Source: Arenibacter amylolyticus (GTDB taxonomy: Bacteria; Bacteroidota; Bacteroidia; Flavobacteriales; Flavobacteriaceae). Taken from it: a stretch of DNA of 64,000 bases. This document shows positions 1 through 64,000 of this stretch, in pieces (positions within the stretch are counted from its first letter, which is position 1; each line of letters starts with the position of its first letter). The stretch is from positions 1-64,000 of the forward strand of contig NZ_MTAZ01000020.1 in assembly GCF_002150785.1 (NCBI RefSeq), written 5' to 3'. The notes beneath the pieces were generated by a model that searched no databases, was not told the origin of the DNA, and worked only from the letters and a program-made list of their open reading frames with translations. Made by a program: the position numbers and the translations under genes.

Positions 1-83
1 GGTACACTGTACCTTTGTCTCTCGGCCCTGGACAAGCAAAGAAAATGAAAGAAAGTTTAATTGTGGTTAAAGGTATTAATTGA
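1..83 (+). pseudogene. 3' end of a possible cupredoxin (azurin-like) gene, frame-disrupted
   Basis: An upstream gene is cut by the window edge. The frame starting at base 3 stays open to TGA at 81-83 and ends in PGQAKKMKESLIVVKG. This resembles the azurin/auracyanin C-terminus, whose copper-binding loop is CTFPGH-x3-M followed by KG-x-L-x-V. The expected CTF codons lie at 8-16 but in another frame; dropping ten bases (17-26) would join CTF to PGQ. The copper-ligand His would then be Gln. It may be a decayed copper-protein gene, a sequence error, or an unrelated tail that matches by chance. The neighbour downstream is a periplasmic cytochrome c, which fits a redox context. Low confidence on only 27 codons. 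Confidence 0.25.
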
Positions 84-215
84 AATCCGATGAATAATTT
101 CTACTCAAACCAACATTAATTAGTCATGATCAAATAATGGGGCTTCACTTTTTAAGGGCGCTATAGCCCTATATAATTCAAACACCACTACAGTAAACCG
201 TAATTATATCACTAT

Positions 216-626
216 ATGAAACTTTTTATTCTAACTTATATATCCATTATAACAGCGCTCTCTCTTTTTCTTTTCAACGATAACGATAAGGAGTTAAAAG
301 AAAGCATTAAACGCGGGTACGATATCTATAACGATTTTTGCGTTACCTGCCATCTGCCCAATGGCGAGGGAGTAGAAAACACTTTCCCTCCGCTGGCCAA
401 GGCCGATTATTTATTGAAGAATAGGGAAGAAAGTATCCGAGGTGTCAAATTTGGGCAACAAGGGGAAATTGTAGTAAATGGCGTTACCTATAATAATACC
501 ATGCCGGCTATGGGATTGGACGATGAAGAAATTGCCGATGTAATGAACTACATCCTCAACTCATGGGGCAACAAAGGGAAAGACATTGTTACCCCCGAAG
601 AGGTCTCTAAAATACAGAAGAAATAA
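216..626 (+). CDS. Small exported class I c-type cytochrome
   Basis: A 136-residue protein with an N-terminal hydrophobic segment (residues 1-20, signal peptide or anchor). It has one haem-binding CxxCH site (CVTCH, about residues 42-46) and a likely axial Met in MPAMG (about residues 97-101), ending in the usual C-terminal helix. It should carry electrons in the periplasm, typically as the acceptor domain for a dehydrogenase. The partner is probably encoded left of the window. Its stop is two bases from the stop of the convergent murQ gene, so it is not part of the amino-sugar operon. The ATG at 216 places the hydrophobic segment at the N-terminus. The partner enzyme cannot be named from this sequence. 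Confidence 0.85.
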   Translation: MKLFILTYISIITALSLFLFNDNDKELKESIKRGYDIYNDFCVTCHLPNGEGVENTFPPLAKADYLLKNREESIRGVKFGQQGEIVVNGVTYNNTMPAMGLDDEEIADVMNYILNSWGNKGKDIVTPEEVSKIQKK

Positions 627-628
627 TT

Positions 629-1468
629 TTAGGATTTTTGGGCGTCGATCACCTTTTTTACAGAACCATATTTCTTCAATAAGGTTTCCGCCTCCTTATA
701 CTCCAAATTTAGCTCTTCCACCAAGTAACGTGTACCCCGGTCTACCAGTTTAATATTGCTCAACTGCATGTTCACCATTTTATTTCCCTTAACCCTTCCA
801 ACCTTGATCATGAGGGCTGTGGAAATCATATTGAGCACCAGTTTTTGGGAGGTTCCACTCTTCATTCTGGTACTTCCAGTGACAAACTCCGGGCCTACAT
901 TTACCGCAATGGGTATTTCCACTGCCATGGCCAAAGGCGATCCAGGATTATTGGTGACACAGGCCGTAAGCAAGCCGTTGGACTTCGCTTCTTTTACTCC
1001 CCCAATTACGTAGGGCGTAGTTCCAGAAGCAGCTATCCCAACCACTGCATCATTCTCATTGATATCATAGGCCAAAAGATCCTTCCACGCCTGTTGGGCA
1101 TCGTCCTCTGCATTCTCCACTGCGTTCCGGATGGCAGAATCACCCCCCGCAATCAAGGCAATCACCCTATCGTGAGGCAATCCGTAGGTAGGCGGAATCT
1201 CTGAGGCATCTAGGATCCCCAATCTACCACTGGTTCCCGCTCCAATATAAAAGAGTCGGCCCCCTTTATTAAATCGTTCTACCAAGGCGTTTACCAATTG
1301 GGTAATGGCAGGAATTTCATGCTCTACCGCTAGGGCTACCTTCTTGTCCTCCTCATTAATATTTTTTAAGATCTCATCGGTATCCATTAACTCCAAATCG
1401 TTGTAATGGGAGGGCATTTCGGTTATTCTTTTGTACTCGGACATACTTGCTACTGTTGTATTGTTCAT
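629..1468 (-). CDS. murQ: N-acetylmuramic acid 6-phosphate etherase MurQ
   Basis: A 279-residue protein with the MurQ/SIS fold signatures: sugar-phosphate loop GAGTSGRLG near residue 76, the Glu-containing NAVENAEDD segment near residue 115, and the family signature GSTRMKSGTSQK near residue 200. MurQ removes the D-lactyl ether from MurNAc-6-phosphate, giving GlcNAc-6-phosphate and D-lactate in the cytoplasm. It lies downstream of the DeoR-type regulator on the same strand with a 207-base gap, so the two may be cotranscribed. Its substrate can come from anmK about 23 kb away in the same locus. Length is slightly short of the usual 300 residues but all core motifs are present. An in-frame ATG at residue 9 is an alternative start. 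Confidence 0.95.
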   Translation of the reverse strand: MNNTTVASMSEYKRITEMPSHYNDLELMDTDEILKNINEEDKKVALAVEHEIPAITQLVNALVERFNKGGRLFYIGAGTSGRLGILDASEIPPTYGLPHDRVIALIAGGDSAIRNAVENAEDDAQQAWKDLLAYDINENDAVVGIAASGTTPYVIGGVKEAKSNGLLTACVTNNPGSPLAMAVEIPIAVNVGPEFVTGSTRMKSGTSQKLVLNMISTALMIKVGRVKGNKMVNMQLSNIKLVDRGTRYLVEELNLEYKEAETLLKKYGSVKKVIDAQKS

Positions 1469-1675
1469 TATTCTATTTTATACCAAGCGTACAGGATCTT
1501 TCCACCTAACCTTGTTTCTTAGATTAGTGGCAAAAGCTTGGGTTCCTGCTTTATTGCTCTATTTCGTTTTTATTATTTCTTTCTAAAATGGACTTCCTCC
1601 TCATTTACCAACTGCATAGATTAATCCCTTCTTTTTCTCTTCTTCTCAATAACCAACGAGTTTCACATTGGGAGT

Positions 1676-2425
1676 TTATAAGAGTTCAAATCGCTTGTCG
1701 CGATAATACCCTAGTAGGGAATCTTTTGGATCCAACTCGGTAATCAGGGTGTCTATATCCTCTAGGTCACAAATTTTATATCGTTGAATGGTATTCAGTT
1801 TTTCAGATATTACGGGGGCTACTATTTTTCTGGACGCCTTGATCATGGATTTCTTCAACTGCACAATTTCCCAATCAAATTCGGTAAGACCATGTGATAG
1901 GTCAATAGAGTGGGTTCCCAGAAAACACAGATCCACAGAAATCTCGGACAACATATGGATGGCACTACCACCAACCGTAATTTGAGAATCCTTAGACACC
2001 CGGCCTCCTATAAAAATGACCTCTACATTAGGCTTTACTAATAACTGGCTAGCTACGGGGAGACTGGGCGTAAAACAGGTCAGTTTTAAATTGGGCGGCA
2101 ACAATCTTGCCATTTCCATATTGGTAGTTCCTCCAGTAAATAGGATTACCTGTCCGTCCCTTAACAAAGAGATTGCCTTTTCACAAATTATAGACTTTTC
2201 ATCCTTGGAATACACCTGAACGCCCTGATAGTTATAATTGTGAAACCCTAAGGAAATAGCGCCCCCGTGGACCTTTTGGAGCTTCTTTTTTCGATGCAAT
2301 TCCGTTATATCGCGTCTCACTGTGTCAACAGATACATTCACCAGGTCGGCCATATCGGGTAACAACACCCTATTATGCCTTCTAACCTCGTTTAATATTA
2401 TTTGTTGTCTCTCCGCTTTTAACAT
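1676..2425 (-). CDS. DeoR/GlpR-family transcriptional regulator of the amino-sugar locus
   Basis: A 249-residue protein with an N-terminal DeoR-type helix-turn-helix (RQQIILNEVRRHNRVLL start, then SVDTVRRDITEL near residue 38 and KVHGGA near residue 55). A C-terminal sugar-phosphate sensing domain (DeoRC) carries LFTGGTTN and FIGGRVSKDSQITVGG. Family members bind operators in the absence of a phosphosugar and release them on binding it. A longer reading from 2455 would add ten hydrophobic residues, but a TANNTTTG promoter core lies at 2443-2450 inside that extension, so MLKAER at 2425 is the likelier start. It is divergent from susC, with two identical 16-bp palindromic sites between. I infer that it controls both directions; the effector may be MurNAc-6-P or GlcNAc-6-P. 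Confidence 0.88.
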   Translation of the reverse strand: MLKAERQQIILNEVRRHNRVLLPDMADLVNVSVDTVRRDITELHRKKKLQKVHGGAISLGFHNYNYQGVQVYSKDEKSIICEKAISLLRDGQVILFTGGTTNMEMARLLPPNLKLTCFTPSLPVASQLLVKPNVEVIFIGGRVSKDSQITVGGSAIHMLSEISVDLCFLGTHSIDLSHGLTEFDWEIVQLKKSMIKASRKIVAPVISEKLNTIQRYKICDLEDIDTLITELDPKDSLLGYYRDKRFELL

Positions 2426-2442
2426 AATTGTAACAATAAGAA

Positions 2443-2450
2443 CAAAGATA
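2443..2450 (-). promoter_or_regulatory. Promoter -7 element for the DeoR-type regulator
   Basis: Reading leftward the sequence is TATCTTTG, an exact match to the Bacteroidota -7 consensus TANNTTTG, 17 bases ahead of the ATG at 2425. No good TTTG -33 box is visible at the usual distance. It supports the shorter start of the regulator. Confidence 0.5.
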
Positions 2451-2499
2451 AACATTTAAGCATGCGATTGCAGTATTTTGAAGGCAAATCAAAAAAATA

Positions 2500-2515
2500 T
2501 TGCAAAAAATTGCAA
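2500..2515. promoter_or_regulatory. Operator candidate 1 (TTGCAA-N4-TTGCAA)
   Basis: The 16-bp sequence TTGCAAAAAATTGCAA consists of two self-complementary TTGCAA hexamers four bases apart. It overlaps the -33 region of the rightward susC promoter. An identical copy occurs at 2572-2587, 72 bp away, close to seven helical turns. This is what a repressor operator pair would look like; the binding protein is inferred to be the divergent DeoR-type regulator. Confidence 0.6.
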
Positions 2516-2541
2516 ACCATGCGTTTTATTGCCTATTTTTG
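2510..2541 (+). promoter_or_regulatory. Promoter of the first susC operon
   Basis: TTG at 2510-2512, a 21-base spacer and TATTTTTG at 2534-2541 match the Bacteroidota/Flavobacterium promoter pattern TTTG-N(17-23)-TANNTTTG. The -33 box sits inside operator candidate 1, so occupancy there would block initiation. The implied untranslated leader is about 180 bases and contains operator candidate 2. Confidence 0.6.
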
Positions 2542-2571
2542 GAAAGACATCTGTGTGTTTTGTTTCATAAC

Positions 2572-2587
2572 TTGCAAAAAATTGCAA
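2572..2587. promoter_or_regulatory. Operator candidate 2 (identical copy)
   Basis: A second perfect copy of TTGCAAAAAATTGCAA, about 30 bases downstream of the -7 box. With copy 1 it brackets the promoter, an arrangement that would allow repression by looping. Confidence 0.6.
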
Positions 2588-2730
2588 TAAACCGAATCAA
2601 TTGGAACAGCTGCCTCACTGAATTATTAACGTAAATTTTACAAATTGAGCTAAGATTAAAAGTCATCTAACCTTTTTAACAGTACCCTTTTCACAACCGA
2701 TTTAAATAACTCATTAAACTAACATTGATT

Positions 2731-5700
2731 ATGGAAAAACGATTTCAAAAATCATTTTTGTTCTTGGCGTTTCTGTTTACCATACAAATATGGGGACAGT
2801 CTAAAACCGTCACAGGGGAAATTTACGACCCCGAAGGAGTACCTATCCCAGGTGCGGGAATCTATGTAAAGAATACCACCAATGGTACCGTATCCGATTT
2901 TGACGGGAAATTCTCCCTTCAAATTCCGGTAAGTAGCAATACCGTGCTGGTATTTTCTTCATTGGGCTTTATGCAACAAGAAGTAACTGTTGGCAACAGA
3001 ACCAACTTCACCATTACCCTACAGACCAATGTAGAGGGCCTAGATGAGGTGGTAGTAGTAGGATATGGTAGCCAGAAAAAAAGAAATGTCACCGGAGCGG
3101 TAGCCGCAGTAGATACCGAAATTCTAACGTCAAGACCAATTACAGACGTGGCTAGAGGGTTACAGGGAGCCACTCCCGGACTTACCATTACCTCCCCTAG
3201 TGGACAAATTGGTGAAAATCCAGTCATTAAACTAAGGGGATCTGTAGGAACCTTGGGGACAGGAGGTGGCGCACAGCCATTAATCTTGGTAGATAACGTG
3301 GAAATCCCTAGCCTACAATCTATTAACCCAGAAGATATAGAGGAAATTTCTGTTCTAAAGGATGCCGCTTCTACTTCTATATACGGAGCACGTGGAGCTT
3401 GGGGAGTTATCCTTATCACTACTAAAAAAGGAAGAAAGAACAGCGCCCCTACCGTAAGCTATTCTAACAACTTTTCTTGGGCAACACCTACGGTTACCCC
3501 AAAGGTAGCCCCAGCAGCAGAAGGCGCCGAAATGGCCTTTGCCGCGGTTAATAGAAGAATACCCTCCTTGCAGTCCTTTGGTATAGTTGGTATGCGAATA
3601 GACCAGCTAGCCATTCAAAAAATGAGGGAATGGGACCAGCAGTACGCCGGACAAGACCTAGGAATGGAAATGGTAGAAGGCAGGGATTACGAAATAAGGG
3701 ATGGAAACCTTTTTTTCTATAGATCATGGGACCCTAGAAAGCTTTTCGTAAAAAAGTGGGCACCACAGCAAAAGCAAGATTTCTCGGTTACTGGTGGAGG
3801 TGAAAACACCACCTACTACCTTGGACTGGGTTATTTAAACCAAGGCGGGGTATACAAAACCAATCCAGACCAATACGAGCGTTACAACCTTAACCTCAGC
3901 ATTAATTCTACGGTAACGGACTGGTTGGATATCAGAGCCAAAGTATCCCACAACAATTCGGCCACTACAGAGCCGTTTAAGTTTGGATCTAATACCTATG
4001 ACGCTTGGTACTATACCACTAGATGGCCAGCCTACTATCCTTATGGAACAGTAGATGGGAAGCCATTTAGAAACCATATTTCCGAAGTGGAACAAGCTAA
4101 AATGAACGAAAATAACTATAGCTTATCCAGAATTAATTTAGGAACCACCATCACTCCTATAGAAGACCTATCGGTTAATTTCGACTTTACCCATGACAGG
4201 GTGGAAGAGCACGAAAAACAAGTAGGAGGTACCCTTAAGGCCTACAACTTCTGGGCACAAGGAGCAAACTTCTCCTATGTTCCCTATAGTAGCTCTGCCT
4301 ATGACCGTGTACAATACAACTCGGAGTGGAGTAGAAGGAATACAGCCAAAGCCTACCTAACCTACGACAAGGACCTAGGAGACCACAACTTTAAATTTAC
4401 CCTAGGGGGAGATATGGAGAAATATGATTACTGGTTCCATTACTCCCAAAGAAGAGATCTACTAAATCCAGACCAAGGAGAGTTGGCCCTTGCCACTGGC
4501 GATCAATATGCCAATGGTAGTAGAAGCAAATGGAATACCTTGGGCTTCTTTGGAAGAGCAAACTACTCCTACAGAAATAAGTTGTTATTGGAGTTAAATG
4601 CCAGATATGATGGATCTTCCAGACTATCTTCCGATAATAAGTGGGGCTACTTCCCCTCGGTATCTGCCGGTTATATCCTTACCGAAGAGAACTTTATGGA
4701 TGCGTTAGATCCTACCTTGTCCTTCTTAAAGCTTAGGGCCTCTTACGGATCCGTAGGAAATCAAAACACCTACCTGTCCAGCATTTATAGAATTATGTCT
4801 TCCAGATCTTCTGGATGGCTTATAAACGGGAACAATCAGGTTACCACAGGGACTCCAGGAGCATTGCCTTCCTCGTTAACTTGGGAAACGGTTACTACGC
4901 TAGACTTTGGTTTAGATGCGAAGTTTTTTGACAATAAGCTAGGATTAACCTTTGACTGGTACGAGAGAACCGTTAGCGATATGCACAGCTCTGGTGTTAC
5001 CTTGCCAAATACCTTTGGTACCTCCTCTCCAAGACGTAACTATGGAGAACTACAGACCAAAGGATGGGAACTGAGCTTGGATTTTAAACATCAATTTAAC
5101 AATGACCTTAGGGTGAATGCCTTAGTAACCCTAACCGATTTTAAAGAGAAGTTGACCAAATTCTCCAACACCACTAAGAGTATCTACTCTAACTATGAAG
5201 GTAGAGTGCTGGGTGAGATATGGGGTTATGAAACAGATAGATTCTTTACTGAAGACGATTTTAATGCCGATGGTAGTTATGCCGATGGTGTACCCAATCA
5301 GGATATTTTTGAAACCAACTCCTGGTTTAAATACGGTCCTGGAGACGTAAAGTTTAAAGACCTTAATGGCGATGGCGTGATAGATTACGGTACCAATACC
5401 GTGGGCGACTCTGGCGATATGAAGGTCATAGGAAACTCTACCCCTAGATACCAATACGGGATTCAGTTGGGCGCCAATTTTAAAGGAGTAGACCTAAGCA
5501 TGTTTATGCAAGGAGTAGGTAAGCGCGATTTCTGGGCTAACGGTCCGGTATTTATCCCAGGATATAGGTATGGGGAAGGATGGTACGAGCATCAGTTAGA
5601 TCACTGGACTCCCGAGAATCCAAATGCCTACTATCCAAGACCCAATGACCAGCAGCAGAGCAATAGCAGGATGAACTTTTTACCACAAACAAAGTATATG

Positions 5701-5955
5701 CTGAATATGTCCTACCTGCGTATGAAGAACATCACCTTGGGATACTCTTTCCCAGAGTCTGTCCTAAACAAGTTAAAGGTAGATCGACTAAGACTGTACC
5801 TAAGTGGTGAAAACTTATTTGAATTTAGTGGAATACAAATTCCGGTAGATCCAGAGGTAGACTATACCAACGCAGGTACCAATGACACCTCAACTTTTGG
5901 AAGGGTCTATCCATTTAGAAGATCGTATTCATTTGGACTTCAACTTTCCCTATAA
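2731..5955 (+). CDS. SusC/RagA-family TonB-dependent outer-membrane transporter (first pair)
   Basis: A 1074-residue protein with a signal peptide ending near WGQ (residue 23). A carboxypeptidase-D-like N-terminal domain follows (SKTVTGEIYDPEGVPIPGAG on), then a TonB-box/plug region (DEVVVVGYGSQKKRNVTGAV), and a beta-barrel ending in an aromatic strand (RRSYSFGLQLSL). SusC proteins import oligomers across the outer membrane with a SusD lid, powered by TonB. The start is the ATG at 2731; a TTG six bases earlier is in frame but less likely. The adjacent susD completes the pair. The GHL10 hydrolase, MurQ and AnmK of this locus point to peptidoglycan-derived glycans as substrate, which is an inference. 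Confidence 0.95.
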   Translation: MEKRFQKSFLFLAFLFTIQIWGQSKTVTGEIYDPEGVPIPGAGIYVKNTTNGTVSDFDGKFSLQIPVSSNTVLVFSSLGFMQQEVTVGNRTNFTITLQTNVEGLDEVVVVGYGSQKKRNVTGAVAAVDTEILTSRPITDVARGLQGATPGLTITSPSGQIGENPVIKLRGSVGTLGTGGGAQPLILVDNVEIPSLQSINPEDIEEISVLKDAASTSIYGARGAWGVILITTKKGRKNSAPTVSYSNNFSWATPTVTPKVAPAAEGAEMAFAAVNRRIPSLQSFGIVGMRIDQLAIQKMREWDQQYAGQDLGMEMVEGRDYEIRDGNLFFYRSWDPRKLFVKKWAPQQKQDFSVTGGGENTTYYLGLGYLNQGGVYKTNPDQYERYNLNLSINSTVTDWLDIRAKVSHNNSATTEPFKFGSNTYDAWYYTTRWPAYYPYGTVDGKPFRNHISEVEQAKMNENNYSLSRINLGTTITPIEDLSVNFDFTHDRVEEHEKQVGGTLKAYNFWAQGANFSYVPYSSSAYDRVQYNSEWSRRNTAKAYLTYDKDLGDHNFKFTLGGDMEKYDYWFHYSQRRDLLNPDQGELALATGDQYANGSRSKWNTLGFFGRANYSYRNKLLLELNARYDGSSRLSSDNKWGYFPSVSAGYILTEENFMDALDPTLSFLKLRASYGSVGNQNTYLSSIYRIMSSRSSGWLINGNNQVTTGTPGALPSSLTWETVTTLDFGLDAKFFDNKLGLTFDWYERTVSDMHSSGVTLPNTFGTSSPRRNYGELQTKGWELSLDFKHQFNNDLRVNALVTLTDFKEKLTKFSNTTKSIYSNYEGRVLGEIWGYETDRFFTEDDFNADGSYADGVPNQDIFETNSWFKYGPGDVKFKDLNGDGVIDYGTNTVGDSGDMKVIGNSTPRYQYGIQLGANFKGVDLSMFMQGVGKRDFWANGPVFIPGYRYGEGWYEHQLDHWTPENPNAYYPRPNDQQQSNSRMNFLPQTKYMLNMSYLRMKNITLGYSFPESVLNKLKVDRLRLYLSGENLFEFSGIQIPVDPEVDYTNAGTNDTSTFGRVYPFRRSYSFGLQLSL

Positions 5956-5973
5956 TTTTAAACATTGAAAAAT

Positions 5974-7686
5974 ATGAAGACTATACATAAAATATCACTA
6001 CTTTTCCTTTGCTTTATAGCATTCGTAGGATGTGAAGATGACTTATTGGATGTACCACCACAGGATATGTTGGTAGACGAAACCTTCTGGACAAGTGAAG
6101 GGAACGTAAAGACCTTTGCCTTTGGTTTCTACTCTGGATACTTTAGTGGTTACGGTTCTGGGTACACCTGGGGAAATTATTTCTCCGGACAATCCCTAAA
6201 CGATGATTTTGCTCCCACCAACCCGCCAAGGTTTGCCTTGCAGGTACCCACTTCTGGTGGTGGATGGAGTTTTAGCTGGGTTAGAAAGGCCAATATATTC
6301 ATAGATCGTGTGCAAACCGTTCCTATGGAACAGGAAGCCATAGACCACTGGACGGGAATAGGAAGGTTTTTTAGAGCCATGGAATACCATGACCTGGTGG
6401 CCCGATTTGGGGATGTTCCTTATTTTGACCAAGAATTATCAGAAGAGGATAACGAACAATTGTACAAGACAAGGGACGAAAGAACCTTTGTAATGGATAA
6501 GGTATTGGAAGACCTTCAGTTTGCTGCTGCCAACGTAAGGGCATCCGTAGATAACGATGGCTTAGAAGTAAACAAGGATGTAGTATTGGCCTTTATGTCG
6601 CGCATCATGCTATATGAAGGAACTTGGCAGAAATACCATGAAAACAATAGTGCAAAAGCCACCGAGTATTTGGAAGCTGCCAAATGGGCCGCAGATCAAA
6701 TTATCAACTCTGGCAACTACTCCTTGGCAAACTATAGGGAGGTATTTAGCTCCTTGAGCCTAGCCTCTAACCCAGAGGTAATCCTATACAGAGAATACGA
6801 GCCAGGCCTTATTACCCACGCCCTAAACAGCTATAACAATAAGGAACCACAAACCGGAATTTCCAGGAATGCCATTGAGTCCTATCTTGCAGAAGATGGA
6901 TTGCCTATCTCCTTATCTCCTTTGTACCAAGGTGACCAAGGTATAGAAAAGGTTATGGCCAATAGGGATGGTAGAATCTACGAGACTTTTGTATCTACCG
7001 AACTAAGGATCAACGGGGTAGCACCCAACCATTCCACAACAGGAATCGCCACCCATAAGTTCTTAAACGAAAGTATTAAGGACGATCCTATAGGAAGCTC
7101 TAACCTTAACCCAACAGACGCTCCAATTATCCGATACGGAGAGGTGCTACTGAACTATATTGAGGCTGTTGCAGAGTTGGCAACCCTAGGAGGCGCCAGC
7201 GTAACACAGGGAGACCTGGATAAATCCATCAATGTATTGCGAGACCGCGTAGGTGTAAACCTGCCACATCTGCAAGTATTGGGAGATAATCCTGCTGTAA
7301 ATGGTGTAATCTATGACGACCCTAATAGAGATCCGGAAGTTCCAAGTCTGCTTTGGGAAATACGCAGGGAAAGAAGAGTGGAGCTGATTATGGAAGGTTT
7401 TAGATTGGACGACTTAAAGCGTTGGAAAAAGTTAGAATACGTAGACCAGGTAGCCAACCCAGAAATTAATCAGGGAGCTTGGATCAAGAAATCTGACTAT
7501 CCAGATAGCGAGCTAAACGATATAACGCTAACAGACGGTGAGGAAGGCTATATCATACCAACCTCAGCAGCTGCATCACTCCGGGTATTTGACAATGAAA
7601 GAGTGTATTTAAGCCCACTCCCATTAGACCAGATTACCCTGTATGCCGACCAAGGCGTAACTTTGGAGCAAAACCCAGGATGGTAA
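5974..7686 (+). CDS. SusD/RagB-family glycan-binding lipoprotein (first pair)
   Basis: A 570-residue protein with a lipoprotein signal (hydrophobic stretch then FVGC near residue 19) followed by the acidic EDD typical of surface-exported Bacteroidota lipoproteins. It has the TPR-like SusD fold with the C-terminal motifs typical of the family: LLWEIRRERRVELIMEGFR and DDLKRWK. It should sit on the barrel of the preceding SusC and hand over glycan. The ATG at 5974 is preferred over an in-frame TTG at 5965. It is 18 bases behind susC and followed by a strong terminator, so susC-susD forms a transcription unit of its own or with partial readthrough. Confidence 0.95.
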   Translation: MKTIHKISLLFLCFIAFVGCEDDLLDVPPQDMLVDETFWTSEGNVKTFAFGFYSGYFSGYGSGYTWGNYFSGQSLNDDFAPTNPPRFALQVPTSGGGWSFSWVRKANIFIDRVQTVPMEQEAIDHWTGIGRFFRAMEYHDLVARFGDVPYFDQELSEEDNEQLYKTRDERTFVMDKVLEDLQFAAANVRASVDNDGLEVNKDVVLAFMSRIMLYEGTWQKYHENNSAKATEYLEAAKWAADQIINSGNYSLANYREVFSSLSLASNPEVILYREYEPGLITHALNSYNNKEPQTGISRNAIESYLAEDGLPISLSPLYQGDQGIEKVMANRDGRIYETFVSTELRINGVAPNHSTTGIATHKFLNESIKDDPIGSSNLNPTDAPIIRYGEVLLNYIEAVAELATLGGASVTQGDLDKSINVLRDRVGVNLPHLQVLGDNPAVNGVIYDDPNRDPEVPSLLWEIRRERRVELIMEGFRLDDLKRWKKLEYVDQVANPEINQGAWIKKSDYPDSELNDITLTDGEEGYIIPTSAAASLRVFDNERVYLSPLPLDQITLYADQGVTLEQNPGW

Positions 7687-7714
7687 GCACCACTAATTCC
7701 TGATTGCAAATCTA

Positions 7715-7751
7715 AAGTACTTCAGAGCATAGCTCTGAAGTACTTTTTTTT
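7715..7751 (+). terminator. Intrinsic terminator after the first susD
   Basis: A perfect 14-bp stem (AAGTACTTCAGAGC at 7715-7728 with its complement at 7732-7745) and three-base loop run straight into eight T. It ends the susC-susD unit before the GHL10 gene. Confidence 0.9.
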
Positions 7752-7817
7752 CATTATTATTCACTTGTTACCTACCTAAAAGGACATTTTATAACATCAA
7801 ATTCCATTTTAACACCA

Positions 7818-9380
7818 ATGAGAATAAACCCCTTACACATTATACTTCTTGGGATGCTCAGCATCCTATTCCTGGGATGTGCCTCTTCCAAAACATCGGC
7901 TTATTTAAACAAACAGCCCATCCGCACAGCGGCCACCAATAAAAAAGCGGTAAAATGGGACCCAAATACACCGTATAATATAGAAGAATTTAGAGCTGCA
8001 TGGGTAGCCACTGTTGCTAATATCAACTGGCCCAGCTCCCCCGGACTCCCAGTCCATGAACAAAAAAAGGAAGCCCTAGAATTGCTAGATCTACTGGAAG
8101 AAAACAATTTTAATGCAGTTATTTTCCAAGTACGGCCACAGGCAGATGCCCTCTACAAAAGCAACCTAGAACCTTGGTCTTATTACCTTACAGGAAATCA
8201 AGGAGCTGCCCCGGACACAGCCTATGATCCCTTGGAATTCTGGATTCAAGCTGCCCACCAAAGAGGATTGGAATTACACGCTTGGCTAAACCCCTACAGG
8301 GCACACCATACGGCGGGAGGGGAAATAAGCGATCAATCCATCATAAAAACCAACCCAGAATTAGTGGTTTCCCTAGAAAATGGTATGTATTGGATGGATC
8401 CCTCCCTACAAGGAACCCAAGACCATTCCCTGGCAGTAGTGATGGATATTGTAAATCGCTACGATGTAGATGGCATTCATTTTGACGATTACTTCTATCC
8501 CTACGACTCCTATAACAACGGCAAAGATTTTCCAGATGACAGTAGCTGGCAAGCCTACCTGGCAACTGGCGGCAAATTATCCCGAGCAGATTGGAGACGC
8601 CAGAGCGTAAACACCTTTATAAAAACCGTCTATACCGAGATTAAATCCTCCAAACCCCATGTGAAATTTGGCCTTAGCCCCTTTGGTATATGGAGACCGG
8701 GATACCCAGAATCTGTGGTAGGTCTAGACCAATACGATAAACTATATGCCGATGCCAAGCTTTGGCTAAACGAAGGTTGGGTAGATTACTACACCCCGCA
8801 ACTCTATTGGAGGATTAATAAAAAAGGCCAAAGCTTCCCAGAACTATTGGGATGGTGGCAAAGCGAAAACCACAAACAACTTCACCTATGGCCCGGTCTA
8901 AATATTGGCCTAGGAGGCGATGAGAAAAATACCGATGAAGTAATTAACCAGATTATGATTACCCGTGGCATGGTTCCCAAAAGCAAAGGTGCCGTTCATT
9001 GGAGCATTGCCCCCTTGGTAAAGTACGATAGTTTGGCAATGGCCATAAAACAAGGGCCCTATAACAACAAATCATTGGTACCCGCTTCGCCATGGTTAAA
9101 TAACTCCCCCCTCTCTCCACCAAGCCTACAAATAAAAAAGCAGCTAGGGGAAGTTGAGTTTTCCTGGGAACACCCAATAGAAAACAAGGTATTTAGATGG
9201 GTTTTATATTACCAACGGCAAGGTAAAGGCTGGGAACACACCATCCTAAATAAAGGAGATAGATCCATCACCCTACCGCTTAGCCTAGAAAATGGTAAAT
9301 TCCCCCTGCGCAAAGTAGGACTAACCGCAGTGGATAGGACCGGCAACCAAAGTGAATTTTTTGAATTGGAAATCAACTAA
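7818..9380 (+). CDS. GHL10-family glycan hydrolase lipoprotein (DigH/YddW-like)
   Basis: A 520-residue protein with a lipoprotein signal (LFLGC, Cys near residue 21) and a full GHL10 (DUF187) TIM barrel. Visible family features are EFRAAWVATVANINWPS near the start, NAVIFQVRPQADALY, LELHAWLNPYR, VDGIHFDDYFYPY and VKFGLSPFGIWR. A C-terminal beta domain of about 100 residues follows. E. coli DigH (YddW), in the same family, cleaves glycan strands stripped of peptides. Placement behind susC-susD and in front of a symporter suggests it cuts glycan in the periplasm or at the surface for uptake. The exact bond cleaved cannot be read from the sequence. Confidence 0.88.
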   Translation: MRINPLHIILLGMLSILFLGCASSKTSAYLNKQPIRTAATNKKAVKWDPNTPYNIEEFRAAWVATVANINWPSSPGLPVHEQKKEALELLDLLEENNFNAVIFQVRPQADALYKSNLEPWSYYLTGNQGAAPDTAYDPLEFWIQAAHQRGLELHAWLNPYRAHHTAGGEISDQSIIKTNPELVVSLENGMYWMDPSLQGTQDHSLAVVMDIVNRYDVDGIHFDDYFYPYDSYNNGKDFPDDSSWQAYLATGGKLSRADWRRQSVNTFIKTVYTEIKSSKPHVKFGLSPFGIWRPGYPESVVGLDQYDKLYADAKLWLNEGWVDYYTPQLYWRINKKGQSFPELLGWWQSENHKQLHLWPGLNIGLGGDEKNTDEVINQIMITRGMVPKSKGAVHWSIAPLVKYDSLAMAIKQGPYNNKSLVPASPWLNNSPLSPPSLQIKKQLGEVEFSWEHPIENKVFRWVLYYQRQGKGWEHTILNKGDRSITLPLSLENGKFPLRKVGLTAVDRTGNQSEFFELEIN

Positions 9381-9391
9381 AATTACCCCCT

Positions 9392-10843
9392 ATGAGCCCA
9401 TTGATTGTATTTGGAGTGATCGCAGCCTATTTTGGGTTGCTTATGGCTATTAGCTACTTCACCTCTAAGAATTCTGATAACAAAACTTTTTTTACAGGAA
9501 ACAAAGAATCGCCCTGGTACCTAGTTGCTTATGGAATGGTAGGCGCCTCCCTTTCCGGAGTCACCTTTATTTCCGTTCCGGGAGAGGTGGGCAATACCGC
9601 CTGGACCTACCTACAATTCGTAATGGGCAATATGGTGGGCTATGCCGTAATTGCCTTTGTGCTTATCCCATTGTTCTACAAGTTAAATCTAATTTCGATC
9701 TATGGATACCTAAAAGACCGATTTGGAATAAAATCCTATCGTACGGGGGCCTCATTTTTTATCATCTCCCAGACCATTGGCGCCTCCTTCCGTCTCTTCC
9801 TTGCCGCATTGGTTTTGCAAATTGCATTTTTTAATGCTTTTGGAATTCCCTTTTGGGTGACGGTTTTTATAACCATTCTATTGATTTGGCTGTATACCTA
9901 TAAGGCAGGAATAAAGACTATAGTGTATACGGATACCTTACAAACTACCTTCCTATTGGTGGCGGTGATCATTAGTATTGTGGTAATCTTACAGCATCTA
10001 GATTTGAAGATGGGAGACCTTTACAGTGTAGTAGCTTCCAATCCAATGTCTAAAATATTTGAGTGGGACTGGTTATCGGATCGTAATTTTTTCAAAACAT
10101 TCTTAGCTGGGGTCTTTATTACCATAGCAATGAATGGCTTGGACCAAAATGTGATGCAGAAAAACCTAACCTGTAGGAATATTAAGGATGCCCAGAAAAA
10201 CATCCTTTGGTTCTCCATTACTTTTTTCCTGTCTACCATGTTGTTTTTAACCCTTGGAATTCTAATTTACGAGTATGCAGTAAGTCATAATATAGCCATC
10301 CCAGAACGCTCGGATGACCTATACCCACTATTGGCCCTAAATTACTTTGGGATTTTGGCGGGAACCGTTTTCCTTATAGGAATAGTGGCTGCCGCTTTTT
10401 CTAGTGCCGATTCAGCCTTAACAGCCCTTACTACCTCATTTTGTGTAGATATACTGGAAATAGAGAAAAAACAAGCTTCCCAAAAAAACATTCGGCAATA
10501 TGTACATATCGGATTTACAGTATTGATGTTCACCGTTATTGTCATCTTCAATGCCTTTAATGACAGTAGTGTAGTTAGCGCCGTGTTTAAGGTTGCCGGA
10601 TTCACCTATGGCCCCTTACTGGGACTATTTGCCTTTGGACTCCTTTTTAAACAAAAAATCCGCGACAAATGGGTACCCTATATCTGCATCCTATCGCCTA
10701 TCATATCCCTAATCCTAGACCGCAATTCCGAAGCCTGGTTTAACGGCTTTAGTTTTGGTTTCGAGATTCTGTTGGTGAACGCAATTATCACTATGGTCGG
10801 ACTTTGGATATTGACCAAAAAAAGTAAGACTCAAATGGCCTAA
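9392..10843 (+). CDS. Sodium:solute symporter (SSS family), candidate amino-sugar importer
   Basis: A 483-residue inner-membrane protein with about 13 hydrophobic helices. It shows SSS-family features: KTFFTGNKESPWYLVAYGMVGASLSG near the N-terminus, the RTGASFFIISQTIGASFRL helix, and the AAAFSSADSALTALTTSF segment that carries sodium-site Ser/Thr residues. It starts 11 bases after the GHL10 stop, so the two are cotranscribed. Tannerella forsythia uses a dedicated inner-membrane transporter (MurT) beside murK and murQ. By position this protein may import MurNAc or a disaccharide with sodium, but sialic acid, sugar or anion specificity cannot be excluded. Confidence 0.88.
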   Translation: MSPLIVFGVIAAYFGLLMAISYFTSKNSDNKTFFTGNKESPWYLVAYGMVGASLSGVTFISVPGEVGNTAWTYLQFVMGNMVGYAVIAFVLIPLFYKLNLISIYGYLKDRFGIKSYRTGASFFIISQTIGASFRLFLAALVLQIAFFNAFGIPFWVTVFITILLIWLYTYKAGIKTIVYTDTLQTTFLLVAVIISIVVILQHLDLKMGDLYSVVASNPMSKIFEWDWLSDRNFFKTFLAGVFITIAMNGLDQNVMQKNLTCRNIKDAQKNILWFSITFFLSTMLFLTLGILIYEYAVSHNIAIPERSDDLYPLLALNYFGILAGTVFLIGIVAAAFSSADSALTALTTSFCVDILEIEKKQASQKNIRQYVHIGFTVLMFTVIVIFNAFNDSSVVSAVFKVAGFTYGPLLGLFAFGLLFKQKIRDKWVPYICILSPIISLILDRNSEAWFNGFSFGFEILLVNAIITMVGLWILTKKSKTQMA

Positions 10844-11380
10844 TTAAAAACTCTGCTGGTTTGTGAAATTTAGCTTTTACCAGAATAGGGGCAACCCCTT
10901 CCAAACTCTTTCGAGATGAGGAGGTTTCGCATTATCGACCATCATTTTCAGGCACAAATCCCCCCTCTAGGCCAAAAACCAAGCCCCTTGCTGCTATTTT
11001 TTCAGTTTTTAATATTTTAAATCAAAAAAAAGAAGCAACTTTATATGGTATTTATTGCAACTATCCCATGATAGTCAATTGGAAAACAAGAGGTTTATAT
11101 CAGATTAATCTGAATACATTTTAAGGGAAACTTTTCCTTAATGTATAAATTGATGGAGGTAATCATCTAAAAGTTCGGATTATGCAGAGAAGGATTCTCT
11201 GATAGGTAATCTTTAATAATATTCGGGAACAGCGCTAATCTATTTATTTTAAAAAGGAAGTTTTTCGAATAGGTAGTCAGGTCCCCAAAAATTTAATAAA
11301 TCCTAAAACCGCACTAATCGGATACCAAGGAATTTTTCATTTTTTTTCGATAGCTAACTTAATTTAAACCAGCATAGATT
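10844..11380 (+). promoter_or_regulatory. 537-base leader with inverted repeats ahead of the second susC
   Basis: There is no convincing gene here. Three adjacent dyads stand out: the perfect 14-bp palindrome TCAGATTAATCTGA at 11100-11113, a bulged hairpin at 11114-11146 (ATACATT...AATGTAT arms plus AAGG/CCTT), and CAGAGAA-GGA-TTCTCTG at 11185-11201. One TTGCAA half-site lies at 11055-11060. No exact TANNTTTG core was found. The length and structure suggest control separate from the first susC, by a protein at the palindrome or by a structured 5' leader. Confidence 0.45.
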
Positions 11381-14359
11381 ATGAGAAAACAATTCCCAAA
11401 AAAAAGGATAAAATGGTTAGACCAAATATTCTTTTGCCTATTGGTGGTTGGGTGCACAAATGTATTTGCCCAACTAAGTCCCGTTACAATTAATGGGAAT
11501 ATCATTGAAAATGGTCCTGGAATACCCATAGCTGGGGTTTCGGTCTATATTGAAAACACCTCATATGGGGCCGTTACGGACTTTAATGGCGATTATAGTT
11601 TAACCGCTGAATTGGAAAACAAAGACTATACCCTAGTCGCCAGTTACCTCGGGTTTACTACCCAAAAAATTACCATTCGTCCCACATCCGATCAAATTAA
11701 TCTAGATATTAGACTAACGGAAGATCTTTTAAGTTTGGATGAAGTAGTGGTAACCGGTACTGGGACAGGAGCCAATAAACGGTCGTTGGGAAATGCGATT
11801 TCTTCGGTAAAATCCGAAGATCTAACCAACAATGCTGCAACCCAAGTTGATCAGGCCATTGCTGGAAAAGTTTCCGGAGCCCTGGTTCAACAAAATTCAG
11901 GTGATCCTGCAGGCGGAATTAGTATTCGACTCAGAGGGCCAAGTACTATTTCCGGTAGCTCTGACCCACTATACATTGTCGATGGAATCATCATTAGTAA
12001 CTCTAGCAATGAACTTATAGATTTGGGAGGAAATTCCCAGAATAGATTGGCAGATCTCAACCCGAACGACATAGATAAAATTGAAATTATCAAGGGTGCT
12101 GCCGCAGCAGCCATCTATGGGTCGAGAGCAAGTAATGGAGTAGTTCAAATTTTCACCAAAAAAGGAAAGACTGGTAAAGCGAAGTTTACTTTTATGACCA
12201 ATACAAGGCTTAACGAACTCCGCAAGAACATGGATTACAATACCGTTCCCCTTGCATGGGAAGTTTCTACGGATAGAAACAATCTAACAACCGTACCCGT
12301 AGAACGATATAATTTACAAGATTTTATATTTGACAGCGGTTTTGGTCTGGAAAATTATTTCTCCGTTAATGGAGGAAATGAAAAAACATCATACTTCCTA
12401 TCGGCCTCCCATTTGGATAACGAAGGAATTGTGAAAAGTACCAATTTTAAACGCTACGGAATTAAGGCCAATATTACCCAAGAAGCTTTTAACTGGCTAG
12501 ATATTACAGGCGGTTTCAATTATATTAGAAGCGTAAGTGACGATGTACCCAATGGGGGAATCAACTCGGCCTATGGTGCATTAACAGGCTTCTTGTTTAG
12601 TGACAACTCCATAGACCCTAGACCAGATGCTTCAGGGGTATATCCGGTTACTTCTCCCCTAGTAGCGAGAACCAACCCCCTGGAAGCGGTGGATCGTTTT
12701 AATTTTAATCAAAAAACCAACCGCTTTATTACTAGTATTACCTTGGATGGAAAATTCAATGAACACCTGACGGCTAAATATACCCTTGGGATGGACTTTT
12801 ACAATCAATCTGCCTTTGCTTTTATCCCGATCAATAATACCTCTACCGTACCTGATGGTTTTTCAAGAAGATCGGATTTAAATAGTTTTCAACACAACAG
12901 CGATCTAAACCTATCGTATAGAACAGCTATTACCGATGATTTGAATTCCATCACCACCTTAGGGGGATCTTGGCAATATGAAGAAAGGGACCGTGTTGGA
13001 ATAAATGCAACCGGACTACCGCCCGTAGTACAGACTGCCACGGGAGGAAGTATCGTGGAGCAAGGAGAATCGAGATCCCAAATTTCGTATTGGGGAGGCT
13101 TTTTACAGCAATCTTTTTCATATAGAGATAAGGTATACCTCAACGGTGCACTTCGAATGGATGGTGCTTCTACTTTTGGTAAGGATGAGCGGAATCAGCT
13201 ATATTTTAAGGCCAGTGGATCCTATGTGGTATCCGATGAGGATTATTGGAAAAACACCTTTTCCGAATCCTTTAACTCTTTTAAAATAAGGGCATCCTGG
13301 GGACAGGCAGGTAACCTTACCGCATTGGGGGCCTTTGATAGATTCTCGGTTTATAACCCCTCTTCCATAAGTGGGGCGGTAAGCCTTGTTCCGTCCACTG
13401 CACAGGGAAATGAGAATTTAAAACCTGAGAGACAGGACGAAATTGAATTGGGCTTCGACGCCGGACTCCTCAATAATAGATTAGGTCTGGAATTCTCCTA
13501 CTACCATCAGAAGGTGACCGATTTATTGCTTCCAAGGGTCTTAGCTCCATCGAGTGGATTTAGTTCAAGATTTGAAAATGTCGGAAATCTGGAAAATAAA
13601 GGGATAGAAATTCTTCTTAGGGCAGCCCCTATTAAAAACGAGAATTTGATTTGGGATATTACCGCGACCTTCTCAAAAAATAAAAATGAGGTGACCAATG
13701 TGGCAGGTGGCGGAAGACTAACCCTGAGTGGAAGCTTCGCAACAAACTATGTTATTGAAGGAGAGCCACTGGGGGTTTTTTACAGACAATTCTATGCTAG
13801 GGAAGCAGATGGGAGCATTTCCCTGGATGAAAATGGGTACCCCTTTAGAGGAACCACGGAAGATGGTGAATCTTCTAAAGTACTGGGTGACCCCAATCCG
13901 GATTGGTTTGGATCCCTTATCAATGAAGTTAAATATAAAGATTTTACCTTCCGTGTACAATTCGACGCTGTACAAGGATATGATGTATTCAACTGGAACC
14001 GGAGACTCTTGGATAATGTAATATTTGGTGGAGGGTATAATGTAGGTCAAGAATTATTGGGTAATCTTCCAAAGGGATACGGCAGTGCACAGGCCAATAT
14101 CTTTGAAGAATTTGTAGAAGATGGTTCTTTTGTAAAATTAAGGGAGGTTAGCCTAAGCTATAATTTAGTACCTAAATGGGATTTTATTGATAATGTGGAA
14201 ATAAGTTTAGTAGGTAGAAACCTAGTTTCCTGGGACGATTATTCCGGATGGGACCCTGAAGTTAGTGCCGCTGGCCAGAGCAACGGAGTAAGGGGGTTCG
14301 ACTTTGCAACCGTACCCATTCCGAAAACATACCAACTTGGAGTAAATGTTAGTTTCTAA
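11381..14359 (+). CDS. SusC/RagA-family TonB-dependent outer-membrane transporter (second pair)
   Basis: A 992-residue protein with a signal peptide (hydrophobic core to about residue 31, ending VFAQ). It has a carboxypeptidase-D-like domain (SPVTINGNIIENGPGIPIAG on), a plug (DEVVVTGTGTGANKRSLGNA; ADLNPNDIDKIEIIKGAAAA; YGSRASNGVVQIFTKKGK) and a barrel ending QLGVNVSF. It differs clearly from the first SusC in sequence and is shorter, so it probably has a different ligand. It is followed 15 bases later by its susD. The SusC/SusD duplication inside one locus suggests two kinds of incoming fragment; the actual ligand is unknown. Confidence 0.95.
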   Translation: MRKQFPKKRIKWLDQIFFCLLVVGCTNVFAQLSPVTINGNIIENGPGIPIAGVSVYIENTSYGAVTDFNGDYSLTAELENKDYTLVASYLGFTTQKITIRPTSDQINLDIRLTEDLLSLDEVVVTGTGTGANKRSLGNAISSVKSEDLTNNAATQVDQAIAGKVSGALVQQNSGDPAGGISIRLRGPSTISGSSDPLYIVDGIIISNSSNELIDLGGNSQNRLADLNPNDIDKIEIIKGAAAAAIYGSRASNGVVQIFTKKGKTGKAKFTFMTNTRLNELRKNMDYNTVPLAWEVSTDRNNLTTVPVERYNLQDFIFDSGFGLENYFSVNGGNEKTSYFLSASHLDNEGIVKSTNFKRYGIKANITQEAFNWLDITGGFNYIRSVSDDVPNGGINSAYGALTGFLFSDNSIDPRPDASGVYPVTSPLVARTNPLEAVDRFNFNQKTNRFITSITLDGKFNEHLTAKYTLGMDFYNQSAFAFIPINNTSTVPDGFSRRSDLNSFQHNSDLNLSYRTAITDDLNSITTLGGSWQYEERDRVGINATGLPPVVQTATGGSIVEQGESRSQISYWGGFLQQSFSYRDKVYLNGALRMDGASTFGKDERNQLYFKASGSYVVSDEDYWKNTFSESFNSFKIRASWGQAGNLTALGAFDRFSVYNPSSISGAVSLVPSTAQGNENLKPERQDEIELGFDAGLLNNRLGLEFSYYHQKVTDLLLPRVLAPSSGFSSRFENVGNLENKGIEILLRAAPIKNENLIWDITATFSKNKNEVTNVAGGGRLTLSGSFATNYVIEGEPLGVFYRQFYAREADGSISLDENGYPFRGTTEDGESSKVLGDPNPDWFGSLINEVKYKDFTFRVQFDAVQGYDVFNWNRRLLDNVIFGGGYNVGQELLGNLPKGYGSAQANIFEEFVEDGSFVKLREVSLSYNLVPKWDFIDNVEISLVGRNLVSWDDYSGWDPEVSAAGQSNGVRGFDFATVPIPKTYQLGVNVSF

Positions 14360-14374
14360 CTTAAAAATACAACG

Positions 14375-15718
14375 ATGAAAAAATTCATAAAATTCAATAT
14401 AACGGCAATTACCTGTCTTATCAGTGTTTTGATACTAATTTCATGCGAAACTGATTTCGAGAACCCAAACGCGGCGACGGACAATCAAGTATTTTCCTCG
14501 AGGGAGGGCATATTTGCGGCAACCATTGGTATGCAACAATTATATGCCACTACAGGAATGCGATGGATCGTGGAAACTCCAGCAGTAACCACTAGGGAAG
14601 TGGGAATTACCACCACCTTTCAAAATATGATCGATTTGGAGGACGGTGGGGATATCCCTAATTCTACCTCCAATATAGTTGGACTTTGGTCTACGATGTT
14701 ACGGGTAATATCAATTTCTGAGGACGTCGCAACAAATGCACCAAATTTATCTGTAGATGAGGGTACCAAGAGTGGCTTGGTGGCTTTTTCAAATCTTTTT
14801 AAGGCAATGGCTATTGGAAGTTTGGCACAAAACTTTGAACAGGTAATCGTTGCCATAGATAGGGACGGAAATGCACCTTTTGTATCCAGGACAGAAGCTT
14901 ATAATACGGCTGTAGCACTCCTTAACGAAGCAATGACCCTAATTTCCACTACCCCAATATCGGCAGAATTCAATTCAGAAATCTTAAGGGGAAATATCGA
15001 TTTAACGAATACCATACAGGCCATGGCAGCAAGATATAACTTGTATGCCGGAAATTATGAAGCAGCTATTACCTCGGCCAACGCGGTAGATCAAACCGTT
15101 GGCTCGGTGTTTACCTATGACTCCCAAAATTTAAACCCTGTATGGAGTAGAGTTTTTCAAAACAACCTTCCCAATTTTAAACCTAGGGATAACTTTGGAT
15201 TACCAGACTCCTTTACCATAGATGCCAATGATGGTCGTACCGACTTTTATTTAGTGGCCTTGGATGAGCTGAACATCAATCAATTACCCATCGAAGACCT
15301 CGCTGGCTTTTTTGATGAAGAAAGTGGTACGGAATCTATCCCCATATATCTCCCCGATGAGATGAATCTTATTATCGCAGAAGCCAATCTCAGAAAAAGT
15401 TCTACTGACCTATCTGCCGCCGTTGAAGCAATTAATGCAGTTAGGACCGACAACGACGATATTTTTGGGGTAAATGCGAATATTGGAGAATATGCTGGTG
15501 ATATGTCTATCGATGCTTTGTTGGATGAGGTTTATCTCAATCGCAGACTGGAGTTGTTCCTAACAGGTACTAGCTTGGAAGACAGTCGGAGATTTGGACG
15601 CCCAGAGCCCACCCCTAGTGCTAAGGTATTTACCGATGAAAGAAATAGGAACTTTTATCCTTATCCTAATACGGAAAGGGATAATAATAGTAATACACCG
15701 CCAGACCCATCCATCTAA
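14375..15718 (+). CDS. SusD/RagB-family lipoprotein (second pair)
   Basis: A 447-residue protein with a lipoprotein signal (ISCET, Cys near residue 24) and a helical SusD/RagB body. Its C-terminal segment (LLDEVYLNRRLELFLTGTSLEDSRRFGR) corresponds to the usual ReLaFEG-x-R-x-x-DLRR region. It is about 120 residues shorter than the first SusD, as in the RagB/imelysin-like short subfamily. It sits directly after the second susC and is followed by two hairpins, so the pair forms its own operon. It is inferred to be surface-exposed and to gate the second SusC. Confidence 0.9.
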   Translation: MKKFIKFNITAITCLISVLILISCETDFENPNAATDNQVFSSREGIFAATIGMQQLYATTGMRWIVETPAVTTREVGITTTFQNMIDLEDGGDIPNSTSNIVGLWSTMLRVISISEDVATNAPNLSVDEGTKSGLVAFSNLFKAMAIGSLAQNFEQVIVAIDRDGNAPFVSRTEAYNTAVALLNEAMTLISTTPISAEFNSEILRGNIDLTNTIQAMAARYNLYAGNYEAAITSANAVDQTVGSVFTYDSQNLNPVWSRVFQNNLPNFKPRDNFGLPDSFTIDANDGRTDFYLVALDELNINQLPIEDLAGFFDEESGTESIPIYLPDEMNLIIAEANLRKSSTDLSAAVEAINAVRTDNDDIFGVNANIGEYAGDMSIDALLDEVYLNRRLELFLTGTSLEDSRRFGRPEPTPSAKVFTDERNRNFYPYPNTERDNNSNTPPDPSI

Positions 15719-15742
15719 AATTCAGGTGAGACTTTCTACCAA

Positions 15743-15776
15743 AAGGCCCGTATATGCTTTGCTATATACGGGCCTT
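15743..15776 (+). terminator. Hairpin downstream of the second susD
   Basis: A perfect 13-bp stem (15743-15755 with 15764-15776; arm AAGGCCCGTATAT) and 8-base loop lies 25 bases after the stop. No T-tract follows, so it may stabilise the 3' end or act with the next hairpin. Confidence 0.55.
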
Positions 15777-15790
15777 AGCGTAAAGGAATT

Positions 15791-15830
15791 ATTTATTTCG
15801 ATAGGTGAATCCTGTCGAAATAAATTATTT
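15791..15830 (+). terminator. Second hairpin with short T-rich tail
   Basis: A 15-bp stem with one G-T pair (15791-15805 with 15811-15825; arm ATTTATTTCGATAGG) and five-base loop is followed by TATTTT. This is probably the actual terminator of the second susC-susD operon. Confidence 0.65.
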
Positions 15831-15874
15831 TAGTGAATCAACTTAGTCAATTTAATCAATAAGACTATAGGACC

Positions 15875-16534
15875 ATGGAGAACGATATTATAACATCCTG
15901 GAATAAGAATGCAAGGGAATGGATTAATTTAATGGATAACTCCGAAATAGAATCTAGAAAATTCACCAACAGGGCTATTTTGGAGCTGCTGAACAATTTA
16001 TCCGTATCCAAAATATTGGATGTAGGCTGTGGGGAAGGATGGCTTACACGCAGCCTTATTCAAAATGGCAAAAAGGCAATTGGTTTGGATGCCACTAATG
16101 AACTGTTAGTAAACGCCAGAAAAAAAGGACCTGGCACCTACTACCAATTAACTTACAAAGAAATTATCGATGGTAAGTCCATTCCCGAAACTCCCTATGA
16201 CGCCGCTGTTTTTAACTTTTGCTTATACCAAAAGGAAGGATTAAGCACTCTCCTTCAACAAGTTAAAAACTCCCTATCCAATAATGGACAAATAGTCATT
16301 CAGACTCTACATCCATTTTTTTTGAAGGAAAACGACCTTGAATACAAAAGTCAATGGATACCCGATTCTTGGAAAGGGCTTCCTGGTAATTTTACCCAAG
16401 GCCATTCTTGGTATGCCCGCACACTTCAGGATTGGATGCACGTATTTAAACAGTCTAAGTTACAGCTAGAATCTATACACGAAGTGATTAACAACGACAA
16501 TAATCCTGTTTCCATAATTTTTGTCATTCGTTGA
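15875..16534 (+). CDS. Class I SAM-dependent methyltransferase
   Basis: A 219-residue cytoplasmic protein with the SAM-binding motif I ILDVGCGEGWLTRSL near residue 48 and the acidic motif II (AIGLDATNELL) about 20 residues later. It belongs to the Methyltransf_11/25 superfamily. The substrate cannot be told from sequence. It lies between the second susC-susD and the convergent phosphodiester glycosidase gene, is separated from susD by two hairpins, and has no other operon partner. Membership in the amino-sugar locus is therefore positional only. Confidence 0.8.
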   Translation: MENDIITSWNKNAREWINLMDNSEIESRKFTNRAILELLNNLSVSKILDVGCGEGWLTRSLIQNGKKAIGLDATNELLVNARKKGPGTYYQLTYKEIIDGKSIPETPYDAAVFNFCLYQKEGLSTLLQQVKNSLSNNGQIVIQTLHPFFLKENDLEYKSQWIPDSWKGLPGNFTQGHSWYARTLQDWMHVFKQSKLQLESIHEVINNDNNPVSIIFVIR

Positions 16535-16538
16535 AAAT

Positions 16539-16573
16539 TAAGTCCATTGACACGGTTAGTACCAATGGACTTA
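16539..16573. terminator. Convergent-gene hairpin (probable bidirectional terminator)
   Basis: An 11-bp perfect stem (TAAGTCCATTG at 16539-16549 with 16563-16573) and 13-base loop starts just after the methyltransferase stop and faces the convergent gene ending at 16682. There is no strong T-run on either side. Confidence 0.5.
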
Positions 16574-16681
16574 TAACATCCAAAACATATTTTAATGCAC
16601 ATAACAACCTAGCTGGCAGACTACAATCAGCACCTTTGCCCCTTACCGTAATTCGCGCTCAGGATTAGATGTGTCTTCCCC

Positions 16682-19600
16682 CTACTCCTTCAATCGATAC
16701 ATATAATAGCCCCCACCTTTATCCCAACTACAAAAGATTAGGGTCTTTTCATCCGGGGATACACCCAGCCCCCTGGGTTCCGCTCCGTCCAATTCCGGTA
16801 GCTCCAAGGTCCAGACCTGTTTCTTTTCATCATCCCTAAAATGAAAGGTGGAAGGTGAAATTCCACTAGATCGGGTAGCCACATACAACGCCCCCTTCCT
16901 CGGCACACGCAAGGCACTGCTCCCCCCGTAGGTACTGGCAATAGGCTCTTCTTCCCTATATTGCTGCCCGTCCTCACTGGTAAACACCTGTATTTTAGCG
17001 GCCCCCGGATCTGGAAAATACAGGGTAGTTCCATCAGGGCTCATGTCAAAAGTACGGGCCAAAATCCTATTCTTTAGGGATAACGTCCTTACCAAATCAA
17101 ATGTAGAAGGATCCTCATCATTCTGTCGCAACACATAATTTAAATCATCCGCAAAAAGAGACATGGCGTAAATCTCTCCTGTATCCGTTACCCTCGGCGC
17201 CGTAATGGCCCGCTGCCCAGGGGGCACCTCCCAAACGGCTATGCCCTCCCCGGTATGGGCATCTATCTTAATGAGACGTCTATTGATTCCTGCCAGGATA
17301 TGCCCATCCAAATCTACCCCCACCCCGTTCACGGGACTAAGCCTATACTCAACCCCTTTTATGGTAACCGATTGCAAAGGCGAAAAACTGGCAGACTTCC
17401 CCTCCGCGGTTCTAATCACAAACCCCTTGCTATAATTGGCCATCCAAATTTTATTACTCCCGTCCCAAACGGCACCATACCCCCCTCCGGAGGGCACTAT
17501 TTTCTCTACAAACTCGTAATTGGGCGCTACTATTTCGGCAAAATCTTCCAAGGGTTCATCAGATTTTATCAAGGCTAACTTTTGAGTGCTGCTAGTGGTA
17601 CTATTACTCCCATCCGAGCTTATCACCCTGTGGTAAAAAACCTGGGACTCTCCCTCCTTAAGAGCTTCTAAATGCTGGTACCATTTACTTTCCAAGGTTT
17701 TAAACCTAGGCTCCCTACCCGTTTGCTTTTGCCAGAGAAGTTCTTTAAAATGGGGGTCCCTTGCCAATTGATAGGTGTAGGAAACAAAATCCCCATCCTG
17801 GTCCGCCGCGGGTTTCCAGGATACCTCATACATGGTTTCCATATTTCTAATCCCATAGGTATTCTTGGATGGGTGGGAAACAATTTCAGAAGTTTCCGGT
17901 GCCCTATTTCCCGCTGGGTAGAGCTGGGTTCTATAAACCTGATCCCCAAAACGTACCACCACGTTTATTGCCCCTACCGCAAGGGCCTCCCTTAGATCCT
18001 GGTCCATCGCCAATTCCCCCTTAAAGGTGAGCAAGCCTTTTTTATTTCGCGTCACCTTTAAAGTTTTAATGGTTTCACTGGCTTCGGTATTCCTGCCCAG
18101 TCCCAAGAGAACCTCTAGTTCTTTGGGAAACCTACCTTCGGACAATGCTAATTGCCCCTCCAACAATAAAGTGTTGCCGCGGATATCCGAGGATACCTCT
18201 CCTTCCCCCATCTGGGTTGGGCCTGTCCCAGCATCGCTCACCAGCCTAAATTGCCCCTTGGCCTGTGAGAAATTAGTATCTATATCCCTACGGATGATAT
18301 GCCCATGTACCCCAAACATAGCGGAGGGATACCTAGAAGTTTCCAAAACTTCCATCTTAGAAGCATCCCTTTCCTTAATATGGTAGGTAGTGTACTCCCA
18401 TCGTTTACCTTCATCAAAGAGGTCTACAATAGTAATCGTATTTTCCGGAGCCTCATTGATCCCCAACCAAGCACGGGGCCCAGATCCCGCCGCCCCAGCA
18501 TTCAACAATTCCAATCCCCCTTTTTTACCGGGATAATAGGCATGCTGGTGCCCACTGATATACGTATGTACCTTATACTCCTCCAATAATCGTTGTAGCT
18601 TTTTGGGGTTTTCTAAGAGATTCCCTTTGGAGTCCCTTCCCTGAGCTACCCCGTATAGGGGCATATGCCCAATAACCACCCGTACGTTGGCATTTTTCGC
18701 TGCTGGAGTTTGGAACTGTTTTTCCATCCAATCCAAATTCTCTTGTGTGATTACGGATGAGGAGGCCTCCCATGAAACTATAAACACCCCGTTCTGCTCA
18801 AAGGAATAGTAGTGCGGAAAATGGGAACGATCCACAAAATTGAGTCGGGTTCTATCGATATGCTCCTCCCAAAATTTTCTGGTTGCTGTGTGTTCTATTG
18901 GGTAGGATCTAGGACCATCGTGATTGCCCACGGTAAAGGCAAAGGGAATTTCTGCCTTATCCAAGGGGTCCATGATATGTTTGTTGAATCCCGCCCACAT
19001 CTTTTGAAGCTGCACCGTATCGGACACCCCCATTCCGGCCACCATATCCCCTCCGCATAAAACTAGATCTGGTTTCCAAATACGTGGGATTCGCTGTAAA
19101 ATACTATCCACCTGCCACTCATAATCTGCCGCTCCCAAACCAGAATTTAGATCACTGATCACCGCAATCCTCAGGTCGCCACGCTGTGGAAGCTCAGGGC
19201 CATCGCCATCGGATACGAGTCGGATAGCATCTGCAGTAAACCATCCTTCCCCGCCTCCAACAATTTCAATGGCATCTCCGGCACCAAGTTGAAAGGATCC
19301 CAACACCTCCCATTTCCCGGGTTGATCTATGGATTGCTGGTTTACAGACAAAGTATCGCTACCAGCCCTGCTGTGTAACACATAATACACCTCATCCGAA
19401 TGCGTTTTATCCGAAACATACCAGACCCCTAGTTGGTACTTTTTCCTTTGTATACCCTCTAATTGGTAGATAGCCTTGTTTATATGGTTTACCGCACTAC
19501 GCCGTGCGGGACTCTGTCCGTAATAATTATTGTCCTTACTGCTTTTCCAAATTCCTACCTCGGAATAGGCAGCACTCTCGGTATCCAAAATAATGACTTC

Positions 19601-20542
19601 CCCGCGTTTCCCGGGTACTTTTTCGGATAACACCAGGGCTCCCGCATTATTTCGCAAACTATTTCTATTACCACCGGTAATATCGGTGGGAACATTCACC
19701 ACCTCGGTACTGGCTACCATGGCAGAGGAGCCACCCCCATCCAAATTAACAGCTTCTTTGGCGCCCACTCCCAATAGTAGCGCTGCCAACTCCTCTAAAG
19801 TGACCCCCACACTGGCCGCTTGGCGCCCATCTACCACCATCAACAACAACGTATGTTTATCCACATATCCTATAGCACTTCTGGGATGCCTGATTAACAG
19901 GTTTTTACCAAAGCCTTCTTCGGCCGATGTTACCTGTATCTTCCCGTTTTTTATCAATACCGGCCCGGCACCTACCGCCTGCTCCGGATTCCAAACTTCA
20001 CGCTTGGATGCTTCCTGGGGCGTAGGGTATTTCCAAAGGGTCCCCAACTCCGCAGATCCGGAAGACCACACAATTTCTGGCAGCCCATTTACCATCCCAA
20101 AGGCCCCACGGGCTACATCCCCAGTAGGCCCGGGAGCTACCGTCTTGCCATCCTGTACAATGAGACTCACGGAACGGTTGGGAGCAAAATACCCCCCATT
20201 GATTGCCAAAATTCCTCCATGCTTACGCTTTGTTTCCAAAGTGGTCTCTCTTAGGGTATTGCTCCCAATAGATCGCAGGTAGAGATTATCGTCCCGCAAA
20301 TCAACTTTTGCATAAACGGCACGTATAGGTTCACCATCCTTTAAGGTACCAGCAGCGTCATAGACCTTTACGGACTTGGGTAGCACAATATTCAGGTCTT
20401 CCCTAGGTTTCCAGTCCAATACCAACTCCTGGGAAAAGGTAGGAAGCGAAAAAGAAATGGATAGCAAAAGAAAAAGAAGGACAGGCCAAGGATTTACCCC
20501 ATAGGAAATAAAGGGGAATCTGCCCATTAGATGCGTGTTCAT
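16682..20542 (-). CDS. Exported phosphodiester glycosidase (NAGPA-like) fused to metallophosphoesterase
   Basis: A 1286-residue protein with a signal peptide ending near residue 38 (TFSQ). Residues about 55-305 form a NAGPA/DUF2233 phosphodiester glycosidase: NGGYF (115-119), RSAIG (221-225), DGR (238-240) and NLDGGGSS (266-273). Residues about 315-445 look like a golvesin/xanthan-lyase-type beta domain. Residues about 457-720 are a calcineurin-like metallophosphoesterase: GGDM, GNHD (539-542), GH (625-626) and GHQH (664-667). Its first metal motif reads DLN (464-466) where DxH is usual. The C-terminal 500 residues contain an Fn3-like part and a beta-propeller-like part. Animal NAGPA removes GlcNAc from GlcNAc-1-P-6-mannose. 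The gene stands alone on this strand between the two halves of the locus. A second ATG six codons in is possible. Confidence 0.85.
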   Translation of the reverse strand: MNTHLMGRFPFISYGVNPWPVLLFLLLSISFSLPTFSQELVLDWKPREDLNIVLPKSVKVYDAAGTLKDGEPIRAVYAKVDLRDDNLYLRSIGSNTLRETTLETKRKHGGILAINGGYFAPNRSVSLIVQDGKTVAPGPTGDVARGAFGMVNGLPEIVWSSGSAELGTLWKYPTPQEASKREVWNPEQAVGAGPVLIKNGKIQVTSAEEGFGKNLLIRHPRSAIGYVDKHTLLLMVVDGRQAASVGVTLEELAALLLGVGAKEAVNLDGGGSSAMVASTEVVNVPTDITGGNRNSLRNNAGALVLSEKVPGKRGEVIILDTESAAYSEVGIWKSSKDNNYYGQSPARRSAVNHINKAIYQLEGIQRKKYQLGVWYVSDKTHSDEVYYVLHSRAGSDTLSVNQQSIDQPGKWEVLGSFQLGAGDAIEIVGGGEGWFTADAIRLVSDGDGPELPQRGDLRIAVISDLNSGLGAADYEWQVDSILQRIPRIWKPDLVLCGGDMVAGMGVSDTVQLQKMWAGFNKHIMDPLDKAEIPFAFTVGNHDGPRSYPIEHTATRKFWEEHIDRTRLNFVDRSHFPHYYSFEQNGVFIVSWEASSSVITQENLDWMEKQFQTPAAKNANVRVVIGHMPLYGVAQGRDSKGNLLENPKKLQRLLEEYKVHTYISGHQHAYYPGKKGGLELLNAGAAGSGPRAWLGINEAPENTITIVDLFDEGKRWEYTTYHIKERDASKMEVLETSRYPSAMFGVHGHIIRRDIDTNFSQAKGQFRLVSDAGTGPTQMGEGEVSSDIRGNTLLLEGQLALSEGRFPKELEVLLGLGRNTEASETIKTLKVTRNKKGLLTFKGELAMDQDLREALAVGAINVVVRFGDQVYRTQLYPAGNRAPETSEIVSHPSKNTYGIRNMETMYEVSWKPAADQDGDFVSYTYQLARDPHFKELLWQKQTGREPRFKTLESKWYQHLEALKEGESQVFYHRVISSDGSNSTTSSTQKLALIKSDEPLEDFAEIVAPNYEFVEKIVPSGGGYGAVWDGSNKIWMANYSKGFVIRTAEGKSASFSPLQSVTIKGVEYRLSPVNGVGVDLDGHILAGINRRLIKIDAHTGEGIAVWEVPPGQRAITAPRVTDTGEIYAMSLFADDLNYVLRQNDEDPSTFDLVRTLSLKNRILARTFDMSPDGTTLYFPDPGAAKIQVFTSEDGQQYREEEPIASTYGGSSALRVPRKGALYVATRSSGISPSTFHFRDDEKKQVWTLELPELDGAEPRGLGVSPDEKTLIFCSWDKGGGYYMYRLKE

Positions 20543-20785
20543 AAATACAGAAATAGATTAGTTATTAGTTAAATTTCCAGTTGGATCTTTCTTACAAATC
20601 ACAAACCTTAAATATAAAGCTACGCCCCTTCGTAACCAAGGATTTACCCAGCATTACCCACAAAACCCCCACTTTTTTTCAAAAACTGCCATAAATCCCT
20701 CAAAACACCTTAAAAATAAGGGTAATACCACTATCGATTCTGAAAAAAAACCTTACTTTTAGAGATTTGAATATCAACTAAACCG

Positions 20786-20799
20786 CAGGTTCAAACCTG
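20786..20799. promoter_or_regulatory. Palindrome upstream of the nagX operon
   Basis: CAGGTT-CA-AACCTG is a perfect 6-bp-arm dyad 28 bases ahead of the nagX-like start, in the divergent gap to the phosphodiester glycosidase gene. It differs from the TTGCAA operator, so a different regulator is implied if it is a binding site. TACTTTTA just upstream is one base off the -7 consensus. Confidence 0.35.
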
Positions 20800-20827
20800 T
20801 CCTAAATCTTTAAAAAACCAACACCAA

Positions 20828-21955
20828 ATGGAGAAAACGCTTACGAAAAGATACTATGCCTTGGATATCCTGCGAGGTATGACCATCGCCTTAATGATCA
20901 TGGTAAACAACCCTGGAAGCTGGTCTAGCATCTATCCCCCACTTAAACACGCCGCATGGCATGGATTTACCCCAACAGATTGGGTTTTCCCGTCCTTTTT
21001 ATTTGTAGTAGGAACCGCCATGAGCTTTAGTATGCGAAAATACGAGCAGCTCGGCAATGCTGCGATTCTAAGAAAAATATTTAAACGTGCAGGAGCCATA
21101 TTCCTAATCGGTCTCCTCTTGAATGCCTTCCCTTTTATCTATCGCACCGATGGTGGAATCGCGTTTAAAAACCTTGCCAATATCCGGATCATGGGCGTCT
21201 TGCAACGGATTGCCCTATGTTACCTCTTTGGAGCGCTCATCATTCATTATTTAAAACTAAAAAAGTCCGTAATCGTAGGGGTTGTTATCCTATTTGTCTA
21301 TTGGGCTATTATGTACTTTTTTGGATCTTCCCCCCTGCCCTATAGCTTGGAAAACAATGCCGCTTTAAAGTTTGACAATCTTATTTTTAGACCCGAAAAT
21401 ATTTACAAAGGCTTTGGTATTGTCTTTGATCCCGAAGGACTTTTAAGCACGCTAACCGCCACCGTGAACGTTATTGCAGGATACGCAGCGGGCGTCTTTA
21501 TACAAAAATCGGGCAAGCAGCTCAAAACCGTATTAAAATTAATTGGCGCTGGCGTACTATTACTTGCCGTGGCGCTTCTTTGGGATCCTTTTTTCCCGAT
21601 TAACAAACCTATCTGGACCAGCTCCTATGTACTGTATAGCGTGGGTTGGACGCTAATAGTCCTAGCCATATTAATCTATGTTTTAGAGCTATGGAACCTT
21701 AAGAAATGGGCTTACTTCTTTGAGGCTTTTGGAAAAAATCCCTTGTTCATTTATGTACTTTCAGGGGTGGTTGCAAAACTCCTAGGTTTTATTCAAATTA
21801 ATGGGACCTCCCTACATTCCTGGATCTATAAAAACCTATATTTAAGCTGGTTAGACAACATAAATGCTTCCCTTGCTTTTGCCATTAGTTTTATAATCGT
21901 AATGTGGCTTATAGGCTATGTATTGGACAAAAAAAGAATCTATATTAAAGTATAA
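20828..21955 (+). CDS. nagX: NagX-like membrane protein (DUF5009, heparan-glucosaminide N-acetyltransferase family)
   Basis: A 375-residue polytopic membrane protein with about 10 helices. It opens with the family signature RYYALDILRGMTIALMIMV, and the conserved loop AAWHGFTPTDWVFPSFLF (about residues 40-57) contains the His and Asp that correspond to the active region of human HGSNAT. That enzyme acetylates terminal glucosamine using cytoplasmic acetyl-CoA. NagX-like genes accompany GlcNAc catabolic genes in many bacteria, although bacterial activity is less well proven. It lies 14 bases ahead of the GH3 fusion gene in the same operon. Here it might acetylate glucosamine released from N-deacetylated wall glycans, which is an inference. 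Confidence 0.8.
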   Translation: MEKTLTKRYYALDILRGMTIALMIMVNNPGSWSSIYPPLKHAAWHGFTPTDWVFPSFLFVVGTAMSFSMRKYEQLGNAAILRKIFKRAGAIFLIGLLLNAFPFIYRTDGGIAFKNLANIRIMGVLQRIALCYLFGALIIHYLKLKKSVIVGVVILFVYWAIMYFFGSSPLPYSLENNAALKFDNLIFRPENIYKGFGIVFDPEGLLSTLTATVNVIAGYAAGVFIQKSGKQLKTVLKLIGAGVLLLAVALLWDPFFPINKPIWTSSYVLYSVGWTLIVLAILIYVLELWNLKKWAYFFEAFGKNPLFIYVLSGVVAKLLGFIQINGTSLHSWIYKNLYLSWLDNINASLAFAISFIIVMWLIGYVLDKKRIYIKV

Positions 21956-21969
21956 TAATTACCACTAAC

Positions 21970-24912
21970 ATGTTTATTAAAAAAACATCCTTACTCATCG
22001 CCTTCTGTCTGCTTTTTCAGCTCGCACAGGCGCAGGAAGACACTACAAAGACTCCTGAATTCCTAAAATACACCCATAGTTCATGGGTAGATTCCATCAT
22101 GAAATCGATGACGCCCAAAGAGCGAATTGGGCAGCTAATATGGGTGTCTGCCTACTCTAATCGGGGGCCAGAACACAGGGAAAATATCCTTCAGACCATT
22201 GAGGAATGGAACATTGGGGGATTGGTGTTTTTCCAGGGTGACCCCGTCACCCAAGTAACACTGATGAACGAATACCAAGAAGCTTCCAAAGTACCCCTAA
22301 TGGGTGCCATTGATGCCGAATGGGGACTAGGGATGCGGTTAGACAACACCATTAGCTTTCCATATCAGATGGCATTGGGAGCCATACAAAATGATGATCT
22401 CATCTATGAAATGGGGTTGGAAATGGCACATCAGATTAAAAGAGTGGGGCTACACCTCAACTTTGCACCCGTGGCCGATGTGAACAATAACCCCGATAAT
22501 CCGGTAATCAACTATCGCTCCTTTGGGGAAGATAAGTACAAGGTGGCCAAAAAGAGCATCGCCTATATGCGGGGGATGCAAGATGGTGGCCTCATCACCA
22601 CAGCCAAACATTTTCCGGGGCATGGAGATACCAATACGGATTCCCATTACGATCTCCCGCAGATTAATCATGACTTGAAACGTTTGCACGATTTGGAATT
22701 GTATCCGTTTAAGGAACTTATAAACGCCGGAATCAACGGAATGATGGTGGCTCATTTAAATATCCCTGCCCTAGATCCCTCCGGAGAACCCTCTACCCTT
22801 TCCAAAGCAATCATCACCGACCTATTACAAGAGCAGCTGGGTTTTAAAGGCTTAATCGTTACCGATGCCATGGAAATGAAAGGGGTAACCAAAGGCAATC
22901 AACCCGGGGTGGTAGATAAAAAAGCCGTTTTGGCAGGCAATGACGTTTTGGAACTTGTACAGGATGTTGCCAAAGCAGTTACTGAGATAAAAAACGCTGT
23001 AGACAAGGGCATCATTTCCCAAAAAACAGTGGATGCCAGGGTGCGTAAAATCCTAGCAGCCAAACAATGGGTAAACCTACACCAGTATCAGCCCATACCC
23101 CTCGCCAATCTCTTGGAGGACATCAACAATCCAAAGGCCTTGTTATTGGAGCGGAAACTAACGGAAGCCTCGTTAACCGTCCTAAATAACAAGGAAAACA
23201 CCCTACCCTTAAAACGCTTGGACACCCTGAAGATTATGAGTATTTCCATTGGGGCCGATAAGAAGACCAAGTTCCAGGAAACACTAAACCTTTATCAGGA
23301 GATGGACCATTATACGCTACCCACAGAGGCGAATCAAGAAGAAGTAGCGGCCATTCAAAAAGCATTTCCACAGTACAATGTAATCCTAGTGGGGGTGCAC
23401 GACAATAGCCTCAGACCCAGAAACAATATTCCATTTTCGGAATCGGTCCAAGGGTTTATTAAAACACTCCCCTATAATAAAACAGTCGTAGCCTATTTTA
23501 AAAACCCCTATTCCATTGACAAATTACCTAATTTGGAAAATGCCAAGGGCCTTATAGCTACCTATCAGGATAGCCCTTCTGCCCAAGATTTGGCAGCACA
23601 ATTAATCTTTGGTGGTGTGGGTGCCAACGGAAAGCTACCGGTTGGGATCGGCAAAAAGTATAAGGCCGGGGACGGACTAAGCGTGGAAGGCGGCATACGA
23701 TTAAAATATACCCTGCCCGAGGATGCCGGCATGGATTCTAAAACCCTTTACCAGGGAGTAGACTCCTTAATGAACCAGGCAATAAATGCCAAGGCAACCC
23801 CAGGAGCACAAATTTTAGTGGCAAAAAACGGTAAGGTAGTGCTGCACAAGGCCTACGGACACCAAAAATACAACGACACCACCAAGGTACAGCTGGGCGA
23901 CCTGTACGACCTGGCATCCGTGACCAAAATATCATCGGCCCTCCCTGCAATTATGAAACTATACGATGAGGGGAAATTTGATCTGGATAAGGGAATTGCC
24001 GACTACCTGCGTTATTTTAAAAACTCTAATAAGGCCGATGCCAATTTTAGGGAAATCCTAGCCCATCAGGCAAAATTCACCCCCTACATTACCTACTGGA
24101 AAAATACCCTAAGAAAAAATGGCAGCTATAAGTGGAGCACCATTAAAAAGGACTCCTCTGCCCGATTTCCAATAAAGATCGGCACCAATATGTGGTTGCA
24201 TCGCAACTATCAAAAGAAAATATTTAAGGCGATTAAGAAGTCGCCCCTCCTAGAGAAAGAAGAATACAAATATTCGGGCTTGCTGTTTATGCTACTACCC
24301 ACTATCATAGAGGAGATCACCCAGGAAGATTATGTGGATTATGTAAATCAGAATTTCTATGATAAGCTGGGAGCAACTACCCTGACCCATAATCCGAATC
24401 AAAAATTTGATAGCCAACGGATTGTACCCACGGAGCACGATTTTCTATTTAGACACAGACCCGTCCATGGGACCGTTCACGACGAGGGCGCTGCTATGAT
24501 GGGAGGTATCTCTGCCAATGCCGGACTCTTTTCCAATGCGAACGACTTGGCCAAATTAATGCAAATGTACCTCAATGGAGGTACGTATGGAGGCGACCAA
24601 TTTATTTCGGAGAGCACGCTAAAGGAGTTTACCAAGACTCAGTTCCCGGAGAACAATAACCATCGAGGTCTAGGCTTTAACAAACCCTTCCTAAAATACC
24701 TTGGGGAAAATAGCAGTACCGCCAAAGATGCCAGTAGCGACAGTTTTGGACATACAGGATTTACTGGAATTATGGCATGGGTAGATCCACAAGAAGAACT
24801 CTTATACCTGTTTCTCTCCAATAGGGTACTACCTACACGGGAGAATACCACACTGTATAAATTGAACACCCGTACCAATATTCAACAGCTACTGTACGAT
24901 GCCATAAAATAA
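21970..24912 (+). CDS. Exported GH3 beta-N-acetylhexosaminidase (NagZ-like) fused to a serine hydrolase domain
   Basis: A 980-residue protein with a signal peptide (cut near AQAQ, residue 22). Residues about 40-370 are a GH3 domain with the NagZ catalytic loop KHFPGHGDT (213-221), TDSH just after, and nucleophile Asp299 in VTDAMEMKG. Residues about 400-570 are a GH3 C-terminal-type region. Residues about 590-980 are a beta-lactamase/class C-type serine hydrolase: SVTK (650-653), YSG (768-770, where YxN is usual) and HTG (928-930). NagZ removes GlcNAc from muropeptides. In Bacillus subtilis a separate beta-lactamase-family amidase, AmiE, then removes the peptide from MurNAc. The fusion would do both steps in the periplasm. 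It sits between nagX and anmK. Confidence 0.92.
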   Translation: MFIKKTSLLIAFCLLFQLAQAQEDTTKTPEFLKYTHSSWVDSIMKSMTPKERIGQLIWVSAYSNRGPEHRENILQTIEEWNIGGLVFFQGDPVTQVTLMNEYQEASKVPLMGAIDAEWGLGMRLDNTISFPYQMALGAIQNDDLIYEMGLEMAHQIKRVGLHLNFAPVADVNNNPDNPVINYRSFGEDKYKVAKKSIAYMRGMQDGGLITTAKHFPGHGDTNTDSHYDLPQINHDLKRLHDLELYPFKELINAGINGMMVAHLNIPALDPSGEPSTLSKAIITDLLQEQLGFKGLIVTDAMEMKGVTKGNQPGVVDKKAVLAGNDVLELVQDVAKAVTEIKNAVDKGIISQKTVDARVRKILAAKQWVNLHQYQPIPLANLLEDINNPKALLLERKLTEASLTVLNNKENTLPLKRLDTLKIMSISIGADKKTKFQETLNLYQEMDHYTLPTEANQEEVAAIQKAFPQYNVILVGVHDNSLRPRNNIPFSESVQGFIKTLPYNKTVVAYFKNPYSIDKLPNLENAKGLIATYQDSPSAQDLAAQLIFGGVGANGKLPVGIGKKYKAGDGLSVEGGIRLKYTLPEDAGMDSKTLYQGVDSLMNQAINAKATPGAQILVAKNGKVVLHKAYGHQKYNDTTKVQLGDLYDLASVTKISSALPAIMKLYDEGKFDLDKGIADYLRYFKNSNKADANFREILAHQAKFTPYITYWKNTLRKNGSYKWSTIKKDSSARFPIKIGTNMWLHRNYQKKIFKAIKKSPLLEKEEYKYSGLLFMLLPTIIEEITQEDYVDYVNQNFYDKLGATTLTHNPNQKFDSQRIVPTEHDFLFRHRPVHGTVHDEGAAMMGGISANAGLFSNANDLAKLMQMYLNGGTYGGDQFISESTLKEFTKTQFPENNNHRGLGFNKPFLKYLGENSSTAKDASSDSFGHTGFTGIMAWVDPQEELLYLFLSNRVLPTRENTTLYKLNTRTNIQQLLYDAIK

Positions 24913-24929
24913 AAAACATTTTGGAAGGA

Positions 24930-26006
24930 ATGAAAATCTACAAAGTTTTAGGGCTCATGTCTGGCACTTCCTTGGATGGGCTAGACCTCGCCTATTGCCA
25001 TATTTGGAAAACGACCACTGGATGGGACTTTTCCCTAAAGAATACGCATAGTATCGACTATTCCGAAGCGCTGAAGGAGCAATTGAAAAATGCAATTTTC
25101 CTTCCTGCAGAAGAACTCCTTCAACTTCACAATACCTACGGAACTTGGTTGGGTAAACAATGTAGGGAGTTTATAGAATTGCACTCCCTAGAGGTAGATT
25201 TCATCGCTAGCCACGGGCACACTACCCACCACCAGCCTCAATTGGGACTCACCTTTCAAATTGGATCTGGGCAACACCTAGCCAACGAAAGTGGCAGGAA
25301 GACGATATGCGATTTTCGCACCCATGACGTGGCTCTGGGCGGACAAGGGGCTCCACTAGTACCCATTGGAGACCGACTCTTTTTTGGGGAGTACGATTTT
25401 TGCCTCAACCTAGGGGGGATCAGCAATATTTCCTTTGAACGCAACGGCAACCGCCTAGCCTACGATATTGGACTCGCAAATATGATCCTAAACCATATTA
25501 CCCAAAAAATAAACCTGAACTATGACAAAGACGGGGCAATGGCAAAAAAAGGCAGTATAAACCAAAGCATGCTTGGCCAATTGAACCAGCTGGAATATTA
25601 CCAACTACCCTTCCCAAAATCCATCGGTTATGAGTGGTTTGTAGAGAAGGTAGCCCCCATTGTTGACGCTACCCAAGACAGCATAGAAAATCTTTTGCAC
25701 ACCAGTATCCATCATATTTGCGAGCAGATAGCAAAACAACTAAACCTACAAAAAAGTAAAACGGAAAACACCCTGCTGGTTACTGGCGGTGGTGCCCTTA
25801 ACGGTTTTTTAATGGATACGCTACAAGAAAAAGTAGGCGATAAAACCAAAGTGATAAAACCTTCCAAAACTTTGGTAGAATTTAAAGAAGCCCTCGTATT
25901 TGCCCTTATGGGGGTATTGCGGGAAGAAAACGCTATCAATTGCCTGCGATCCGTCACAGGGGCAAAACGCGATAGTTCTGGCGGGGTAATCTTCCTACCT
26001 TCCTAA
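24930..26006 (+). CDS. anmK: Anhydro-N-acetylmuramic acid kinase AnmK
   Basis: A 358-residue protein with the AnmK signatures GLMSGTSLDGLDLA at the N-terminus, LGGQGAPLVPIGDRLFF, NLGGISNIS and a C-terminal TGGGALNGFL. AnmK hydrolyses the 1,6-anhydro bond of anhydro-MurNAc while phosphorylating it with ATP, giving MurNAc-6-phosphate, the substrate of MurQ. Start ATG 24930 is preferred over an in-frame TTG at 24921, leaving a 17-base gap behind the GH3 fusion. Its presence shows that at least part of the incoming material is anhydro-muropeptide made by lytic transglycosylases, the cell's own or exogenous. Confidence 0.96.
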   Translation: MKIYKVLGLMSGTSLDGLDLAYCHIWKTTTGWDFSLKNTHSIDYSEALKEQLKNAIFLPAEELLQLHNTYGTWLGKQCREFIELHSLEVDFIASHGHTTHHQPQLGLTFQIGSGQHLANESGRKTICDFRTHDVALGGQGAPLVPIGDRLFFGEYDFCLNLGGISNISFERNGNRLAYDIGLANMILNHITQKINLNYDKDGAMAKKGSINQSMLGQLNQLEYYQLPFPKSIGYEWFVEKVAPIVDATQDSIENLLHTSIHHICEQIAKQLNLQKSKTENTLLVTGGGALNGFLMDTLQEKVGDKTKVIKPSKTLVEFKEALVFALMGVLREENAINCLRSVTGAKRDSSGGVIFLPS

Positions 26007-26086
26007 AAAAAATACGGTCTAAATATAAAAAATCCTTACCTTGGAAACTGCAAAACACCAATAAGCATTCTTTAAAGACCCACCCC

Positions 26087-26347
26087 ATGGAAGACAAACA
26101 AAAGAAGGCCACCGCCTACTGGAAGGAAAATGTCCGCTACCTCTTTATACTACTTTCCATCTGGTTGGCAGTCTCCTTTGGAGCGGGGATTCTCTTTAAA
26201 GACTTCCTAAACTCGTTTAAAATAGGCGGATTTAAACTTGGCTTTTGGTTTGCGCAACAGGGTTCCATTTACGTATTTGTAATCCTCATCTTTATCTATG
26301 TTCGACTAATGAATAAATTGGATAAGAAATACGGCTATAACGAGTAA
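26087..26347 (+). CDS. DUF4212 small symporter subunit
   Basis: An 86-residue membrane protein with two hydrophobic helices and the family pattern (AYWKENVRYLFILLSIWLAVSFG; IYVFVILIFIYVRLMNKLDKKYG). DUF4212 proteins are almost always encoded directly ahead of an ActP-type sodium:solute symporter, as here (33 bases), and are thought to be its accessory subunit. It lies 80 bases after anmK on the same strand. Confidence 0.92.
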   Translation: MEDKQKKATAYWKENVRYLFILLSIWLAVSFGAGILFKDFLNSFKIGGFKLGFWFAQQGSIYVFVILIFIYVRLMNKLDKKYGYNE

Positions 26348-26380
26348 AACCCACCAGACCAAACCCCTAAACCAACCGCT

Positions 26381-28078
26381 ATGAGCGTTCAAACCTGGAC
26401 CTACCTTCTCGTCGGAATTACCTTTGCCCTGTACATCGGAATTGCTATTTGGTCTAGAGCGGGCTCTACCAAAGAATTTTATGTAGCCGGCGGTGGCGTA
26501 TCCCCGCTGGCCAACGGAATGGCCACTGCGGCCGACTGGATGTCCGCTGCTTCATTCATATCCATGGCGGGTATTATAGCCTTTGCTGGATATGATGGCT
26601 CCGTGTACCTCATGGGATGGACCGGCGGCTATGTACTCCTGGCACTACTCCTAGCGCCCTACCTAAGGAAATTTGGGAAATATACCGTCCCAGACTTTAT
26701 TGGGGAACGCTACTATTCCAATGCAGCAAGATTGGTAGCCGTTTTTTGCGCTTTAATCGTATCCTTTACCTATGTAGCCGGACAAATGCGCGGCGTTGGT
26801 GTGGTCTTTTCCAGATTTTTACAGGTAGATATCAATACCGGGGTGCTCATAGGCATGGCCATTGTTCTGTTTTATGCAGTTTTGGGCGGCATGAAAGGAA
26901 TTACCTATACCCAAGTAGCACAGTACTGCGTCCTAATATTTGCCTTTATGGTACCTGCCATTTTTATTTCACTTCAAATGACCGGGAATCCCATTCCTCA
27001 ATTGGGAATGGGTGGCACCTTAAACGATGGCTCCGGCACCTTTTTACTGGACCGTTTAGACGGACTCTCCACAGAATTGGGTTTTGCTGCTTATACCGAT
27101 GGCACCAAAGCTACCATAGACGTATTTGCCATTACCCTGGCCTTAATGGTGGGTACGGCCGGACTCCCCCATGTTATTGTAAGGTTCTTTACCGTAAAAA
27201 GGGTACGGGATGCCCGTAAATCGGCCGGATTGGCACTGCTGCTGATCGCTATCCTCTACACTACTGCCCCAGCGATCGCTGTTTTTTCCAAGATTAACCT
27301 AATCAACACCGTAAGTGAACGCCCCTATGCCTCCATGCCCCTATGGTTTAAAAATTGGGAAAACACAGGGCTATTGAATTTTGAAGACAAAAACCAGGAT
27401 GGGAACATCCAGTACCTCGCCAATCCTACCCAAAACGAACTCACTGTAGATAACGATATTATGGTATTGGCCAATCCAGAAATTGCCAACCTACCGCCCT
27501 GGGTTATCGCCCTAGTAGCTGCTGGCGGACTGGCAGCGGCACTATCTACGGCAGCGGGATTGTTATTGGTAATTTCGTCCTCGGTATCGCACGACCTGAT
27601 TAAGAAAGTATTACTGCCCAATATCTCCGAAAAAGGAGAATTATGGGCCGCACGTGGGGCAGCCACCGCAGCCGTAATCGTTGCAGGCTATTTTGGCATT
27701 AACCCACCTGGTTTTGTAGCTGCAGTGGTAGCACTAGCCTTTGGCCTGGCAGCTGCTTCCTTTTTCCCTGCCATCGTATTGGGAATATTTTATAAAAAAA
27801 TGAACAAAGAAGGAGCTATTGGAGGTATGGTGGTAGGGATAAGCCTTATGCTCTTTTATATGGCCAAGTTTAAATTGGGATGGCTGGGTCCCCTTCCCGA
27901 TAAATCCGAATGGTGGTTTGGGATCTCCCCAGAGGGTTTTGGTACCGTAGCCATGCTCGTAAATTTAACTACCGCCCTAGTTATCAACCGCTTTACCCCA
28001 GAGCCCCCATCACAGGTCCAGGACATCGTAGAAAATATCCGGATTCCAAGCGGCGCAGGTGACGCCATTGATCATTGA
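26381..28078 (+). CDS. Acetate/monocarboxylate-type sodium:solute symporter (ActP-like, DUF4212-linked)
   Basis: A 565-residue membrane protein with about 13 helices. It has SSS-family hallmarks: EFYVAGGGVSPLANGMATAA and DWMSAASFISMAGIIAFAGY near the N-terminus, GTAGLPHVIVRFFTV mid-protein, and AALSTAAGLLLVISSSVSHD. These fit the ActP-like branch that moves acetate or other short carboxylates. A hydrophilic insertion near residues 315-365 includes a DKNQDGNIQ stretch resembling a calcium-binding EF-hand loop. With DUF4212 ahead and acs behind, acetate is the likeliest solute; D-lactate from MurQ would be an alternative if it leaves the cell. Confidence 0.9.
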   Translation: MSVQTWTYLLVGITFALYIGIAIWSRAGSTKEFYVAGGGVSPLANGMATAADWMSAASFISMAGIIAFAGYDGSVYLMGWTGGYVLLALLLAPYLRKFGKYTVPDFIGERYYSNAARLVAVFCALIVSFTYVAGQMRGVGVVFSRFLQVDINTGVLIGMAIVLFYAVLGGMKGITYTQVAQYCVLIFAFMVPAIFISLQMTGNPIPQLGMGGTLNDGSGTFLLDRLDGLSTELGFAAYTDGTKATIDVFAITLALMVGTAGLPHVIVRFFTVKRVRDARKSAGLALLLIAILYTTAPAIAVFSKINLINTVSERPYASMPLWFKNWENTGLLNFEDKNQDGNIQYLANPTQNELTVDNDIMVLANPEIANLPPWVIALVAAGGLAAALSTAAGLLLVISSSVSHDLIKKVLLPNISEKGELWAARGAATAAVIVAGYFGINPPGFVAAVVALAFGLAAASFFPAIVLGIFYKKMNKEGAIGGMVVGISLMLFYMAKFKLGWLGPLPDKSEWWFGISPEGFGTVAMLVNLTTALVINRFTPEPPSQVQDIVENIRIPSGAGDAIDH

Positions 28079-28235
28079 TCACCAGCATAAAAAATCCTAT
28101 GGAAAGGAAAACCTAAAGACCGTTTTCAATACTCCTCATTATTGGCAATAAAAGCTTGCGGAATTTTAAATTCGTTTCCCAAAACTATAGGAAATTGGAG
28201 GATTTGTATAATTTTATAGAAAAATATAAATAACC

Positions 28236-30143
28236 ATGAGTAATTATCACATTAAACATTTGGAGGAATACTATCAGGTGTATCGGAAATCTGTCCGAGA
28301 GCCTGAAAAATTTTGGGGCGAAGTCGCTGAAGAACATTTTTTATGGCGTAAGAAATGGGATAAGGTCCTAAGTTGGAATTTTAGTACTCCGGAAATCAAA
28401 TGGTTTGAGGGTGCAAAACTTAATATTACTGAAAACTGTATAGACCGTCACCTATTAAATAGGGGCGACAAGACCGCGATTATTTTTGAACCCAACAACC
28501 CCGAGGAGGAGGCAGAACACATAACCTACAAAGATTTACATGCCAGGGTTTGTAAACTGGCCAATGTCCTAAAAGAACAGGGCATAAAAAAAGGAGATCG
28601 GGTATGTATTTACCTGCCCATGATTCCCGAACTAACCATATCCCTACTTGCATGTGCCCGTATTGGGGCCATCCATTCCGTAGTATTTGCCGGATTTTCA
28701 TCTACGGCACTATCGTCTAGGATTAATGATAGCGAATGTAAGCTGGTTATCACCGCAGATGGTTCCTTTAGGGGATCCAAAAACATAGATCTCAAAGGAA
28801 TTGTAGACGAAGGACTTAAAGACTGCCCTGGGGTAGAGACCGTTTTACTGGTAAAACGTACTAAGGCCGATATTAATTTTAAGGAAGGTCGTGATAAGTG
28901 GCTACAACCCTTGATAGACGAGGCATCCCCAGAATGCGAACCAGAAATTATGGATGCGGAAGACCCCTTGTTTATCCTGTATACTTCTGGCTCTACTGGG
29001 AACCCCAAAGGAATGGTACATACTACCGGGGGCTATCTGGTCTATACCGCCTATACGTTTAAAAATGTATTTCAATATACCGAAAACGATGTGTACTGGT
29101 GTACGGCAGATATCGGATGGATTACCGGCCATAGCTATATCGTTTACGGACCCCTGGCCAATGGCGCCACCTCCCTTATGTTCGAGGGAGTACCCAATTA
29201 CCCAGACTATAGCAGGTTTTGGCAGATAGTAGAGAAACACAAGGTAAACCAATTCTATACCGCCCCCACCGCCATTAGAGCGTTGGCAAAACAGAATATA
29301 GAATACACCAAGAAACACGACCTAAGCTCGCTAAAGGTGTTGGGGTCCGTAGGAGAGCCCATAAACGAAGAAGCATGGCACTGGTATAATGATGTAATTG
29401 GAAAGAAAAAGAGCCCCATAGTAGACACTTGGTGGCAAACGGAGACAGGCGGAATTATGATTACGCCCATACCCTACGTAACCCCTACCAAACCCACCTA
29501 TGCCACCCTCCCGTTTATTGGGATTCAACCCGCCATCATGGATGAGCATGGGGAAGAGATAAAAGGCAATCAAGTGGATGGCCGCTTGTCCATAAAATTC
29601 CCATGGCCGGGTATGGCGAGGACTATATGGCGCAATCACAAGCGATATAAGGAGACTTACTTCTCTACCTACCCCAACTACTATTTCACAGGCGATGGTG
29701 CCTTTAGGGACGAGGTAGGCTATTATAGGATCACCGGCCGTGTAGATGATGTAATCATCGTGTCTGGTCACAACCTGGGTACCGCACCAATTGAAGATTC
29801 CATTAACGAGCATCCGGCCGTTTCAGAATCGGCCATCGTTGGCGTTCCCCACGATGTAAAAGGTAGCGCCCTCTATGGTTTCGTAACCTTAAAGGAGACC
29901 GGGGAATCCCGTGACCATGACAACCTTAGAAAAGAGATCAACCAAATGATTACGGAACATATTGGCCCCATAGCCAAACTAGATACCATCCAATTCACCA
30001 GAGGATTGCCTAAGACCCGCTCCGGGAAGATTATGCGAAGAATCCTAAGGAAATTGGCCAGTAGGGATATGGAAAACCTAGGAGACACCAGCACCCTTCT
30101 CAATCCAGAAGTGGTAGATCAAATTAAAAAGGATATTATTTAA
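28236..30143 (+). CDS. acs: Acetyl-CoA synthetase (AMP-forming)
   Basis: A 635-residue protein of the usual Acs length. It has an N-terminal ACAS_N segment, the AMP-binding P-loop LYTSGSTGNPKGMVHTTGG near residue 250, WWQTETGG near residue 400, TGDGA near residue 486, and the C-terminal catalytic Lys in KTRSGKIMRR near residue 610. It makes acetyl-CoA from acetate, ATP and CoA in the cytoplasm. It lies 157 bases after the acetate-type symporter on the same strand and is followed by a hairpin. Acetate could come from outside or from deacetylation of GlcNAc-6-phosphate, the step after MurQ. Confidence 0.95.
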   Translation: MSNYHIKHLEEYYQVYRKSVREPEKFWGEVAEEHFLWRKKWDKVLSWNFSTPEIKWFEGAKLNITENCIDRHLLNRGDKTAIIFEPNNPEEEAEHITYKDLHARVCKLANVLKEQGIKKGDRVCIYLPMIPELTISLLACARIGAIHSVVFAGFSSTALSSRINDSECKLVITADGSFRGSKNIDLKGIVDEGLKDCPGVETVLLVKRTKADINFKEGRDKWLQPLIDEASPECEPEIMDAEDPLFILYTSGSTGNPKGMVHTTGGYLVYTAYTFKNVFQYTENDVYWCTADIGWITGHSYIVYGPLANGATSLMFEGVPNYPDYSRFWQIVEKHKVNQFYTAPTAIRALAKQNIEYTKKHDLSSLKVLGSVGEPINEEAWHWYNDVIGKKKSPIVDTWWQTETGGIMITPIPYVTPTKPTYATLPFIGIQPAIMDEHGEEIKGNQVDGRLSIKFPWPGMARTIWRNHKRYKETYFSTYPNYYFTGDGAFRDEVGYYRITGRVDDVIIVSGHNLGTAPIEDSINEHPAVSESAIVGVPHDVKGSALYGFVTLKETGESRDHDNLRKEINQMITEHIGPIAKLDTIQFTRGLPKTRSGKIMRRILRKLASRDMENLGDTSTLLNPEVVDQIKKDII

Positions 30144-30166
30144 TATTTAATTTTTTGTGAGGGCAT

Positions 30167-30195
30167 TGCCACTTTATAGCTTCTATAAAGTGGCA
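30167..30195. terminator. Hairpin after acs
   Basis: A perfect 13-bp stem (TGCCACTTTATAG at 30167-30179, complement 30183-30195) with a three-base loop lies 24 bases after the acs stop and faces the convergent transporter gene. There is no T-tract directly behind it, so its termination strength is uncertain. Confidence 0.6.
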
Positions 30196-30386
30196 CGTGC
30201 TTTCCGCTATATCTTTTTTATAGCCATAAAAAAGGATGCCGCTGCAATCACTAATGCAGTGCTTATGGCAAAAAGAAGCCGTCACTACAAAATTTAAACA
30301 CAGGACTATTCCTGGAAATTAACTTCAGAAGAAAGCTCGGAAAGACCTCTCTCACCGTCAAAAGCATCAGGCTATATAAAAGTTAT

Positions 30387-31595
30387 CTAGGCAGGCTGTA
30401 AAAGGGCACTTCTCCGTACTGCGATAAATATTAACAGGGATAATCCTCCGCAGAGTGCAAACCCTACAAAGAGTGGAAGTGTAGTTCCCTCCATAAAACT
30501 ACCAATGTAGGTTGCTATCGGAATGGCGATTAAGGTATAAACAAAGCCGGTAATTGCCGCTCCAATACCCGCAATATGTCCAATAGGCTCCATGGCAATG
30601 GCCCTGAGGTTTCCAAAGATAAACCCCAAACTAAAAAACTGCATCGCAAGGAAACTGATCAGCACCCACAAGGGCGGGTTATCGGTATTCCAAAACAAAC
30701 TTATATAGATAAGGGAAACCGCCGAGAACAAACTAAGGGAAATTAATGCCAACCTACGCATCCCCAATTTAACTACCAAGGTACCATTTAACAAGGTAGA
30801 CACCCCTACCGATATGGCCAATCCAGCAAAGATATATGGGAAGTCGTCCGCCAAGCCGTACTGGTCTTCAAAAATCTGCTGGGCCGCACTTAAATACACC
30901 ATAAAGGCACCCGTAATTAGCCCAGAAACAATCGTAAAAGCGACCGTCTCCCTATACCTCATCAATTCCTTAAGTCCCTTAAAATAAATATCCTTGGAGA
31001 ATTTAATAGTGTGCTCTGGTTTTAAGGTTTCGGGCTGTCGCCTCCAAAACCATATACTAATAGCCAAGGTGGCCACCAATTGCATGTAAAAGATGGATTC
31101 CCAGCCAAATCGGTCTAGAAAGAATTTCCCCATGGCAGGCGCTACAATAGGTACCAAAATAAAGAAGGCCGTAACAAAAGACATAATCCTGGCCATATAA
31201 TCCCCTTTGTACGAATCGCGAATCATGGAAATACTAATAGAGCGTGCAGCCGATAGCCCCACTCCCTGTAATATCCGTCCTGCCAGCATCCATTCTAGGG
31301 ATGGGGCAAAAATACAGATAAGACTCGCTATGCTAAATATCCCAAACCCAAAATACACCACAGGTTTACGGCCAAAACTGTCCGATAGCGGCCCCAATAG
31401 TAACTGTCCAATTCCCAAGCCCAGAAAAATCATGGTGATTAACTTCTGGTTCTCTACAGGATCGTAACTACCTATGTCTAAACCAATAGTGGACATGGCC
31501 GGTAGAATAGCGTCTATGGTTAAAGCTACAACGGACATTAGAGAGGCCATCATAGCTACAAATTCAAATTGAGGGCGCTGCTGTGATTTTTGCAT
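30387..31595 (-). CDS. MFS multidrug efflux transporter, Bcr/CflA type
   Basis: A 402-residue inner-membrane protein with 12 hydrophobic helices. It shows the DHA1/Bcr-CflA pattern: TIDAILPAMSTIGLDIG in helix 1, the loop-2 motif GPLSDSFGRKPVVYFG, and RILQGVGLSAARSISISMIRD in helix 4-5. Family members export drugs such as bicyclomycin or chloramphenicol; the substrate here is unknown. The ATG at 31595 (MQKSQQRPQ) puts helix 1 at the usual distance; an upstream in-frame ATG would add 28 atypical residues. It stands alone, convergent with acs. Confidence 0.88.
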   Translation of the reverse strand: MQKSQQRPQFEFVAMMASLMSVVALTIDAILPAMSTIGLDIGSYDPVENQKLITMIFLGLGIGQLLLGPLSDSFGRKPVVYFGFGIFSIASLICIFAPSLEWMLAGRILQGVGLSAARSISISMIRDSYKGDYMARIMSFVTAFFILVPIVAPAMGKFFLDRFGWESIFYMQLVATLAISIWFWRRQPETLKPEHTIKFSKDIYFKGLKELMRYRETVAFTIVSGLITGAFMVYLSAAQQIFEDQYGLADDFPYIFAGLAISVGVSTLLNGTLVVKLGMRRLALISLSLFSAVSLIYISLFWNTDNPPLWVLISFLAMQFFSLGFIFGNLRAIAMEPIGHIAGIGAAITGFVYTLIAIPIATYIGSFMEGTTLPLFVGFALCGGLSLLIFIAVRRSALLQPA

Positions 31596-31844
31596 CCTGC
31601 AAATGTAGGCATATCCAACCCTATTGAAAAATTGGACCTTCAAAATAACATTATCATAACAGTTAAAGGGCAGATCCAAACGAAAAATTGACCCCGGTAT
31701 GCTACTCGCTTACTCTTGATTTTTAGATGTACTTGGCTAAAACAGTTAGGGCAAAAACAATCTTGTCCCTTATTGACGTAAACAACCCCCTAAGTAGGCA
31801 ATAAACTAAACAGGCATTACCAACCTACATTAGGTGAAAGAAGC

Positions 31845-32960
31845 TTAAAACCTCCTCGTTATCAACCTCTTTGGTTGTTGGGTGGCATCTACCACTATCT
31901 CAAAAGAAATCACTCCCAATACCAACTCCTCCTCCGTTATTACCTCTACCTTCCATTCACCTGGTTGTACGTTATTCTTATAGGTATACCCACGGAATCC
32001 GCCATCCCTGCCTCCAGTAATCTCATAGCCTATGTCCTCCACCACCTCCCATTCTTTTGTACTGGGGTTGTACCAGTTCCAACGATGAAAAACACCCATT
32101 TTAAGGTCGGTAGGTGCAAAAATAGCGGAGAAAACATACACCTCATCCCCAGGCTTGTGAATATAGTGGTACCGATGATCTCGCCAAAACACCTCCCAAT
32201 CCTCTCTCTCATGCGTCACATAATAGCGGTTGTTTTTCATCTCTATTTTATGTGCTACCACTCCACTCTGCATGGCAAGAGGTACCGGGGGAATCATTTT
32301 AAAAAAATAAAAAACATGGATCAAGGTATAAATGCCTACAATAATCCCCAGTAGCTTTCCTAGATGTACCTCTGCCCGTGTACTGGGACTAATTTTATAG
32401 ATAGCAAGGATCACCACCAAGGTGATTCCCAAACTCACCCCTCCGGAAATTAGAAAAATTTTGGTATTCATCTCCCTCATAAAAACGGGAATCATAAAAG
32501 CGAAAAAGGTGAAGCTTATGAAAAAGTATACCCCAAACTGCAGGTATTTATTCGAGATTCTTTTTTTAAGCAATTCATTGGCAAAAAGCAATACCACTAA
32601 AATAACAAAGAAAGAAAGCGTCTTGGATAGGGAGACACTTCTAGAAAAATAGATTACGAAAGCACTGGAAAGCCCCCCAAAGAAGAATTGTATCGCCAAG
32701 GGTAAATAATCCTCGTACTTACCTAAAAGCGTATTTTTCCACCACCCATCATCCGCCAAATTATATAAAAAAAGAGTGAGGGTCAAAGATGTCATATGCA
32801 GGCACAGTACCGTTAAATCGTATAACCTATCTATACGTCCTAGGGTAAGAGAGTCAAAGATAAAACCAGCAACAAAGAAAAATATAGGGGCGTACTTCTC
32901 ATGTTTCCTAATAAACCTGTGAAACCCGCTATTCCTAAGTCTTACTAATGTTCTTTCCAT
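31845..32960 (-). CDS. DUF2914 membrane protein
   Basis: A 371-residue protein. The first about 230 residues hold seven or eight hydrophobic helices (starting YAPIFFFVAGFIFDS). The last about 130 residues form a soluble DUF2914 domain (SAIFAPTDLKMGVFHRW, a Gly-rich GGRDGGFRGYTYKN turn, GEWKVEVITEEELVLGVISF). Function is unknown; DUF2914 domains lie at the membrane surface in many bacteria. It is 32 bases downstream of the sugar isomerase-like gene on the same strand, so the two may be cotranscribed. Confidence 0.75.
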   Translation of the reverse strand: MERTLVRLRNSGFHRFIRKHEKYAPIFFFVAGFIFDSLTLGRIDRLYDLTVLCLHMTSLTLTLFLYNLADDGWWKNTLLGKYEDYLPLAIQFFFGGLSSAFVIYFSRSVSLSKTLSFFVILVVLLFANELLKKRISNKYLQFGVYFFISFTFFAFMIPVFMREMNTKIFLISGGVSLGITLVVILAIYKISPSTRAEVHLGKLLGIIVGIYTLIHVFYFFKMIPPVPLAMQSGVVAHKIEMKNNRYYVTHEREDWEVFWRDHRYHYIHKPGDEVYVFSAIFAPTDLKMGVFHRWNWYNPSTKEWEVVEDIGYEITGGRDGGFRGYTYKNNVQPGEWKVEVITEEELVLGVISFEIVVDATQQPKRLITRRF

Positions 32961-32992
32961 GAATTACCCTTGGTTACCGCTATTTATACTAT

Positions 32993-33886
32993 TCATAGGT
33001 ATCTCTGGAGTCGCCTCCTAAAATATTGGGCATTGCTAGCCGCACTCTTTAAAGAGTTTTCGCTATAATTACCGCCTTGTTCTATATAATAGAATTCCAA
33101 GCCCGATTCTTTAGGATCTGGCAATATGGCTTCATAATCTATAGAACCATTCCCCAATTCGGTATAATCCCTACTTAGCTTATCCATATCCTTTATATGC
33201 CACATGGTATATCGCTTAGGTTGCTTACGGATCAATTCTTGGGGAGTGTATTTGGAAGATCGCACTACCCAATACATATCCATTTGCAATTTCACCAAGG
33301 CTGGATCTGTTTCATTAACTAAAATATCAAATCCGTTTTCCCCATTCTGATCTTCAAATTCATACCCGTGGTTATGATAGGCAAAACCAAGCCCTGCCTT
33401 CGTAACCTGTTCCCCTATCGCATTCATTTTACCGGCTAATATTTTATAGCTATCAATGGTCCGTTGTTCCGGTGCAATCCACGGTAAGGTAATATACTTA
33501 CTATTTAAAGTATGCGCCCCTTCAATACACCTATCAACAAATTGTGCTAATTCGGCATCAGATTGATCTAAGTAGGGCGAAAAATTATAGTGACCACTAC
33601 TCACGGTTAGCCCCAATTGGTCTAACAACTCTTTAAACGCTTGGGAAGCATACCCGTAATAACTGCCCTTTTCCGCATCAAAACCATAGATCTCAAAATC
33701 CTCATAACCCAACCCCTTCAAATATTCTAAGGTACTTTTAGGATCCTTTGCCATTTGGTCCCGGATAGAAAATAATTGATACCCCATTTTAAATTTCGGC
33801 CTGTCGTTCAGTGAAAAAGAAGTGAGGGGCAGCATGGAAGCCACTCCTAATACACTGGAATTTTTAATAAAACTTCTTCTATTCAT
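32993..33886 (-). CDS. Tat-exported sugar phosphate isomerase/epimerase-like protein
   Basis: A 297-residue protein starting with a twin-arginine signal (NRRSFIKNSSVLG, hydrophobic core to about residue 25). A xylose-isomerase-like TIM barrel (AP_endonuc_2 family) follows: MGYQLFSIRDQM, LGYEDFEIYGFDA, FAYHNHGYEF near residue 175, LQMDMYWVVRS near residue 205 and WHIKDMD near residue 235, which carry the usual metal-binding residues. Related exported barrels accompany keto-sugar pathways in Bacteroidota. The actual substrate is unknown. It is first in a two-gene leftward unit. Confidence 0.82.
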   Translation of the reverse strand: MNRRSFIKNSSVLGVASMLPLTSFSLNDRPKFKMGYQLFSIRDQMAKDPKSTLEYLKGLGYEDFEIYGFDAEKGSYYGYASQAFKELLDQLGLTVSSGHYNFSPYLDQSDAELAQFVDRCIEGAHTLNSKYITLPWIAPEQRTIDSYKILAGKMNAIGEQVTKAGLGFAYHNHGYEFEDQNGENGFDILVNETDPALVKLQMDMYWVVRSSKYTPQELIRKQPKRYTMWHIKDMDKLSRDYTELGNGSIDYEAILPDPKESGLEFYYIEQGGNYSENSLKSAASNAQYFRRRLQRYL

Positions 33887-34371
33887 AGTCTTCTAAAATA
33901 GCTGGTTAACATTGGGTTGTATTAACGCTTTATACGCCTCATTTCCTCAGAGGATTATTTGGATGCCCCAGTAGCTAAAACCGGCGCCTCCTGACTTAAC
34001 ATCGAAGCCAAAACCTACTCAATACGGGAAATACTAAAGGATATAATTGCGTAAAACATCCTTCCAAGGTAATTAAATTTTTCGCAATAATCAGGGAGCC
34101 ATTCAAGGTTAAATGTAGGGGCAGGCAGCTAATTAAAATCCAAGCACCCCAAATAACCCAATCAAACAACTTATAAGCTTGGTTTATTTTCAAATTCAAC
34201 AAAGCTTAAACATCCCCTGGCTGGTTGTCAGTATTCACGGAAGGGCGATGATGTGATTTTAGGTCTATGAACGATAATTAAAAAATCTGACCGAATTTAT
34301 TAGGTAGGAGGAAAGGGATTACAATAATTGGAATTACCTTTAAAAAAAATACGCTGATTGCCACTTAAATT
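33887..34371. other. Gene-free 485-base stretch between divergent genes
   Basis: I see no supported gene, hairpin with T-run or exact promoter core here. A 68-codon open frame on the minus strand (33996-34202) has no recognisable family. The stretch separates the leftward isomerase operon from the rightward dikinase-like operon, so it should hold both promoters. A GGAGG lies at 34306-34312 in a purine-rich patch, too far from the start to act as its ribosome site. Confidence 0.5.
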
Positions 34372-37263
34372 ATGATAAGACTACTGATTATATGCCTATT
34401 ACTATTTAATTTCCCTCATTTTGCCAGGGGACAAAAATTGAATAATCAAGAAATAAAAGAACTGATCCAAGCCTATAAAATGGATATTAGGGGCCCCTAT
34501 AAAGAAATTAGGTGGTTTTGTACAGATGGCAGTATTCGTATGCCCAAAGACCCTTGTCCTGCTAACATTGGCCCCGGAGTGCAGCACGCCACCTATAAAA
34601 ACTCGGTCACTGATCTTGGGAAGAGAAACCATCTATATTTTGGTCAAATTCTTTCCTATACCGATAAAGAAGCGTTCTGGGATAAGGAGAATAACCATTC
34701 CCGAATTAAGCAGTATCAGCTAGATAAATATTTAAGATCGGTAGATGATGGATGGGTGCTACAAAAAGGTCAGTATTATAGAGGGGCCATCCAGTCCGAA
34801 GACGAAGATGCCTGGGGTGTTGAATTTTATAAATGGTTGCTCTCCGATACCGATAATTTAAAAAAACATTATTTCCTTATCAGACAATCCCTAAAGGACA
34901 TACCACACCAGGGAGATGATAATTTAGCCCAAAAGATTAGAAGCGAATCCAAGGTAATTTCGGACCTAGCACCAAGCTTTATGGATTTACGGGTAAAAAT
35001 CCATAGTCAGCCCGATCTGGGCGATATCGAAAAGGTAAAAGCTTTTAAAGTAAAGCACAACGACAAGCTAAGTGCGGAGGTCAGAACAAAAATTGATGCT
35101 TTAACCCGCACCATGACTACTTTCTACCAGCCTGTAGATATTGCTGCCTTACCAAAAAGAACCTCGCTGGTCCTTGAGAAACAAATTGGCAAGGAGATAA
35201 GTACCTATGTCAATCAATTTGCCGAGGAAAAAAACACCGCCTTATTAATAGAGGCAACCGCAGAATTACTGCTTTCCATAAGACAGGCCATCATAGAGGA
35301 AGAATCTGCCGCAGCCAGATTACAATTGTTGGATGCCTCCTTAAAGCTGGAAGAAATCATTTTTAAAAAATCTCCCCAATGGCAACCCCAAGATATAAAT
35401 GGACTCCTAGACAAGGTATGTTATTTGGGAATGGCCAACGCCGGGGCAGGATATATAGAACTTGTGGAGTGGCAGCAATTAAACCTAGCTTCCAAAGGGA
35501 ACTCGCTGGGAGATCTTACCTCAACATTAGAACATGCCCGTAGGGAGGTAGAATGGAGTTCTTCCATGGTAAAGGCCAATTATCAGGAGGTCGTAGACAC
35601 CTATACAGGCTTTGAGCCCAAGGCCTATGGATATATAGATGATATCATTAGAGGATCTATAGCCCTTCATCTTGGCCAGGCAGTGGGTGATTTAGGCGAT
35701 ATCATCGCCAAAGAGTCGGCCCTCACCAATAAGGTGATGGATCTTTCCAACCAGAGTGGCTTCCGCGGATTAAATGCGGGTTATGCCTTGGGAGAATTAG
35801 TGGTTGTAAATGGATCACCCGATGAAATTGAAGTAGTTTCAGACAAGATTTATGTGTTTCAAAGACCTCCATCAGATTTAAAACCTATAGCCGGTATCGC
35901 CACGGTGTCCGAAGGAAATATGGTTTCCCATGTACAACTCCTGGCTAGAAATTTAGGTATTCCGAACGCTGCACTAGCCGATGACAACCTTAGAAACCTC
36001 TTAAAACATGATGGAAAACGTGTGTTTTATGCGGTTTCCAATAAAGGGAATGTAATTATGAAGCCCGAAGCTGATATGACCGATGAGGAGCGTGCCCTAT
36101 TTTCCAAAAAAGAACGCCGGGAAGACCGAGTGAAAGTCCCCATAGACCACATTCAATTGAAAGAAAACAATATCCTAGACCTCAAGGAAGTGGATGCAAG
36201 CGATTCGGGAAAACTCTGTGGCCCTAAAGCGGCCAATCTAGGGCAGTTAAAGAAAATGTTCCCCAACAAAGTGGTGGAAGGCCTGGTAATACCTTTTGGA
36301 ATTTTCAGATCGCATATGGATCAGAAGATGCCAGATGGAGAACTTAGCTATTGGGAGTTTTTAAACGCCATCTTTAAGGAAGCCGAGGCCCTAAGTGCTC
36401 AAGGAATCAGCCCTGGCGAGGTAGAAAACTTTCAACTGCGAAAACTGGAAGTATTAAGGGAAGAAATAAAGAAAATACCCCTGCAAGTAGAATTCCTACA
36501 GCAGTTAGAAAAAGGATTTACAGACATCCTCGGAGATAAATTGGGTGAGATCCCTGTTTTCCTCAGAAGCGACACCAATATGGAAGATCTAAAAGACTTT
36601 ACCGGGGCGGGACTAAACCTAACCATCTTCAATGTGGTAACCAAGGAAAAGATAATTGAGGGAATTAAAAATGTATGGGCCTCCCCTTATACGGAACGCA
36701 GTTATAAATGGAGACAAAAATTCCTGCTCAATCCAGAAAATGTATTCCCGTCCATATTGGTCATCCCCAGTGTAGACGTGGATTATTCTGGGGTCTTAAT
36801 TACCAAGGGAATCAATTCTGGTAGCCCCCAAGATTTAACGGTTGCCTTTAGCCGAGGTGCTGGGGGTGCAGTAGACGGGCAATCTGCAGAAACCTATGAG
36901 ATTTATGCCGCTGGAGGAACCCAATTACTAGCTCCTGCTAGGGAACCCTACCACAACAGACTGCCGGCAAGCGGTGGCTTGGAAAAGAACGTAGCTACCT
37001 TTGAAAGCTTTATTCTTAACCATCAAAATATTAAGGACATTAGAGACCTGGCAAAATCTATTAGAGAAACTATGCCTAGAGAAACCACCGCTGATAATGA
37101 AGCGGTCTATGACGTAGAATTAGGCTTCCAAAATAATAAGTTATGGTTGTTCCAGATTAGACCATTTGTGGAAAATAAAAGAGCCCAGAGCTCCGAATAT
37201 CTGGAATCCATTTCCCCGAAAATAAATCTGGCCAAGAAAATTAACCTCTCACAAAAATTATAA
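34372..37263 (+). CDS. Exported PEP/pyruvate-binding dikinase-like protein
   Basis: A 963-residue protein with an N-terminal signal peptide (hydrophobic 1-15, FARG end near residue 20). Residues 20-440 are a mostly helical region without a family I recognise. A PEP-utiliser phosphohistidine domain follows (GIATVSEGNMVSHVQLLARN, His520). Last comes a PPDK N-terminal ATP-grasp region from about residue 610 (GPKAANLGQL; LRSDTNMEDL near 731-740, with Arg732; GAVDGQSAE near 832). This order, phosphohistidine before ATP-grasp, is that of glucan water dikinases rather than PPDK or PpsA. No PEP/pyruvate TIM barrel is visible. Export of an ATP-using enzyme is unexpected. The gene is one base ahead of a serine hydrolase gene. 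Confidence 0.75.
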   Translation: MIRLLIICLLLFNFPHFARGQKLNNQEIKELIQAYKMDIRGPYKEIRWFCTDGSIRMPKDPCPANIGPGVQHATYKNSVTDLGKRNHLYFGQILSYTDKEAFWDKENNHSRIKQYQLDKYLRSVDDGWVLQKGQYYRGAIQSEDEDAWGVEFYKWLLSDTDNLKKHYFLIRQSLKDIPHQGDDNLAQKIRSESKVISDLAPSFMDLRVKIHSQPDLGDIEKVKAFKVKHNDKLSAEVRTKIDALTRTMTTFYQPVDIAALPKRTSLVLEKQIGKEISTYVNQFAEEKNTALLIEATAELLLSIRQAIIEEESAAARLQLLDASLKLEEIIFKKSPQWQPQDINGLLDKVCYLGMANAGAGYIELVEWQQLNLASKGNSLGDLTSTLEHARREVEWSSSMVKANYQEVVDTYTGFEPKAYGYIDDIIRGSIALHLGQAVGDLGDIIAKESALTNKVMDLSNQSGFRGLNAGYALGELVVVNGSPDEIEVVSDKIYVFQRPPSDLKPIAGIATVSEGNMVSHVQLLARNLGIPNAALADDNLRNLLKHDGKRVFYAVSNKGNVIMKPEADMTDEERALFSKKERREDRVKVPIDHIQLKENNILDLKEVDASDSGKLCGPKAANLGQLKKMFPNKVVEGLVIPFGIFRSHMDQKMPDGELSYWEFLNAIFKEAEALSAQGISPGEVENFQLRKLEVLREEIKKIPLQVEFLQQLEKGFTDILGDKLGEIPVFLRSDTNMEDLKDFTGAGLNLTIFNVVTKEKIIEGIKNVWASPYTERSYKWRQKFLLNPENVFPSILVIPSVDVDYSGVLITKGINSGSPQDLTVAFSRGAGGAVDGQSAETYEIYAAGGTQLLAPAREPYHNRLPASGGLEKNVATFESFILNHQNIKDIRDLAKSIRETMPRETTADNEAVYDVELGFQNNKLWLFQIRPFVENKRAQSSEYLESISPKINLAKKINLSQKL

Positions 37264-37264
37264 G

Positions 37265-38524
37265 ATGCGAAAATATCTAATATACACCCTTCTAATACTG
37301 AGCTGTACAGCCTTTACCGTGGTTTACTATTACCCTATTGACGGATATCTACGTACCGGTATAAAGCGCTTAAAGTACTTAGAACTGGTTAAAAGCGGGG
37401 AAATAAAATTGAATGCGCCACTTCCAAAAGGGGCTTTTAAGTCTTATGAGGATATAGAGCTTAACCTTCTCCCAAAAAAGAACGACAGCCTAGGGGCACT
37501 ATTAACTATAGATGAAAATTTTCAGAAAGAGATCAATGGACTGTTCAAAGGCTTGGATAAAAGTTATTCCCTTGCGATACTGGATATTTCCGACCTAAAT
37601 CAGATTCGCTATGCCAAACGAAATGAGACTGCGGGCTATCAACCAGGAAGCGTAGGGAAACTGGCCGTATTGGTGGCATTATTTGACCAATTGGCAAAAA
37701 TCTATCCCGATTCGTTCGAAAAACGCATCCAACTTTTGCGCTCAAAATCTGTAAAAGCAGGAGTTTGGGGCCTTACCGATTCACATACCGTTCCCATTTA
37801 TAATGTTGAGACCAATAAACTTATTAAAAGACAGGTGGTGGCCAGCGACGTTTTTACCTTGTTTGAATGGGCAGACCACATGCTTTCTGTTAGCAATAAT
37901 GGCGCCGCTAGCATTGTATGGCGGGAAGCCTTACTTATGTCGGCCTTCGGACAGGCATACCCAGACCTCAGCCAGGAAGAGGCAGATGCCTACTTTAACA
38001 ACACGCCTAGAAAACAGCTCACAGACTTATCCAACGATATTGTAAACCTGCCTTTGCGCAGCTTGAATATTGGTGCGGATGAATGGCGCCTGGGAAGTTT
38101 TTTCACTTCTGGAGCCAACAAATATGTAGGCGATAAAGGGGGGAGTATAGGATCTACTTTGGGATTGATGAAGTTTCTAATCCAATTAGAACAAGGGAAC
38201 GTCATAGATGAGGCCTCTAGTTTAGAAATGAAGCGATTGATGTATATGACGGATCGTAGGATCCGATATGCACAATCCCCTGCCCTAAAAGAAGCAGCGG
38301 TTTATTTTAAATCGGGGAGTTTGTACCAATGTAACAAGACCAGTGGCGAACCTTGTGGAAAATATATGGGGAACATCAGTAATTTCATGAATTCGGTAGC
38401 CATTATTGAGCATCCGGACAACTGTACGTATATGGTGGTACTAATGACCAATGTATTGCGAAAAAATTCGGCCACAGACCATATGACCTTGGCCAGTAGT
38501 ATCGATAAAATAATTAAGAAGTAG
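37265..38524 (+). CDS. Membrane-anchored class A beta-lactamase-like serine hydrolase (dikinase partner)
   Basis: A 419-residue protein with an N-terminal hydrophobic segment (residues 5-23). Its penicillin-recognising fold carries SVGK (129-132, nucleophile Ser), SNN (210-212) and KSG (349-351). This matches the SxxK, SxN and KTG motifs of class A enzymes, but the protein is long for a true beta-lactamase. A Cys pair (CNKTSGEPC, near 356-364) may form a disulfide. It begins one base after the dikinase-like stop, so the two are translated together. Its 3' end overlaps the convergent translocase-like gene by 11 bases. A role on envelope peptides or esters is possible; drug resistance is not implied. 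Confidence 0.8.
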   Translation: MRKYLIYTLLILSCTAFTVVYYYPIDGYLRTGIKRLKYLELVKSGEIKLNAPLPKGAFKSYEDIELNLLPKKNDSLGALLTIDENFQKEINGLFKGLDKSYSLAILDISDLNQIRYAKRNETAGYQPGSVGKLAVLVALFDQLAKIYPDSFEKRIQLLRSKSVKAGVWGLTDSHTVPIYNVETNKLIKRQVVASDVFTLFEWADHMLSVSNNGAASIVWREALLMSAFGQAYPDLSQEEADAYFNNTPRKQLTDLSNDIVNLPLRSLNIGADEWRLGSFFTSGANKYVGDKGGSIGSTLGLMKFLIQLEQGNVIDEASSLEMKRLMYMTDRRIRYAQSPALKEAAVYFKSGSLYQCNKTSGEPCGKYMGNISNFMNSVAIIEHPDNCTYMVVLMTNVLRKNSATDHMTLASSIDKIIKK

Positions 38525-41360
38525 GATTTTTCAAGGATTCTAGGATTTCGGCAGCCTTGTTCCGCACTTTTTCATGAGAGTCTTTCAAAGCCATTTCCAA
38601 TAAGGAATTAAACTTAGGATCATTAATTTTTTGGATCAAATAAAGTACCGCCAGCCGCAACTTAACATCCTTTCTTTTTAAAAGGGCATAATAACATTCA
38701 GATTCACTAAGGACCTTTATATTGAGGTCCTTTAGTTTTTTTTCGGAAAATGTTTCTACAAGGGTCGATTCGGCCACGGGAATCAATTCTTTTTTAAGTT
38801 GAATATCCAGGATGTTATCTAAAAATTCGATGGCATGTATCCGTTGTTCCTCCTTTCCGTGCAAGATGGAATTTAGGATGGGGTCTACGTCTTGCGGGGG
38901 ATATTTTATGCCCAAAAATTGAAAAATTCGCTGTAACTGCCTATCCAATCGCAACTCCAACAAATGTATCAATCCGTTTCTAGCATCGTTTTCTTCGCGA
39001 GATTCCGGGGTTTCCGTATTTCTTTTGTACCGAATAATGATCTGGGAATGAATTACAGAGAGGGTGTTCTGGTAAAGGTGACATTCGTCCAATATTCTAT
39101 CCACTACAAATCGGTCGTTCACCTTTAGATGTGGATACTTCCACTTCAACCTTTTTAAGGCCTCAATAGCTTCAATTTTCACCGTATGCTCCAATTCCCC
39201 AGTTAATTTTATCAGGGTGTTCACAGCCTTTTGCGAGGCAAATTTTTCCAATACCAATACTACTACCGCTGCATCTTCTAAATCTAACCCATGGTCCGTA
39301 GCTATCTTATCGAACAAAATATCGATGATAGGCTCTCCATAGAAAAACAAGGCTTCTATGCTGGCTTTCCTCGTTTCCTTTCCTGATAATTTAGGGATAA
39401 TTAGCGTTATAAACCGTTCGTCTAAGGTTTTTGATGCAGCTAGGATGGCGGTATTAGCCACCGCTGTGTTGTCCGACTCTATATGGGTGTTAATTACCTC
39501 ATAGAACTTTTCTACCTTGGCATTCCCAATAGCTTCCAAAATAGCCTGAGTTTTATTAGTTTTCTCCTGTTCGTCACTTAAAAACGCAAGTTGGAATAGG
39601 GCATTTTCTATACGGCTCTCCAAACTAAAACGAGCTTGCAACAACGCATTGTTCCTCAATTCTAAAGACAAACCAATCAAAGCGGCATTTGCAATGGTAT
39701 GATCGTCCATATTGAGATAGGTATCAAAAAGCTGAACTTGATCCTTGTCGTAGTTTTTAAGGAGATAACGGAACGCAGAGGTAGTTACCTGTTGATCTTT
39801 ATCCAACACCATTCCTTGCATCGGTTCGCATAAATTTTGAGAATTAAGAAAGTACAGATTTTCTATAGCCAGTGCCCTCACCTTGGCAGAAGGACTATCT
39901 AGCAGGTTTTTAATGGCATTAAAGAAACGTTCATCCTTTACTTCCAAGGTTTTATGGAGCATGTGTAGTATTTGATTTTCCGATCCATTGGTCAGCACCC
40001 GGATAACCGTATCTATTATGGAAGTGACCTTTATTTCATTCCTGTCTCTTTTTTGCTTTTTTACCCCAGATTGCTCCAGCAATCCCTTAAATGCAACTAT
40101 ATATTCCCTTCTCAGGTGAAAAATGAAATACAGCCATATAGATATTAGCCCAATAATGATTAAGCTGATGTAGGTTGAGGGAATTTGAAGCGCGTTGATA
40201 AAGAAAATCAGGATAAAGCCCGCCAAACCCGTTGCAATACTATCTACCACTACATCTGTAAAGGTTTTGGTCTTCTTTTTAATTTCTATAGGGATGGGTA
40301 TGGAAAGAAGCTCGGTTGCCGCCTTGTTAACGGATTGCTTTAAACTCCCGTCCACTATTTTAATGAATACCACTACCCATAGCTGGGGAAGCAGCAATAA
40401 TAAGATAGATCCTATTAATATACCCGTTGGCAACCACAATAAGGACTTCCCTACCCCAAAGGTCCCCACAATCCGTTTGGTAAGGAATAATTGTATCAAT
40501 AGGGAGATGACACTGAGCGTGGAAAACCAAAAACCAAAAAATGAAGTCAGCGCCTCCTGGTCTTGTATAAATCTTGAGGCATAATCACTATACTGGTAAT
40601 CTACCAACTTAGCAATCAATACACTAATGCCCACCACCAGAGCAATTAAGCTTAATAATTTGGATTGTTTAATGAGCTTAAAAGGAGACTCGCCCTTAGG
40701 ACCGGATCTTCCCGAAACTTGGAAAGGATTTAATTTCACCACTTCCTTCCTCCAAATGTACCGGGTAATGGGTAGGCAGCACAACAGCAAGCCTGCCGCA
40801 ACAAATAGCAAGTTCTCTGTATAGAGAATCTTGGTCAGCAAAGAGGTTAAATATCCTCCAAAAATTCCGCCCGCTATTGCCCCGGCCCCAATAAAACCAA
40901 AAACCCGTTTGGCCTCACGGACATTGTATACTAAATTGGCCATTATCCAAAACTGCGAGGCAGTTAGCAGGCCAAATATCGCAACCCATACATAGGGTAT
41001 GTACAGGATAAATCCACTAGCCAGGTTAAAACTAAATGCAATACCAAATAGCACCAATGAGATAACCGACCCAATTATGGTCCTATCCACGATAGTATTA
41101 AGGGCATACTTTTCCATGGCGCGGTCATAAAAAAATGAGCCTGTAATCGCCATAATGGCCGTTAACACATACCCAAGGGGAAGTGCACTGGAAGAGAGTT
41201 CTGAGAGAAATAAGGAGTTGATAGTTGGTTTTACAATCAATAAAACCGTTATGATAAGGAAGATATTCAACTGCAGCAGCAGCGTTTTGGTCAATTCCTC
41301 CTCCTTTAGATCAAATGCTTTTAATATATATGTTTTAATCAGGGATAACAGGTAGTTCAA
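38514..41360 (-). CDS. Nucleotide-translocase/MFS-like membrane protein with HEAT-repeat tail
   Basis: A 948-residue protein. Residues about 20-425 hold around 12 hydrophobic helices. Segments such as FWIMANLVYNVREAKRVFGF and GAGAIAGGIFGGYLTSLL resemble the ADP/ATP-translocase (Npt/TLC) and related MFS families. Residues about 430-948 are soluble, helical and repetitive, with HEAT-like units (SAKVRALAIENLYFL; HTVKIEAIEALKRL; HEKVRNKAAEILESL at the very end). HEAT tails usually bind partners. It is the second gene of a leftward pair behind another serine hydrolase gene, 119 bases away, and its stop overlaps the end of the convergent serine hydrolase. The nucleotide substrate is a guess from family resemblance only. 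Confidence 0.7.
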   Translation of the reverse strand: MNYLLSLIKTYILKAFDLKEEELTKTLLLQLNIFLIITVLLIVKPTINSLFLSELSSSALPLGYVLTAIMAITGSFFYDRAMEKYALNTIVDRTIIGSVISLVLFGIAFSFNLASGFILYIPYVWVAIFGLLTASQFWIMANLVYNVREAKRVFGFIGAGAIAGGIFGGYLTSLLTKILYTENLLFVAAGLLLCCLPITRYIWRKEVVKLNPFQVSGRSGPKGESPFKLIKQSKLLSLIALVVGISVLIAKLVDYQYSDYASRFIQDQEALTSFFGFWFSTLSVISLLIQLFLTKRIVGTFGVGKSLLWLPTGILIGSILLLLLPQLWVVVFIKIVDGSLKQSVNKAATELLSIPIPIEIKKKTKTFTDVVVDSIATGLAGFILIFFINALQIPSTYISLIIIGLISIWLYFIFHLRREYIVAFKGLLEQSGVKKQKRDRNEIKVTSIIDTVIRVLTNGSENQILHMLHKTLEVKDERFFNAIKNLLDSPSAKVRALAIENLYFLNSQNLCEPMQGMVLDKDQQVTTSAFRYLLKNYDKDQVQLFDTYLNMDDHTIANAALIGLSLELRNNALLQARFSLESRIENALFQLAFLSDEQEKTNKTQAILEAIGNAKVEKFYEVINTHIESDNTAVANTAILAASKTLDERFITLIIPKLSGKETRKASIEALFFYGEPIIDILFDKIATDHGLDLEDAAVVVLVLEKFASQKAVNTLIKLTGELEHTVKIEAIEALKRLKWKYPHLKVNDRFVVDRILDECHLYQNTLSVIHSQIIIRYKRNTETPESREENDARNGLIHLLELRLDRQLQRIFQFLGIKYPPQDVDPILNSILHGKEEQRIHAIEFLDNILDIQLKKELIPVAESTLVETFSEKKLKDLNIKVLSESECYYALLKRKDVKLRLAVLYLIQKINDPKFNSLLEMALKDSHEKVRNKAAEILESLKNPTS

Positions 41361-41479
41361 TTGCTATGCTTTAGGTGAAAATTAGTGGTCCGTTATAATA
41401 TCAAGCCTAAGCTAATTTAAAAAATTAAGACCTAAAACTGCCATGCTACCCAATCCAATTTTGGATAGTCTCCCAAGAC

Positions 41480-42400
41480 TTAATTATTGGCCACTTGGTT
41501 ACGACCAACCCTCAACACTTTTTCTATAGGTTTCACCAATTCCCGAATAATTTGCTCTCCCGAGGCATCATCTACCAAAGCAACCAAAATATAACGCCTA
41601 TTTGGGTTTTTTCCCCATACTAGTACCGAGTCTGAATGAAAATCCCTCCAAGATCCCGATTTTCGATACAGCCTGGCACTGGGCGCAATAACGTCTAAGG
41701 TATTTACAAATTTATGATGCAATTCAGGATCGCTCATAATATCTAACATTTGCTTGGATCTAGCCCTATTTACCAATTGTCCATTTGCCAATAAATAATA
41801 ATAACGACAAACCTGATTCACCGTAGCAGCATGGGATAGATTTTTTAGGGGCTCCCTATTGGTATCTCCCCCACCGCCATAGCGCTTTCCTACCCAGAGT
41901 CCGCCTCCAAGGTCCTCGTTATAAAACCTATATCTGGGGTCTGTCATAACAGCCTGGATTTTATCATAACCCAATCTATCTATCATCCTGGTAGAAGCTG
42001 CGTTACTAGATTTACTGATCATAATACGCATATCCTCTTGAATGGCCGGACTATCGGTAAGCTCTCCTTTTTCCAAAGCATCCATGGAAGATAATAAAAT
42101 GGCTATTTTGGGTAAGCTTGCCGCATACATCATATGATTTCCATTAATACTAGCAAATTTCACCTGTTCCGGATTCTTTAAATCCACCAAGCCTACGGCC
42201 ATTTTCTTGTTTTTCATCAATGCCTTCCACTTGGGATTGGACATAAGTTCACGTTCCAAACTTTGTTGCAGACTGGTGCTCGACAAGCTTGCCAATGGTT
42301 TTACCTCAGAGTTTATTGTTCTGATGGGCAGGTCTTTTTGAGCCTGTAAACCGGTTGCAAATAAGAAGGTGAGTATAATTAGATTAAACTTGTTTCCCAT
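41480..42400 (-). CDS. Exported class A beta-lactamase-like serine hydrolase (translocase partner)
   Basis: A 306-residue protein with a signal peptide (cut near QAQ, residue 21) and the three active-site motifs SLPK (95-98), SSN (131-133) and KSG (247-249). Its length is that of true class A beta-lactamases. The usual omega-loop glutamate signature ExxLN is not obvious, so it is more likely a peptidase or esterase of that fold. It is transcribed leftward ahead of the translocase-like gene. The parallel serine hydrolase beside the dikinase-like gene suggests that the two pairs belong together. Confidence 0.8.
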   Translation of the reverse strand: MGNKFNLIILTFLFATGLQAQKDLPIRTINSEVKPLASLSSTSLQQSLERELMSNPKWKALMKNKKMAVGLVDLKNPEQVKFASINGNHMMYAASLPKIAILLSSMDALEKGELTDSPAIQEDMRIMISKSSNAASTRMIDRLGYDKIQAVMTDPRYRFYNEDLGGGLWVGKRYGGGGDTNREPLKNLSHAATVNQVCRYYYLLANGQLVNRARSKQMLDIMSDPELHHKFVNTLDVIAPSARLYRKSGSWRDFHSDSVLVWGKNPNRRYILVALVDDASGEQIIRELVKPIEKVLRVGRNQVANN

Positions 42401-42430
42401 AAAATAATTATAAGCTTATTATATAGTAAA

Positions 42431-42438
42431 CAAAATTA
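42431..42438 (-). promoter_or_regulatory. Promoter -7 element for the serine hydrolase/translocase pair
   Basis: Read leftward this is TAATTTTG, an exact TANNTTTG match 30 bases ahead of the ATG at 42400. A -33 box is not evident. It lies in the 308-base divergent gap shared with udk, which otherwise holds only AT-rich sequence and the udk promoter core. Confidence 0.4.
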
Positions 42439-42683
42439 TTCATTTATAAGATTCCCTCTTGTTAATTTTTGGGAATGCTAAAAAATTACAATTCCCCTAT
42501 TTTATTGGTATTTAAGCAATTCCAGTTCCTTCAGAATGTTAAATCTTTTAAAGTTAACCGATAAAGGGGACTTAATATGTCTATCTTTATAATACCCATG
42601 TAAATCCCAGGTCATGAAGGCAATAAGGCTACCTCTTTTACTTTTGTCAAAATCAAAAGCTACGGGTTTTCATCCCAAATCGT

Positions 42684-42691
42684 TATTTTTG
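42684..42691 (+). promoter_or_regulatory. Promoter -7 element for udk
   Basis: TATTTTTG matches TANNTTTG exactly, 17 bases ahead of the udk ATG, implying a leader of about ten bases. The nearest TTTG (42643-42646) is too far upstream to be a standard -33 box. Confidence 0.45.
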
Positions 42692-42708
42692 AAGCAAAAT
42701 ATAAAGAA

Positions 42709-43317
42709 ATGCTAATTATAGGAATTGCGGGAGGAACCGGATGCGGAAAAACAACCGTGGTAAACCAGATTATCAACGAGTTACCAAACGAAGAGGTTGG
42801 GGTAATCTCCCAAGACTCTTATTACAATGATCTTTCCGATCTGTCCTATGAAGAGCGGTCGCAAATAAATTTTGATCATCCCCGTGCTATCGATTTCGAA
42901 TTGTTGGGAAAACACTTACAAGAATTAAAAAAAGGAAATCCCATTCAACAGCCGGTATATTCTTTTGTGGAACATAACCGCACCAAGGAAACTATCCTTA
43001 CCCACCCTAGAAAAGTAATGATTGTAGAGGGGATTCTAATCATGACCAATCCACAAATCCGTGATATGTTCGATATCAAAATTTTTGTACATGCAGATTC
43101 GGACGAACGGCTGCTAAGGAGGCTAAAACGGGATATTAATGAGCGGGGACGAGACCTAGAGGAGGTCTTGGGAAGATACAAAGACACGCTAAAACCCATG
43201 CATAATCAATTTATTGAGCCCACTAAGGAATTTGCAGATATCATCATCCCCAACAACAAATACAATACCGTTGCCGTAGATATTGTTAGGTCTATTATAA
43301 ATCTAAAGTTAGCATAA
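42709..43317 (+). CDS. udk: Uridine kinase
   Basis: A 202-residue cytoplasmic enzyme with the Walker A loop GGTGCGKTTV at residues 7-16, QDSYYNDLSDLSYEER near residue 36, and the lid segment RLLRRLKRDINERGRDLEEV near residue 133. It phosphorylates uridine or cytidine for pyrimidine salvage. It is followed six bases later by the FtsB-like gene and then mutA, an arrangement common in Flavobacteriaceae. Confidence 0.96.
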   Translation: MLIIGIAGGTGCGKTTVVNQIINELPNEEVGVISQDSYYNDLSDLSYEERSQINFDHPRAIDFELLGKHLQELKKGNPIQQPVYSFVEHNRTKETILTHPRKVMIVEGILIMTNPQIRDMFDIKIFVHADSDERLLRRLKRDINERGRDLEEVLGRYKDTLKPMHNQFIEPTKEFADIIIPNNKYNTVAVDIVRSIINLKLA

Positions 43318-43323
43318 TAATAT

Positions 43324-43656
43324 ATGGGCTTAAAAGAAATAAGAAAGAAAAAATGGTTTGCCATAGTCACCAATATGTATGTATTGGTCCTCACCGCTTT
43401 TTTAATATGGATGGTTTTTTTTGACACCAATTCCCTCCTCATACATTGGGAACTTAAAAGGGAAATCAACAACCTAGAAAAACAACGCGAATTCCTTAAG
43501 GAAGAAATAGCGAGGGATAGGAAAATTATTGAGAAACTCTCTGATCCCGAGGAGCTCGAAAAATTTGCTAGGGAGCAGTACTACCTAAAAAAGAAAAACG
43601 AGGAGATTTATTTAATTGAATACGAAGACGGTAAAAAATCCAATAAAGATGAGTGA
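43324..43656 (+). CDS. FtsB/DivIC-like septum formation initiator protein
   Basis: A 110-residue protein with a short basic N-terminus and one membrane helix (about residues 13-32). An extracytoplasmic coiled coil follows (ELKREINNLEKQREFLKEEI), then the family segment KLSDPEELEKFAREQYYLKK. Family members form a divisome subcomplex with FtsL and FtsQ. It sits between udk and mutA, and its last eight bases overlap the mutA start (ATGAGTGA), so translation is coupled. Confidence 0.85.
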   Translation: MGLKEIRKKKWFAIVTNMYVLVLTAFLIWMVFFDTNSLLIHWELKREINNLEKQREFLKEEIARDRKIIEKLSDPEELEKFAREQYYLKKKNEEIYLIEYEDGKKSNKDE

Positions 43657-45028
43657 TTCCGATTTGTTCAGTGAATTTAGGGAGATTTCCTCCAAAGAAT
43701 GGAAACAACGAATACAGGTAGACCTTAAGGGAGGGGATTACAATGAGGAATTGGTATGGGAATCGCCCGAAGGGATAAAAATAAAACCGTTTTACCATAA
43801 GGAAGATACGGATACCCTAGCCCTACCTAAGTTTCCAATAGCAACTTGGAGAATTGCTCAGGAAATTTATGCCGGCAATGCGGAAATGGCCAACAAAAAT
43901 GCCTTGGACGCCCTTAAACGAGGGGCAGAATCCATTTGTTTTACCGTTCCAAATAATACTATAGACCCTAAGGAGCTACTACAACACATAGACCTAAATA
44001 AAACCCCCCTCTATTTTAATTTGCAGTGCCTTTCCGATACGTTCTGCAAATCTGTTTTGAAAGCCGCCGCCAAGGAGCCCTCCCCTATTTTTTTAAACAT
44101 CGATATTGTTGGAAATTTAGCACGCAGCGGCAATTGGTTCTCCAATATGAAGGAAGATCATCAGCAATTAGATACCATCCTTGCCCTGGGACATAGCAAC
44201 ACTTTAAGCGTAGACCTTGGGCTTTATCAAAATGCAGGAGCAAATAAGGTGCAACAACTGGCTTATGCCATGGCACATGCCAATGAATACCTAAACCATT
44301 TAGACCGGCACCACAAGCCCCTTTTAAAATCTTCCTTAATGACTTTTAAGGCAGCTATTGGCGGGAATTATTTTTTTGAGATCGCCAAACTTAGGGCCCT
44401 TAAAAAACTGTATGCCACCGTGGCAAAATCCTACGGTGCAAGACCAGACTGCCATATTATTGCCACCCCTACTAAGAGAAACAAAACCTTGTACGACTAT
44501 AATAACAACATGCTCCGCACTACCACGGAATGCATGTCTGCCATCCTCGGAGGAGCCCATACAGTCTGCAATCTTGCCTACGACGCCATATATAAAAAGG
44601 ACCACGAGTTTGGAAATAGAATGGCTAGAAACCAACTGCTGTTGTTAAAGGAAGAAAGCCACTTTAACAAGGTGGGCAATCCCGCAGATGGCAGCTACTA
44701 TTTGGAAACACTTACCCATCAACTGGCCACTAAAGGCCTAGAGCTATTTAAACAAATAGAGGCAGGAGGCGGATTTTTGGCTCAGCTGAAACAACAGCTC
44801 ATCCAGAAAAAAATAAAGGAGAGCGCCAAGAAAGAGCAAGAGGGTTTCAACAATAAGGAAACCGTCCTTGTTGGGACCAACAAATACCCAGCGGCCGAGG
44901 ACAAAATGAAAGACCAACTAGAACTATATCCTTTTGTTAAAACCAAGGCCAGAAAAACCCTGATTGAACCTATTATAGAAAAAAGACTTTCCGAGGTACT
45001 GGAGCAAAAGCGTTTGGAACAGGAGTAA
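43649..45028 (+). CDS. mutA: Methylmalonyl-CoA mutase small subunit
   Basis: A 459-residue protein with the mutase TIM-barrel fold but no C-terminal B12-binding domain (no DxHxxG), as expected for the non-catalytic small subunit. Recognisable segments are KEWKQRIQVDLKGGDY at the start and FNKVGNPADGSYYLETLTHQ near residue 340. The start is taken as ATG 43649 (MSDSDLFSEF), which overlaps the FtsB-like stop; an upstream ATG at 43616 would add 11 residues inside that gene. With the next gene it forms the adenosylcobalamin enzyme that interconverts methylmalonyl-CoA and succinyl-CoA. It is about 180 residues shorter than propionibacterial MutA. Confidence 0.92.
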   Translation: MSDSDLFSEFREISSKEWKQRIQVDLKGGDYNEELVWESPEGIKIKPFYHKEDTDTLALPKFPIATWRIAQEIYAGNAEMANKNALDALKRGAESICFTVPNNTIDPKELLQHIDLNKTPLYFNLQCLSDTFCKSVLKAAAKEPSPIFLNIDIVGNLARSGNWFSNMKEDHQQLDTILALGHSNTLSVDLGLYQNAGANKVQQLAYAMAHANEYLNHLDRHHKPLLKSSLMTFKAAIGGNYFFEIAKLRALKKLYATVAKSYGARPDCHIIATPTKRNKTLYDYNNNMLRTTTECMSAILGGAHTVCNLAYDAIYKKDHEFGNRMARNQLLLLKEESHFNKVGNPADGSYYLETLTHQLATKGLELFKQIEAGGGFLAQLKQQLIQKKIKESAKKEQEGFNNKETVLVGTNKYPAAEDKMKDQLELYPFVKTKARKTLIEPIIEKRLSEVLEQKRLEQE

Positions 45029-45113
45029 TTATTGGCTATTTTCCCAAAGGGCCAATCACCCCAAGGTGCTACTGAAAAACCTCGCGCTATACTTTTAAAA
45101 AGAAATGAAATAA

Positions 45114-47288
45114 ATGGCTAGAAAAAATCTTCAACATATTCAGCTGGATACCGATGGGGATTCCCACGATCCAAAAAACGAGCGGGATCCATTTATAACA
45201 GCCGAGGGAATTCCACTAAAGGAAAAATATTCCCCAACGGACGTAGAAGGGCTAACACATTTAAACTTTGCTGCCGGAATCCCCCCCTATCTTCGGGGCC
45301 CCTATAGCACCATGTATGTTAAACGCCCGTGGACCATCAGACAATATGCCGGATTTTCTACAGCCGAAGAGAGTAACGCTTTTTACCAGCGAAATTTAAA
45401 GGCGGGACAAAAAGGGCTTTCTGTAGCTTTTGACCTCCCCACCCATAGAGGATACGACAGTGACCACGAACGCGTGGTAGGCGATGTGGGAAAAGCCGGA
45501 GTGGCTATAGACACCGTAGAGGACATGAAGATATTATTTAAGGACATCCCCCTAAACAAAATGTCCGTTTCCATGACCATGAACGGGGCAGTTCTCCCCA
45601 TTATGGCATTTTATATCGTTGCTGCCGAGGAACAAGGCGTCTCCCTAGAACAATTAAAGGGCACCATCCAAAATGATATCCTAAAGGAGTTTATGGTCCG
45701 CAACACCTATATCTACCCCCCTACTCCCTCCATGCAAATCGTTGCCGATATCTTTGAGTTTACCAGCAAGCACATGCCACTATTTAATAGCATTAGCATC
45801 TCGGGCTACCATATGCACGAAGCTGGGGCTACGGCCGATCTGGAGCTTGCCTATACCCTTGCCGATGGGTTAGAATATATAAGAACAGGACTAAAGGCAG
45901 GCTTGGAAATAGATACCTTTGCTCCTAGGCTCTCCTTCTTTTGGGGAATTGGCATGAATCATTTTATGGAAATTGCAAAAATGAGGGCAGCGCGTATGTT
46001 ATGGGCTAAACTGGTAAAACAGTTTCATCCTAAAAACAATAAGTCCTTGGCCCTACGCACCCATAGCCAGACCAGTGGGTGGAGCCTTACCGAACAAGAC
46101 CCTTTTAACAATGTTGCCCGGACCACCATAGAAGCTTCCGCAGCCGTATTTGGCGGTACTCAAAGCCTGCATACCAATGCCTTGGACGAGGCCATTGCGC
46201 TCCCCACCGATTTTTCGGCCCGGATTGCCCGTAACACCCAACTATTTCTACAAGAAGAGACAGGCATCACCAAAACCGTAGACCCCTGGGCAGGAAGCTA
46301 TTATGTAGAAACCCTAACCCAGGAAATTGCACACAAGGCCTGGAAATTAATCCAGGAAATTGAGGAGTTGGGTGGGATGACCAAAGCCATAGAAGCAGGT
46401 ATCCCCAAACTTAGAATAGAGGAGGCGGCAGCAAACAAGCAAGCCCGCATAGACAGCGGCAGGGATATTATTGTGGGCGTAAACAAATACCAAGCAGGGG
46501 AAGATGTAGATAGCTTTCAGATATTGGAAGTGGATAATGCAGAAGTACGCAGACAACAGCTAGAGCGGTTACAACAAGTAAAGACTAATAGGAATGCCAG
46601 TGAAGTACAGCACGCCTTAGACCAACTTACCGCTGCAGCGGAAGAAAAGATGAAGGATACCACTTCCATAAATAGCAGCAATACTGCGGAAGGTGATAAT
46701 AATTTATTAGCTTTATCCGTAAAGGCGGCTAGGGCAAGAGCCACCTTGGGCGAAATAAGCACCGCCCTAGAAAAAGCCTTTGGAAGGCATAGAGCAGAAA
46801 TAAAATCGTTTACTGGGGTGTACTCAAAGGAAATAAAAGACGACAATAGCTTTGAAAAAGCGAAGGAAATGGCCAATACGTTTGCCACTCAGGAGGGACG
46901 TAGACCTAGGATACTGATCGCTAAAATGGGTCAGGATGGTCATGACCGGGGAGCCAAGGTAGTGGCTACCGGCTATGCAGATATTGGGTTCGATGTGGAT
47001 ATTGGCCCCCTTTTCCAAACCCCGGCAGAAGCCGCAAAACAGGCAGTAGAAAACGACGTTCATATTTTAGGGATATCCTCCTTGGCAGGCGGACATAAAA
47101 CCCTGGTTCCCCAAGTGTTAGAGGCTTTAAAAAAATACGGCAGGCAAGATATTATGGTCATCGTAGGGGGAGTGGTCCCTAAGCAGGATTATGATTTTTT
47201 ATACGAAGCCGGAGCGGTGGCTATTTTTGGCCCAGGGAGAAAAATTAGCAATACCGCCATCCAAGTTTTGGAGATTCTGCTAGACTAA
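45114..47288 (+). CDS. mutB: Methylmalonyl-CoA mutase large (catalytic) subunit
   Basis: A 724-residue protein with the catalytic barrel ([20 protein letters not shown] with the substrate-binding RQYAGF, then [17 protein letters not shown]). A C-terminal B12-binding domain carries the base-off motif DGHDRGAKV near residue 608, then [11 protein letters not shown] and [11 protein letters not shown]. It isomerises methylmalonyl-CoA using adenosylcobalamin in propionate metabolism or the reverse succinate-to-propionate route. It lies 85 bases after mutA. The linker near residues 500-570 is rich in Asn/Gln/Ala. No mutase chaperone (meaB) gene is in the window. Confidence 0.96.
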
Positions 47289-47437
47289 CGAGGAGCACAC
47301 ACCCCTAAAAATAAGGGATTATCGCAGATTCTATCCCTTGTGAATGCGAAGTAAAGTCGCTATTTTTCGCCTGTTAACAAAATACATTTTATAACAACGT
47401 AAATAATCGTATTTTTACCCACTAACTTACTATGATA

Positions 47438-48211
47438 ATGGGCAAAATAATTGCTATTGCAAATCAAAAAGGCGGCGTAGGTAAAACTACCACTTCGGTA
47501 AACTTAGCAGCTGCCTTAGGAGTTTTGGAAAAAAAAGTCTTATTAATTGATGCCGATCCTCAGGCCAACGCAACCTCCGGTTTAGGAGTGGATGTGGAAA
47601 CTGTGGAAATGGGAACCTATCAATTGTTAGAACATTCCAAAACTGCTAGGGAAACTATTGTGCAGACCACCTCTCCCAATGTGGATCTTATTCCATCGCA
47701 TATCGACTTGGTTGCCATTGAAATAGAATTGGTAGACAAGGATGATAGGGAGTATATGATGAAAAATGCAACCCAAAAGCTAAAAGACGAATACGATTAT
47801 ATTCTTATAGACTGTGCACCTTCCTTGGGACTCTTAACCTTAAATGCCCTTACAGCGGCAGATTCTGTTATGATCCCTATACAGTGCGAATACTTTGCAT
47901 TGGAAGGATTGGGGAAATTATTGAATACCATTAAAAGTGTTCAGAAGATTCACAATCCCGATTTGGATATAGAAGGAATGGTACTTACCATGTACGATTC
48001 TAGGTTACGCCTTTCTAACCAGGTTGTGGAGGAAGTGAAAAAACACTTCTCAGAAATGGTTTTCGACACCATTATCCAAAGGAATGTGCGATTGAGCGAG
48101 GCACCAAGTTATGGCGAAAGCATTATAAAATATGATGCCAGTAGTACAGGAGCAGCCAATTATTTAAATTTGGCCAATGAAGTAGTAGTGAAAAACAAGG
48201 AGAAAGTATAA
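47438..48211 (+). CDS. parA: Chromosome partitioning ATPase ParA (Soj)
   Basis: A 257-residue protein with the deviant Walker A loop KGGVGKTTTSVNLA near residues 10-23, DADPQANATSGLG (Walker A') and LIDCAPSLGLLTLNAL (Walker B). ParA drives origin segregation by nucleoid binding and ATP-dependent dimerisation with ParB. The ATG at 47438 gives the usual N-terminus MGKIIAIANQKGG; an in-frame ATG six bases earlier is possible. Its stop overlaps the parB ATG by one base (TAATG), so translation is coupled. No parS-like sequence was noticed by eye. Confidence 0.95.
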   Translation: MGKIIAIANQKGGVGKTTTSVNLAAALGVLEKKVLLIDADPQANATSGLGVDVETVEMGTYQLLEHSKTARETIVQTTSPNVDLIPSHIDLVAIEIELVDKDDREYMMKNATQKLKDEYDYILIDCAPSLGLLTLNALTAADSVMIPIQCEYFALEGLGKLLNTIKSVQKIHNPDLDIEGMVLTMYDSRLRLSNQVVEEVKKHFSEMVFDTIIQRNVRLSEAPSYGESIIKYDASSTGAANYLNLANEVVVKNKEKV

Positions 48212-49131
48212 TGGCGAAAGCGACAAGAAAACAAGCGTTGGGCCGCGGACTATCGGCCTTATTAAAAGACCCCGAAAACGATATTCAGTCGGCTTCCGAT
48301 AAGAATGCCGATAAGGTGGTAGGAAATATTGTAGAATTAGATCTGAATACCATAGAGGTTAACCCTTTTCAACCCCGTTCTAATTTTAATGATGAGGCTC
48401 TTCACGAGCTGGCCTCTTCCATCAGGGAATTAGGGGTGATACAACCTATTACCGTAAGGAAGTTAGATTTTAACCAGTACCAATTGGTTTCTGGTGAGCG
48501 TCGTTTTAGGGCTTCCAAATTAGTGGGCTTAGAAACCATCCCTGCATATATCCGTATTGCCAATGACCAAGAGTCCTTGGAAATGGCGTTGGTAGAAAAT
48601 ATACAGCGACAGGATCTAGACCCCATAGAAATAGCCCTTTCCTATCAAAGATTGATAGATGAAATACAATTAACCCAGGAAAAAATGAGTGAACGGGTAG
48701 GCAAAAAAAGGTCTACCATCACCAACTACCTGCGTTTATTGCGTTTAGATCCTATAATCCAAACAGGGATAAGGGACGGCTTCGTAAGTATGGGCCACGG
48801 GAGGGCCTTGGTAAACATTGAGGAAAAGGAAGATCAAATTGCCCTCTATGAAAAAATCGTTGGCGAAAACCTATCGGTAAGAAATACGGAAAAGGCCGTA
48901 AAGGAATATCAGGAAAGAAAAGCTGCCGCAAACCAAGATCCCGCTAAAGAAGATAAAAAGAAAACCAAAACCAGTCCAGAGTTTATCTCCAAGAACTTGC
49001 GAAAGTTCTCCGACTACCTGGATGTAAAAGTAGATATTAAGGCCACTGAAAAAGGAAAAGGAAAGATTACCATTCCTTTTCACTCCCAGGAAGAATTCAA
49101 TCGATTAAAAAAATTGATCACGGGTGAATAA
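48211..49131 (+). CDS. parB: Chromosome partitioning protein ParB (Spo0J)
   Basis: A 306-residue protein with an N-terminal ParB/CTPase domain (NPFQPRSNFNDEALHELASS; SGERRFRASKL; ALVENIQRQDLDPIEIALSY). A helix-turn-helix (LTQEKMSERVGKKRSTITNY) and a C-terminal dimer domain joined by a Lys-rich linker follow. ParB loads on parS and spreads as a CTP clamp. It shares one base with parA and eight bases with the following DUF5683 gene. Confidence 0.95.
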   Translation: MAKATRKQALGRGLSALLKDPENDIQSASDKNADKVVGNIVELDLNTIEVNPFQPRSNFNDEALHELASSIRELGVIQPITVRKLDFNQYQLVSGERRFRASKLVGLETIPAYIRIANDQESLEMALVENIQRQDLDPIEIALSYQRLIDEIQLTQEKMSERVGKKRSTITNYLRLLRLDPIIQTGIRDGFVSMGHGRALVNIEEKEDQIALYEKIVGENLSVRNTEKAVKEYQERKAAANQDPAKEDKKKTKTSPEFISKNLRKFSDYLDVKVDIKATEKGKGKITIPFHSQEEFNRLKKLITGE

Positions 49132-49771
49132 GTGCTTTCTATTGCTGGTAGTCTGCTTTCTGGTCACCGCCCTAGGCCTTGCCCAAGACAAGGACATCCA
49201 GGAACAACAACCAGATTCTGTACAGCAGACCCTAAAGGAACAGGGCGTTAGGGTAATAGATACCCTAAAAATCAAAAAAAAGGGTATCAATCCCTTGGCA
49301 CCTAGTAAAGCTGCCTTTTATTCCGCCGTATTTCCCGGATTGGGTCAAATCTATAACAAGCGGTATTGGAAGGTCCCCATAGTCTATGCAGCCATAGGAA
49401 CAGGGGTATACGCCTACACCTATAACGACGACCTGTACAACCGGTTCAGAACCGCCTTTAAACGCAGACAGGCCGGATTTACCGACGATGAGTTCTACGA
49501 CCTAGGAACCCCTAATCCACCAGGTTCTCCTCCAGACTTTTCTAACCAGGCCTTGGAAAATGCCCAGGAAAGATACCAGCGCGATAGAGATCTTTGGCTC
49601 TTGGTCACTATTGGAATGTATGTCCTAAATATTGTGGACGCCAATGTAGACGCCCACCTAAAACAATTTAACGTGGACGATGATCTAAGTTTGGATTTTA
49701 AACCTTTCTTGGATACAGACGCCCTCACCGCCAATCCGGTTTACGGAATGGCCTTAACTATTAAATTTTAA
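49124..49771 (+). CDS. DUF5683 envelope protein (GTG start)
   Basis: A 215-residue protein with a signal peptide (FLLLVVCFLVTALGLAQ) and a DUF5683 domain starting NPLAPSKAAFYSAVFPGLGQIYNKRYWK near residue 56, with two further hydrophobic segments. Function is unknown. The start is GTG at 49124 inside the last codons of parB (GTGAATAA), which indicates translational coupling. It lies three bases ahead of dapB. Conserved linkage to parAB and lepB in related genomes suggests an envelope role. Confidence 0.85.
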   Translation: MNKCFLLLVVCFLVTALGLAQDKDIQEQQPDSVQQTLKEQGVRVIDTLKIKKKGINPLAPSKAAFYSAVFPGLGQIYNKRYWKVPIVYAAIGTGVYAYTYNDDLYNRFRTAFKRRQAGFTDDEFYDLGTPNPPGSPPDFSNQALENAQERYQRDRDLWLLVTIGMYVLNIVDANVDAHLKQFNVDDDLSLDFKPFLDTDALTANPVYGMALTIKF

Positions 49772-49774
49772 AAA

Positions 49775-50476
49775 ATGAACATTGCCCTGTTCGGATATGG
49801 TAAAATGGGAAAAATGATTGAACAAATCGCCCTAAAAAGAAACCATAACATTGTAGCTAAAATAGACGTGGATACCACGGAGATAAACTATTCAGAAATA
49901 GATGTAGCCATAGATTTTAGTATGCCCGATGCTGCTTTTGGCAACATAAAAAAATGCATGGAAAACAATATTCCATTGATCTGCGGTACCACTGGTTGGT
50001 TAGAAAATTATGAGAATGCCGTGCAGCTCTGTAAAGAAAAGGACGGTGCCTTTATCTACGCCTCCAATTTCAGCTTAGGAGTTAACCTCTTTTTTGAACT
50101 AAACTCTTATTTGGCCAAAATGATGAGCAACCTAAAGCAGTATCAGGTTAGCATGGAAGAAATTCATCATACCCAAAAACTAGATGCCCCTAGTGGCACG
50201 GCCATTACCTTGGCAGAAGGGGTCATCCAAGAGACCGATTATACTGCTTGGAAATTGGATACTGCCGAAGCCAACGAAATTCCCATTACTGCCAAACGGA
50301 TTGCCGATACTCCCGGCACCCATACCGTGGCCTACCAAAGTGAAGTAGACAGCATAGAAATTAAACACACCGCCCATAATAGGGAGGGATTTGCCCTGGG
50401 AGCGGTGGTAGCTGCAGAATGGATTCTAGATAAAAAGGGAGTGTTCTCCATGAAAGACGTGTTAAACCTTCGTTAA
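49775..50476 (+). CDS. dapB: 4-hydroxy-tetrahydrodipicolinate reductase
   Basis: A 233-residue protein with the nucleotide-binding start NIALFGYGKMGKMIEQIA, ICGTTGW near residue 71, and the catalytic/substrate region EIHHTQKLDAPSGTAITLAEG near residue 130. It reduces hydroxy-tetrahydrodipicolinate in lysine and diaminopimelate synthesis, so it supplies peptidoglycan precursors. It is three bases downstream of the DUF5683 gene and 82 bases ahead of lepB. Confidence 0.96.
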   Translation: MNIALFGYGKMGKMIEQIALKRNHNIVAKIDVDTTEINYSEIDVAIDFSMPDAAFGNIKKCMENNIPLICGTTGWLENYENAVQLCKEKDGAFIYASNFSLGVNLFFELNSYLAKMMSNLKQYQVSMEEIHHTQKLDAPSGTAITLAEGVIQETDYTAWKLDTAEANEIPITAKRIADTPGTHTVAYQSEVDSIEIKHTAHNREGFALGAVVAAEWILDKKGVFSMKDVLNLR

Positions 50477-50558
50477 GGAACGTAACAATCCCCCATTAAA
50501 ACATACTTAAAGATTGATTGTTAACAAGAAGCAGCAATCCTAAATCAACAATACGGAT

Positions 50559-52292
50559 ATGAACGGAACACAGTGGATTATTTTTATTTTGATCATTCAA
50601 ATAGTGCATTTCCTCGGAACTTGGAAATTGTACGTTAAGGCAGGTAGAAAAGCATGGGAAGCAGCTATCCCAGTTTATAACGCCATAGTTTTAATGAAAA
50701 TAATTAATAGGCCCAAGTGGTGGGTTATTCTGTTGTTTATACCCATCATTAACCTATTGATGTTCCCTGTGGTTTGGGTAGAGACCCTTAGGAGTTTTGG
50801 TAAAAATAGCCTTTTAGACACCTGGTTGGCTATTCTCACCTTGGGGCTCTATATCTATTATGTAAATTATTTCACGGAGGTTGCCTATGTAGAAAATAGA
50901 GACCTTCACCCAAAAACCGCCTTAGGAGAGTGGGTAAGCTCCATCGTATTTGCCGTTGTGGCCGCTACTTTGGTACACACTTATGTAATACAACCCTATG
51001 TGATCCCTACCAGTTCTTTGGAAAAAACCCTTTTGGTGGGCGATTTCCTATTTGTAAGCAAGTTCCATTACGGAGCTAGGGTTCCTATGACGACCGTTGC
51101 GGCACCCATGGTACACGATACCCTGCCTATTCTAAAATCCAGATCCTATGTGGCCGATGTAGATCCTGCTACCTATAAAACCTCGATATGGAACAAACTA
51201 CAGCTTCCCTATATGAGACTACCTGGATTTAAGGAGATTAAAAGGAATGAAATTGTAGTGTTTAGCTGGCCTGCAGATACGGTTTATCAATTTTTTAAAC
51301 AACAGGAAGGGGTTCGCAAGCCTATCGATAAAAAATCTAATTACGTAAAACGTGCTGTAGGTATACCAGGGGATTCCTTATCTATAGTTGACGGATATGT
51401 ACATATCAACGGTAAAAAAACCGTACTGCCCTACAGGGCTAAGCCAATGTTCACCCACACGGTTACTGTAGAGAACGGTTTTTCTAATGCCGCCATTGAC
51501 CTCTTGGGAAGACAAAATTTCTCAGGAAATGTGGTCCGCATCCCTAACAGTTCTTTAGAGTTGGAAAATCTAGACCAAGTAATCTCTGCAATGCATATGG
51601 AGAAAATAAAGTCCGACTCAGCCTATACCTACTACTCCGGGAATGTAGACAATGCAAGGGTTCGCGACTACTTAAAGTCGGAAGACGTAAGCACTATGGC
51701 TCTTTTTAACTTAACAGAGGAAGAAGCCAAGAATTTCACTGGAAAAAATGGTATAGTATCCATTCAGAAACTTGCGTTTACCACCAAAAAAACCTCTCTT
51801 TTCCCCCAAGATCCAGCGCATCCAGCAACCTTAGACAATATGCCAGCGATCTATATCCCTGAAAAAGGCAAGACGGTAGAACTTAACCTAGAAGTACTCC
51901 CCATTTATGAGAAAATAATAAAGGAGTACGAGGATAACACCCTAAAAGTAAATGGCAATCAAATACTGATTAATGGACAAGTAGCCAACTCCTATACTTT
52001 TAAACAGGATTATTATTGGATGATGGGAGACAATAGGCACCGTTCCGAAGACAGTAGAACTTGGGGCTACGTTCCAGAAGACCATATAGTAGGTACGCCC
52101 GTTTTTATATGGATGAGCATCGATGGCATTAACGATGGCATGATGAATTGGAAAATTCGTTGGGACAGAGTGTTTACTACGGTCCACGGAGACGGGGAAC
52201 CTACCTCCTACTTTAAGTACTTCTTAATAGCACTTGCGGGGTGGTTTGTTTGGGATTACTTTAGAAAGCGAAAAAAGAAGGTGAAAAAATAG
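50559..52292 (+). CDS. lepB: Signal peptidase I, long Bacteroidota form
   Basis: A 577-residue membrane protein, about twice the usual size. Residues 1-110 contain three or four hydrophobic helices homologous to a DUF5684-like region. A further helix at about 125-140 precedes the peptidase core with the nucleophile motif PTSSLEKTLLVGD (Ser153), catalytic Lys264 in YVKRAVGIPGD, and the late motif MMGDNRHRSEDSRTWGYV. Between core motifs lies a long insertion (about residues 290-490), usual in this phylum. It ends in a C-terminal helix and a Lys-rich tail. It removes signal peptides from exported proteins. Confidence 0.94.
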   Translation: MNGTQWIIFILIIQIVHFLGTWKLYVKAGRKAWEAAIPVYNAIVLMKIINRPKWWVILLFIPIINLLMFPVVWVETLRSFGKNSLLDTWLAILTLGLYIYYVNYFTEVAYVENRDLHPKTALGEWVSSIVFAVVAATLVHTYVIQPYVIPTSSLEKTLLVGDFLFVSKFHYGARVPMTTVAAPMVHDTLPILKSRSYVADVDPATYKTSIWNKLQLPYMRLPGFKEIKRNEIVVFSWPADTVYQFFKQQEGVRKPIDKKSNYVKRAVGIPGDSLSIVDGYVHINGKKTVLPYRAKPMFTHTVTVENGFSNAAIDLLGRQNFSGNVVRIPNSSLELENLDQVISAMHMEKIKSDSAYTYYSGNVDNARVRDYLKSEDVSTMALFNLTEEEAKNFTGKNGIVSIQKLAFTTKKTSLFPQDPAHPATLDNMPAIYIPEKGKTVELNLEVLPIYEKIIKEYEDNTLKVNGNQILINGQVANSYTFKQDYYWMMGDNRHRSEDSRTWGYVPEDHIVGTPVFIWMSIDGINDGMMNWKIRWDRVFTTVHGDGEPTSYFKYFLIALAGWFVWDYFRKRKKKVKK

Positions 52293-52363
52293 ACATCAAC
52301 ATCACAAGACCTTAGGCTTTAAGCGGTAGTTACCTTTAAAGCCTTGGGCCTCCCCCCTTCAAC

Positions 52364-52627
52364 ACATTAGTACATTGATACACTAGTAAATTGATACATT
52401 AACTCATTGCTACATTAGTTCATTGTTACATTAGTTCATTGCTACATTAGTTCATTGCTACATTGGTTCATTGCTAAATTAGTTCATTGCTACATTAGTT
52501 CATTGCTACATTGGTTCATTGCTAAATTAGTTCATTGCTACATTAGTTCATTGCTACATTAGTTCATTGCTACATTAGTATATTTACACATTGGTATATT
52601 TACACATTGATAAATTAGTACATTAAA
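52364..52627 (+). repeat. Array of 33 phased 8-bp repeats
   Basis: From 52364 to 52627 the sequence splits without any slip into 33 consecutive 8-mers of the form NCATTRNT or close variants. In the middle, ACATTAGT-type and TCATTGCT units alternate, giving a 16-bp period. Two blocks of 48 bp (52144 is not involved; the blocks are 52444-52491 is not in phase, the correct ones being 52444-52491 shifted to the unit starts 52444 and 52492) are identical six-unit runs. Outer units are more diverged (for example ATATTTAC near the right end). Frequent TAG and the non-triplet period rule out coding. The array fills the lepB-wbqC gap and ends ten bases before the wbqC ATG, so it would be transcribed into its leader. 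Confidence 0.9.
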
Positions 52628-52637
52628 TAAGTAAACA

Positions 52638-53270
52638 ATGCAAGTGCTTCTTCATCCTGGATATTTTTTAAACATCGCCAACTTTGCGGCTCTTGTCCAA
52701 AATGATATTTGCTGGGAAGTAAATGATAATTACCAGAAGCAAACCTATCGCAACCGATGCTATATCGCTACGGACATAGGAAAACACATGCTTACCATCC
52801 CTATTAAACATGTGGGGAACAACCGAAATAAGCAACGATATTCCGAAGTAGCTATTGACAATACCTATTTTTGGCAACGTCAACATTGGCGCACCCTACA
52901 AACAGCGTATCGCACCTCGCCCTTCTTCGAGTTTTATGAAGATGATATTGCCCCTCTTTATAACGACACCTTTGACTCTCTGATGGAATTTAACCTTAAA
53001 TCCATAGCGACCATTTGTGATTGTTTACAGATTCCCATGCCTACGGATAAAACTAGTAGCTACCAGGCAGCCGCTACCGATATGACGGACGCGCGACATT
53101 TCATCAATTCAAAAACGGAAATCCCTTTTCAACAAGCTCCCTATGTGCAGGTATTTAATGATAGAAACCCCTTTATACCTAACCTAAGTATTTTAGACCT
53201 CCTATTTAACGAAGGAACCAACACCCTTCCCTATCTCAAAAGTTTAAAACTGAACCTTCCCCATGCTTAG
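52638..53270 (+). CDS. WbqC-family protein
   Basis: A 210-residue protein opening LLHPGYFLNIANFAALVQND, the WbqC start pattern (HP/QP-x-YFP-x-x-x-x-x-A). It has WQRQHWRTLQTAYRTSPFFEFYEDD near residue 75 and a C-terminal LSILDLLFNEG. WbqC-like proteins occur in O-antigen and glycolipid clusters and are proposed to act in sugar-nucleotide or amino-sugar modification, but activity is not well established. It lies downstream of lepB and the 8-bp repeat array and overlaps the next gene by eight bases. Confidence 0.82.
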   Translation: MQVLLHPGYFLNIANFAALVQNDICWEVNDNYQKQTYRNRCYIATDIGKHMLTIPIKHVGNNRNKQRYSEVAIDNTYFWQRQHWRTLQTAYRTSPFFEFYEDDIAPLYNDTFDSLMEFNLKSIATICDCLQIPMPTDKTSSYQAAATDMTDARHFINSKTEIPFQQAPYVQVFNDRNPFIPNLSILDLLFNEGTNTLPYLKSLKLNLPHA

Positions 53271-53571
53271 ATGGTTTCTTCATTATGGCATTCATTTTTT
53301 AGTTCCCATCCTTATCGGACTTCTATTTTATAAGGGATACCGATGGAAGGCAATTTTAATACTGTTAGCCGGAATTGTGATAGACTTGGATCACTTCTGG
53401 GCAGACCCCTTATTTGACCCTAATCGGTGCAGCATTAATTTTCACCCCCTACACACCTACTGGGCCATTGCACTCTATGTACTGCTGTTAATTCCCAAAA
53501 AGACCAGAATATTCGGTTTAGCATTAGTAATTCATATCGTAGCAGATATTACAGATTGCCTCTTAATGTAG
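53263..53571 (+). CDS. DUF6122 small membrane protein
   Basis: A 102-residue protein with three hydrophobic helices and conserved polar motifs within the membrane: LHYGIHFLVP at the start, GIVIDLDHFWADP near residue 37, HPLHTYWAI and HIVADITDC at the end. The His/Asp pattern recalls metal-dependent membrane hydrolases such as YdjM, but no activity is known. Its ATG overlaps the WbqC stop (ATGCTTAG), so translation is coupled. Confidence 0.75.
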   Translation: MLRWFLHYGIHFLVPILIGLLFYKGYRWKAILILLAGIVIDLDHFWADPLFDPNRCSINFHPLHTYWAIALYVLLLIPKKTRIFGLALVIHIVADITDCLLM

Positions 53572-53756
53572 TTGAACATCTTGGGCTATTCATTAGACCT
53601 CGAAAAAAACACTCCTTTATAACTAGCACCTCATTTTAGAGGTAGGCTCCTAGGCCAATTCTTATAGTTTTTTGTCCTTCCCCCTTTAGAGAATAGAAAA
53701 TTATCTCTATTTTGTATGCTTCATTTAATCTTAACTTATCAAACTCATAAATTACT

Positions 53757-55070
53757 ATGGGAAATCATAAAATTACCCCCTCTTTTCCCTCCGGAAGAAG
53801 GGATTTCATCAAAAAATCTGGCATTGCCCTCATCGGGGGATCCTTAATATCGCCGGCAGTCACCTTTGGTGCCAATAGCCTCTATAAGGATTCCACCCTA
53901 AAAGTGGGCTTAATTGGCTGTGGTGGCCGTGGTACCGGTGCCGCTGCCCAAGCTTTGCAAGCAGATCCAAACGTTATTCTCTATGCCATGGGCGATGTGT
54001 TTGAGGACCAATTAAATTTGGCACATCGGGAGTTGCAGAAGGCTATGGGTGACAAGGTAAAGGTTGCTCCAGAAAACAAATTCATAGGATTTGACGCCTA
54101 CCAAAAAGTAATAGATTCGGGCGTGGATGTAGTGTTACTTACCACCCCACCAGCCTTTAGACCAGACCACCTAAATGCTGCGGTAGAAGCAGGGAAACAC
54201 GTATTTTGCGAAAAACCCGTAGCCGTGGATGCACCCGGAATTCACAAAGTGTTGGCAGCTGCCAAAAAAGCTAAGGAAAAGGGGCTATCCCTAGTGTCTG
54301 GTTTCTGTTTTCGATACGACTATCCCAATAGGGAAATTTTTGGGCGTGTCTTAGACGGCCAGATTGGGGACATCAGAACGGTTACTACCTTTCGTCATGG
54401 AGGTGAGGCTTGGTATAAGGAACGTCAGCCAAATTGGACGGATATGACCTACGAAATGCGCAATTGGTATTACTACAATTGGTTATCGGGGGATATTGTG
54501 GTAGAACAAGCAGTGCATAGCCTTGATATGATGTCTTGGGTCATGGGAGATAAAATGCCCGTAAGCGCTACTGGAACTGGAGGGCGACAAGTACGTGTAG
54601 ATAGTAAATACGGAAACATATACGATCATTTTGCGGTAGAGTTCGAATATGAAAACGGCGCCAAGGGTTACCACTTTACCAGGCAACAAAACAATACCTC
54701 CCATAGGAACAGCGTAGAGGTGCTAGGTACCGAAGGCTCGTCTATAACCCATATTGGACGCAGGTATGAAATTACCGGTAAAAACAGCTACACCTATGAC
54801 GGGGAAAGGAATAATATGTTCCAGACCGAACACGATGAGCTTTTTGCCTCCATCCGAAAGGGTCAGCCCATGAACGATGGAGAATGGATGTCTAAGAGCA
54901 CCATGTTGGCCATATGGGCACGTATGGTAGCCTATACCGGCCAAACGCTCACCTGGGAACAAGTCTTTAATTCCAAGGAAAACTTAGGTCCCAAAATAGA
55001 CGAATACAATTGGGATTTAAAATGGCCTACTCCACCAGTAGCGATTCCTGGTAAAACTAAATTCATCTAA
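53757..55070 (+). CDS. Tat-exported Gfo/Idh/MocA-family oxidoreductase
   Basis: A 437-residue protein with a twin-arginine signal (GRRDFIKKSGIALIGG). It has an NAD(P)-binding Rossmann domain (LKVGLIGCGGRGTGAAAQAL) and the family motif GKHVFCEKPVAVDAPG near residue 145, with the catalytic Lys in EKP. The C-terminal domain includes VVEQAVHSLDMMSWVMG. Family members oxidise or reduce sugars, and exported ones in Bacteroidota can hold their NAD(H) tightly. A DUF1080 gene follows, so it probably makes a 3-keto glycoside for that protein. A large hairpin lies between the two genes. Confidence 0.9.
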   Translation: MGNHKITPSFPSGRRDFIKKSGIALIGGSLISPAVTFGANSLYKDSTLKVGLIGCGGRGTGAAAQALQADPNVILYAMGDVFEDQLNLAHRELQKAMGDKVKVAPENKFIGFDAYQKVIDSGVDVVLLTTPPAFRPDHLNAAVEAGKHVFCEKPVAVDAPGIHKVLAAAKKAKEKGLSLVSGFCFRYDYPNREIFGRVLDGQIGDIRTVTTFRHGGEAWYKERQPNWTDMTYEMRNWYYYNWLSGDIVVEQAVHSLDMMSWVMGDKMPVSATGTGGRQVRVDSKYGNIYDHFAVEFEYENGAKGYHFTRQQNNTSHRNSVEVLGTEGSSITHIGRRYEITGKNSYTYDGERNNMFQTEHDELFASIRKGQPMNDGEWMSKSTMLAIWARMVAYTGQTLTWEQVFNSKENLGPKIDEYNWDLKWPTPPVAIPGKTKFI

Positions 55071-55094
55071 GCCTATATCAAATTATAACTAACC

Positions 55095-55139
55095 GCTGTT
55101 TACTCTTTTGGCGCATAGATCGTCAAAGGAGTAAACAGC
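55095..55139 (+). promoter_or_regulatory. Large hairpin between the oxidoreductase and DUF1080 genes
   Basis: A 16-bp stem with one G-T pair (GCTGTTTACTCTTTTG at 55095-55110 with 55124-55139) and a 13-base loop. It has no T-tract, so it may be a weak terminator or a processing site that sets different expression for the two genes. Confidence 0.55.
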
Positions 55140-55160
55140 TCCATAACACACCAATTTAAT

Positions 55161-55907
55161 ATGAAACCCTCCTTATTATTATGCCTCTTTGTGCTATGGG
55201 GCAGTAGCTTAAAAATAAAAGCGCAAGAAAAACCCCTATTCTTTGGCACCGAAACCAGTTTTGATCAATTGGTAGCTGGAGACAAGGACAATGCACAAGA
55301 AATAAAATGGATCAATGTAAACACGGAGCCAGACACCTGGCATAAGGAAGGCGATCTTCTGGTATGCAAAGGCCTACCAATAGGGGTTATGCGCTCCGAA
55401 AAGATGTACGAAAATTTCATTCTAACCGTAGAGTGGCGCCATATGGAAGCAGGGGGCAATTCTGGTATGTTTGTATGGAGCGACGCCATCCCCGGCGAGC
55501 ATAACAGACTCCCAGGGGGTGTAGAAGTACAGATGTTAGAACTAGATTGGGTAAATCAGAATATACGCGACGGCGTAAAGCCACCAATTGCCTATGTACA
55601 CGGAGAGTTGTTTGGCGTGGGTGGGGTTACTACCGTACCGGACAACCCCAGAGGAACCAGAAGTAAGTCTGTAGAAAATAGAGCCCTAGGGAAGGGAGAG
55701 TGGAACAGCTATCAAGTAATTTGTGTAGATGGCACTATTAAATTATCGGTCAATGGAAAGTTTGTAAACGGCATTAGTAAGTCGTCCATTAAAAAAGGAT
55801 ACCTCTGCCTAGAATCTGAAGGAGCCGAAATCCATTTTAGGAATTTAAGGGTGATAGAACTACCACCAGGGGTTACCGCTGCAGATCAAATAGTAGATGA
55901 GTTATAG
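55161..55907 (+). CDS. DUF1080 (3-keto-glycoside hydrolase-like) exported protein
   Basis: A 248-residue protein with a signal peptide (cut near KIKAQ, residue 22) and one DUF1080 jelly-roll domain: [34 protein letters not shown] near residue 95, [13 protein letters not shown], and [19 protein letters not shown] at the end. DUF1080 proteins act on 3-keto-glycosides made by Gfo/Idh/MocA enzymes in several Bacteroidota. The preceding gene encodes such an oxidoreductase. The natural glycoside is not deducible. Confidence 0.88.
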
Positions 55908-55928
55908 ACCACTTACCTAATAAGATAC

Positions 55929-55954
55929 AAGGGGCCCAATTGGGTCCCTTTTTT
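55929..55954 (+). terminator. Intrinsic terminator after the DUF1080 gene
   Basis: AAGGGGCCC-AATT-GGGTCCCTT forms a 9-bp stem with one G-T pair and runs into six T. It ends the oxidoreductase-DUF1080 unit before the convergent gene at 56055. Confidence 0.85.
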
Positions 55955-56054
55955 ATTCCCTTATTTTCTTCGTAGCACGAAGTATGGAAGTTCAACTATA
56001 GATAGATAATCCAGGCCAAAGAAAGAGCATGGTAATGGCCTACCACTTCTTCCC

Positions 56055-57086
56055 CTATTGATCACCAATCCTATCAAAAGAAGCCATAATGGGGAAGTGA
56101 TCGGATAGCTTTACATTAAAATTCTTGTGGGTCTTAACCTTAAATGCCTTATCCACTAAAATAAAATCTATCCGCACTGGATAGTATTTAAAATTAAAGG
56201 TTCTACCATATCCTTTCCCCTGCTCCATAAAAGTATCTTGCATATCCCCTTTAATCACATGGTAAACGTTAGAGAATTGGGTATTGTTAAAGTCGCCACA
56301 AACAATCTTCTTATAAGGTGTGGCCTCACGATGCTCATTAAAGATGGCCACTTGCTCTTGTTGCTTGGCAAAAGATCCGCTCATACGTCTAAAGAGCTTC
56401 GACTTTGGCTCCTTGGTAATTTCTTCTACTGTAGGCACCACCTTATGCGATTCCAAATGCATATTATAGACACGAACCGTATCATTTTTCATCAATACAT
56501 CTACATAGATCGCATTGTTGCTACTCTCTGGAAAATGCAAAGACCCCTTGTTTATTATTGGGAGTTTGGAATAGATTCCGAGCACCACTTTTTTGTGTCC
56601 GTATTCAAAATCGATAAATCGGTGTTTGTACTGAGCAAAATCGGCACTCTCTTTTTTAGTATAATCAAATTCCTGAAAACAAACTATATCGGGATCTGCC
56701 TCTTTCACCAAGCTTACAATCTGATCACTAATAGTCTCATCCTTAATCATCTCAGAGCGATTAAATCCGCGAGTATTAAAACTCATGACACTTACCTCTC
56801 CCTTATCTATGGGCTGTTCCGAAGACTTAAATTTAAAGAAGGTACCCAAAACCAAGTACCCAATGAGCAAGACTACGGCAGACATCATCAGCTTGCGACT
56901 ACCACGCAATAGCCAATAACAAAAGAAAAGCACGTTACAGAGAACCAAGAGTGGTACTAGTAGTGAAAGAATAGACATAAAAGGAACCAGCGTAACCGGG
57001 ACCCATGGCGCAAAGCAGGCCAATAGCAGTAAAAGGGAAAAACACCCGTTGAGAAGGAAAATGAACCTGTTAATGAGTTTTCGCAC
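56055..57086 (-). CDS. Endonuclease/exonuclease/phosphatase-family membrane protein
   Basis: A 343-residue protein with three hydrophobic helices in the first 90 residues and an EEP-fold domain after that: VMSFNTRGFNR near residue 100, DIVCFQEFD near 135 (catalytic Glu), YNMHLESHK near 210, CGDFNNTQ near 263, RIDFILVD near 305 and LSDHFPIMASF near 328. EEP proteins cleave phosphodiesters in DNA, lipids or nucleotides; with this anchor the domain is probably extracytoplasmic. It is last in the mutL-rhomboid run, four bases after the second rhomboid gene. Confidence 0.88.
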   Translation of the reverse strand: MRKLINRFIFLLNGCFSLLLLLACFAPWVPVTLVPFMSILSLLVPLLVLCNVLFFCYWLLRGSRKLMMSAVVLLIGYLVLGTFFKFKSSEQPIDKGEVSVMSFNTRGFNRSEMIKDETISDQIVSLVKEADPDIVCFQEFDYTKKESADFAQYKHRFIDFEYGHKKVVLGIYSKLPIINKGSLHFPESSNNAIYVDVLMKNDTVRVYNMHLESHKVVPTVEEITKEPKSKLFRRMSGSFAKQQEQVAIFNEHREATPYKKIVCGDFNNTQFSNVYHVIKGDMQDTFMEQGKGYGRTFNFKYYPVRIDFILVDKAFKVKTHKNFNVKLSDHFPIMASFDRIGDQ

Positions 57087-57090
57087 CTTC

Positions 57091-57972
57091 TTAATCTTCC
57101 TTACCTGCCTTAAACAAAAAATCCTTTTCTGCCTTGGAAAGGCTTTCGTAACCAGATTTGCTTATCTTATCCAAAATGGCATCAATCTTTTTTTGATGGC
57201 TTTTTTTATCGTAGTTCCCCCGGGCAGCACTAGCTGTAGTCTTCTTTCTATAAACCGTTTTCATGGAAGCCTTTTTTTCCCTGCCCTTAAACATATTGGC
57301 AAAGCTATCTACTAGTTTTGAGAACCAACTACCAATGTCATTTCCTTTGGGGAGCTGGGTTGCATAATAATAACCAAGAGCTGCTCCCCCAATATGCGCT
57401 AGATGTCCGCCAATGTTATTCCCAACGGATATCTGTATTAAATCTAACAACACCACCAAGACCCCAATATGCCAAAGCTTTACATTAAAGAAAATAACAC
57501 GCACCTCCTGATTAGGCAGATAGGTACAGACAAAGATAAGCACTGCCGTAACCCCTGCAGAGGCACCAATAAGGGCCGTATTCTGTCCTATCAGAGCTGG
57601 AAAGATATTATAGCTCAATAAGAAAATCATCCCCCCGAAGATTACCCCCAGAAAGTAAACATTAATAAATTTTCTATTATCAAATAAATTTAGAAAAATC
57701 CTTCCGGCAAAGTACAACATAATCATATTCCAAAAAATATGTCCAAATCCGGAATGAAAAAAGGAATAGGTAATAAGGGACCAAGGCTGGGTTAGGAACT
57801 CAAAAAACTCTTTGGGTAACTGAAACCATTGTTCCACTCCCTTGTCATTGGCAGCCCCGAAGAGCAACACATTGATGATACCTCCAATAATAAAAATTGC
57901 AACATTAAATACTATTAGCTTCTCAGCAATACTCAGTCGATTGTAATAATATGAAATGTTTTGGTTTCGCAT
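57091..57972 (-). CDS. Rhomboid-family intramembrane serine protease 2
   Basis: A 293-residue protein with six hydrophobic helices and the catalytic pair: Ser in LIGASAGVTAVL and His in HLAHIGGAALGYY. The conserved HSGFGHIFWNM loop lies before them. A C-terminal soluble tail of about 90 residues ends in a DUF6576-like helical segment (DAILDKISKSGYESLSKAEK). The start is taken at 57972, where ATG shares one base with the stop of the preceding rhomboid gene (TAATG); a start 12 bases earlier is possible. Substrates are unknown. Confidence 0.88.
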   Translation of the reverse strand: MRNQNISYYYNRLSIAEKLIVFNVAIFIIGGIINVLLFGAANDKGVEQWFQLPKEFFEFLTQPWSLITYSFFHSGFGHIFWNMIMLYFAGRIFLNLFDNRKFINVYFLGVIFGGMIFLLSYNIFPALIGQNTALIGASAGVTAVLIFVCTYLPNQEVRVIFFNVKLWHIGVLVVLLDLIQISVGNNIGGHLAHIGGAALGYYYATQLPKGNDIGSWFSKLVDSFANMFKGREKKASMKTVYRKKTTASAARGNYDKKSHQKKIDAILDKISKSGYESLSKAEKDFLFKAGKED

Positions 57973-58718
57973 TATAGATCCCATCTATTTTGATTAAACT
58001 GATTTTTTTTCCAATACCACATCATTATAAACCCAAACAAGGCGCCTCCAACGTGGGCAAAATGAGCAATTCCATTTCCAAAAATGGAATATCCCGTAAC
58101 TCCAGAGAACAGATCTAGCCCAATAAGCACCGGAATAAAGTACTTTGCTTTTACCGGTACCGGTATAAACATTAAGAACAGCTCGCTATTAGGATAAGAC
58201 ATCCCAAAGGCCACCAACACCCCATAAATAGCTCCAGAGGCCCCTACTGCCGGAGTATTGTAGGCACTTAAAAAGTTGTTTATAGTATCCGTAGAGGCTA
58301 TGTTATACCAGCTGGGACTGTATTTTCCACTACTGATGATTTCCATTATCTGTTCCCTGGGAATACCAGAACTCACCAAGGCCTCCATCCCCTGATTAAA
58401 ATAGTAATAATTTACCCCAGTATGGATTAAGGCAGCCCCAATACCTGCAGAAAAATAGAAAAACAGGAATTTATTCTTGCCCCACATTCTTTCCAATGGC
58501 GAACCAAAGGCCCAAAGTGCATACATATTAAATAATATATGCATCAACCCCCCATGCATAAACATATGGGACAATACCTGCCAAAATTCAAAATTTCCAT
58601 TTTTTGTAAACCAAAGCGAAAACCACTGGTACATTTGGTCCCCGTATAAATATGTAGCTACAAAAAACAGCCCATTTACAATAATCAAGTGCTTTACAGC
58701 GCCCGTAATTCTACCCAT
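57972..58718 (-). CDS. Rhomboid-family intramembrane serine protease 1
   Basis: A 248-residue membrane protein with six helices, the HMFMHGGLMHILFNMYAL loop, catalytic Ser in VGASGAIYGVLVAFG and catalytic His in AHFAHVGGALFGF. It has an extra hydrophilic stretch of about 35 residues before the catalytic Ser helix. It begins directly after the mutL stop with no gap and overlaps the second rhomboid by one base, so mutL and both rhomboids are one transcription unit. Confidence 0.9.
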   Translation of the reverse strand: MGRITGAVKHLIIVNGLFFVATYLYGDQMYQWFSLWFTKNGNFEFWQVLSHMFMHGGLMHILFNMYALWAFGSPLERMWGKNKFLFFYFSAGIGAALIHTGVNYYYFNQGMEALVSSGIPREQIMEIISSGKYSPSWYNIASTDTINNFLSAYNTPAVGASGAIYGVLVAFGMSYPNSELFLMFIPVPVKAKYFIPVLIGLDLFSGVTGYSIFGNGIAHFAHVGGALFGFIMMWYWKKNQFNQNRWDL

Positions 58719-60569
58719 CTACAAAAATTTTTTATCAATATCGTCTTCCGTAATGGTGACGTATATAGATTTATTAAAAGGACTTAGTCTAGATTCCTTG
58801 CAGGCAAATAAGTCGTTCACCAGTGCCAATTGCGAATCCCTGTCTAGCACCTCCCCCGTTTTAACGGCCAAAGATTTTGCCAGAGTCTTGGACAGCACAT
58901 CGGTTTGCGAAAACCCGTCTACCTCAAAATCTTGTTGATAATCCGATATCAACTGGTCTAAGATCATCTCCACTTCGCTCTCTGAGACCGATAAGGGAAC
59001 CCCGGTAATCTTTATTTCCTCTTCCCCTATAGCCTCAAAATCGAATCCCAAGGAAATTAAATTTTCCTGTATCTCCATAATGATATCTCGATCCGATTTG
59101 GAGAAAGTTAAAGATAAGGGAAATAATAATTGTTGACTCACCGCTTCTTTAACGGTAATATTCTTTAAAAAGTTCTCATATAGCACCCGCTGATGGGCCC
59201 TACTTTGATCTATGACCACCATCCCAGATTTTATAGTGGTCACTATGTACTTACGCCTTAGTTGAAAGGTAGTGGTTACCGCATCTAGGCCAACCTTTTG
59301 GTCGTCAAAAATAGAACCGGTTATAGTTTCAGATTCAAAGCTAACACTACTAAAATCGGTGCTACCCACTCCTTCAGATTCCATCCCCGAGTAAAGGGAC
59401 TCCCATCCTTTGGTGGCAGGTTTCTGAAAACTGGACCGGCCAGAGCTAGTTGCCATTTCATCCTTAAAGGGATTAAAGCCAGCATCCACTACTACACGCG
59501 GTTGTTCCACGGATTTGTTTTTATAATCATAGGGAGTCTCTAAATTTTGATCCCGATCAAAATCTAGGGTGGGGATAACATTAAATTGCCCCAAACTGTG
59601 TTTTACCGTAGACCTTAATATGGCATACAAGGTATGCTCATCATCAAACTTCACCTCCGTTTTGGTAGGGTGAATGTTGATATCAATGGAGCCAGGATCT
59701 ACCGTTAAGTACAGAAAGTACCCTGGATGACTCTCCTTTTTTATGAGTCCGTCAAATGCCGCTACGATAGCGTGATGCAAATAGGGACTTTTTATATATC
59801 TATTATTAACAAAAAAAAACTGTTCTCCTCTACTCTTTTTTGCAAATTCGGGCTTACAGATAAAACCGTTGATAGTAACTACCTGTGTCTCCTCATGTAC
59901 AGGGACCAACTTTTCATTGGTCTTCCCCCCAAAAACATTAACGATCCGCTGACGGTCGTTGGATTTTGGCAAGTTAAAGATTTCACTCCCGTTATTATAA
60001 AAGTGAAAGCCTATAGACGGATGCGCCAAGGCCACTCGGTGAAACTCATCTATAATATGCCGCAACTCTACCTGGGTAGATTTAAGGAAATTACGCCTAG
60101 CCGGAATATTGAAGAATAAATTCTTCACCATCATAGAGGTTCCCTTAGGGGCCACGGCCACTTCTTGAGAAACAACCTTGCTTCCTTCTATTTTAATATG
60201 TGTAGCTACCTCATCCTGTTCTGTCCTAGACTGCATTTCCACATGGGCGATAGCCGCTATGGAGGCTAGGGCCTCTCCCCTAAACCCATTGGTGCTAAGG
60301 TTAAACAGGTCTTCTGCCTTGGTAATCTTAGAAGTAGCATGCCGCTCAAAACTGAGTCGGGCATCGGTGGGACTCATTCCCACCCCATCATCAATAACTT
60401 GGATTAGGGTCTTGCCCCCATCCTTAATAATTAATTTAACGGTAGTTGCCCCTGCATCAATAGCATTCTCCATTAATTCCTTAACAACGGAAGCGGGGCG
60501 TTGCACCACCTCCCCTGCAGCAATCTGGTTAGCTACATGATCTGGTAAAAGTTGTATGATATCTGGCAT
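58719..60569 (-). CDS. mutL: DNA mismatch repair protein MutL
   Basis: A 616-residue protein with GHKL ATPase motifs: ELMENAIDAGAT (31-42), DDGVGMS (60-66) and TNGFRGEALASI (93-104). A linker of about 100 residues and a C-terminal dimer domain follow. In that domain the endonuclease motif DQHA(x)2E(x)4E of nicking MutL proteins reads DQSRAHQRVLYE (454-465), so the key His and first Glu are absent. MutL couples MutS mismatch recognition to strand removal. Its ATG overlaps by one base the stop of the small membrane-protein gene upstream. Confidence 0.95.
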   Translation of the reverse strand: MPDIIQLLPDHVANQIAAGEVVQRPASVVKELMENAIDAGATTVKLIIKDGGKTLIQVIDDGVGMSPTDARLSFERHATSKITKAEDLFNLSTNGFRGEALASIAAIAHVEMQSRTEQDEVATHIKIEGSKVVSQEVAVAPKGTSMMVKNLFFNIPARRNFLKSTQVELRHIIDEFHRVALAHPSIGFHFYNNGSEIFNLPKSNDRQRIVNVFGGKTNEKLVPVHEETQVVTINGFICKPEFAKKSRGEQFFFVNNRYIKSPYLHHAIVAAFDGLIKKESHPGYFLYLTVDPGSIDINIHPTKTEVKFDDEHTLYAILRSTVKHSLGQFNVIPTLDFDRDQNLETPYDYKNKSVEQPRVVVDAGFNPFKDEMATSSGRSSFQKPATKGWESLYSGMESEGVGSTDFSSVSFESETITGSIFDDQKVGLDAVTTTFQLRRKYIVTTIKSGMVVIDQSRAHQRVLYENFLKNITVKEAVSQQLLFPLSLTFSKSDRDIIMEIQENLISLGFDFEAIGEEEIKITGVPLSVSESEVEMILDQLISDYQQDFEVDGFSQTDVLSKTLAKSLAVKTGEVLDRDSQLALVNDLFACKESRLSPFNKSIYVTITEDDIDKKFL

Positions 60570-60859
60570 TATTGCGAAATAAAAATAGATAGATCGAAAT
60601 CTATGATGTAAAGGAACACCAGGACAAGTATCGCTATGATAATCGCCATCCGAATGTTCTGATTCCGATTGCTAGAACTTTTCAAGTCCTCAATGGCTCT
60701 GGAGAATTTACCCTTTAGGCCAGAACGACCATCCAAAGAAGGCCTAAACTTGTCAAACTTATGCTCAATCTTAAAGGGGTTCCCCTCTCCCTTATCGTTA
60801 TAATAACGCGGGGTATAATTGAACTTTTTATTCTTACGTAATCTTGAAAATTTTCCCAT
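60569..60859 (-). CDS. Small basic membrane protein upstream of mutL
   Basis: A 96-residue protein with a basic, aromatic N-terminal half (FSRLRKNKKFNYTPRYY) and one C-terminal membrane helix (about residues 70-90, IIIAILVLVFLYII). No known domain is recognised. Short homologues in flavobacteria sometimes carry the name riboflavin synthase subunit beta because ribH is next door; the sequence has nothing in common with that enzyme. It shares one base with the mutL start, so the two are cotranslated. Confidence 0.75.
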   Translation of the reverse strand: MGKFSRLRKNKKFNYTPRYYNDKGEGNPFKIEHKFDKFRPSLDGRSGLKGKFSRAIEDLKSSSNRNQNIRMAIIIAILVLVFLYIIDFDLSIFISQ

Positions 60860-60872
60860 ATCCTTAGATTCC

Positions 60873-60880
60873 CAAAGTTA
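60873..60880 (-). promoter_or_regulatory. Promoter -7 element for the mutL operon
   Basis: Read leftward this is TAACTTTG, an exact TANNTTTG match 13 bases ahead of the start of the small membrane-protein gene. A possible TTG lies about 24 bases further upstream, a long spacing. It would let mutL and the rhomboids be expressed apart from ribH. Confidence 0.4.
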
Positions 60881-60997
60881 CTCAAAATAGAAAAATTTGA
60901 CGTACAAGTCTTGCTAAAATATGTTAACATTTCTAGGCAAGGACAGCTTTGTACGTTTGGCTGCCTTCTAATTTAAAAAAAGGAGGTATGGGAGGTA

Positions 60998-61480
60998 CTA
61001 ATTCCCCAAACTAGCCATCTTAATGGCGGCTATGGCGGCTTCTGTACCTTTATTGCCATGCTTGCCTCCACTACGGGCAATGGCTTGATCCATATTATTG
61101 TCGGTCAGCACACAAAAAATTACAGGGGTCTCCGTTCTCACGTTCAGATCCATAATTCCCTGAGCTGCGGCCCCACAAACAAAATCGAAGTGCATGGTCT
61201 CACCTTTAATAACGCTACCTATTACAATTACAGCGTCTACCTTTTTGGTGTTGATCATTTTTTTTGCCCCAAAGGCAAGTTCAAAACTACCAGGTACGTT
61301 CCAGCGAACAATATGCCCTTCCTTAGCCCCGCAATCCAATAAGGTTGCTAAAGCCCCTTCATAGAGTGCCTCCGTAATATTTGCATTCCATTCAGAAACA
61401 ACAATCCCAAACCGCAAATTTGCTGCGTTTGGGACCGTTGTTTTATCATACTCCGATAAATTCTGCTTCTTAATAGCCAT
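60998..61480 (-). CDS. ribH: 6,7-dimethyl-8-ribityllumazine synthase
   Basis: A 160-residue protein of normal family length with FGIVVSEWNANITEALYEGA near residue 24, VPGSFELAFGAKKM near 62, GSVIKGETMHFDFVC near 88 (catalytic His) and SGGKHGNKGTEAA near the end. It condenses ribityl-aminouracil with dihydroxybutanone phosphate in riboflavin synthesis, forming a 60-mer or pentamer. The start at 61480 lies one base after the stop of the TPR gene; a longer reading would add 11 residues inside that gene. Confidence 0.95.
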   Translation of the reverse strand: MAIKKQNLSEYDKTTVPNAANLRFGIVVSEWNANITEALYEGALATLLDCGAKEGHIVRWNVPGSFELAFGAKKMINTKKVDAVIVIGSVIKGETMHFDFVCGAAAQGIMDLNVRTETPVIFCVLTDNNMDQAIARSGGKHGNKGTEAAIAAIKMASLGN

Positions 61481-61481
61481 C

Positions 61482-62246
61482 TTAAATACTTTTAGCTTTT
61501 CCAATAAAGGCATCTATTGTCCTAGCCTCTTCAGAAGCTGGGAATTCGTCCTTTATTCTCTGGAAATATTTAAGCGCCTTCTTTTTATTATCCAATTCAA
61601 GCGCTGTTACTCCTGCCTTGTATAAAAACTTGGGAGTTGTATATTCATTAGTACTATGGGAAACTGCTTTCTCGTAATAATCCAACGCTTCCTTGGGTTG
61701 GTTCAATTGTAAAAAAGCATCACCGATACCTCCTTTAGCAACAGCTCCCAAAATTAAATCCTTAGAGGAGAAACCTTCTAGGTATTTTATAGCCTCGTCA
61801 TATTTCTGCATGTTCAAATAGGCCATTCCGGCGGAATACTTTGCCAAGTTAGCGGCAGGCGTTCCGTTGTACTCTTCAATAATATCTAAAAATCCGTATT
61901 TACCCTCGGCACCATTCAATGCCAAAGTGAACAAAGAATCTTTTTCTGAAGAAGCATATAGGGCTTCGTCAAAGTATTGTTGCGGATACAACATCTCATT
62001 GGCAGCACTAGCAGCCCTTGGCTTTTCCACGAACTGAAAATATGCCATATATCCCAAAACAGATACGGCGATAATACCTATCACCCCTAATATATAATTT
62101 TGGTTCCTAGATACCCATTCCTCGGATTTGGAAGCACCTTCATCTAAGGAGCTAAACACCTCTGCAGTGGTACTCTCCTGCTTATCCAATAGATTTTCTT
62201 CTTCTTTATTTTTCGGTTTATAACCTCTTTTCTTGTAAGTTGCCAT
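61482..62246 (-). CDS. Membrane-anchored TPR protein (YfgM/BamD-like)
   Basis: A 254-residue protein with a Lys/Glu-rich cytoplasmic N-terminus, one membrane helix (about residues 51-72, YILGVIGIIAVSVLGYMAYF) and three to four TPR units (KYSAGMAYLNMQKYDEAIKY; AFLQLNQPKEALDYYEKAVS; LELDNKKKALKYFQRIKDEF). This is the layout of YfgM, a helper of periplasmic folding, but with family-level similarity only. It is first in the ribH run and divergent from recF. Confidence 0.8.
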   Translation of the reverse strand: MATYKKRGYKPKNKEEENLLDKQESTTAEVFSSLDEGASKSEEWVSRNQNYILGVIGIIAVSVLGYMAYFQFVEKPRAASAANEMLYPQQYFDEALYASSEKDSLFTLALNGAEGKYGFLDIIEEYNGTPAANLAKYSAGMAYLNMQKYDEAIKYLEGFSSKDLILGAVAKGGIGDAFLQLNQPKEALDYYEKAVSHSTNEYTTPKFLYKAGVTALELDNKKKALKYFQRIKDEFPASEEARTIDAFIGKAKSI

Positions 62247-62267
62247 TATAGAATTTGATTAGTCGCG

Positions 62268-62275
62268 CAAAAATA
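62268..62275 (-). promoter_or_regulatory. Promoter -7 element for the TPR-ribH operon
   Basis: Read leftward this is TATTTTTG, an exact TANNTTTG match 22 bases ahead of the TPR-protein ATG, in the divergent gap to recF. The only TTTG upstream leaves a spacer of 11, which is too short for a normal -33 box. Confidence 0.45.
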
Positions 62276-62370
62276 TAGATTTTATCCAAATCCCGCCCCC
62301 TATTTGTGGTTAATTTTAGATAATTTGCGGTTTGCTTGACTATTGGAAAATAAAAATTTTACTTCGCAGC

Positions 62371-63450
62371 ATGTTTCTAAAGAAATTATCGCTTATTAAT
62401 TATAAAAACTTCGAGTCACAAAGCTTTGAATTCGATTCAAAGATCAATTGTTTTGTAGGCGATAACGGGGTGGGAAAAACCAATGTTCTAGACGCCATCT
62501 ATCACCTTTCCTTTGGTAAGAGTTATTTTAACCCCATTGCTACTCAGAATATAAGGCACGATTCCGATTTTTTTGTACTGGAAGGAGACTTCCATAAAAA
62601 TGACCGGGATGAAAAAATCCTCTGCAGCTTTAAAAAGGGGATGAAAAAAGTGATTAAGCGCAACGCCAAGCCCTATGAAAAGTTCTCGGATCATATAGGA
62701 TTTCTACCCTTGGTAATTATCTCTCCGGCAGATCGTGATCTAATTATAGAGGGAAGCGAGACCAGACGTAAATTTATGGACGGAGTCATCTCCCAATCCG
62801 ATAAAGTTTATCTCCAAAATTTAATTGCCTACAACAAAGTGCTGGCACAAAGGAATTCGCTTTTAAAGTACTTCGCCTTTAATCACACTTTTGACGCCGA
62901 CACCTTGGGAATATACAACTCCCAATTACACCAATACGGTCAAGAGATATTCAAAAAAAGACTGGCCTTTATTGAATCGTTCATCCCAATATTCCAAGAA
63001 CAATACCTTGCCATTTCGGGAGGTAGGGAACCCGTAAATTTAACATACCAAAGCAAGTTACTGGAAAATAATCTACTAACTTTATTGGAGGAAAATCTGG
63101 AAAAGGACAAGGCCTTGCAGTATACCAGCACAGGGATCCACAGGGACGACCTACTATTTGCCATAGATGGTCATCCCATTAAAAAATTTGGAAGCCAAGG
63201 ACAACAAAAGTCTTTTTTGATTGCCCTAAAATTGGCGCAGTTTCAATTCATTAAAAAACAGGCAGGCACAACGCCCTTACTTTTGTTGGATGATATTTTT
63301 GACAAATTGGATGAAACAAGGGTAGCCCATATTATCCGCTTGGTAGACGAGGATAATTTTGGACAAATTTTCCTTAGTGACACCCATTCCGAGAGAACTG
63401 AAAATGCCGTTAAACACACAAATCAATCGTATAAAATATTTAAGTTGTAA
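62371..63450 (+). CDS. recF: DNA replication and repair protein RecF
   Basis: A 359-residue SMC-like ATPase of normal RecF length with [18 protein letters not shown] at the start, Walker [18 protein letters not shown] near residue 33, the signature region [18 protein letters not shown] near 275 and Walker [13 protein letters not shown] near 305. It loads RecA at gaps together with RecO and RecR. ATG 62371 gives the standard N-terminus; an upstream in-frame start would add 13 residues. It is divergent from the TPR gene and leads a run with the lipoprotein and DUF721 genes. Confidence 0.95.
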
Positions 63451-63454
63451 ATAA

Positions 63455-63871
63455 ATGAGAACAAGCTACCTTTTTTTAATTTCCCTACTCTTTATTTCCT
63501 GTAAACAAGAAGTGAGCTGGGACCAAATTCATCATTTAAACGGATACTGGGAAATAGATAAAGTAAGCTTTCCAGACGGCACTGAAAAATCATACGCGAT
63601 AAACACCACCATAGACTATATAGAGGTTGCAGGCAAAGAAGGTTTCCGAAAAAAGGTTCAACCCACCCTCAAAGGCACCTTTGACACCTCCGACGACGCA
63701 GAGTCCTTTACCCTATTGGAAAGAAATGGAGGTATTAGCATGCACTATAAAAATGAATTGAGCGAATGGGAGGAAAAGATCAGCAGTTTGGAGCAAGACC
63801 GGTTTAGCACCACCAATCAGGAGCAGGTCACCTACCATTATAAACGTTTCACCCCCATTAATCTGGAATAA
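63455..63871 (+). CDS. Small lipoprotein, lipocalin-like
   Basis: A 138-residue protein with a lipoprotein signal (FLISLLFISC, Cys16) and a beta-rich body starting HLNGYWEIDKVSFPDGT, the opening typical of lipocalin-like domains in Bacteroidota. It has no catalytic motif. It is five bases after recF and two ahead of the DUF721 gene. Function is unknown. Confidence 0.72.
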   Translation: MRTSYLFLISLLFISCKQEVSWDQIHHLNGYWEIDKVSFPDGTEKSYAINTTIDYIEVAGKEGFRKKVQPTLKGTFDTSDDAESFTLLERNGGISMHYKNELSEWEEKISSLEQDRFSTTNQEQVTYHYKRFTPINLE

Positions 63872-63873
63872 CC

Positions 63874-64000
63874 ATGACAAAAAGAAAAAGCAACAACCTA
63901 AACATGGGCGAAGCCCTACAAGAATTTATAAAAGCCAACAAACTCCAAAAAGGGATGGATCGGGTAAATGCCCGGGAGGCATGGAAAAAAATGATGGGCA
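63874..64000 (+). CDS. DUF721 (DciA-like) protein, N-terminal part only
   Basis: The reading frame is open from the ATG at 63874 to the window edge (42 residues). It shows the DUF721 start NMGEALQEFIKANKLQKGM followed by AREAWKKMMG. In many bacteria DUF721/DciA proteins lie beside recF or dnaA and help load the replicative helicase. Only the first half of the domain is visible. Confidence 0.72.
   Translation, partial: MTKRKSNNLNMGEALQEFIKANKLQKGMDRVNAREAWKKMMG

Follow-up and report, generated by a model that had tools for sequence, protein, structure and literature searches.

A conserved four-gene cassette of Bacteroidota, encoding an exported dikinase, two serine hydrolases and an ATP/ADP translocator-family carrier, that looks like an undescribed route of phosphate addition outside the cytoplasm

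The window analyzed here is a 64,000-nucleotide stretch of the genome of Arenibacter amylolyticus, in which four genes span positions 34372-42400 in the order D>H1> <T<H2. On the forward strand, D (34372-37263, an ORF of 963 aa with a PPDK_N match) encodes an exported dikinase and is separated by 1 base, according to the ORF coordinates, from H1 (37265-38524, 419 aa), which encodes an exported or membrane-anchored class A-type serine hydrolase. On the reverse strand, T (38514-41360, 948 aa, TTG start) encodes an NTT-family carrier with a HEAT tail, and H2 (41480-42400, 306 aa) encodes an exported class A-type serine hydrolase. An earlier note on this DNA had described two converging gene pairs with an 11-base overlap and had named the same families, and both descriptions held: all four ORFs were in place, the 3' ends of H1 and T shared positions 38514-38524, and Pfam returned PPDK_N for D, Beta-lactamase2 for H1 and H2, and TLC plus HEAT_2 for T. 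The gene order was found again in 27 of the 32 cluster-bearing genomes of one set and at all six loci of a separate set, and, given this recurrence, the arrangement exceeds chance. The five exceptions comprised one genome with T inverted, two without T, one with the genes dispersed, and one interrupted by contig ends. The 11-base overlap is not conserved across loci; among 18 H1/T junctions measured, ten had an overlap of 4-15 bases and eight a gap of 1-107 bases.

The D protein begins with a predicted Sec signal peptide (residues 1-20, 34372-34431, forward strand), assigned from its hydrophobic N-terminus and from the Q21 that follows, which fits the Bacteroidetes Q-rule as given in PMC5837995. 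The N-terminus was hydrophobic in 36 and Q21 was present in 37 of 38 aligned D proteins, and D is accordingly predicted to be exported via Sec. Residues 21-460 (34432-35751, forward strand) form a D-specific N-terminal domain, which is presumed to hold the acceptor site and in which C50 and C62 are invariant across the 38 sequences. No convincing Pfam family was found for this domain in the window D or in seven members, and, used as a profile, it retrieved cluster D proteins only, in 13 of 395 Bacteroidota genomes. It is followed on the same strand by a mobile phosphohistidine domain (approximately residues 470-565, 35779-36066; H520 codon at 35929-35931) and by an ATP-grasp domain (approximately residues 598-935, 36163-37176), the latter assigned by PPDK_N, structure alignment and retained residues. 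In the window D, PPDK_N matched residues 615-943 with an E-value of 7.3e-25, and the PEP-utilizers model matched residues 504-541, ahead of PPDK_N, at a sub-threshold 15.8 bits (cut-off 23.1). Both domains were matched in 7/7 D members, with the His domain N-terminal to ATP-grasp (best PEP-utilizers E-value 0.0015). H520, K619, R732, E738, D739, E916, Q928 and R930 were intact in all 38 aligned D proteins.

The predicted model of full-length D had a mean pLDDT of 48.8 and was unusable beyond the ATP-grasp domain; a fold name for the N-terminal domain was ruled out on the same grounds, and the matches of the helical part (approximately residues 262-474), which were to designed or repeat-like helical proteins only (Z <= 9), were read as giving no information. 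For the ATP-grasp domain, VIA-align on this low-confidence model gave Z 19.8 over 185 residues with rifampin phosphotransferase, 19.4 with PEP synthase and 17.8 with HpeI, and Foldseek also returned dikinases. D has ATP-grasp and a catalytic His in common with PEP synthase, pyruvate phosphate dikinase, rifampin phosphotransferase and HpeHI, and it is expected to share their dikinase mechanism, which PMC12167813 reports for the related HpeHI, where a His is essential and AMP is formed. In PEP synthase, pyruvate phosphate dikinase and rifampin phosphotransferase ATP-grasp comes first and His after, whereas in D the order is reversed; in the alignment to 8a8e, residues 690-850 of D fall on 110-271 and residues 465-534 on 382-456, the latter segment being weak when taken alone (i-Evalue 17). 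Neither a PEP/pyruvate barrel nor a rifamycin-binding domain was found in the window D and seven members, and no NCBIfam dikinase model reached its cut-off on D. Bacteroidota has further exported proteins with the His-then-ATP-grasp order, and export of this enzyme type is therefore not a one-gene quirk.

In the plant enzyme glucan, water dikinase (GWD) the His domain precedes the ATP-grasp domain, which carries a motif of the RSxxNxED type. D resembles GWD/PWD in domain order and GWD in this motif, and differs from both in being bacterial and exported and in its N-terminal domain; no carbohydrate-binding family, starch-binding CBM45-type modules included, was matched in the N-terminal half of D at E <= 1 in Pfam. 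The module might, like GWD, phosphorylate a glycan, either periplasmic or captured, a reading with which the domain order, weak matches of the GWD phosphohistidine model PF22973 in 4/7 D members and the genes adjoining the cluster of G255 (a glycogen debranching enzyme and a GH63-like protein) would agree. However, the best PF22973 E-value (0.15) is within chance, a carbohydrate theme is absent from the other neighbors scanned, D lacks a carbohydrate-binding family, and two beta-lactamase-fold enzymes would be left without a role, so that we regard this reading as improbable.

H1 and H2 share the fold family of class A beta-lactamases (PF13354, Beta-lactamase2) and its S-x-x-K, S-x-N and K-S-G motifs. 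The family was matched in the window at E 1.4e-7 (H1) and 6.5e-18 (H2) and in 7/7 members of each. All seven motif residues were retained in 38/38 sequences of both proteins (S129-x-x-K132, S210-x-N212 and K349-S-G, with S350 and G351, in H1; S95-x-x-K98, S131-x-N133 and K247-S-G in H2), and the serine active sites, as read from the alignments, are complete. Candidates for the deacylating Glu of position 166, assigned by motif alone, are E273 in H1 (35/38) and residue 183 in H2 (E or D in 38/38). N-termini were hydrophobic in all 38 H1 and all 38 H2 proteins. Unlike known class A enzymes, H1 and H2 form a divergent paralogue pair tied to a dikinase, and no NCBIfam beta-lactamase or resistance model reached its cut-off. 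This last result bears on the idea of an antibiotic-inactivation island made of a periplasmic relative of rifampin phosphotransferase and two beta-lactamases, which would account for the best ATP-grasp alignment of D and for the family of H1 and H2. Against it, PEP synthase and HpeI align nearly as well, D differs in domain order and lacks the rifamycin-binding domain, a plasmid search gave no match for H1 or the D N-terminal domain, and the gene sets are chromosomal, with an old parallel descent; we consider such an island quite unlikely.

Residues 1-430 of T (40071-41360, reverse strand) correspond to an NTT-type MFS carrier, as judged by TLC, a PDB profile search and Foldseek, and residues 431-948 (38514-40070, reverse strand) to a HEAT-repeat tail recognized by HEAT_2, which is placed in the cytosol as its probable location because T has approximately 12 predicted membrane helices. 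In the window T, Pfam scored the TLC ATP/ADP transporter PF03219 at 32.5 bits (cut-off 21), HEAT_2 at E 5.9e-18 and MFS_1 at 31.3 bits, under its cut-off of 33.4; among seven members, HEAT_2 was matched in 7/7, TLC in 3/7 and MFS_1 in 5/7 at E <= 0.01. A profile of the membrane part run against 177,635 PDB sequences retrieved only two ADP/ATP carrier sequences at E <= 1. With the T model, Foldseek returned five NTT entries as its top five (TM 0.51-0.77 by query length), followed by MFS matches with TM 0.65, with a modest margin: the fifth NTT had E 3.3e-7 and the next match 7.5e-7. T is thus a member of the NTT family by sequence and fold, and its placement among ordinary MFS carriers, which the earlier note had named as a result that would count against it, was rejected on the profile search and the Foldseek top five. 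The nearest solved structures by sequence and predicted fold, AtNTT1 and Chlamydia pneumoniae NTT1 (CpNTT1), have identities to T of 18-20% or less and carry charged residues of which some are missing in T.

These residues are a basic-Asp pair in TM1, occupied by K-D in AtNTT1 and CpNTT1 in the alignment with T, and a basic residue preceding the TM10 Glu; they may define transport. They were found in 0/35 cluster T proteins and in 10/10 of the remaining full-length NTT-HEAT proteins in the comparison. A further four NTT-like proteins, all distant, were treated separately: G239 keeps R-D and R, G412 has a gap at TM1 and R in TM10, and G152 and G356 have neither. The sequences compared did not include the non-cluster NTT loci of G248, G319, G180, G081 and G192; the NTTs that G239 and G255 carry outside the cluster were included in the T conservation alignment and excluded from the TM1/TM10 comparison, and the split gene of G120 was treated as a gap in the T counts. 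The cluster T proteins form their own clade (tree support 0.916), and, since this clade has lost the TM1 and TM10 charges, T may not carry ATP. Fusions of an NTT membrane domain to C-terminal HEAT repeats, as in T, were described by Major et al. 2017, and PMC5381601 gives their function as unknown; the cluster T proteins differ from them in forming a separate clade without the TM1 R-D and TM10 R and in being tied to three exported enzymes.

All four genes were present together, in one cluster-type copy each, in 20 of 60 genomes of relatives, and the cluster forms of D, H1 and H2 were all absent from the other 40, one of which (G034) gave a weak T match. Among the 395 sampled Bacteroidota genomes, the D N-terminal domain, H1 and full-length H2 occurred in an identical set of 13, and cluster-type T was present in 11 of these. 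A pattern scan reaching beyond Bacteroidota, which detects close relatives only, confirmed six loci, all in Bacteroidota. Rare co-occurrence, which the earlier note had set as evidence against its proposal, was clearly not seen, and its view that the four genes belong together was upheld; that they form a single functional unit is almost certain. A compact layout does favor joint gain and loss: the congener G015 lacks all four genes and has an empty site of 352 bases between an MFS gene and udk, where the four-gene block of G009 sits. It is nevertheless highly unlikely that the genes are mere neighbors traveling together without a shared pathway, in view of G235, which retains all four at four distant positions, of G122, which retains them with T inverted, of flanks that vary between lineages, and of the identical genome sets for the D N-terminal domain and H1. 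Over 35 genomes, distances were correlated among D, H1 and H2 (r 0.94-0.97) and between each of these and T (0.86-0.88), a pattern that common vertical descent would also predict.

T was present in 38 of 41 clusters and missing in three (G239, G255 and G458). Each of these three genomes has another NTT elsewhere, and as candidate stand-ins for T these are uninformative, because a clusterless congener, G457, likewise has one. In G009 and G012, T has 44% identity to that of G000, D, H1 and H2 have 71-77%, and T groups with those of Flagellimonas/Allomuricauda (tree support 0.999); it has been swapped, the slot being refilled and not lost. T is thus exchangeable as well as absent from 3/41 clusters, and D-H1-H2 is therefore the core. 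Given these absences and the charge loss in its clade, the earlier idea that T simply exports nucleotide to supply D is not supported in that form. It is possible, if somewhat doubtful, that D-H1-H2 is the machine and T an accessory carrier of acceptor or product, with D using leaked or scavenged ATP already outside the inner membrane; the absences, the swap and the charge loss would agree with this, as would the periplasmic ATP measured in E. coli according to PMC7432876, which calls the route of that ATP unclear. Retention of T in 38 clusters, the scattered set of G235 included, and the refilling of its slot speak against this reading.

On the observed linkage, export signals, intact active sites and family of T, we tentatively propose, at slightly less than even confidence, that the four genes make up a self-contained phosphotransfer pathway of the envelope. 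D would leave the cytoplasm by Sec, and its ATP-grasp domain would transfer a phosphoryl group from ATP to H520 with release of AMP and phosphate; the swinging His domain would then pass it, outside the cytoplasm, to an acceptor held by the unique N-terminal domain. H1 and H2, as exported acyl-enzymes, might produce, trim or liberate the acceptor or its phosphorylated product. T would act as a specialized inner-membrane carrier of the NTT family, moving a nucleotide or related anion (outward ATP, returning AMP, or the product), and its cytosolic HEAT tail could bind a partner. The narrower version, in which T is a reworked translocator whose export of nucleotide, or exchange of ATP for AMP, powers D and in which the two acyl-enzymes prepare and release a phosphorylated envelope molecule, is doubtful as a whole.

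Phosphorylation is mostly cytoplasmic because ATP is there. By pairing an exported dikinase with an ATP/ADP translocator-family carrier, the cassette makes two questions testable, namely the role of NTT-HEAT proteins in free-living bacteria and the route by which ATP could get into the periplasm, and the acceptor of D is a new target molecule to find. If T does power D, this would be the first physiological role for the NTT-HEAT proteins of free-living bacteria, and a free-living bacterium would have a dedicated ATP-powered phosphorylation pathway outside the cytoplasm. The remark in the earlier note that it knew of no described system of this composition is in line with our open-access literature searches, which returned no description of the D-H1-H2-T gene set.

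The Bacteroidota promoter pattern had no match upstream of D or H2, and a defense-system search yielded nothing beyond a weak match to HEAT and a single one at E 0.0057. The neighboring genes scanned had no common theme pointing to an acceptor, and across 29 fetched stretches no gene family besides these four recurred in more than six, which leaves no fifth conserved gene. The most frequent extra family was a loose group joined mainly via histidine-kinase domains: a sensor-type gene lies directly before D in L031, L032, L034 and L188 and one gene further away in L181; in L198, D is preceded by a histidine kinase. These neighbors were treated as lineage-specific.

The region 34372-42400 is occupied by four open reading frames: an exported dikinase, D (34372-37263, + strand; Pfam PPDK_N); a beta-lactamase-fold serine hydrolase, H1 (37265-38524, + strand; Beta-lactamase2); a carrier with a HEAT tail, T (38514-41360, - strand; TLC ATP/ADP transporter and HEAT_2); and a second hydrolase, H2 (41480-42400, - strand; Beta-lactamase2). 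D and H1 are spaced by 1 base, and T and H2 converge on them, with 11 bases common to the ends of H1 and T. The ORFs and Pfam matches bear out the gene order, families, and 11-base overlap described in an earlier note. The overlap is not constant: among 18 loci, 10 have overlaps of 4-15 bases and 8 have gaps.

T belongs to the NTT (ATP/ADP translocator) family. The earlier note had called it translocase-like, the alternative being that it groups with ordinary MFS carriers, and the profile and structure comparisons favor NTT. When the first 430 residues were used as a profile against a PDB set (E <= 1), only two distinct sequences were matched, both ADP/ATP carriers (7e-11 and 4.1e-9). The top five Foldseek matches of the predicted structure (mean pLDDT 66.2, pTM 0.68) were the five NTT entries, with VMAT and NorA behind by a modest margin. 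Pfam was split, assigning TLC to 3 of 7 members and MFS_1 to 5 of 7 (E <= 0.01). Fusions of NTT and HEAT have been described before, with a function that PMC5381601 calls unknown; the T proteins of the cluster form one clade (support 0.916) that excludes the phylum's other NTT-HEAT proteins. Outside the cluster, a single-domain NTT-like gene adjoins an NTT-HEAT gene in genome G255 (stretch L179, 5880-10256, - strand), and similar pairs were matched by the T profile in G251 and G400.

D, H1, T, and H2 are one unit and are inherited together. Each protein was searched separately in the genomes of 60 relatives, and full-length D, T, H1, and H2 were found in the identical 20, so that the co-occurrence proposed earlier as a check was observed. 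Other D matches in these relatives were partial and to different dikinase proteins, and the sole further T match (G034) was weak and left the HEAT part uncovered. None of the four was found in the congener G015, whose genome is listed as 100% complete and in which an MFS gene and udk lie 352 bases apart at the matching site; in G009 the four-gene block lies between those two genes, relative to which the window has two additional genes on the MFS side. A sample of 395 Bacteroidota genomes, overlapping in part with the 60 relatives (G000 and G018 at least), was searched with profiles of the D N-terminal domain and of H1, and each matched the same 13 genomes. The H2 profile matched 25: these 13 had E <= 4.1e-98, and the remaining 12 had only 7.7e-6 to 6e-4. 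The T profile matched 55, with cluster-type T in 11 of the 13.

The layout D>H1> <T<H2 was found in 27 of 32 cluster genomes. In the others, T is reversed within the cluster (G122), H1 and H2 have no T between them (G239 and G255), the four genes lie at four distant places (G235), or the cluster is interrupted by contig ends (G120). The genome that contains the window belongs to Bacteroidota, as indicated by a Flavo-1 RNA in the window and by a protein scan of named genomes, which gave matches in Flagellimonas/Allomuricauda/Muricauda, one Saprospiraceae, and one Bacteroidales assembly. All six loci from named genomes have the full layout. A search of two further families yielded G451 with all four genes and G458 without T; in G465, D and H1 lie at the end of one contig, and a fragment of T lies at a different contig end. 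T is present in 38 of 41 clusters overall (32 genomes, six named-genome loci, and three from the two further families; the first two sets may overlap). Besides the four, every gene family occurred in at most 6 of 29 stretches from diverse genomes. A scan of 28 neighboring genes, two of which encode NTT proteins located elsewhere in the T-less genomes, revealed no common theme, and plasmids searched with H1 and the D N-domain gave no match. Genes of sensor or histidine-kinase type directly precede D in several lineages (L031, 8637-9791, +; L032, 8673-9782, +; L034, 8671-9825, +; L188, 4581-5600, +; L198, 5108-6628, -); the first three encode orthologues, and the last two are not close.

D, H1, and H2 carry predicted export signals. 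Hydrophobic N-termini were present in 36 of 38 D (the start of D in G239 being set inside the signal), 38/38 H1, and 38/38 H2, and in 37 of 38 aligned D this segment is followed by Gln at position 21, as expected of Bacteroidetes signal peptidase I substrates according to PMC5837995. Judged from conserved residues, the catalytic sites of all three are intact. All 38 D proteins keep H520 and, in the ATP-grasp domain, K619, R732, E738, D739, E916, Q928, and R930; the hydrolases keep S-x-x-K, S-x-N, and K-S-G in 38/38 H1 and 38/38 H2. Glu at H1 273 (35/38) and Glu or Asp at H2 183 (38/38) could be the deacylating residue, by motif position. The His domain of D precedes the ATP-grasp domain, an order opposite to that of PEP synthase, the His segment of that alignment being weak taken alone. 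In a low-confidence predicted model, the ATP-grasp part gave Z of 17.8-19.8 when aligned to rifampin phosphotransferase, PEP synthase, and HpeI. By analogy, D would use the dikinase mechanism of such enzymes, for example HpeHI, for which a passage of PMC12167813 gives a conserved essential His and AMP as the main product. Residues 21-460 of D matched only cluster D proteins in the 395 genomes and are presumed to be the acceptor-binding part.

In the proposed pathway, D would take ATP outside the cytoplasm and phosphorylate an envelope acceptor, H1 and H2 would make or release this acceptor, and T would move nucleotide or a related anion. T is the weak link. In all 10 other full-length NTT-HEAT proteins, residues 47-48 in TM1 are R-D and the residue before Glu 350 in TM10 is R; all 35 cluster T proteins are uncharged at 47 and 349 and have N or S at 48, and all 35 retain K44, E350, K365, and D369. 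The TM1 loss is clearer than the TM10 loss because AtNTT1 and Chlamydia pneumoniae NTT1, aligned with T, carry K-D at this position of TM1, and close to the TM10 position they carry K-E or T-E. These losses could reflect different cargo or different coupling. Together with the lack of T in 3 of the 41 clusters, they leave room for T as a carrier of the acceptor or product, the ATP for D reaching the periplasm by other means; periplasmic ATP exists, by a route described as unclear in a passage of PMC7432876. T also appears exchangeable as a whole gene within an otherwise parallel cluster. In G009 and G012 (stretches L200 and L205), identity to the window proteins is 71-77% for D, H1, and H2 and 44% for T; D and H2 group with the window genus (support 0.88 and 0.89; H1, 0.57) and T groups with those of Flagellimonas/Allomuricauda (0.999).

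Each of the four families is already known. The function of the system is a proposal, and no known kind of system unites an exported dikinase with two acyl-enzymes and a carrier of NTT type; a search of the open-access literature found no system of such make-up described, in agreement with the earlier note.

Four exported proteins outside the cluster have the domain order and catalytic residues of D and carry N-terminal export signals (L220, 2297-6235, -; L221, 2667-6602, +; L222, 2665-4566, +; L223, 3016-5523, +; from G056, G043, G035, and G059). Three were scanned with Pfam (all except L221), which placed a type IX secretion C-terminal sorting domain at the end of two, L220 and L223. H1, H2, and T were all absent from the 6.7-8.0 kb around each. 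Since these proteins lie outside the cluster, extracytoplasmic dikinases may be commoner in Bacteroidota than the cluster alone suggests.

Elsewhere in the window, a single 980-aa protein (21970-24912, +) fuses glycosyl hydrolase family 3 to a PF00144 beta-lactamase-type domain, and a 1286-aa protein (16682-20542, -) combines phosphodiester glycosidase (NAGPA), Golvesin_C, and calcineurin-like phosphoesterase domains. A 577-aa signal peptidase I (S26)-DUF5684 fusion is encoded at 50559-52292 (+), and a Flavo-1 RNA was detected at 30189-30274 (-) with 54 bits (gathering score 42).
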